NCBI GenBank assembly: GCA_945787735.1
Contig: CALZIQ010000024.1
Span: 2,501-35,456 of the forward strand
Length of the DNA stretch: 32,956 bases
Source of the DNA: an uncultured Chromatiaceae bacterium
Lineage (GTDB): Bacteria; Pseudomonadota; Gammaproteobacteria; Tenderiales; Tenderiaceae
Direction: 5' to 3'
The translations under genes were made by a program, and so were the position numbers. The notes below the pieces were generated by a model. That model saw nothing but the letters and a program-made list of their open reading frames with translations, was not told where the DNA came from and searched no databases. Positions 1 to 32,956 of the stretch are shown here, one piece after another. How positions within the stretch are numbered: the stretch's first letter is position 1; every line of letters begins with the position of its first letter.

Positions 1-762
1 CGTCAGAGATAGACATAATCTTGCCAAACATCTCGTCGGCGGATTCGTGTATACCTATATAGTTATTGAGCGACTTGGACATCTTCTGCACACCATCCAG
101 ACCTTCTAGAATGGGCATGGTTAATACACACTGCGGTTTCTGACCGTACACTTCCTGCAGTTGGCGCCCAACGAGTAGATTGAACTTCTGATCCGTTCCG
201 CCCAGCTCCACATCCGCCTTCATTGCCACCGAGTCATAGCCCTGCACCAATGGATAGAGAAATTCGTGAATGGCAATTGGCTGCCCACTGGAATAACGTT
301 TATTGAAATCATCCCGCTCCAACATGCGTGCCACGGTATGTTTTGCGGATAACTGAATCAGGTCCGCCGCACTCATTTCACCCATCCAGCTGGAGTTGAA
401 CATCACCAGCGTTTTTTCTGGGTCCAGGATTTTGTAGATTTGCTGCTCATAGGTGCGCGCATTTTCGATCACTTCATCGCGGGTCAGGGGTTTGCGTGTG
501 ACATTTTTGCCCGTTGGGTCACCGATCATGCCAGTGAAGTCGCCAATCAGAAACATCACCTCATGGCCAAGGTCCTGAAACTGCCTCAGCTTATTTATTA
601 ACACCGTATGCCCTAGATGCAAATCAGGGGCTGTTGGATCAAAACCTGCCTTGATCCTTAAAGATCGCCCCTCTTTCAGGCGCTCAACCAACTCCTCTTC
701 TCGCAGAAGCTCATCCGCACCACGCTTTATTAACTCCAGCTGTTCCGCTACTGCACTCATGA
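1..762 (-). CDS. tyrS: Tyrosyl-tRNA synthetase, N-terminal part (runs off the left edge)
   Basis: Reverse-strand translation from ATG at 762: [86 protein letters not shown]. Contains the HLGH class I synthetase motif. Absent from the ORF track because there is no stop in the window. Confidence 0.95.
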
Positions 763-933
763 ATACCCTCTATATCTTCAAAAAACTCGTACTTGGCTCA
801 ATAGAGCAAAAGGCGCATTATAAATGGGAACAGCCTGACACTTCGACCAAATCTCCACTTTTTCATTGACGGCTCTATAATGTGGCGCTAACGTTTTAAT
901 ATGTAGGCCCTTTTTTGTGAGCCGGGTGAGGTT

Positions 934-2307
934 TTGAACAAAATGCGCTTAAATAAGGATGAACAAGTGCCGAAAACTATTAATACCATGATCGGCAAAA
1001 ATCTACATTGGCTGCTTGTTCTAGGCGGAACAGTAATTCTAGGCACTGTTATTGGCATCCTGCCAGACAATGCGGAAGCTACACGCGCGCTTGAAACAAA
1101 CGCACCGGCAACAGTCATTGAACACGAGGCTGCGCCCACCACCCTTGACATTCCCTCCCGCTCGGCAACACAAACCGAACCCGCTGCGGCCCCCATCGAA
1201 CAACCAGGCGAATGGCACACAGTCAAAGTTAAATCCGGCGACAATCTTTCACTGATGTTTGCGCGCAATAACCTTAGCCCGCAAGAGCTGTACAAAGTTG
1301 CTTCAAACAAGCATGCCGCCAAGCAATTAAAAAATCTTTTTCCAGGCGACGAGATAAATCTGCGCATTGATGAAGGCACACTGACCGAACTCAGCTATGA
1401 ATTTGATCTTGGCCAGAGCCTGCATATGATACGTGATGGCGATTCGTTCGAAGCAGAGATCATCGAAAAACCATTGGAATACCGCACCGCTCAGGCAACA
1501 GGTGTGATTAAAGACTCACTCTTCTCGAGCGCACAAACAGCCGGACTGTCAGACAAACTCACCATGGAACTGGCCAGCATTTTTGGCTGGGACATCGACT
1601 TCGTACTCGACATTCGTCAGGGCGACAGTTTTGCCGTCATTTATGAAGAAGTCTTTCTGGATGGCGAAAAAGTCCGCGACGGCAATATCGTCGCCGCCAC
1701 CTTCAATAATAAGGGCACCGCTTATCAGGCGATCCGTTATGCCGATGCAAGTGGCCGCAACGATTATTATTCACCCGATGGCCGCAGCATGCGCAAAGCC
1801 TTTTTGCGCACGCCAGTCGATTTTTCACGCATCAGCTCACGCTTTAACCTAAAGCGCAAACACCCGGTGCTGAATACCTTTCGCGCCCATAAAGGTGTCG
1901 ATTACGCCGCCTCAAGAGGCACGCCCATTAAGGCCACCGGTGATGGCAAAGTAATTTATCGCGGCACAAAGGGTGGTTACGGCAAAACTGTGATCATTCA
2001 ACATGGCAGCAGTTACAGCAGTCTGTATGCTCACATGTCGAATTACAAACGCGGCGTGCGCAATGGCACACGCGTCAAACAGGGCCAGATCATCGGCTAT
2101 GTTGGCAGCTCAGGCCTGGCAACGGGTCCTCACTTACACTACGAATTTCGCGTTAACGGTGTGCACCGCAATCCCTTAACGATAAAACTGCCCGATGCAC
2201 AGCCCCTGTCGAAGCAATACATGGCCGATTTCCAGAGCCATGCCAATCCGCTGGTTGCCAGCCTGAGCCTGCTTAGCAAAATTAGCGTCGCCTCCACCGA
2301 TCTCTAA
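934..2307 (+). CDS. M23 family metallopeptidase with OapA/LysM-like N-terminal domain (MepM-like)
   Basis: N-terminal TM segment, VKSGDNLSLMFARNNLSPQELYKV LysM-like region, and C-terminal HKGVDYAASRGTPIKATGDGKV...GPHLHYEFRVNG LytM/M23 motifs. Confidence 0.92.
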   Translation: MNKMRLNKDEQVPKTINTMIGKNLHWLLVLGGTVILGTVIGILPDNAEATRALETNAPATVIEHEAAPTTLDIPSRSATQTEPAAAPIEQPGEWHTVKVKSGDNLSLMFARNNLSPQELYKVASNKHAAKQLKNLFPGDEINLRIDEGTLTELSYEFDLGQSLHMIRDGDSFEAEIIEKPLEYRTAQATGVIKDSLFSSAQTAGLSDKLTMELASIFGWDIDFVLDIRQGDSFAVIYEEVFLDGEKVRDGNIVAATFNNKGTAYQAIRYADASGRNDYYSPDGRSMRKAFLRTPVDFSRISSRFNLKRKHPVLNTFRAHKGVDYAASRGTPIKATGDGKVIYRGTKGGYGKTVIIQHGSSYSSLYAHMSNYKRGVRNGTRVKQGQIIGYVGSSGLATGPHLHYEFRVNGVHRNPLTIKLPDAQPLSKQYMADFQSHANPLVASLSLLSKISVASTDL

Positions 2308-2314
2308 CACCATC

Positions 2315-3427
2315 ATGACCTACTACATCGGCCTGATGTCAGGCACTAGCATGGACGGGATTGATGCGGCCCTGCTAAATTTCAGTGACAACAAATGCCG
2401 TGTACTTGACAGTCATAGTCATGAGATTCCTGCTAAGCTTATCACCCGCTTGCAAAAAGTCATTCAGAGCGAAATTTTCAATATCAGAGAACTGGGCACA
2501 CTGGATGTAGAACTCGGTAAACTCTTTGCCGAAGCAGCTAAACAACTCCTGCGCAACAACCAAACAAACGCCAGTGAAATCATCGCCATCGGCAGTCACG
2601 GCCAAACCGTTTTCCACGCGCCCGACTGTAACCCTCCCTTCACCCTGCAAATCGGCGACCCCAACACCATCGCCCAACTAACGGGTATTACTACCGTTGC
2701 CGATTTTCGCCGCAGAGATATGGCAGCAGGAGGGCAAGGCGCACCACTGGCACCGGCATTTCATCATCATTATTTTCGCTCGGATGCGCACAATCGTGTG
2801 ATCCTGAACATCGGCGGCATTGCCAATATCACCGTACTTTCAGCCGACAAGCAGAAACCCGTTTTTGGATTCGACACCGGCCCCGGCAACTGCCTGCTCG
2901 ACAGCTGGATAAAACAACATCTCAACCAACCGTTCGACACAAACGGTGAATGGGGAACAACTGGCACGACTATTCCAGAGCTACTAGCGTCATTGCTGCA
3001 AGACAATTACTTCAGTCTTGCAGCACCCAAAACGACGGGGCGCGAATATTTCAATCTGCACTGGTTAAATCAACACAGACCAAATGATGAACCGCAAAAC
3101 ACCCAGGCAACCCTGGCACAACTCACTATTGAGAGCATTGCTCGGGCCATCGAAATCCACGCCCCCGATACAGACGAGGTCTATGTTTGTGGTGGCGGGG
3201 CGTTTAATACGGCCTTAATGCAAGGCCTGGATGCACGATTAAACAACAGCGCAGTAACAACAACCAGCGAACTGGGCGCAGATCCTGAATGGGTAGAAGC
3301 GGCGGCTTTCGCCTGGCTGGCAAAACAAACCCTGGCGCATCGCCCCGGCAACATAAGCAGTGTCACCGGCGCGAACGAGGCCGTCATTCTCGGCGGCATT
3401 TACCCAGGCAAACAGCGCACAAAATAA
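2315..3427 (+). CDS. anmK: Anhydro-N-acetylmuramic acid kinase
   Basis: MTYYIGLMSGTSMDGIDAALL start; GSHGQTVFHAP; FDTGPGNCLLD; VCGGGAFN. Confidence 0.96.
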   Translation: MTYYIGLMSGTSMDGIDAALLNFSDNKCRVLDSHSHEIPAKLITRLQKVIQSEIFNIRELGTLDVELGKLFAEAAKQLLRNNQTNASEIIAIGSHGQTVFHAPDCNPPFTLQIGDPNTIAQLTGITTVADFRRRDMAAGGQGAPLAPAFHHHYFRSDAHNRVILNIGGIANITVLSADKQKPVFGFDTGPGNCLLDSWIKQHLNQPFDTNGEWGTTGTTIPELLASLLQDNYFSLAAPKTTGREYFNLHWLNQHRPNDEPQNTQATLAQLTIESIARAIEIHAPDTDEVYVCGGGAFNTALMQGLDARLNNSAVTTTSELGADPEWVEAAAFAWLAKQTLAHRPGNISSVTGANEAVILGGIYPGKQRTK

Positions 3428-3458
3428 AAAAGCCAGGACCATCCGGCCCTGGCTTTTT
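3427..3458. terminator. Bidirectional Rho-independent terminator between convergent anmK and erpA
   Basis: aaaaAGCCAGG-accatccggc-CCTGGCTttttt: 7-bp stem (3431-3437/3448-3454) flanked by A and T tracts between convergent genes. Confidence 0.8.
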
Positions 3459-3479
3459 AGATTGCTTGAAAACGTAAAA

Positions 3480-3839
3480 CTAAACCGAGAAGGAAGAACC
3501 ACAACCACACGTGGTTGAGGCATTTGGATTACGGATTACAAAATGCGAACCCTCAAGGTCATCCTTGTAATCAATCTCTGCACCGTTTAGATATTGATAG
3601 CTCATGGGATCAATCAACAGACTCACGCCTTCTTTCTCAACCACGGTATCGCCGTCATTGACGCTTTCATCAAAGGTAAAACCATACTGAAAACCAGAAC
3701 AACCACCACCGGTAATATAAATGCGCAGTTTGAGCGCCGCATTGCCTTCTTCTTCAATCAGCTCGCGCACTTTGTTCGCAGCACTATCTGAAAAATCTAC
3801 CGGTGAAAAGCTATCTGTTTCTGCTGTCGCTGTACTCAT
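3480..3839 (-). CDS. erpA: Iron-sulfur cluster insertion protein ErpA (A-type carrier)
   Basis: [21 protein letters not shown]...[23 protein letters not shown] with the conserved C...CGC ligands. Confidence 0.93.
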
Positions 3840-3934
3840 GAGACACCAAACCTTTAAATATTAACAATGATTGGGAGGATTATACCGCAGAATGGCAGTC
3901 AGGAAAAACCACTATACCACTTATAAATAAATGG

Positions 3935-4354
3935 TTATTTAGGGCTAAGCAGCATATCGTCCTGAGGGCTCACCACATCTGCAACTGTTCCAGTTGATTC
4001 AATCTCGTGCACCAGATTGCCATTCACTTCCGCCCCCATGGCCATCTCTATCAGGTTGTAGTACACATTACCTATGACCTTGGCATTTGCCGCCAGTTCA
4101 ACCCGCTCGCTCGCGCGCACATCACCAATGACCGTGCCATTGAGAATGATATTAGGCACACTCACTTCACCTTCAACCACCCCTTGATCACTCAAGGTCA
4201 ACAATGAGTCGGGATCTGTCGAACTGACATTACCCTTGAGCTTGCCATCAATATGAAAACCGCCACTGAACGCCACGTCGCCGCTCAGCACGGTATTTTG
4301 GCCAATCAGGGAATCAATCTTGGCTGACTTCCGTTTCTTATTGCTAGAAAACAT
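3935..4354 (-). CDS. Bactofilin family (polymer-forming cytoskeletal) protein
   Basis: DSLIGQNTVLSGDVAFSGGFHIDGKLKGNV...GVVEGEVSVPNIILNGTVIGDVRASERVELAANAKVIGNVYYNLIEMAMGAEVNG. Confidence 0.92.
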   Translation of the reverse strand: MFSSNKKRKSAKIDSLIGQNTVLSGDVAFSGGFHIDGKLKGNVSSTDPDSLLTLSDQGVVEGEVSVPNIILNGTVIGDVRASERVELAANAKVIGNVYYNLIEMAMGAEVNGNLVHEIESTGTVADVVSPQDDMLLSPK

Positions 4355-4457
4355 CTTCAGGACACTCCGTTTCCGTTAAATAGTTGTCATACATACCAAT
4401 ACATCGTTATCGGTAACAACAAAGCTGAAGTTTAACTCACCAGCAAAACTAGGCTAC

Positions 4458-5168
4458 CTAACCTGCGTCCATCGGCCAAGGAAATGACTTGCTGATCGCC
4501 TTTCGCCCTTGCGGCGCCATTTCCACGATCACATTACGCGGCAAAAAGTTTTCCGGCAAACGGATATCGCCTTCCATACGCTGAAAGTAGCGGAAGCGAA
4601 AATCCCGGCCAATACTGTCATTCGGAGTGATATCTCTGAAATCCAGCGTCTGCGGCTCCCCCCCCTGCACCCCCTGCAGGTGAAGTTTTACTACGCCCTT
4701 CACAAAACGATCATTTTTTAGCACTTGGCTCATCACAAGCTCAAAGTGATAGAGACCCTCCTCAACGGCAGGCTCCAGTTTGAAGGTTTGGATATTCAAA
4801 CCGGCCTGACGCTCACTTGGTGACACAATACCGCGATAAAACTCAACCTCCTCGCGCAACTCCAGAATCTCCTCCTGCAGTGTCTTAAGGTCATTGCGCA
4901 CCACCTGATAGGTCTCCCCATCGATCGCCTGAGTGCGTTCAAGTATAGTCACCTGTTCTGAAAGACCGGCATTCGTGCGTGCCAGCTCTTCGACTTTAAC
5001 CTGTAACTTTTCCTGTTCAGCAGCCGCTTCAAAACGATGATAACCGGCCCGATACTGACCCAGCTCATAAAAGGCAAGAGCAAGCAGCAGTCCACCCATC
5101 CAAGCAGCGATAACCATGGCGCGCCGCCAGGGCTGGTGACTCTTGACGATCATTTCACCCGTTTTCAC
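4458..5168 (-). CDS. Membrane-anchored coiled-coil protein, DUF6776-like
   Basis: One N-terminal TM segment, coiled coil (EQEKLQVKVEELARTNAGLSEQVTILERTQ), conserved-looking C-terminal domain; lies between bactofilin and argC. Family name from recall only. Confidence 0.65.
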   Translation of the reverse strand: MKTGEMIVKSHQPWRRAMVIAAWMGGLLLALAFYELGQYRAGYHRFEAAAEQEKLQVKVEELARTNAGLSEQVTILERTQAIDGETYQVVRNDLKTLQEEILELREEVEFYRGIVSPSERQAGLNIQTFKLEPAVEEGLYHFELVMSQVLKNDRFVKGVVKLHLQGVQGGEPQTLDFRDITPNDSIGRDFRFRYFQRMEGDIRLPENFLPRNVIVEMAPQGRKAISKSFPWPMDAG

Positions 5169-5201
5169 AGCATCTCATCCTTGAATCCGCATTTTCTGAT
5201 G

Positions 5202-6230
5202 TCAGGGCAACAACGCAATAATTTCCAGACCTGCCTGCTCATCCAGATCAAACAAGATATTCATACTTTGCACTGCCTGACCTGCGGCCCCTTTTACCAA
5301 GTTATCGATCACTGACAGCACCACCACCGTGTCACCACCTTGGGGACGATGGATGGCAATACGGCACTGATTGGCGCCCTTGACGCTGCGCGTTTCCGGA
5401 TGGGCACCGGCCGGCATAACATCGACAAAGGGCTCAGACTCATAGCGTTGTTGATAAAGTGATTGCAGATCCGTATCACTTTTTAAAGTTGCATAAAGCG
5501 TGGCATGGATACCGCGAATCATAGGTGTCAGGTGCGGCACAAAGGTTAAGCCAACCTCACCTTTCGCCATTTGCACTAAACCTTGGCTAATCTCAGGCAG
5601 ATGGCGGTGACCAGGCACAGCATAAGCCTTCATGCTTTCGCTCGCTTCACACATCAGGGTACCGACGTTGGCCTTGCGTCCAGCACCACTGACACCCGAC
5701 TTGGCGTCAGCGATTAGATGATTCACATCTATCAGCCCCTGTTCCAACAGCGGCATAAAACCCAGCTGCACTGCGGTGGGATAACAACCAGGGCAGGCAA
5801 TCAGACGCGCCTGCTTTATCGCCTTACGATTTACCTCAGGCAGACCATACACTGCTTCATCCACCAACTCGGGTGCAGTATGCTGCATGCCGTACCAGCG
5901 CTCCCATACAAGAATATCCTTGATACGAAAATCTGCCCCCAGATCGATGACCTTGACACCGTTTTCTATCAACTCCCCAGCGCTCTTCATCGCCACCCCG
6001 TGCGGCGTAGCAAAAAAGACCACATCGCATGATGACAAAGCCTCTACCGAAGGCTCGCTAAAACAGAGATCCACCTTATCGCGCAGATTGGGAAACATAT
6101 CGGCCACCGGCATACCCGCCTCTGAGCGGGAAGTAATCACCCTCAGTTCAACCTTGGAGTGGCCCGCCAATAGGCGCAGCAACTCAACGCCGGTATACCC
6201 TGTTCCGCCAACTATGCCTACTTTAATCAT
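5202..6230 (-). CDS. argC: N-acetyl-gamma-glutamyl-phosphate reductase
   Basis: [39 protein letters not shown]-like [15 protein letters not shown] active-site motif; SGVSGAGRK. Confidence 0.96.
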
Positions 6231-6298
6231 GTTTCATGTTTCCCTAAATATTCTTTCAAACAACTGCCCTACAAAATAACAGATTTTTTCCTGAACGA

Positions 6299-7249
6299 TT
6301 ATTCTTCATTAGCGACAAAAACACGCATGACATAGGCCGCAACCGCCGCAACTTGCGCATCATTTAGCACATGACGCCAGGCCGGCATGGTAGTACCGGC
6401 TAGACCATCGCGAATGACGGTTTGCAGTCGTTCATTCATCATGCCTTGCATTTTGTTTAGATTGCGCGGATGTGGTTCGAGAAAGGCCCCAATCCAATTT
6501 CGTCCCGTGCCGTCGGCAGCATGGCAAAAGGCGCAATTGGCCTGATAGAGTAGCTCGCCTTGTTTCTCCTGTGTCGACAACGCCTCCATCACCGGCACCT
6601 GGTCATGAATCGAATACGGCGTAGCGGCAGAGACCGCATCCGGGATGCGATGAGAATAACCACTGCGCGGAAACGACACCGCACGCGGATCCCAGGCAAT
6701 GCCTTCATCTACGACCTTGGCGCGATCATGGCAAGTGATACAACTGGCCATGAACAACTCACGGCCTTGCTGCTGTTCCGGCGTCAATTGCTCAAAAGCT
6801 GTGTCGAGTGGAATCTCACCAGTTGCGAAAGGAAAGGCAATGGCATAACGCTCATGCTCAGGCCAGCCATTGCCCTCGGTGTGATAACGCGTATTGAGCT
6901 TTTCGCTGTGCATGAAAGCCTGGCGGACAAAATCCACCACCAGCCCGATCTGTTCCGCATTCAGTGTATTACTGAAACCGGCCATACCAGTATCCATGCG
7001 GCCATCGGTGACGGATTTGATCATGCGCTCGCGTGGCAAATCCGCCAACCGAGTATTCGTAAAATCTCGCGGCGGAGGCGATAGATAGGTTGCCGCCAGG
7101 GTCTTGGCATCCCCGGCATAGCCGTGACAGAAATAACAGTAGTAGTTATAGAGATCACGCCCCTTTTCAAAGGCCGTGGCCGCCTGACTGCCGGCAGCAA
7201 TCTCAACGGTTGAAGGGATTGATTCAGCTTGGTCTAAGGGGCTTTTTTT
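6299..7249 (-). CDS. Triheme cytochrome c ORF, probably the 3' half of a hexaheme protein with 7234..8445
   Basis: Frame is open from 7249 to the stop at 6299 and carries CYFCHG, CITCHD and CAFCHA. The track's TTG start at 7048 excludes the first motif (about 7138-7124). I found no ATG/GTG/TTG in frame between the TAA at 7252-7250 and 7048. Confidence 0.75.
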   Translation of the reverse strand, partial: KKSPLDQAESIPSTVEIAAGSQAATAFEKGRDLYNYYCYFCHGYAGDAKTLAATYLSPPPRDFTNTRLADLPRERMIKSVTDGRMDTGMAGFSNTLNAEQIGLVVDFVRQAFMHSEKLNTRYHTEGNGWPEHERYAIAFPFATGEIPLDTAFEQLTPEQQQGRELFMASCITCHDRAKVVDEGIAWDPRAVSFPRSGYSHRIPDAVSAATPYSIHDQVPVMEALSTQEKQGELLYQANCAFCHAADGTGRNWIGAFLEPHPRNLNKMQGMMNERLQTVIRDGLAGTTMPAWRHVLNDAQVAAVAAYVMRVFVANEE

Positions 7250-7260
7250 TTATCCAGCAT
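7234..7260 (-). other. A9 homopolymer (7243-7251) followed by the stop of the upstream cytochrome ORF; candidate slippage site or indel
   Basis: Minus strand: ATG CTG GAT AAA AAA AAA GCC CCT TAG. A -1 shift gives AGC CCC TTA GAC CAA GCT GAA..., continuing in frame to CYFCHG. Confidence 0.7.
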
Positions 7261-8445
7261 TGTATCCAGCCCTGGACTTTCCAGAATCTCATCGGGATTG
7301 GGATGAATGAAATCCTGGTAGACAAACTCGGCCACATCAGCCAGCTGCTGAGCAGAAAGGACCTTACTCCAGGCCGGCATCACTGTCCCGGGTTTGCCGA
7401 TGCCGATGGCGCGAAACAGGGCGGGTCGATTCAGCATATTGCGCGAATCGACATGCAGGAAATTACGCGGTTTGGGCTGGATGAAATGAGACCTCGGCCC
7501 CAGACCATCACCACGCACGCCATGGCAGGTGCTGCAATTGCGCAAATAGATATCGCGGCCCGAACCAAAATCACCGACCAGACCACCCGGGAAAGGTGCA
7601 TTCATATCCACGGCATGTCCCTGGGCATGTTGCTCCAGACGCGGTGCCATGGCAGAGGATCCAATCGAGGACGGCGCACGCCCGTGCGGCGCAGATGCAC
7701 CTTGACCACCGCCAGTATGTCCTCCCATGCCGGCCGCCGCCCCGGAGAGATCCGTCATGCCGGCATCTGCCACAACCGGCCCTTTCATGAAAGTTTGGCG
7801 GATGTAATCTACTACAGATTCGATATCTTCTTCAGATAGACGGTTGGAAAATGACATCATGGCCGTCTCTTTGCGGCCAAAGCTCACCGAGGCAAGCATG
7901 CGCTTGCGCGTTAAAATGCGACGTGCCTGTGGCGAAGTGAAATTGCGCGGTGGCGGGTTAAGTACCGAATTGGTCCAGGTGGCACCATTGCCACGGTCGC
8001 CATGACAAACACGACAGTGCTCTTCATAGATTTCCCGGCCACGCTGCAGGCGTGGCTCGTCCACCGCCAGCTCTTCTTCGGATGGCGGCAGCTGCATAAA
8101 ACTACGACGGATATAATCCACCACCCCTTCAATCTGGGCCATGTTCAGCCGACCGAGCCAACCTATCATGGCCGTGCCTTCGCGGCCCTGCACCACTGAG
8201 GTGATCATGCGCTTGCGATTCAGCTCTGCCGCCGCGCCTGGAGTGGAGAAATCGCGCGGTTTCGGATCAAGCCCAAAACGGGCTCGGCTCTGACCATCCC
8301 CCCGGTCGCCATGACAAACCGCACAATTTTCACGGTAGATCTGACCCGCCTCATTCATGGAAATAGGTTCAGCTGCCGCCAATGTAGGTAGTGCAAGCAG
8401 CAAAAACAATGATGAAACCAGAGATTTAGAAATTGAAAACCGCAT
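7234..8445 (-). CDS. Periplasmic triheme cytochrome c with tandem repeated cytochrome c domains
   Basis: Likely start MRFSISKSLVSSLFLLLALPTLAAAEP (ATG at 8445, signal peptide). CAVCHG, CRVCHG and CSTCHG motifs, with PKPRDF...LNRKRMITSVVQGREGTAM repeats. Confidence 0.88.
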   Translation of the reverse strand: MRFSISKSLVSSLFLLLALPTLAAAEPISMNEAGQIYRENCAVCHGDRGDGQSRARFGLDPKPRDFSTPGAAAELNRKRMITSVVQGREGTAMIGWLGRLNMAQIEGVVDYIRRSFMQLPPSEEELAVDEPRLQRGREIYEEHCRVCHGDRGNGATWTNSVLNPPPRNFTSPQARRILTRKRMLASVSFGRKETAMMSFSNRLSEEDIESVVDYIRQTFMKGPVVADAGMTDLSGAAAGMGGHTGGGQGASAPHGRAPSSIGSSAMAPRLEQHAQGHAVDMNAPFPGGLVGDFGSGRDIYLRNCSTCHGVRGDGLGPRSHFIQPKPRNFLHVDSRNMLNRPALFRAIGIGKPGTVMPAWSKVLSAQQLADVAEFVYQDFIHPNPDEILESPGLDTMLDKKKAP

Positions 8446-8546
8446 CCGTCGCCTTACAATCAGGACATCTTGAGCTTGGCCGCAGAGAGAAATCCTGCCA
8501 ACCATCCAGGAACGGGATATTTTCCACTAAAATAACCATTTGCGCT

Positions 8547-8574
8547 ACCCAAGCTAGGCCTTGTATGCTTGGTT
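8547..8574. promoter_or_regulatory. Inverted repeat in the divergent cytochrome intergenic region (candidate operator)
   Basis: CCAAGC (8549-8554) - 12 nt - GCTTGG (8567-8572), extending to aCCCAAGC/GCTTGGtt with one mismatch, between genes starting near 8445 (-) and 8609 (+). Confidence 0.35.
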
Positions 8575-8608
8575 GTTAGAGTTGTGTATTCAAAGATGGT
8601 TCTCGACT

Positions 8609-9355
8609 GTGTTGAAACGCTTAACAAAAAACCTGTTTAGCCTGGCCTGCTTATCCCTGGCAATATCTGCCACGGCTGAAGCCGGCACCATCTTGGGCTC
8701 CAAACACGATTTTACCGGCCTTAATGAACGAGCCGGTGTCGCGGCCATGTCGGGGCTGGCATTCGCCGATTACGGCAATCCCTGTGTCTATTGCCACCTG
8801 CCACCTGAAAAGGAGGGGGCCGACTCGACCACATTGGGTGGCATTCCAGGCTGGAACCGTTTCAAACCCGCAGTCGATACTGCTTACGATCTCTACGATT
8901 CGCGCACACTCGACAATAAAGTCAAAACCCCTAGCCCGATTAGCTTGCTCTGCCTCTCTTGCCACGACGGCACTCTTGCAGTGGATATGACCGTATTCCA
9001 ACCTGACACCTGGGACAGCAGCGAGGACGCTTCGCTGCATTTACGCCTAAATGGCGGTGACAGCCTGATGAACTGCGGCAAGTGTCATAACGGCATCGCC
9101 GCCCACAGCATCGAAATCAAACACATCGGCACCGACCTGCAAAATGATCACCCTATCTCAATGGAATATGCTGGCCTGAACACTAAAGACCCCGATTTCC
9201 GCCCTGTCGATCATGACTATGGTTTTGACAATGGCGTGAAGCTCTACGACAACAAGGTCGAGTGCGCTACTTGTCATAATGTCCACAACCCCGACGTCAA
9301 TCTGTTGTTGAGAACTGGCGCCGAGCGGCTGTGCGAAACATGCCATATCAAATAA
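8609..9355 (+). CDS. Secreted pentaheme c-type cytochrome, OmcE-like filament (nanowire) candidate
   Basis: Track start at 8561 is TTG; GTG at 8609 gives VLKRLTKNLFSLACLSLAISATAEA|GTILGSKHDF with a normal signal peptide. Heme motifs CVYCH, CLSCH, CGKCH, CATCH, CETCH. Layout SKHD...CVYCHLP...WNR...LCLSCHDGTLAVD...LGTDLQNDHPIS...VECATCHNVHNPD...LLR...LCETCHIK. Confidence 0.8.
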   Translation: MLKRLTKNLFSLACLSLAISATAEAGTILGSKHDFTGLNERAGVAAMSGLAFADYGNPCVYCHLPPEKEGADSTTLGGIPGWNRFKPAVDTAYDLYDSRTLDNKVKTPSPISLLCLSCHDGTLAVDMTVFQPDTWDSSEDASLHLRLNGGDSLMNCGKCHNGIAAHSIEIKHIGTDLQNDHPISMEYAGLNTKDPDFRPVDHDYGFDNGVKLYDNKVECATCHNVHNPDVNLLLRTGAERLCETCHIK

Positions 9356-10419
9356 ACCCCCGGTTACACCGATTCGTTTTATTGCTGGTATCACTTGCTC
9401 TGGCAGCCTGCAGCAGTGCCCCGCCGATGGAGGACTTCGATCCTCCCGTCTATCCCGCTGCACCCGACGAACCACGCTTTATCTTTGAGCGTTCACTGCG
9501 TTACAACACCAACGTAGAACCTCTCACTGCCAGCAAAAAGCTACGCCGTTATGCCACCGGCGAGGTCGATGACATCAAAGGCCTAGTCAAACCCTATGGC
9601 GTCGCCGCCCACAATGGACGTGTCTACGTCACCGACACGGTACAACGTTCGGTAGTCATGTTTGATATCAGCAACAGCAGCTACAAAGAATTTGGCAACG
9701 AAAAACCAGGCCAGCTGTTCAAACCAGTCGGCATTGATATCTCCAGCGAGGGGGAGGTGTTTGTTGCCGATGTCAGCGCCCAACGCATTGTCGTGTTTGA
9801 TTCTGAAGGGACTTTCCTGCGCTTTATCGGTGGCAAAGACCATTTCAGACGGCCGGCCGGTGTTGCTGTCTCCGCCGATGCCAGCAAAGTCTATGTTATC
9901 GACACCGGCGGCGTGGACAGCCAAGCACACCACATGTTTATCTTCGATGCCCATAGTGGTGAACATCTGTCCACCGTGGGTGAGCGTGGCAGTGAAGCCG
10001 GTCAGTTTAATCTGCCACTGCAGATCAGCAGCGCCGCAGATGGCACTGTCTATGTCGTCGACAAGGGTAACTTTCGCATCCAGTCTTTTGATGCCGACGG
10101 CAATCATCTGGCAAGCTTCGGCAGCATCGGTCGTTATCCGGGACAGTTTTTCAGCCCCAAAGGCGTTAGCACTGACAGAGATGGCAACATCTATGTGGTC
10201 GATACCGCCTTCGGCAACACCCAGATTTTCAACCCGGCTGGCGAACTATTGATGGTGATCGGCCAACGCGGCCAGTCCAGCGCCCCGGGCAATTACATGC
10301 TACCTGCCGGCATCGATGTAGATGAAGATGGGCGTATTTACATTGCCGACCAGTTTTTCAGGAAGGTGGATGTCTATAAACCGATAGGGCTGGAAGAAGA
10401 AAACAGCTCGGCGAAATAA
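9340..10419 (+). CDS. NHL-repeat beta-propeller lipoprotein
   Basis: Lipobox FVLLLVSLALAAC|SS; repeated blades such as VKPYGVAAHNGRVYVTDTVQRSVVMFD, FKPVGIDISSEGEVFVADVSAQRIVVFD and FFSPKGVSTDRDGNIYVVDTAFGNTQIF. Start could also be GTG 9331; overlaps the 3' end of the pentaheme gene. Confidence 0.9.
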   Translation: MPYQINPRLHRFVLLLVSLALAACSSAPPMEDFDPPVYPAAPDEPRFIFERSLRYNTNVEPLTASKKLRRYATGEVDDIKGLVKPYGVAAHNGRVYVTDTVQRSVVMFDISNSSYKEFGNEKPGQLFKPVGIDISSEGEVFVADVSAQRIVVFDSEGTFLRFIGGKDHFRRPAGVAVSADASKVYVIDTGGVDSQAHHMFIFDAHSGEHLSTVGERGSEAGQFNLPLQISSAADGTVYVVDKGNFRIQSFDADGNHLASFGSIGRYPGQFFSPKGVSTDRDGNIYVVDTAFGNTQIFNPAGELLMVIGQRGQSSAPGNYMLPAGIDVDEDGRIYIADQFFRKVDVYKPIGLEEENSSAK

Positions 10420-12882
10420 TTAGAGTTTCCAGGGTGAACAACGCAACCACTCAATCAGGTCATCGGCCGTTACCGGCGGGCACATGTAATATCCCTGCAC
10501 CGCATCACACCCCATCTCTTTGAGCGTGTCATAAATCTGTTTGCTTTCCACCCCTTCAGCCACCACAGTAATCCCAATATTGTGAGCCAAGTCGATGATG
10601 GAGCGAACGATCACGGCATCACTTTCATCCTCCAGCATGCCGCTGACAAAGGACTTGTCGATCTTGAGCTCATCCACAGGCATCTGTTTCAGATGCGCCA
10701 ACGAAGAATAGCCGGTGCCAAAGTCATCGATCGACAGCTTTACCCCCATGGTGCTGAGACTATTTAAGACCTCGAGCGCACGACCAGGGTCGGCCATAAT
10801 CGCCGTCTCTGTAATCTCTAGTCGCAGACGACAGGCATTCGCCCCATTCTCTTCAATCAGATGTGCCACCTTATCTGGAAAACGCGGATCTTGCAGATTA
10901 CGCACAGACAGATTTACTGCCACATCCATCTGCATATCGTCATCATGAAAATTGCTGCACGTATTCAGCCCCGCTTTAAGCGCCCAAAGACTCAAAGGTG
11001 CAATCAGGCCGGTCTGCTCTGCCAGCGGCACAAACTCATCTGGATACATCAAACCATGCTCAGGATGGCGCCAACGCACTAATGATTCCACGCCACAGAC
11101 CTTGCCCGAACTGAGATCGACCTTGGGTTGGAAGTAGAGCTGTAACTGATTCTGCTCGATCCCACCGCGCAATTCACCCAGCAGGGCAAGGTTGCGTAGG
11201 CTATGCTGATCACTGGAGGGATCATACACCGCTGCACCGCGATGCTCGCGCTTGGCCACATACATAGCCACATCGGCGCGTTGAAGCAGGGTCACCTCAT
11301 CCTCACCATGCTGTGGGTATTGGGTAATGCCGATACTCCCTCCCACATGCAGGACCTGCTCACCGATCGAAAGTGGCTCCTCGATTGCATTCAACAATTT
11401 ATCTGCAAGCGAGCGGGCCTGCTCCAGAGTGGTATTGGGCAGCAGGATTGCGAACTCGTCACCGCCGAGACGGGCTATGGTATCCGACTCACGCAGAATT
11501 TCACGCATACGTTCCGATACCTGTTGCAATACCGCATCACCATATTGATGCCCCAGCGTGTCATTTATATCCTTGAATCGATCCAGATCCATCACCAGCA
11601 AAGCCAGCTCATGGTGCTCGCGCTGCGCCAGCAAGATGCCTTGGCGAATACGATCAGACAATAGAGAGCGGTTGGGTAATTCGGTCAAGGCATCATGCAA
11701 GGCCTGATGCTGCAAGGCCTCAGTCTGACGTTTGTTTTCAGTTATATCCCGACCGATTGCAACAAAGAAACGTCGTTCACCGATATGCATCTCACTCAGG
11801 GCGAGTTCGAGCGGAAAATTTGAACCATCCTTACGCTGACCAACAAGTTCCGTGCGGTTATTGATCAGCCGGCCTTTACCAGTGACCAGATAACGGTGGA
11901 TATATCGGTCATGCTCCTTGCCATAGGGTTCCGGCATCAGCACCGAAACATTCTGACCGATCAAATCATCCGGTTCGTAACCGAACATCTTTTCGACGGC
12001 ATGATTAATGGTATCGATAACGCCATTTTCATCGGTAGTGATAATGGCATCAAACGCATTTTCGGTGACGGCTCGTATGCGCGTCTCATTGGAAACTAGA
12101 TCTTCCTGCATCTGGTTGAACACTGAAGCAACCTGACCCAACTCATCACGCCACTGCATTGGCAGCTCTACATGGCGCTCACCCGCCCCGACCTGCATAA
12201 TGGCGTCTTTGAGGCGATTAATCGGATTCAACACGCTGACACGCAAAATCACCAACACTGTCAGCGCAATCATCAACACCAGCAAAGCGGCAATCGCCCA
12301 AAGGCTGATGCGCATTGACTCGATCCTCGCTACTCCCTTCTCACGCGACAGACTCAACTTTAATACACCACGCAGAGGACTGGGATCATAACCGTGACAG
12401 GTCAAACATTCCGTATTGGCCTCGATAGGTTGCAATACGGTGATCTCATCACGAAAACGCAGATCCAGCGCCACTTCGCCCTGCAACGCCTTTGTAAAAC
12501 TTCCTTCCGTGGGCATAGGCACATGCTGAGGCGGTGTCGACTCGCGTTCAAACACTGTATCACCAAGAAATTCATTTACTTGCTTGACCGAGGAAAGATC
12601 AGTAAAAGCCTCCACCCCATCGCGCCGCAGCACTTCAATATCCACTACCCCGGGGGCACCATGCATACTGTCGAGCCATTCGCGAGCCATCACCCCCTGG
12701 CCATTCAGCATCAGGATACGCAGACTGGCCAGCAAGGTCTGCGCATGGCTTCTAGCCTGGTCTATCTCTTCATTCTGGATTGCACGTGTAAGCTGACGCT
12801 CGATAAGGACGCCCGACACCAGCACCAGTACCAACAGCACTGACGATAAAATCAGCGCCAAGCGTATACCAAGACTCTTCAC
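10420..12882 (-). CDS. Membrane c-di-GMP signalling protein: periplasmic CxxCH sensor, HAMP, PAS, GGDEF, EAL
   Basis: Two TM segments flanking a periplasmic region with ANTECLTCHGYDPSPLRGVLKLSLS; HAMP; PAS (NVSVLMPEPYGKEHDRYIHRYLVTG); ARLGGDEFAIL; EAL-type domain beginning VCGVESLVRWRHPEHG with DDFGTGYSSL. Confidence 0.93.
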   Translation of the reverse strand: MKSLGIRLALILSSVLLVLVLVSGVLIERQLTRAIQNEEIDQARSHAQTLLASLRILMLNGQGVMAREWLDSMHGAPGVVDIEVLRRDGVEAFTDLSSVKQVNEFLGDTVFERESTPPQHVPMPTEGSFTKALQGEVALDLRFRDEITVLQPIEANTECLTCHGYDPSPLRGVLKLSLSREKGVARIESMRISLWAIAALLVLMIALTVLVILRVSVLNPINRLKDAIMQVGAGERHVELPMQWRDELGQVASVFNQMQEDLVSNETRIRAVTENAFDAIITTDENGVIDTINHAVEKMFGYEPDDLIGQNVSVLMPEPYGKEHDRYIHRYLVTGKGRLINNRTELVGQRKDGSNFPLELALSEMHIGERRFFVAIGRDITENKRQTEALQHQALHDALTELPNRSLLSDRIRQGILLAQREHHELALLVMDLDRFKDINDTLGHQYGDAVLQQVSERMREILRESDTIARLGGDEFAILLPNTTLEQARSLADKLLNAIEEPLSIGEQVLHVGGSIGITQYPQHGEDEVTLLQRADVAMYVAKREHRGAAVYDPSSDQHSLRNLALLGELRGGIEQNQLQLYFQPKVDLSSGKVCGVESLVRWRHPEHGLMYPDEFVPLAEQTGLIAPLSLWALKAGLNTCSNFHDDDMQMDVAVNLSVRNLQDPRFPDKVAHLIEENGANACRLRLEITETAIMADPGRALEVLNSLSTMGVKLSIDDFGTGYSSLAHLKQMPVDELKIDKSFVSGMLEDESDAVIVRSIIDLAHNIGITVVAEGVESKQIYDTLKEMGCDAVQGYYMCPPVTADDLIEWLRCSPWKL

Positions 12883-12902
12883 AACAATAACCAGTTAAGC
12901 GC

Positions 12903-14129
12903 CTATTGGCCCCAACCCTGCTCGATGTGAGCAACCCCACCGTAGCTGCCGATCCATAAATCCCCCGCCCGACCATTGGTCATGGAAAAGACGTTTTCTG
13001 CATACAGACCATCATTCATAGTTTTGACGGAAAAAGTCTCACTGGCACGATCAAACCTTGCAAGACCCTTGCTGGTGCCAATCCAGAGATTCTCCTGCGG
13101 ATCGAGATAAAGCATGAAGATATGATTGGCCGGCAGACCGTCAAATGAAGTGTAATTCGTCCACTCACCATCCTTAAAACGCGCCAGTCCGGCGCCCCAG
13201 GTGCCGGCCCAAACGGTGCCGTCCTGCTGCACCTGCATGGAGATGACATAATTCGGATTGTAGGCCACATTCACATTTTGCAGCCCCTGCTCCTCTTTCT
13301 GGCGGGAATGGTGCATCGAGGCCTGCCCTGGGTCGCTCTTAAACTGAATCGCATTCTTCACGATTTCATAGTCGGCACCCAAGCCTTCCTCATGCTGCCA
13401 GTTGGTCCACTGATTATCTCGATATAAGGCCAACCCAGCCTCGGTGGCCAGCCAGATATCGCCATTGGCGCCCTCTTCCACGCCGTAAACCCAGGGGTTT
13501 GGCAGGCCGCCATTGGTATTTTCTACCGTAAAGGTTTGCCAGGCATCCGGATTATCAAAATCACCGCCACGGACAAGATTGGCGCCTGACCAGGTGGCAA
13601 TCCAAACATCACCATTGGCAAGTTTCATCACGTCATAGACAAACTGGTCCGCCAGACCTTGGGGAATATTGATGATCTGCCAGGTATCGGCCTCGGGATC
13701 GAACAGGGCCAGGCCTCCACCATAAGTGCCAATCGCCATACGGTGATCCAGACGACTGATATGAAAAATGCCATTGGATAACAGCCCCGCATTTTTATTA
13801 TTGAACAGTTGGTAATCATCCAGCTCGGTATCGTAACGGATCACCCCGCCCGAGGTGCCAACCCAAACATACTGGCCATCGGCATAGATGCTTTTGACAT
13901 TGCGGTTGCCTACCCGGAAGTGGCTAAAGCGCGGACCATCGGCGGCATCGGGAAACAAGGCCACGTCACGTTGCGCCTTTTGTTGTGTCGCAGGCGCGCT
14001 TGCTGCAGCTGGCTTCTGTTTAGCCACCGGCGCGTCACTACCACCTTGCTGTCCCAGTTGAAAGGCAGCTACGATGACAGCGGCGCCGACCAGCACGCCC
14101 AGTGCCACGAGAGTTGGATTAAACTTCAT
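12903..14129 (-). CDS. Membrane-anchored two-component-regulator-type propeller protein without kinase domain
   Basis: N-terminal TM MKFNPTLVALGVLVGAAVIVAAFQLG; repeats VWVGTSGGVIRYD, VWIATWSGANLVRG, IWLATEAGLALY, VWAGTWGAGLARF, LWIGTSKGLARFD, LWIGSYGGVAHI. Confidence 0.88.
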   Translation of the reverse strand: MKFNPTLVALGVLVGAAVIVAAFQLGQQGGSDAPVAKQKPAAASAPATQQKAQRDVALFPDAADGPRFSHFRVGNRNVKSIYADGQYVWVGTSGGVIRYDTELDDYQLFNNKNAGLLSNGIFHISRLDHRMAIGTYGGGLALFDPEADTWQIINIPQGLADQFVYDVMKLANGDVWIATWSGANLVRGGDFDNPDAWQTFTVENTNGGLPNPWVYGVEEGANGDIWLATEAGLALYRDNQWTNWQHEEGLGADYEIVKNAIQFKSDPGQASMHHSRQKEEQGLQNVNVAYNPNYVISMQVQQDGTVWAGTWGAGLARFKDGEWTNYTSFDGLPANHIFMLYLDPQENLWIGTSKGLARFDRASETFSVKTMNDGLYAENVFSMTNGRAGDLWIGSYGGVAHIEQGWGQ

Positions 14130-15256
14130 TCTGCTTCACCTGCATCCTGTTCTGTTTCAGCCTGTTGGCCAAAACGGGTCACGCCGCCGCGTGTGCCGAC
14201 CCAAACCTCATTGTTGGGTAAGACGGCTATGGTGTAGACATGCTCAGATAACAAGCCATCTTCGCGGCCATAGTTGTACCAGCGCTCACCATCGAAACGA
14301 CTCAAGCCGCGATTGGTGCCAAACCAGAAATTTCCGTCATCGCCCTCGGCAATACTGTAGACGATGTTACCGGCCAGGCCATTCTTGATGCTGTAATTAT
14401 TCCACTTTTCACCATCGAAACGACTCACACCGCCCCCCCAGGTGCCAGCCCATACCTGGTCGTTTTTGTCCACGTGGATTGAAAAAATATAGTTGGGGTT
14501 GTAGGTAGACTGGCCTTCAGCCATTACATTTAGATCGTGACGCTCACGCGTACCCAGTCCGGTATTGAGGCTAATGGGCAGGTTTTCATCATTCGCGGCA
14601 CCCAAGCCCTCTTTGTGGGTCCAGGCACGCCAGCGCTCACCATTAAACATAGAGACACCACCTTCGGTGCCAAACCAGACCTGCTGTTTTGAGTCGACGC
14701 CAATACCGTAGACCCACTCATTCACAAGCTCATCGAAATAGGTCTTGAATTCGCCCGTGGCCGGATCCCACAAATTGGCGCCGGCCCAGGTGCCGATCCA
14801 GACCTTGCCATCGGCCTGTTGATTGAAACTGTAGACCCAGTAATCGGCCAGACCATGCATGGGGAAAAACACCTGCCAGTCATCCGCCTTGTAACGCGAA
14901 CTGCCGCCGCCATTGGTACCAAACCATTTATAGTCATCCTGATCAACAAAGATGGCAAACACATATTCATTGGCCAGACCATCGGCACGGGTAAAGGTAT
15001 TGCGGGGGGATTGATCGGTCAGATTCACTTCATGCACACCGACCGAGGTACCAACCCAGATGCTGTTCGCCGTCGGATCCAAGGCTAGCGAACGCACATA
15101 GACCTCGCGGCCAACCTCGAAGGCATCAATAACCTTCCATGGGTCAATTACCTCAGTTGACTGATCCGCGACCGCAGTGGCATCCGGTTTTGATTCCTGC
15201 GAATCGGAACATCCCGCTGCCAGCAGAGCAGCGAACAACAGGGCAAATACCCGCAT
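14126..15256 (-). CDS. Two-component-regulator-type propeller lipoprotein, paralog of 12903..14129
   Basis: Lipobox MRVFALLFAALLAAGC|SD; repeats IWVGTSVGVHEV, VWIGTWAGANLWD, VWFGTEGGVSMF, VWAGTWGGGVSRFD, FWFGTNRGLSRFD, VWVGTRGGVTRFG. Its 3' end overlaps the next gene by 4 nt. Confidence 0.9.
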   Translation of the reverse strand: MRVFALLFAALLAAGCSDSQESKPDATAVADQSTEVIDPWKVIDAFEVGREVYVRSLALDPTANSIWVGTSVGVHEVNLTDQSPRNTFTRADGLANEYVFAIFVDQDDYKWFGTNGGGSSRYKADDWQVFFPMHGLADYWVYSFNQQADGKVWIGTWAGANLWDPATGEFKTYFDELVNEWVYGIGVDSKQQVWFGTEGGVSMFNGERWRAWTHKEGLGAANDENLPISLNTGLGTRERHDLNVMAEGQSTYNPNYIFSIHVDKNDQVWAGTWGGGVSRFDGEKWNNYSIKNGLAGNIVYSIAEGDDGNFWFGTNRGLSRFDGERWYNYGREDGLLSEHVYTIAVLPNNEVWVGTRGGVTRFGQQAETEQDAGEAE

Positions 15257-15576
15257 TATTTGAAGGTTCTCAGATGGGAAATTACATCCAGGATATCCTG
15301 GGTGGACATCAGGCCACGATAGGCGGGCATCATTCCACGGCCCTGTTCTATTACCTCAACCAATACAGGATCAGCTGTGAACAGTGTGCGGTCACGGCCA
15401 AAATCCGGCGTGCCGGGCATCATGCCCTGCCCCTTGGGACCGTGACAACTAGAACAATGCATATTGTAAAGCTTGGCGCCATTGCGCGGATCGGCGGCCA
15501 GCGCCTCTGCACCAAACATCCACCCGCTCAGGGCAACAAGCAGGACCATCAGACCGACGCGTTTTTTAGCTCTCAT
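15256..15576 (-). CDS. Monoheme cytochrome c, secreted
   Basis: Signal peptide MRAKKRVGLMVLLVALSGWMFGAEALAA; CSSCHGPKGQGMMPGTPDF...GMMPAYRGLMSTQDILDVISHLRTF. Confidence 0.9.
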   Translation of the reverse strand: MRAKKRVGLMVLLVALSGWMFGAEALAADPRNGAKLYNMHCSSCHGPKGQGMMPGTPDFGRDRTLFTADPVLVEVIEQGRGMMPAYRGLMSTQDILDVISHLRTFK

Positions 15577-15663
15577 CAAATAAGCTCTCTTTAAGTTGAC
15601 ACACACAAAACGACCATGATTTTACCATTTCAGCGTCTCGCTGTCGTCGCTACAGACGCCAGG

Positions 15664-16212
15664 CTACTGCAATTCGGCGTAATCACCGCCATAGGCCTTT
15701 TCAAGTAATTCAATCACTTCCGGGCGCTGCCATTCCCGCGGCCCAGTGATCCGCTGAATGAAGCGACCATCCGGGGCAATCAATAGGGTATAGGGAAATA
15801 GCTGCACGCCTAGCTTGTCGGTGGCAATGGTCCCGGCGAGATCGATATAAGTAGCAAAGCTCACACCTTTGTCGATCAGGTATTCGCGCACCAGATGATC
15901 GTCCTCATCCTGCGCCATACCCAGCACAGCAAAGCGCTCATTGTCGAGGCTATCACTCAGTTGTTGCAGATTGGGCATTTCGCGCCGGCAGGGCTCACAC
16001 CAGGTGGCCCACAGATTCAGCACCACCAATTTGCCGCGGTAATCTGTGATTGAATCGGATGCAGCGCCATCCAACCGAGGCAGGGAAATATTGGGGAAGG
16101 GTTCGCCGACCGTAAGCTTATCCGTTAATGGCTCGGTCTGGCTGCAGCCGGACAGGCCGATGAAGCAGAGCAACAAACTCCATCGCCAGCTCTGTTTCAG
16201 CGCTTGCCCCAT
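15664..16212 (-). CDS. TlpA/ResA-like thioredoxin-fold lipoprotein
   Basis: LLLCFIGLSGC|SQ lipobox; VVLNLWATWCEPCRREMPNLQQL active site. Confidence 0.9.
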   Translation of the reverse strand: MGQALKQSWRWSLLLCFIGLSGCSQTEPLTDKLTVGEPFPNISLPRLDGAASDSITDYRGKLVVLNLWATWCEPCRREMPNLQQLSDSLDNERFAVLGMAQDEDDHLVREYLIDKGVSFATYIDLAGTIATDKLGVQLFPYTLLIAPDGRFIQRITGPREWQRPEVIELLEKAYGGDYAELQ

Positions 16213-16223
16213 TACACATCCGC

Positions 16224-17510
16224 TCAGGGCACGATGCTATCGATGACAATCTCCAGCCCTTCGGAACCGACTGCTACCGCGCCGCTCGCGCCTTGCAGAT
16301 CACCGCTTTGTGGCATGGCATTGCCGCTGCTGGATATACGTGCGCCGACAACCACCTGACTAAAGTTCGCCATGCTCATGCTCGGCATCATGGCCATGCT
16401 CTCATCCAGGCTGAATTCGAGCGGCAGTTCGCTTACCTGGCCTCGCAGGATAGCCAGTGGCATCGGTGGGCCATTCACGGCACGGGCAAACACAAACAAG
16501 GTGTCGTCCGGCGACGTCTTACTCTTCAGGTCTGCCGTAATTCTGACGTGTCCCGCAACCCTGGCAGGGCCAGCCATGGCCGTCTGCTCGCTCGCCGCTT
16601 CCGGCATGGCCTGCGGTATAGGTGCCTGGCCAAACTCCCCGGCCAGCTGCCGTTGTCGATAAGATTCAGCCTCGGCGATATTGGCGCGCATCGCCTCATA
16701 ATCCTCAGAGTCTGGCGGTAGCATATTCATCAAACGCCCCCAATACTCAATCGAGCCAGTAAAATCACCGCGCTCAAACAGACCGGTGCCAGCCAGCCAC
16801 AATGCCTTCTGGTTGTTCGGGTCAACAGCCAACGCCCGTTGCAGCATCTCCATCGGCTTGCCTTCTAAACTCTCGCCACCGGCCATCGCCAACGCATCTG
16901 CATAGTCGGCCAGCACATTGGCATCTTCACCAGCAAACTGAATGGCGTTTTCATAGGCCATCACCGCCTCGTTATAACGCCCCAGCACCGACATGGAACG
17001 GCCCAACATCACCCAGCCCTCAATATCCTGTGGATTTTCCTGCAGACGTTGCGACAGCTTCGACACCATCATCTCGATCTGCTGCGCCATATTCGTCTCG
17101 TCACCGTGCGGTGAGGTCTCAGGCTGAACCAGCATTTGCGGGTTCATGGCATCGGGGTTGCCCAGCTCGTCATACATCAGCACCGCCACAAGCGGCACTA
17201 GCAGCACAACCACGCCAGCAGTGGTAAGACTCAGACTCTTGCCTGTTTTGCCTGTGTCTTGCTCAGCAGCGGCAACGTCTTCCAGCAAACGACGTTCGAT
17301 TTCAGCACGACTCTTTTCGTATTGCTCCTGATTGACATCATCAGCAGCTAGGTCGATATCAAGCTCTTCCAGCTGGTTTTTATAGATGGAAATATTGACC
17401 GCGCGGCGCTCAACTTCGGCCGCGCTTTCCTTGCGCAGAAACAACGGCGGCACAACAAACAACAATGCCGCGCCAATGAGGCACGCGGCCACAACCCAGA
17501 ATACCGTCAT
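16224..17510 (-). CDS. ccmI: c-type cytochrome biogenesis protein CcmI
   Basis: N-terminal TM plus RRAVNISIYKNQLEELDIDLAADDVNQEQYEKSRAEIERRLLED; TPR region; adjacent to ccmH. Confidence 0.92.
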   Translation of the reverse strand: MTVFWVVAACLIGAALLFVVPPLFLRKESAAEVERRAVNISIYKNQLEELDIDLAADDVNQEQYEKSRAEIERRLLEDVAAAEQDTGKTGKSLSLTTAGVVVLLVPLVAVLMYDELGNPDAMNPQMLVQPETSPHGDETNMAQQIEMMVSKLSQRLQENPQDIEGWVMLGRSMSVLGRYNEAVMAYENAIQFAGEDANVLADYADALAMAGGESLEGKPMEMLQRALAVDPNNQKALWLAGTGLFERGDFTGSIEYWGRLMNMLPPDSEDYEAMRANIAEAESYRQRQLAGEFGQAPIPQAMPEAASEQTAMAGPARVAGHVRITADLKSKTSPDDTLFVFARAVNGPPMPLAILRGQVSELPLEFSLDESMAMMPSMSMANFSQVVVGARISSSGNAMPQSGDLQGASGAVAVGSEGLEIVIDSIVP

Positions 17511-17989
17511 GCCTTATTCTCTCCCGATCCTTCCTTGAGCAATTCCGCGGCACGGCGGTGCTCTTCATCTGTCAGCGGTGCTTCTTCGATCTTTTTACGC
17601 CGGCCCAGCACATTGCTGTAAAGCACAAGTATCCCAACCCCTAACAGGATAAAAGGACCAAACCAGAGCAGAAAGGTGCTCGCCTTGAAGGGCGGTCGGT
17701 AGCGAACATAATCGCCATAACGCTGAACCATGAAGTCCACCACTTCGCGATCATTCATGCCAGTCTCCATCATTTCCTGGATTTGGCCGCGCATATCCAC
17801 AGCGAAATCGGAATTGGAATCGGCCAGCGATTGCCCCTGACAGACCAGGCAACGCAACTCTTCTGATACTCCCATCACACGCGCATGTATCTCGGGATCA
17901 CCGCCGATATACTCGGCCTCTTTGGCCTGCACCTGATAAGACAGCTGCAACGACAGGCACAACAGTGCCAATACTAAAATCTTTTTCAT
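17507..17989 (-). CDS. ccmH: Cytochrome c-type biogenesis protein CcmH
   Basis: LRCLVCQGQSLADSNSDFAVDMRGQIQEMMETG. Confidence 0.95.
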   Translation of the reverse strand: MKKILVLALLCLSLQLSYQVQAKEAEYIGGDPEIHARVMGVSEELRCLVCQGQSLADSNSDFAVDMRGQIQEMMETGMNDREVVDFMVQRYGDYVRYRPPFKASTFLLWFGPFILLGVGILVLYSNVLGRRKKIEEAPLTDEEHRRAAELLKEGSGENKA

Positions 17990-18513
17990 TAACCTTTTAA
18001 CTCTCTTACCAGGGGCAGGATGGTGTCTTGCAGGGCTTGCGGTGTTACCGGGCCGGTATGTTTGTAGCGAATCACACCCTGCTTGTCGATGACATAGGTC
18101 TCCGGCACACCGTATACACCATAATCAACACCGACACGACCATTAAGATCGTGCGCGCTCATAACATAGGGATTACCAAAATCTTGCAACCACTCGATGG
18201 CCGCATCGCGCTCATCCTTGTAATTCAAACCGTAGATAGGCACTTCACCGCTGCGAGCCAACTGCATGAATACCGGGTGTTCCTGGCGACAGGAAACACA
18301 CCACGAGGCCCACACATTTAACAACCACACCTTACCCAGGTTGCTGTCTCGGCTAATTATCTGCTCCGCCTCATGCAACTGGCTTAGCTCAAATTGCGGT
18401 GCCGGTTTGCCTACCAGCGGTGACGGCACATCACGCGGGTTAAGACTGAGACCGAAATAGAGAAAACCCACCATGACCACAAAAATCACCAAGGGCACTA
18501 AATAACGAACCAT
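17989..18513 (-). CDS. ccmG: Thiol:disulfide interchange protein CcmG/DsbE
   Basis: Membrane anchor; VWLLNVWASWCVSCRQEHPVFMQLA; YGVYGVPETYVIDKQGVIRYKHTGPV. Confidence 0.95.
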   Translation of the reverse strand: MVRYLVPLVIFVVMVGFLYFGLSLNPRDVPSPLVGKPAPQFELSQLHEAEQIISRDSNLGKVWLLNVWASWCVSCRQEHPVFMQLARSGEVPIYGLNYKDERDAAIEWLQDFGNPYVMSAHDLNGRVGVDYGVYGVPETYVIDKQGVIRYKHTGPVTPQALQDTILPLVRELKG

Positions 18514-20537
18514 CAGGCTTTCTCTGCCGCGATTTTGGGACTTGCCATAGCAGTATCAACCTTGGCCTTGCTCTCTCTACGCGCCATCACCCGATAGCGC
18601 TTATCACTAATTGCGACAACACCACCTAGCAACATGAGGAAAGCACCTGCCCAAAGCCAGACCACAAACGGCTTGTGATAGACACGCACACTCCAGGCAC
18701 CGCCACTGACCGGCTCACCCAGCGAGACATACAGATCACGCCAAGGATCAGACTCGATGGCCGCCTCGGTCATAGGCATGGTCTGTACGGTATAGATCCG
18801 CTTCTCAGGCCGCATGGTCATCAGTTCTTGACCATCCTGCAACACCCGAATCATGCCCTGGTTGGCGGTGTAGTTCGGCCCCTTGGTCTCGATCACGCCA
18901 TCAAAACGGAAGGTATAACCACCGACAGTGACGGTATCACCGATATCCATACGCACATCTTTATCGGATTGGTAATTGCTTACCAAGGTGCCGCCAATGA
19001 TTGCCACTGCCACACCCAAGTGAGCCAGGTGCATACCATAAAAACTCATTGGAATGGCCTTCAGACGATGCCCCCAGGGCAGATTCGGATGGGTGGAATT
19101 AAAACGCTGTTTGATGCCGTGGAAGCCAGTGGTCACAATCCAGGCTGCCATCACGATACCTAGTGCCGCCAGCCAGGACCAGCCGCCCATCAGAAACGGC
19201 ACTGCCACTGCCACAATCGCACTGGCGACAAATGCCCAACGCAACTGCCTGACCATGTCTGGCATATCGGCCTTCTTCCAACGCGCCAGCGGACCCATAC
19301 CGACCAGAAATACCAACGGCACCAGCAAGGGTACAAAGGTAGCATTGAAATAAGGCGCACCGACCGACACTTTGTTGGTGGCCGCGATAATACCCATTGA
19401 AGACAGGGTTTCAATGATGATGGGATAAATAGTGCCCAACAACACCGCCGAGGCGATCACCGTCAGGATGACGTTATTGACCAGCAACATCGTCTCTTTC
19501 GACACCAGCTCGAACTTGCCGCCCAGGCCCACCTTGGGCGCACGCCAGGCATATAACAGCAGCGAGCTGACCACCACAATACACAGGAAGGCCAGGATAA
19601 AGGTGCCACGCTCGGGATCGGTGGCGAAGGCATGCACCGAGGTAATGACACCGGAACGCACCAGGAAAGTACCCAGCAAGCTCAACGAGAAGGCAATGAT
19701 CGCCAGCAACACGCTCCAGCTCTTAAAACCACCGCGCTTTTCAGTCACGGCGAGTGAGTGGATCAAGGCTGTGCCGACAAACCAAGGCATGACCGAGGCG
19801 TTTTCGACCGGATCCCAGAACCACCAGCCGCCCCAGCCAAGCTCGTAATAAGCCCACCAGGAACCGAGTGCGATTCCGCCGGTAAGAAAACACCAGGCAA
19901 TAATCGTCCAGGGCCGCGACCAGCGCGCCCAAGCGACATCAAGGCGACCACCTAACAAGGCTGCGATGGCAAAAGCAAAAGCGACAGAAAAGCCAACATA
20001 ACCCATGTAGAGCATGGGCGGATGAATAACCAAGCCCGGATCCTGCAAGAGCGGATTCAAGTCACGACCATCGGGCGCTGCCGGCAGTAGGCGTTCGAAC
20101 GGATTTGAGGTCAGCAGCATGAATAACAGGAATCCGACACCAATCAGCCCCAACACACCGATGACGCGGGCCACCATTTCATCCGGCAGGTTTTTACTAA
20201 ATATTGTGACCAGAAAGGTCCACAGCCCCAGCATCAAGGCCCACAACAACAACGAACCTTCATGCCCCCCCCAAACACCGGCCACTTTGTATTGTGTCGG
20301 CAGCAGTGAATTTGAATGTGAAGCGGTGTAGAGCACTGAGAAATCATCACTCACAAAAGCGTAGACTAAACAGCCAAAGGCAATGGCCAAAAAGACAAAC
20401 TGGCCCTGGGCTACCGGCCGCGCCATGGACATCCAAGGACGGATATTCAGCTGTGCGCCGAGAATGGGGAAGACACCCTGAACAATCGCAAGGCAAAGGG
20501 CAATAATCAGGGCAAAGTGGCCAATCTCAGGAATCAT
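18513..20537 (-). CDS. ccmF: Heme lyase subunit CcmF
   Basis: VAGVWGGHEGSLLLWALMLGLW; WAYYELGWGGWWFWDPVENASVMPWFVGTALIHS; FLVRSGVITSVHAF. Confidence 0.97.
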   Translation of the reverse strand: MIPEIGHFALIIALCLAIVQGVFPILGAQLNIRPWMSMARPVAQGQFVFLAIAFGCLVYAFVSDDFSVLYTASHSNSLLPTQYKVAGVWGGHEGSLLLWALMLGLWTFLVTIFSKNLPDEMVARVIGVLGLIGVGFLLFMLLTSNPFERLLPAAPDGRDLNPLLQDPGLVIHPPMLYMGYVGFSVAFAFAIAALLGGRLDVAWARWSRPWTIIAWCFLTGGIALGSWWAYYELGWGGWWFWDPVENASVMPWFVGTALIHSLAVTEKRGGFKSWSVLLAIIAFSLSLLGTFLVRSGVITSVHAFATDPERGTFILAFLCIVVVSSLLLYAWRAPKVGLGGKFELVSKETMLLVNNVILTVIASAVLLGTIYPIIIETLSSMGIIAATNKVSVGAPYFNATFVPLLVPLVFLVGMGPLARWKKADMPDMVRQLRWAFVASAIVAVAVPFLMGGWSWLAALGIVMAAWIVTTGFHGIKQRFNSTHPNLPWGHRLKAIPMSFYGMHLAHLGVAVAIIGGTLVSNYQSDKDVRMDIGDTVTVGGYTFRFDGVIETKGPNYTANQGMIRVLQDGQELMTMRPEKRIYTVQTMPMTEAAIESDPWRDLYVSLGEPVSGGAWSVRVYHKPFVVWLWAGAFLMLLGGVVAISDKRYRVMARRESKAKVDTAMASPKIAAEKA

Positions 20538-20993
20538 TTAAATACCCTCTTGTGGAGCGGTTGCTTGTTTTGCCTCAGCCTTTTCCAGGGCATCAGCCAC
20601 TTCAGGCGGCATGTAGGTTTCATCATGCTTGGCCAATACTTCATCAGCCTGAAAAACACCGCCACTGCCAAGCTTACCCTGGGCAACGACACCTTCGCCC
20701 TCGCGGAACAGGTCAGGCAGAATGCCGGTGTAGGTGACGGTGACAATCTCGGCGTTATCGGTAACATTAAAGTGAACAGTCAGGCCATCGTCTTCACGCT
20801 GGACACTACCGACTTCAACCAGACCACCAAGACGGAAGGTTCTATCTTTAGGCGCTTGATTGGCCACAACTTCAGTCGGACTAAAAAAGTGGTTTATATT
20901 GCTCTGCAGGGCACTCAGCACCAACGTTGCCGCCACGCCCACACCTGCCAGCCCTACCACGATGAACATCATGCGCTTATATCTTGCCTTCAT
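20538..20993 (-). CDS. ccmE: Cytochrome c maturation heme chaperone CcmE
   Basis: RLGGLVEVGSVQRE...VTYTGILPDLFREGEGVVAQGKLGSGGVFQADEVLAKHDETYMPPEV with the heme-binding His. Confidence 0.96.
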   Translation of the reverse strand: MKARYKRMMFIVVGLAGVGVAATLVLSALQSNINHFFSPTEVVANQAPKDRTFRLGGLVEVGSVQREDDGLTVHFNVTDNAEIVTVTYTGILPDLFREGEGVVAQGKLGSGGVFQADEVLAKHDETYMPPEVADALEKAEAKQATAPQEGI

Positions 20994-21158
20994 CTACTCC
21001 ACCTCGGAATTCATACGAATCATACGACCCAGACGCTGCACTAAAGTTCGTCTGCGGCGCACAACCAACACCGTTTCCACAATCATGAACAGGGCCGTTA
21101 CGCCAAACGACCACCAAATATAGAGGCCATGGCCACCCATAGCAAACCACTCAGCCAT
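20994..21158 (-). CDS. ccmD: Heme exporter protein CcmD
   Basis: MAEWFAMGGHGLYIWWSFGVTALFMIVETVLVVRRRRTLVQRLGRMIR, from the internal ATG at 21158. Confidence 0.9.
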   Translation of the reverse strand: MAEWFAMGGHGLYIWWSFGVTALFMIVETVLVVRRRRTLVQRLGRMIRMNSEVE

Positions 21159-21159
21159 C

Positions 21160-21915
21160 TTATTTCTCCCCCCGCTCAAGCATCTCTTTGACCCAGACGT
21201 TATTACTTTCGCGCTCAAGAATGATACTGCGCACCCGGGTCAGGGCCACGGCAATGGTGTAAGACCAACAGGCAAATGTCATGATCAGCAGGGTCCAGAG
21301 CATGATTTCGGTCATGCTGGTTTCCAGGCCACCTGATTCACTTATCTTGATTGACGCCCCTTGGTGCAGGGTATTCCACCATTGCACTGAGTAATAAATG
21401 ATTGGCACGTTGATCACCCCGACCAAGGCCAGCAGACCACTGGCGCGGGCAGCGCGACGCGGGTCATCAATGGCCGATTCCAGCGCCATAAACCCAATAT
21501 ACAAAAACAGCAGGATCAATTCAGACGTCAGGCGCGCATCCCACACCCACCAGGCCCCCCACATGGGTTTACCCCATAGGGCACCGGTCCACAAAGCTAT
21601 AAAAGTAAAAATCGCGCCGGTCGGCGCCAAGGCCGAGGCCATCATGGAAGACAGCCGTGTGCGCCAGATCATGCCCGCCGCAGCCCAACAGGCCATCACG
21701 ACATAGATAAACATGGACATCCAGGCCGCCGGCACATGGATAAACATGATGCGATAGCCTTCGCCCTGTTTATAGTCGGTGGGCGCAACAAAAAAGCTCA
21801 GATAGAGGCCGATCAGCAACAGGATCACCGAGGCAATGGCAAAGCCCTTAGCCAGGTTCCCGGCCAGGGGATAAAAGGACGACGGTGCCGAATATTTAAA
21901 CCAGTTAATTGCCAT
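21160..21915 (-). CDS. ccmC: Heme exporter/handling protein CcmC
   Basis: MFIHVPAAWMSMFIYVVMA; TGALWGKPMWGAWWVWDARLTSELILLFLYIG. Confidence 0.96.
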   Translation of the reverse strand: MAINWFKYSAPSSFYPLAGNLAKGFAIASVILLLIGLYLSFFVAPTDYKQGEGYRIMFIHVPAAWMSMFIYVVMACWAAAGMIWRTRLSSMMASALAPTGAIFTFIALWTGALWGKPMWGAWWVWDARLTSELILLFLYIGFMALESAIDDPRRAARASGLLALVGVINVPIIYYSVQWWNTLHQGASIKISESGGLETSMTEIMLWTLLIMTFACWSYTIAVALTRVRSIILERESNNVWVKEMLERGEK

Positions 21916-21945
21916 GCTTTTAAATAGTTAGTTATTTCTTTAAAT

Positions 21946-22614
21946 CTATTCTATCGAAATCCGCAGCGCCGCCGCTGAAGCCCAGGGCGCCAGCAACAGG
22001 GCCATGATCAAAACTGCCCCCATCAGCGACAGGTGCCCTTCGGCACCCATGCCCGCGGCACTTGCGTCCACCGCGCCCGCACCAAAAATCAGCACCGGTA
22101 TATATAGCGGTAATACCAACAGCGATACCAATACACCACCACCGCGCAAACCCAGAGTCAGCGCCGCACCAATGGCACCGATCAAGCTCAACACCGGCGT
22201 ACCGAGCAGCAGGGTTAGCACCAGCATCAAGAGCGCATCACCCCCCAGGCCAAACTGCAAACCCAGCAGCGGCGACATCAACACCAGCGGCAGACCCGAA
22301 ATGATCCAGTGAGCCACAATTTTACCCAGCACCATCAGTCCCAGTGTCTGCGGCGCCAGTAACATCTGCTCCAAGGTGCCGTCGTTATAGTCGTCCGCAA
22401 ACAGTCGGCTGAGAGACAACATAGAAGCCAGCAGCGCAGCCACCCATACCACCCCAGCGGCCATGGCGCGCAACAGCTCGGCCTCTGGCCCAACCCCAAG
22501 CGGAAAGAGGCTGACGACGATGATGAAAAAGAACACCGTGGTCAGCACATCCGAACGATGGCGCATGGCCAGGGTCAGATCTCGCGCGATAACGCATTTT
22601 AATGCACCCAACAT
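21946..22614 (-). CDS. ccmB: Heme exporter protein CcmB
   Basis: VIARDLTLAMRHRSDVLTTVFFFIIVVSLFPLGVGPE; ADDYNDGTLEQMLLAP; LPLYIPVLIFGAGAVDA. Start taken at MLGALKCVIARDL. Confidence 0.95.
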   Translation of the reverse strand: MLGALKCVIARDLTLAMRHRSDVLTTVFFFIIVVSLFPLGVGPEAELLRAMAAGVVWVAALLASMLSLSRLFADDYNDGTLEQMLLAPQTLGLMVLGKIVAHWIISGLPLVLMSPLLGLQFGLGGDALLMLVLTLLLGTPVLSLIGAIGAALTLGLRGGGVLVSLLVLPLYIPVLIFGAGAVDASAAGMGAEGHLSLMGAVLIMALLLAPWASAAALRISIE

Positions 22615-22624
22615 GAAGCCTACC

Positions 22625-23245
22625 TTAACGCTCGCCGAGATGGAGATGCTGAAGCTTGCCCACTTCAACCTCGACCTCTTGGTGGGTCGTCAAAATCACC
22701 ATGCCGCCGTCGGCGACATGTTGCTGAATCATGTCAAGCAACATGCTTACCGCCGCCACATCCAGGGCGACAAAGGGCTCATCCAAAATCCACAGTTTTG
22801 AGCGCTGCAACAATAACCGGGCTAGGGCCACGCGTTTCTTCTGTCCTTGAGACAACACTTTCACCGGAAGTTCAACACAGCGAGCCAAGCCCACTTGCTT
22901 CAGCGCCACCTCCACCTGCCGGTCGCTGATATTAAAACCACTCAGGCGCGAGAAAACGCGCAGATTCTCAAACCCGGTCAACTCAAACTTGAGGCCATAA
23001 TGGTGGCCCATGTAGATCAGTTCGCGGTTGAAATCCTCGCCCAACTTGCGGGTCGAAACTCCATTCCACTGGATCTCGCCATCTTCCGGCAACACCAGCC
23101 CGGCAATGGCGCGCAACAGCGTAGTTTTACCACTGCCATTGGGACCATGGACATGCAGCAGACTGCCCTCACCCATTTCGAAGCACAGCCCAGAAAACAG
23201 CTGCCTGTCGCCCCGCACACATTCTAAATTAGCGATATTGAGCAT
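22625..23245 (-). CDS. ccmA: Heme exporter ATP-binding protein CcmA
   Basis: Walker A GPNGSGKTTLLRAIAGL; signature LSQGQKKRVALARLLL; WILDEPFVALD. Confidence 0.96.
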   Translation of the reverse strand: MLNIANLECVRGDRQLFSGLCFEMGEGSLLHVHGPNGSGKTTLLRAIAGLVLPEDGEIQWNGVSTRKLGEDFNRELIYMGHHYGLKFELTGFENLRVFSRLSGFNISDRQVEVALKQVGLARCVELPVKVLSQGQKKRVALARLLLQRSKLWILDEPFVALDVAAVSMLLDMIQQHVADGGMVILTTHQEVEVEVGKLQHLHLGER

Positions 23246-23344
23246 TAAACAAAGCGCCGCCAAATTCATAGAGCCAGTTCAAAAAGACCGACGATTATAC
23301 ATCAAACCAGCTGAATGTCCTGAGCAGCTATATAGGACCAGCAA

Positions 23345-24172
23345 TCAAGGTGTTAGCACCACCCGAAAGCCATTGCTGCTGTCCTCGAATTTTGCCTCGT
23401 AGACACCACGCACGGTGGAACCAAGATAATCAGCCCGATTGGCCCAACCGCCGCCGCGCAGCACACGCTGGCTGCAATCGCCGCCGCCCCAAACCCGACT
23501 GTCGGATGGCGCATCGGTGTAGTCGTCATGCCAGCAGTCCTGCACCCATTCCCAGACATTGCCATACATGTCATACAGGCCCCAGGGATTGGGCTGGCGC
23601 TGCCCCGCCGCCAGGGTGCCGATATTGACGGCCGCATCGAACCAGGCATAACGACGCAGCTGGCTCAGATCATCACCAAAAAAGTAGGTGCCTTCACTGC
23701 CGGCACGGGCGGCATATTCCCATTCTGCCTCAGAGGGCAGGCGGTATTTATTGGTACCTTCAAGACGATTCAGCTCTTCGAGAAAACCCTGGGTCTCGAG
23801 CCAAGTAACATTTTCCACCGGCCGGCGCGGGTCTTTATAAAAACTCGGATTAAAACCCATAACCGCCTGCCACTGGGCCTGGGTCACCTCATGAGCCGCC
23901 ATATATATAGATCGCACTCGCACCTCGCGCACTGGACCGCGGCCCGGTGCATCATCCCCCATCATGAAACGACCGCTAGGCAGTTTCACAAATTGCATAC
24001 CGATGCTATTGCTAATGCTCTCCAGCCCCTGCTGCGGTTCAGCCGTCTGCTGCGTTTCGCTCACCGACTGAAAACCGATCGTCGCCAAGCCACCGGCCAG
24101 AGCTAGCACCAGTACCACGCTCACCACTAGGGTGAGCGCCCGTTGTCCTTCTTTTTTTGCCTGCATGTTCAT
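23345..24172 (-). CDS. Membrane-anchored SUMF1/FGE-sulfatase-family domain protein
   Basis: TM anchor; FVKLPSGRFMMGDDAPGRGPVREVRV; YRLPSEAEWEYAARAGS; PNPWGLYDMYGNVWEWVQDCW; RVLRGGGWANRADYLGSTVRG...NGFRVV. Confidence 0.9.
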   Translation of the reverse strand: MNMQAKKEGQRALTLVVSVVLVLALAGGLATIGFQSVSETQQTAEPQQGLESISNSIGMQFVKLPSGRFMMGDDAPGRGPVREVRVRSIYMAAHEVTQAQWQAVMGFNPSFYKDPRRPVENVTWLETQGFLEELNRLEGTNKYRLPSEAEWEYAARAGSEGTYFFGDDLSQLRRYAWFDAAVNIGTLAAGQRQPNPWGLYDMYGNVWEWVQDCWHDDYTDAPSDSRVWGGGDCSQRVLRGGGWANRADYLGSTVRGVYEAKFEDSSNGFRVVLTP

Positions 24173-24269
24173 CGCTTTCCAGCTGCGCCCCGGCCAGGAA
24201 TGATTGACCGTGCTACCATCTTCGTTTACAAAAGTGCCCGATAATAACGCGCTAACAGCCCCCGAGCCA

Positions 24270-25262
24270 ATGAATGATCAGACAGCCATCCGCATGAGCG
24301 ATAACCACAGCCAGAAACTCACCACCCTGCGGCGCCACATCCAGCACACCATTGTCGGCCAAAACCGACTGATCGAACGTTTGCTAATCGGTCTGTTGGC
24401 CGACGGCCATCTGCTGCTGGAAGGACTACCAGGGCTGGCCAAGACCACTGCCGTGCATACGCTGGCCGATGGCATGGCGCTCAGCTTTCGCCGCATCCAG
24501 TTCACGCCCGACCTGATCCCTGGCGATATCACTGGCACCGACATCTTCTTGTCGCAGGAAGGTGAATTCAAATTCATCGAAGGGCCCATTTTCAACGAAA
24601 TAATTTTGGCCGATGAGATTAATCGCGCCCCACCCAAGGTGCAGTCGGCTCTACTCGAAGCGATGCAAGAACGCCAGGTCACCATCACCGGCGTTACCCG
24701 CAAACTGCCCGAAGTATTTCAGGTCATCGCTACCCAGAATCCGCTCGAACAAGAGGGCACATACCCGCTGCCCGAGGCGCAGCTGGACCGCTTTTTGATG
24801 AAGGTGGAGCTGGACTATCCGGAACAGGACGATGAATTAGAGATCCTCAAACGCGAAACAGAACGACTGCAAAGCGGCGACCGAGAAAGCGGCCTTGCAG
24901 TATTAACCCCGAATGAAATCATTACCGCCCGCGACGAGGTCAACCGCATCTATATGGACGAGATGCTGCAACGCTACATCGTCACCCTGGTGAATGCGAC
25001 ACGCAATCCGGGCGCCTGGATTGACGAAGCCAAACAGTGGCTCGCCTATGGCGCCTCACCCCGCGCCACTTTGTCATTAGCTCGCTGCGCCAAAGCGCTA
25101 GCCTATCTGCGCCAGCGCGACTTCGTCGAACCGGCCGACATCATCGACCTGGCTTACGACGTGCTCAGTCACCGCATTGGTCTGAGCTTCGCCGCCCGCG
25201 CCGAAGGCATCACGGCCCGGCAGATCATCCAACAACTTGTGGACATCGTTCCTGTGCCCTGA
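24270..25262 (+). CDS. MoxR family AAA+ ATPase
   Basis: GLPGLAKTTAVHTLADGM Walker A; GPIFNEIILADEINRAPPKVQSALLEAMQERQVTI; ATQNPLEQEGTYPLPEAQLDRFLMKV. Track TTG start at 24204; ATG 24270 or 24294 likelier. Confidence 0.95.
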   Translation: MNDQTAIRMSDNHSQKLTTLRRHIQHTIVGQNRLIERLLIGLLADGHLLLEGLPGLAKTTAVHTLADGMALSFRRIQFTPDLIPGDITGTDIFLSQEGEFKFIEGPIFNEIILADEINRAPPKVQSALLEAMQERQVTITGVTRKLPEVFQVIATQNPLEQEGTYPLPEAQLDRFLMKVELDYPEQDDELEILKRETERLQSGDRESGLAVLTPNEIITARDEVNRIYMDEMLQRYIVTLVNATRNPGAWIDEAKQWLAYGASPRATLSLARCAKALAYLRQRDFVEPADIIDLAYDVLSHRIGLSFAARAEGITARQIIQQLVDIVPVP

Positions 25263-26146
25263 TGGCAGACGAGGTTTTACTCAGCCCCCGTGAACTCGAA
25301 CTGCTGCGTTTTCAGGCGCAGCGTCTGCCGCAAACGCGCGCACGCGGCAGCAGCCCGCTCAGCGGTGCACAACTATCCATGCAACGCGGCGCCGGGTTGG
25401 AACTGGAAGACCTGCGCCCCTACCAGATCGGCGACGACATCCGCCATATCGCCTGGCGCACCAGCGCCCGCAGCGGCCGTCCCATCAGCAAGGTGTTCCG
25501 CGCCGAAAAACGCCAGCGCATGCTGCTATTCATCGAACAACACCCGGGCATGACCTTCGCCACCCGCGGCGAGCTCAAGGCCGCTGTTGCCAGTCGCGCC
25601 ACTGCCTTGATCTGCTTTGCCGCCCTGCGCCAGGGCGCTGAGATAGGCGGCATGGTGGCCGGGCGCCAAATCAAGCATTTTCAACCGGCCATCCGATTGG
25701 AACAAACACTGCCGCTGATCGGGGCGGCAAACATTAATCCCGGCCATGACTTTGCCGCTCCCGACCCAGCCGACAGCCTCAGGCAACTCCAACACCTGGC
25801 CAATCGCCATGACAGCATTTATTTAATCAGTGATTTCCAGCATTGGTCAGAGGCGCAGCAAACACCCCTGTCCCAATTGACCGAACATCACAACCTGCAT
25901 GCCTTGCAGATTATTGATCAAGGCGAACAAAGCCTGACCGCCGTCGGCAAGCTGCGCATCCGCTCGCCTTTTGATAGCAACGAACTGATCATCGACACCG
26001 ACAATGCTCAACTCAGACAGCAATATGCCGCCAGCATGGCCGACAAACAAACCCAACTCGAGCAACTATTTCGGCGCAGCGGCATACCGCATCACCACCT
26101 TTATACCGATGTGGACATGCTACCAACGCTGGCGCAGGCGCTATGA
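25262..26146 (+). CDS. DUF58 domain-containing protein
   Basis: MADEVLLSPRELELLRFQAQ...GAGLELEDLRPYQIGDDIRHIAWRTSARSGRPISKVFRAEKRQ; start codon overlaps the moxR stop. Confidence 0.92.
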   Translation: MADEVLLSPRELELLRFQAQRLPQTRARGSSPLSGAQLSMQRGAGLELEDLRPYQIGDDIRHIAWRTSARSGRPISKVFRAEKRQRMLLFIEQHPGMTFATRGELKAAVASRATALICFAALRQGAEIGGMVAGRQIKHFQPAIRLEQTLPLIGAANINPGHDFAAPDPADSLRQLQHLANRHDSIYLISDFQHWSEAQQTPLSQLTEHHNLHALQIIDQGEQSLTAVGKLRIRSPFDSNELIIDTDNAQLRQQYAASMADKQTQLEQLFRRSGIPHHHLYTDVDMLPTLAQAL

Positions 26147-26604
26147 ACGAACAACAGCTCCAGCAGCTGGTCCAACAACTGGCCGCCATCGAATTGCCAC
26201 CGGAGCCTAACTGGTGGCCCCTGATCTGGATTGTCTCGCTGTTTTTGATTGGCCAGACGGTCATCACCCTGATCATGCTGAAAAAACGTAAATCCGCCTC
26301 AAACAACAATCTGCACAATGAAGCCCAACATCGCTTGAAGCAGATTCAGCAACAATGGCAAAACGGCGAGCTGGAACCGCGCGACGCCGCCTATCAACTG
26401 GCCACCCTGTTGCGTCTAGGAATGGGTTTGAAACAACTCGAGCCAAGCCCACCTGATTATTTGAAAGATCAGGCGCATGATTGGCAATCCATCATTGAAC
26501 AGCTACAACAGCTGCGCTATCAGGCCGACAGCGATGCGACGCTAAATGAACGACTTTTCGCCACCATTCAGGCCTGGCTCAAGCAGGGAGCCAAAGCATG
26601 CTGA
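26143..26604 (+). CDS. DUF4381 domain-containing protein
   Basis: Short protein with one TM segment (WWPLIWIVSLFLIGQTVITLIML), 4-nt overlap with the DUF58 gene, conserved position in MoxR-Bat operons. Confidence 0.82.
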   Translation: MNEQQLQQLVQQLAAIELPPEPNWWPLIWIVSLFLIGQTVITLIMLKKRKSASNNNLHNEAQHRLKQIQQQWQNGELEPRDAAYQLATLLRLGMGLKQLEPSPPDYLKDQAHDWQSIIEQLQQLRYQADSDATLNERLFATIQAWLKQGAKAC

Positions 26605-27572
26605 GCCTGGCCACTCCGCTCTGGCTGCTGGCCCTGCCCCTGCCCTTGGTTTTTTGGTGGCTGGCGCAACAGCGACAGCAGAAACAGGCCGTTCAAAACA
26701 TGGCGCTGTATCATCCTCAGGCCGCCCTGCTGGCCAGCCTCAGCCAACAGACTCGCCACAGCTTGCCCTGGTTTTGGCTGCTGGGTTGCACGCTTTTATT
26801 TCTGGCCCTGAGCCGGCCACAGTGGCTCGGTGACACCGAGCACCAGGGGCGTAACTTCATGCTCGCAATCGATATCTCCAGCTCGATGAAGGCACAGGAT
26901 TTTTTCATCAACGGCCGCGCCGTGAATCGCCTCGACACGGTCAAGCACGTGGTCAACCGCTTTATCGAACAGCGCCAAGGCGACCGAATTGGCCTGATAG
27001 TATTTGCCGATGACGCTTACACCTTGGCGCCTATCTCCAGCGATCTGCAGCTGATTAAGCGGCTGGTGAAAGACATCGACCAGGGCATGGCTGGGCAGCG
27101 CACCGCCATGGGCCAGGCCATCGCCCTAGGCGTGAAACGCTTGGAGAGGCTGGAAGGCAAATCACGCAACCTGATCCTACTCACCGATGGCAGCAACACT
27201 GCCGGTGAGATCCACCCGTTGAATGCACTGGAAATTGCCAAGCTGCACCAGGTCAAGATCTACAGCGTCGGTGTCGGCAACCCGGGCAAAGTGCTATTCC
27301 AGCGCGGCCCGGTGGAAGACCCGGATTTTATCGAAGTGCCGTTGGACGAGGCGCTGTTGCAACAACTTGCCAACGAATCCGGCGGGCATTATTACCGCGC
27401 TGGCGATACCGGCAGCCTGGAACAGATCATGACCGATATCGAAGAGTTGGAAACCATTGCGCTGGAAGACCTAAACAACCCACCGCAGGAATGGTATCTA
27501 TTGCCATTACTGACAGGACTGGTGCTGCTGGCGCTGGCCCAGTGGCGCGCAGCGCGTGAGGTGATGGCATGA
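26598..27572 (+). CDS. VWA domain membrane protein, BatA-like
   Basis: FMLAIDISSSMKAQDF...NRLDTVKHVVNRFIEQRQGDRIGLIVFADDAYTLAPIS; MIDAS DISSS; terminal TM segments. Confidence 0.92.
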   Translation: MLSLATPLWLLALPLPLVFWWLAQQRQQKQAVQNMALYHPQAALLASLSQQTRHSLPWFWLLGCTLLFLALSRPQWLGDTEHQGRNFMLAIDISSSMKAQDFFINGRAVNRLDTVKHVVNRFIEQRQGDRIGLIVFADDAYTLAPISSDLQLIKRLVKDIDQGMAGQRTAMGQAIALGVKRLERLEGKSRNLILLTDGSNTAGEIHPLNALEIAKLHQVKIYSVGVGNPGKVLFQRGPVEDPDFIEVPLDEALLQQLANESGGHYYRAGDTGSLEQIMTDIEELETIALEDLNNPPQEWYLLPLLTGLVLLALAQWRAAREVMA

Positions 27573-29317
27573 GCGCGCTGCAGTGGCTCAATCCCTGGTG
27601 GTTACTGTTGGCGCTTTTACCCCTGCCGTTGCTAGCCTGGCGCGGCAAGGCCATGCAACATCCACGGCTGGAACAGTTCATTCAGCGCCATCTGTGGTCA
27701 CGCGTTTTAAGTGCCCCCATGCAATCCAGCAACCGCAACCGGCTGATTAGCTTTTTTATCATTTGGACCTTAATCAGCATCGCCCTTGCTGGTCCGTTTA
27801 TAGTTGAAGAAAAGCCGGAAGCCATAGAAAAACTTGCCGCCAACATCGTGGTAGTGATGGATATCTCACCCTCCATGGGCGCACAGGATGTCACGCCTAG
27901 CCGACTGGAGCAGGCCAAAAAACTGATCAAGGATTTCAGCCGACAACTGGAGCCACACCGCTTGGCACTGATCGCTTTTTCCGCCAACGCCTACACCGTG
28001 CTGCCATTGACACATGACAAACAAGCCTTGCGCCATTTTGTCGATCAGCTCGATCCGTCGCTGGCCTATGTTTCTGGCTCCAACCTCAGCCGCGCCCTGC
28101 GTTTAGCAGTCGAGGCCTTAGCAAACAACGAGCAGACAACAGGCCTGGTGCTGTTGATCAGCGATGGTGAAATTCACGACAAGGAGGCCCATAAAGCCGC
28201 AAGCGATTTGAAGCGCGCTGGCCACAAATTAATCAACTTGGGTATTGGCACTGAACAGGGTGCGCCGGTGCCCTTGGCGGGCGGACGCCTGGTACGCCAG
28301 AATGAACAGATCTTCACCTCACGCCTGCAACGCGACACTCTGCAAAGCCTTGCCCGAGCCGGTGGCGGCCACTACGCTGATTTGCTGCCGCAGAGCTGGG
28401 ACAAAATCAAACAAGAAATCGACCGCTTGCAGCTGAGCCTCTATCGAGCTGAGGTTCGGACCCAGATGGGTCAACCACTGTTTCCTGTCTTTATTCTGTT
28501 AGCCCTTGTGATGCTGTTCTGGCGTGGACTCAATCGTCCCCAGGGACTGGCCATAATCCTAGCCGGTATGTTTGCCTTTCAACTGCAACCCGCCGACGCA
28601 GCACCTTGGACCGAGGCCAAAGGCCTGAGCCAACTCAATAACAACGACAACCAAGGCGCGCTGGAAACCTATCGCCAGCTCGAAAATTACGCCGGACTCA
28701 TGGGCAAGGGCGCGGCCGCTTATCGCCTGGGGCAATGGCAAACTGCGCTGCATGCGTTTGAACAAGCCTCTGCCCAAGCAAATACAAATCAGCAAAAAGC
28801 CCGCGCCGCCTACAACCGTGGCAATGCCCTGATCCAACTCGGCGAACTTGATCAAGCCATCTCCGCCTTTGAGCTGGCGATTGAATTACGAGGCAGTTAT
28901 CCCCGCGCCAGCCACAATCTTACGCTGCTGAATAAGGCAAAACAGGAATGGGGCGGGCAGAAACAGGCCAAGCAAGAGCATGAACAAAAACGCCCCGGCG
29001 CCAATCAACAGGAACAGCAGGTCGACATCGGTGCCGGCGGTGACGCCAGCAACGCACTACTCTCAGGCCAAAGCGACCAGGGCGCCCGCCTGAGCAAGAC
29101 AAAAGGCGATCAACGCCGCGAACGCGAGAAACATGACGCCGCCCTGAGCCAGAGCCTGGCACAATGGAGCCAGATGAAAGAGCTAAGCCAACAACCTCCG
29201 GCGCAGGCCTGGCAACAGTATCAAAATCTCAAAGAAGACAACCAAGCCATGTTACAACGCCGCTTCGAGATTGAAGACAAACGGGCCCTTGGCCAGGTGG
29301 AGGAAAAACCATGGTAA
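27569..29317 (+). CDS. VWA plus TPR membrane protein (BatB-BatC-like fusion)
   Basis: VVVMDISPSMGAQDVTPSRLEQAKKLIKDF; TPR region AAYNRGNALIQLGELDQAISAFELAIEL; charged low-complexity tail. Confidence 0.92.
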   Translation: MSALQWLNPWWLLLALLPLPLLAWRGKAMQHPRLEQFIQRHLWSRVLSAPMQSSNRNRLISFFIIWTLISIALAGPFIVEEKPEAIEKLAANIVVVMDISPSMGAQDVTPSRLEQAKKLIKDFSRQLEPHRLALIAFSANAYTVLPLTHDKQALRHFVDQLDPSLAYVSGSNLSRALRLAVEALANNEQTTGLVLLISDGEIHDKEAHKAASDLKRAGHKLINLGIGTEQGAPVPLAGGRLVRQNEQIFTSRLQRDTLQSLARAGGGHYADLLPQSWDKIKQEIDRLQLSLYRAEVRTQMGQPLFPVFILLALVMLFWRGLNRPQGLAIILAGMFAFQLQPADAAPWTEAKGLSQLNNNDNQGALETYRQLENYAGLMGKGAAAYRLGQWQTALHAFEQASAQANTNQQKARAAYNRGNALIQLGELDQAISAFELAIELRGSYPRASHNLTLLNKAKQEWGGQKQAKQEHEQKRPGANQQEQQVDIGAGGDASNALLSGQSDQGARLSKTKGDQRREREKHDAALSQSLAQWSQMKELSQQPPAQAWQQYQNLKEDNQAMLQRRFEIEDKRALGQVEEKPW

Positions 29318-30954
29318 GACTTGGCCTGTTTATCATCGCCAGCCTCGTCTCTCTATCTGCCTTGGCCGCCGAGTTCAGCAGTAGTGTTGATCGCACGCAG
29401 TTGCAACTCAACGAACCTCTTTTGTTCACACTTACCCTGACCAACAGCGATATACGCCTACGCGCCGAGGGCGTGAACGCCAATGTAGACCTAACCCTGC
29501 TGAGCGACAATTTTACACTTGGCCGCCCCGAGGCCAGCAACAACTACAACATCTATCTGGGCCAGGGCCGCGCCACTTCTGAGATCAAGGCGGAACTGTT
29601 TCCCAAACGCACAGGCCAGCTCACCATTCCAGCCTTTTCGATTGATGGACTCAGCACTGCACCCATCATGATTGAGGTATTGAGCATAGAAACCACGATA
29701 TCAGAAGAAGTCTTTGTCCGCAGCGGTAGCAACATTAAATCCGCCTGGGTGGGCCAGCAGATCGTCGCCTACATAGACCTTTACCACCGCGTCGAACTAG
29801 AATCAGCCTCACTGGGAAGCAATTTTGAAACTGAACCCGTGCAGATTGAACTACTGTCTAACTGGAAGATGCCGCAGGACTCTCGCAAGGAAATCGCACA
29901 GGGATTGGAGTATGAAGTAGAGCGCATCGCCTGGGCGGTGTTTCCAAACCAGGCCGGTGACTTCACAGTGCAACTGCCCGACATCTGGGTCACTACCAAG
30001 GCCGGCAATAAACTGCGTCTGCCACATCAGCGCATTGATTTTCAGATCAATGCGCTGCCAGCAGAGCTGCCAGGTGACATCATCATCGGAAAACCCGAGT
30101 TAAGCGCCGCGCCCCTGCCCAGCAGCTTCACACAACATGAACTGAGCCCATGGACCTTGACGTTGAAGGCGCCTGTAGGCGTCACTGCCCTGCCTAGACA
30201 CCTGCCTGGCATTGAACTGCCTGAAGGACTCAAGCTTTATCCTGATCCCGCCCGCTATCGCAGCGAACAAAGCAGCGCCGGCATCATGGACGTGGCTGAC
30301 TACACTCTCTCGATCATGCCGCTGCGCGCCGGTGAGTTTAAACTGCCATCGATTCGCATTCCTTATTTTGATCCGAACAAGGGCGAGGCCGCACTGGTGG
30401 AACTGGCGAGTCAGAGCATTAACGTTGCAGCCGCTACAAAACCAACACCTGCGTCAGTGCTGACGGACGATGTAATTGCCGCAGCGGCAGCAGAAACAAA
30501 TCAGGAAATGAGCTCCTCGTGGACTTGGCAACTCACCACGGCCATCATGACCCTGCTGTGGCTCACCACCCTGTTAAAACTGTGGCGTAAACAAAACGCT
30601 ACGCCACTGCAGCCACAAACAAGCTCATCAACAGTTACCAACCCCAAAGACACGCGCTATCCACTGCAACAGAAACTACTTCAGGCTATGGGTAGCAAGA
30701 CCCTTGAGCAAGGCTTGCAGCAATGGACTGCACAACAACCGAAAGATAAAACTGTGCCGGAGGCAATCAAGGTTTTACAACAGTACTGTTATGGAAGAGG
30801 CGAAGTTTCGGAAAGCGAACTTGAAACGTTAGTTGCGAACGCGATCAAAAAAATTAAAGCAACCCCTATTCAAGTCGCCTCAAATGAGGACAATCCTTGG
30901 CAGGCGCAGAATTTTTATCCGGTTAAAAAGCACAATCGGCACGACTCGATTTAA
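29311..30954 (+). CDS. BatD-like (oxygen tolerance) protein
   Basis: Signal peptide; AEFSSSVDRTQLQLNEPLLFTLTLTNSD...; FPKRTGQLTIPAFSIDG; PLRAGEFKLPSIRIPYFDP; last gene of the MoxR-Bat operon. Confidence 0.88.
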   Translation: MVRLGLFIIASLVSLSALAAEFSSSVDRTQLQLNEPLLFTLTLTNSDIRLRAEGVNANVDLTLLSDNFTLGRPEASNNYNIYLGQGRATSEIKAELFPKRTGQLTIPAFSIDGLSTAPIMIEVLSIETTISEEVFVRSGSNIKSAWVGQQIVAYIDLYHRVELESASLGSNFETEPVQIELLSNWKMPQDSRKEIAQGLEYEVERIAWAVFPNQAGDFTVQLPDIWVTTKAGNKLRLPHQRIDFQINALPAELPGDIIIGKPELSAAPLPSSFTQHELSPWTLTLKAPVGVTALPRHLPGIELPEGLKLYPDPARYRSEQSSAGIMDVADYTLSIMPLRAGEFKLPSIRIPYFDPNKGEAALVELASQSINVAAATKPTPASVLTDDVIAAAAAETNQEMSSSWTWQLTTAIMTLLWLTTLLKLWRKQNATPLQPQTSSSTVTNPKDTRYPLQQKLLQAMGSKTLEQGLQQWTAQQPKDKTVPEAIKVLQQYCYGRGEVSESELETLVANAIKKIKATPIQVASNEDNPWQAQNFYPVKKHNRHDSI

Positions 30955-31086
30955 ATCAGAATTTTAACTATTCCATGCTCACTTATTACAAGCACCAAGC
31001 ACGGCAAATCAAAGCGTCGTGTCAGCACTTGACTAGACATATGGCGCCTGGAGTCTTGATGCCTCAAAGCGGCTAATTAGCGGGAG

Positions 31087-31575
31087 TTAAAACTCTTCTC
31101 GCAACGCCCGCCGAGATGCCTGATCAACCAAACCGAAGAGTCTATCAATCTCATCTTTCTTGCTAGATACCTGATGGCCAACCACCTTAACTAACTTGCA
31201 TTTTATTCTAGAGCTTAATCGGTAAAACTCTTGGTACAACTCATAATTATTCAGCCGTTTATTTTTACTAGAGAAATAATTACTCTGTTCAAGACGAGTA
31301 CGTCTGCCCGGCAGACCAAGAATATTTTGGGAATCCGTATAAACCGTCAAAGCAATATCTCTTTCGTCAGTCATGGGGATTGTTTCACCCAGTGACCACA
31401 ACAAAGTTTGCAATTCCAATTTGGTCGAACTTGTTTGTTCAAAACGTTTAACTTTCACCGTCTCTTTAAGCAAGTCTATAGACGCGCACTGGCCAGATAC
31501 AACAAGGTAAGCGCCATAACCCACCTTTAACTGAGTATTAACACTGCCGTCAGTAAAAAACTGTAAGTGAAGCAT
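31087..31575 (-). CDS. RNase H-fold (RNase HI-like) protein
   Basis: LHLQFFTDGSVNTQLKVGYGAYLVV...SSTKLELQTLLWSL...LTVYTDSQNI...KVVGHQV...FGLVDQASRRALRE: D-E-D-D arrangement of RNase HI-like enzymes. Start at ATG 31575. Confidence 0.78.
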   Translation of the reverse strand: MLHLQFFTDGSVNTQLKVGYGAYLVVSGQCASIDLLKETVKVKRFEQTSSTKLELQTLLWSLGETIPMTDERDIALTVYTDSQNILGLPGRRTRLEQSNYFSSKNKRLNNYELYQEFYRLSSRIKCKLVKVVGHQVSSKKDEIDRLFGLVDQASRRALREEF

Positions 31576-32260
31576 TTTTATCCGTTCGAAAAATTGAGTT
31601 GCCTTTGCGTTGTTATAGCATCTTCCAGCCAACAAGAGCCATTTAGAGGAAGTCATGAATCCTGAGAAATGCAGTAATTTTTATAAATCACTTAATCCGT
31701 GGACACTTAGAAAGCAGTCATTCTACCTTTCGGCTTAGTTAGTTATCGGGGGCGAGGGGGGGGATCACCGAGCGCTAGCGTAGTGTGTAGTGCCTTGTTA
31801 TAAATTGATTTAGCACTTGCCTTAACGTTGTTTGTTGTTGTTTTGATGGGTATAAATTTAACTGAGCTTTTGATCGACGTTAAATAAGAAAATGGTTGAG
31901 AATCGATTTGCTTTGAATTTATAACTGTTTTTGAAGCACCTAAAAATGTAATGTTCAATTCTCGCTTCGCATCTTGGCAAAATGCAAGACCTAACACCTA
32001 TGTCATTAAACGACTTATAGTAAGATAATCAGTGGTAGATTCAAACAAAGAAAGGCGAAAGTGATCGTCATTAACAGCATTAAGTACGGTATGAAACAGA
32101 GCATATTAGACCTTTTGGCACTGCTGACGGCTCTAGTCAAGCTGCTGGCTGAAAGCAAATTTGCGCTCTCCCCGGGGATCGCGACAGCCTTGAACAGTTC
32201 GCGGAGTCGCTGGCAACGGCTAGACGCCCTGATCACCATCCCTTCGAAGGAGTCACCGGC

Positions 32261-32890
32261 ATGCAGCTGATTGGTCGCTACCACAATGCCGGCTTCGAGG
32301 CTGTTGCTGATGGCGTCATGGACTTCTTTGAGCGGCGCCAGGATCTGCAGCGGCCGGGCGTGGCCTTCGGTCCCAGCGGCAGCGACGCGGAGCCCGCCAA
32401 GGTCTCGACGGACATCAGCCTCGTGGCGCTCAGCCGTTCTGATCCTGAGGCATTCGCTCTTGCAGACCTGATTGTGCGGGGTGTCTCAGCAGGCCTGGAG
32501 CAATACCTGCGTGAGCGGCCTCTGTTCCGCCAGGTCTGCCCGGACCAGGAGTTGTTTGTGATGCCGGTGTTCAACCTGCAGCGTTACGCTCCAGGCGAGG
32601 GCTTCCGACAGTGGCACTGCGACTGGACGATTAGCGACGAAGCCACCGAGCCGGTGCACCGCGTGCTGGCCTGGATCCTCTACTGCGATTCTGTGACGGA
32701 GGCCGGCACGGAATTCCACTGGCAGCAGCATCATGAGGAGGCGGAACGGGGCAAGCTGCTGATCTTTCCGGCCGCTCCCTCTCACATCCATCGCGGCCGG
32801 GTGAATTGCGAGTTCAGCAAGACGATCGCCACTGGCTGGATCAATGCTGGGTCGCGTGAGGGTTTCTTAAGGCGTCTGGCTCGCTCCTGA
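32261..32890 (+). CDS. 2OG-Fe(II) oxygenase-like protein
   Basis: FRQWHCDWTI (HxD), AGTEFHWQ, FPAAPSHIHRGRV (distal His), SKTIATGW; AAGGAG at 32247-32252, 8 nt before the ATG. Confidence 0.8.
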   Translation: MQLIGRYHNAGFEAVADGVMDFFERRQDLQRPGVAFGPSGSDAEPAKVSTDISLVALSRSDPEAFALADLIVRGVSAGLEQYLRERPLFRQVCPDQELFVMPVFNLQRYAPGEGFRQWHCDWTISDEATEPVHRVLAWILYCDSVTEAGTEFHWQQHHEEAERGKLLIFPAAPSHIHRGRVNCEFSKTIATGWINAGSREGFLRRLARS

Positions 32891-32896
32891 GGTAAA

Positions 32897-32952
32897 GGTG
32901 CCGGAGGGATTATTTTTTAACCAATTTTTTGTGATTGACAACTCCGGGCACC
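32897..32952. repeat. Interrupted inverted repeat near the right edge
   Basis: GGTGCCGGAG (32897-32906) versus CTCCGGGCACC (32942-32952, reverse complement GGTGCCCGGAG), one bulge, 35-nt AT-rich loop. Confidence 0.4.
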
Positions 32953-32956
32953 ATAT

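Follow-up and report, generated by a model that had tools for sequence, protein, structure and literature searches.

The DNA analysed here (referred to as the window) is a stretch of 32,956 nucleotides that forms part of a 3.06-Mb draft genome (G000, contig C24). Positions 8609–9355 of the forward strand, stop codon included, contain an ORF predicted to encode a secreted pentaheme c-type cytochrome of 248 aa. The ORF begins with GTG, which aligns with the ATG starts of relatives. Residues 1–25 (8609–8683) have the hydrophobic core and AxA site of a Sec signal peptide, cleavage of which at AEA/G would leave a mature protein starting with GTILGSKHDF, and alignment of the relatives revealed no conserved lipobox cysteine in this region. 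The five CxxCH motifs are CVYCH (heme 1, 8783–8797), which is followed by LPP where OmcE has TPH, CLSCH (heme 2, 8951–8965), CGKCH (9074–9088), CATCH (9263–9277), which corresponds to OmcE heme 3, and CETCH (9332–9346), which corresponds to OmcE heme 4. When the residues were shuffled 200,000 times, no shuffled version included more than two CxxCH, compared to five in the real protein. An earlier note on this DNA had described a signal peptide with a mature N-terminus near GTILGSKHDF, five CxxCH and a particular order of motifs, and each of these was found in the sequence as described.

The gene immediately downstream (9340–10419, forward strand) starts 16 bases before the end of the cytochrome gene and encodes a predicted six-bladed NHL beta-propeller lipoprotein with the lipobox LAAC. 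An NHL gene is found downstream of the pentaheme gene and on the same strand in all 71 of the relatives identified among 84,980 species, and in most of them its nearest ATG is located within the pentaheme gene, 15 or 24 bases from the end. The NHL protein of the window is also 30 % identical over its full length to an NHL protein encoded upstream of an undecaheme cytochrome gene on another contig (C53) of the same genome. In Geoalkalibacter ferrihydriticus, too, a locus encoding two NHL proteins has been reported to contain an OmcE homologue (PMC12016550).

The closest match to the pentaheme protein in the PDB was the OmcE filament of Geobacter sulfurreducens (7TFS; phmmer E value 2.9e-14, residues 12–248), followed by 9YUQ, a putative multiheme cytochrome c with 16 chains (5.7e-10), and phmmer found no convincing match in the PDB beyond these two. 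A profile built from 26 relatives retrieved the same pair at 1.6e-21 and 7.6e-15, respectively, and the relationship to OmcE that the earlier note had recognized is hence recovered by both approaches. A core consisting of KH[DN], CxxCH, WNR, CxSCHDG, DLxNDHP, ECxxCHxxH and LCxxCHxK is common to the window family, OmcE, the tetraheme paralogues, the N-terminal domain of the undecaheme cytochrome and a second group of pentahemes described below. Its four CxxCH and the histidines of KH[DN], NDHP and CHxxH are all present and invariant in the window family. With OmcE itself the window protein shares homology over the full length, including KHD, WNR, CxSCHDG, LGTDLxNDHP, CxxCHxVH and LCxxCHxK, as well as Sec-dependent secretion and a mature chain of about 210–225 residues. 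The PDB matches together with the common core support membership by descent well, and the pentaheme is almost certainly an OmcE-family protein. Pfam matches to cytochromes of the c7/c3 type were also found, but these are centred mainly on the last hemes, and the homology to OmcE is stronger. Assignment as a plain periplasmic c3/c7 cytochrome was rejected on these grounds. Neither OmcS (6EF8) nor OmcZ was among the phmmer matches up to an E value of 10, and membership of either group was also rejected; those proteins contain six and eight hemes, respectively, compared to five here. AlphaFold2 models of the monomer, made from alignments of 61 and 69 rows, had pLDDT values of 35 and 41, too low to be read for fold or heme geometry.

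OmcE itself contains four hemes. In this group, five CxxCH are found in 69 of the 71 relatives, the exceptions being L071, where the protein is incomplete, and L074 from the Magnetococcales, which has four. CGKCH is missing from OmcE and from the tetraheme paralogues, and the family alignment supports the fifth heme having been inserted after OmcE heme 2 and before OmcE heme 3, in line with the suggestion in the earlier note that CGKCHNG represents an added heme.

The note had also placed the protein in the Gammaproteobacteria, and the genome is indeed from Candidatus Tenderia. The nearest relatives of the pentaheme include one from a Candidatus Tenderia sp. (89 %). A further genome (G005) belongs to the same genus as the window genome, and the first 6,000 bases of a 106,908-base contig in it are identical to plasmid CP013100.1 from Candidatus Tenderia electrophaga (Biocathode MCL), a cathode-oxidizing electroautotroph. 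Hence, the organism from which the window derives is a close relative of this electroautotroph. Members of the pentaheme family occur in roughly twelve or more families of Gammaproteobacteria, and median identity among the relatives is 69 % for the pentaheme compared to 54 % for the NHL protein and 46 and 56 % for the products of two divergently oriented cytochrome ORFs.

In one subclade, a second OmcE-like pentaheme of about 340–360 aa is encoded downstream of the NHL gene (L043, L047, L049–L052, L055–L059, L063–L066 and L075), and all of these except L058 include the extra heme. In a tree built without the insert columns, the window pentaheme family formed a single clade (support 100/100) apart from the tetraheme and undecaheme relatives. 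Support for its grouping with the second pentahemes was moderate (81/95), and the extra heme may have originated only once for both pentaheme families.

OmcE-like paralogues accompany the pentaheme with great regularity. In a sample of 369 genomes from the class, they were found in 32 of 32 genomes with a pentaheme but only 19 of the 337 without one, the nominal P value of 4e-33 being inflated by shared ancestry. In a sample of 399 genomes from the phylum, a pair consisting of the tetraheme and a protein of about 830 aa was present in other lineages, and the pentaheme was present only in the window's own genome.

Within the genome and genus of the window, the co-occurring paralogues belong to the Tenderia cathode cluster. 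The first genes of this cluster in the window genome (G000:C53:6260-18807; L076) encode a tetraheme OmcE-like protein and a SurA/PPIC isomerase, and further genes encode two triheme cytochromes on either side of a 530-aa protein, two NHL proteins, a 617-aa beta-rich protein with the look of a beta-barrel but no Pfam match, and a cytochrome with 11 hemes (undecaheme) whose N-terminus is OmcE-like. The counterpart in Ca. T. electrophaga (G005:C1:3599630-3610219) has three trihemes and is separated by about 24 kb from the pentaheme operon, the pentaheme gene of which is at 3634624-3635382 on the reverse strand of the G005 chromosome. From its gene order and heme counts it appears to correspond to Tel_16515–Tel_16545. 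The triheme and TPR genes Tel_16515–16530 showed some of the highest expression on the cathode, and the undecaheme cytochrome Tel_16545 was proposed as a route of extracellular electron transfer on cathodes (PMC5371394). The tetraheme and undecaheme (Tel_16545-type) proteins resemble the window protein in sharing the core and in being clustered with NHL beta-propellers, but they lack the extra heme, and their cluster adds the prolyl isomerase, the apparent beta-barrel and the triheme cytochromes.

As the earlier note had anticipated in counting at least seven histidines outside CxxCH as enough for bis-His ligation of five hemes, seven such histidines are present. Across 70 aligned sequences exactly five of them are invariant, and the remaining two, H172 and H202, are found in 63 % and 13 %, respectively. 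Three of the five, H33 in KHD (8705–8707), H181 in NDHP (9149–9151) and H226 in CHNVH (9284–9286), are universal in the OmcE family and are candidate distal ligands. The others, H144 (9038–9040) and H166 (9104–9106), are new in the window family, which has also gained CGKCH. As there is one invariant free histidine per heme, bis-His ligation is possible for all five.

OmcS polymerizes when heme 5 of a subunit receives His16 of the preceding one as a ligand (PMC13319180), and by sequence position this histidine is the histidine of CHTMH in mature OmcS. OmcE is described as having an inter-subunit coordination pattern in common with OmcS and as superposing on OmcS hemes 1–4 (PMC9473688). By analogy, we infer that the bridging residue in OmcE is the histidine of CHTPH, which is equivalent in position to His16. 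This histidine follows heme 1 in none of the 70 window-family sequences, which have CVYCHLPP in its place, though it is retained in 7TFS, 9YUQ, the tetraheme, undecaheme and Magnetococcales proteins, and the second pentahemes. 9YUQ is a tetraheme with the same four-heme core and the ligand set of OmcE. If CHTPH is taken as the bridge, the window pentaheme family has probably lost the inter-subunit histidine of OmcE. The earlier note had instead raised the histidine of SKHD (H33) as a possible bridge between subunits, and this is probably wrong as the residue matching His16 is a different one. A special inter-subunit role for H33 is also doubted because all OmcE-like proteins have this histidine, even the 920-aa undecaheme in its N-terminal domain.

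The second pentaheme family is informative here. It includes the extra heme at the same place, preceded by a histidine that aligns with H144, and yet it retains CHTPH; H166 is unique to the window family. These features suggest H144 as the ligand of the extra heme and H166 as a stand-in for the CHTPH ligand, though the alignment is not secure in these loops.

The apparent loss of the bridge in 70 of 70 sequences bears directly on whether the protein polymerizes. One reading is that it acts as a monomer or short oligomer, forming a surface adaptor for electron passage between the NHL lipoprotein or outer membrane and a wire made of the tetraheme paralogue. With H166 closing heme 3 within the subunit, a neighbour would no longer be needed. 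The constant pairing with the NHL lipoprotein, the restriction of the pentaheme to genomes with other OmcE-like genes (in the class sample) and the high sequence conservation are all consistent with such a role. However, the protein is closely homologous to OmcE, which does polymerize, and contact with the partner is putative, and we place the adaptor at just under an even chance.

A homopolymeric filament is held more tentatively, as is the particular form it would take, one with a rewired joint unlike that of OmcE in which H166 or the extra heme makes the connection. The homology to OmcE in both sequence and profile searches argues for a filament, as do the one-to-one match between invariant histidines and hemes and the gain of H166 exactly in the family where CHTPH is lost. 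A precedent is provided by OmcZ, which polymerizes without an inter-subunit histidine and has a branched side heme (PMC9473688), though it is an octaheme protein with no sequence match to the window protein. Against this, an odd number of in-line hemes disrupts the alternation of stacked and T-shaped pairs in wires of the OmcE type (PMC11936953), so that polymerization would call for either a heme that branches off to the side or one more stacked pair, as in OmcZ. The resulting wire would have five hemes per unit, one of them probably side-branching or stacked. Within this genome, the tetraheme paralogue, which retains CHTPH, is also a more obvious candidate for the wire.

A role in extracellular electron transfer appears quite likely, and on balance the protein is probably a secreted electron-transfer cytochrome of the OmcE family located at the outer surface. 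Electrons would hop along the OmcE-like core of four hemes, and the added CGKCH heme, probably ligated by H144, may provide a side exit or a new interface, with H166 assuming the ligand role of the lost CHTPH histidine. The NHL lipoprotein may be located at the outer membrane and help to assemble, anchor or dock the cytochrome. To judge from the lifestyle of one relative, electron flow in Tenderia is probably inward, from uptake to the respiratory chain.

The OmcS system appears to be similar in its working, in that a secreted wire cytochrome is accompanied by beta-propeller and prolyl-isomerase partners (GSU2500–GSU2493), though OmcS is a hexaheme protein. The OmcS assembly cluster contains prolyl isomerase, channel and beta-propeller parts. 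An eight-gene block has been linked to the maturation and secretion of OmcS (PMC12977616).

The slow evolution of the pentaheme complicates placement at the surface. The extracellular cytochromes of Geobacter have been described as fast-evolving (PMC12977616), whereas the pentaheme is more conserved than its module neighbours, and this might point to a role in the periplasm or in close association with a partner. It might, for instance, be a soluble periplasmic bis-His carrier that exchanges electrons with the divergently encoded class-I cytochrome and the respiratory chain. The Pfam c7/c3-type matches and the presence of the class-I gene in 68 of 71 relatives, with ccm genes nearby in about half, fit such a carrier. 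Nevertheless, the best matches are to extracellular OmcE and 9YUQ rather than to periplasmic c3/c7 proteins of known structure, and a lipoprotein partner suggests the outer membrane, making a periplasmic carrier improbable.

Relative to known OmcE, the extra heme and the altered joint predicted from the alignments are new, while the OmcE-family core is known. A literature search revealed neither a named family of OmcE-like pentahemes nor expression of the Tenderia pentaheme. Among the cytochrome wires covered by the reviews consulted, those with solved structures come from Geobacter and two archaea alone, with 9YUQ left out of this count. The family represents a natural experiment on the polymerization of OmcE, in which the bridge histidine has apparently been lost and a heme and histidines gained, and through it the need of a wire for an inter-subunit histidine becomes a testable question. 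The pentaheme family is also a specific candidate for a part in electron uptake by cathode-oxidizing Gammaproteobacteria such as Ca. Tenderia.

The class-I cytochrome gene lies on the opposite strand. ORF1 (7234–8505) encodes a signal peptide and three class-I cytochrome c domains and is syntenic in the 68 relatives noted above. ORF2 (6299–7249), also on the reverse strand and in the -1 frame relative to ORF1, adds three further CxxCH and is probably the second half of ORF1; no start codon for it precedes its first heme in the window. In the overlap is a run of nine A residues, AAAAAAAAA (7243–7251, reverse strand), a candidate site for programmed slippage or a -1 frameshift. It is the sole A/T run of at least 8 within the window, and conservation of the A9 run extends to about 60 species. 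Across 1.16 Mb of sequence from relatives, the ORF1/ORF2 junction holds 59 of the 67 A/T runs of at least 9, and the A9 run is also found in the Ca. T. electrophaga chromosome. A run of at least 8 is present at the junction in 60 sequences, including the window; in 54 of them it is in phase as AAA AAA AAA in ORF1, and in 52 of them a -1 shift at the run yields a clean six-heme protein. Two loci (L045 and L046) lack the run and have a single continuous six-heme ORF. Four more (L016, L028, L041 and L071) have neither run nor fusion and keep the two overlapping frames, and a short GGGAAAG stretch recurs at their junction. No ATG, GTG or TTG lies between the run and the first heme of ORF2 in 34 of the 60 sequences; some such codon is present in about half, and hence separate initiation of ORF2 is possible in some relatives. 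Overall, the comparative evidence is strong that programmed transcriptional slippage or -1 frameshifting at the A9 run apparently leads to both three-heme and six-heme products. If true, recoding in a respiratory cytochrome would here be conserved to an unusual degree.

Combining these elements, the family could represent a widespread gammaproteobacterial wire of the OmcE class with an odd number of hemes, in which the bridge histidine is replaced by a new heme and two histidines, possibly with an exposed side heme, and which serves electron uptake by electroautotrophs beside a slippage-made six-heme class-I partner. In this complete form the proposal is unlikely.

The gene beyond the NHL gene (10420–12882, reverse strand) encodes a GGDEF/EAL protein with PAS and HAMP domains and an N-terminal CxxCH (CLTCH). 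A CxxCH is found within the first 300 residues of this protein in 22 of 25 relatives, and it is possible that it is a c-heme redox sensor for c-di-GMP adjoining the cytochrome operon. It is followed by genes for two neighbouring Reg_prop beta-propeller proteins (12903–15256, reverse strand), next to a small class-I cytochrome and a ccm operon, and the stretch from the Reg_prop pair through the class-I cytochrome to ccm is syntenic in about half of the relatives.
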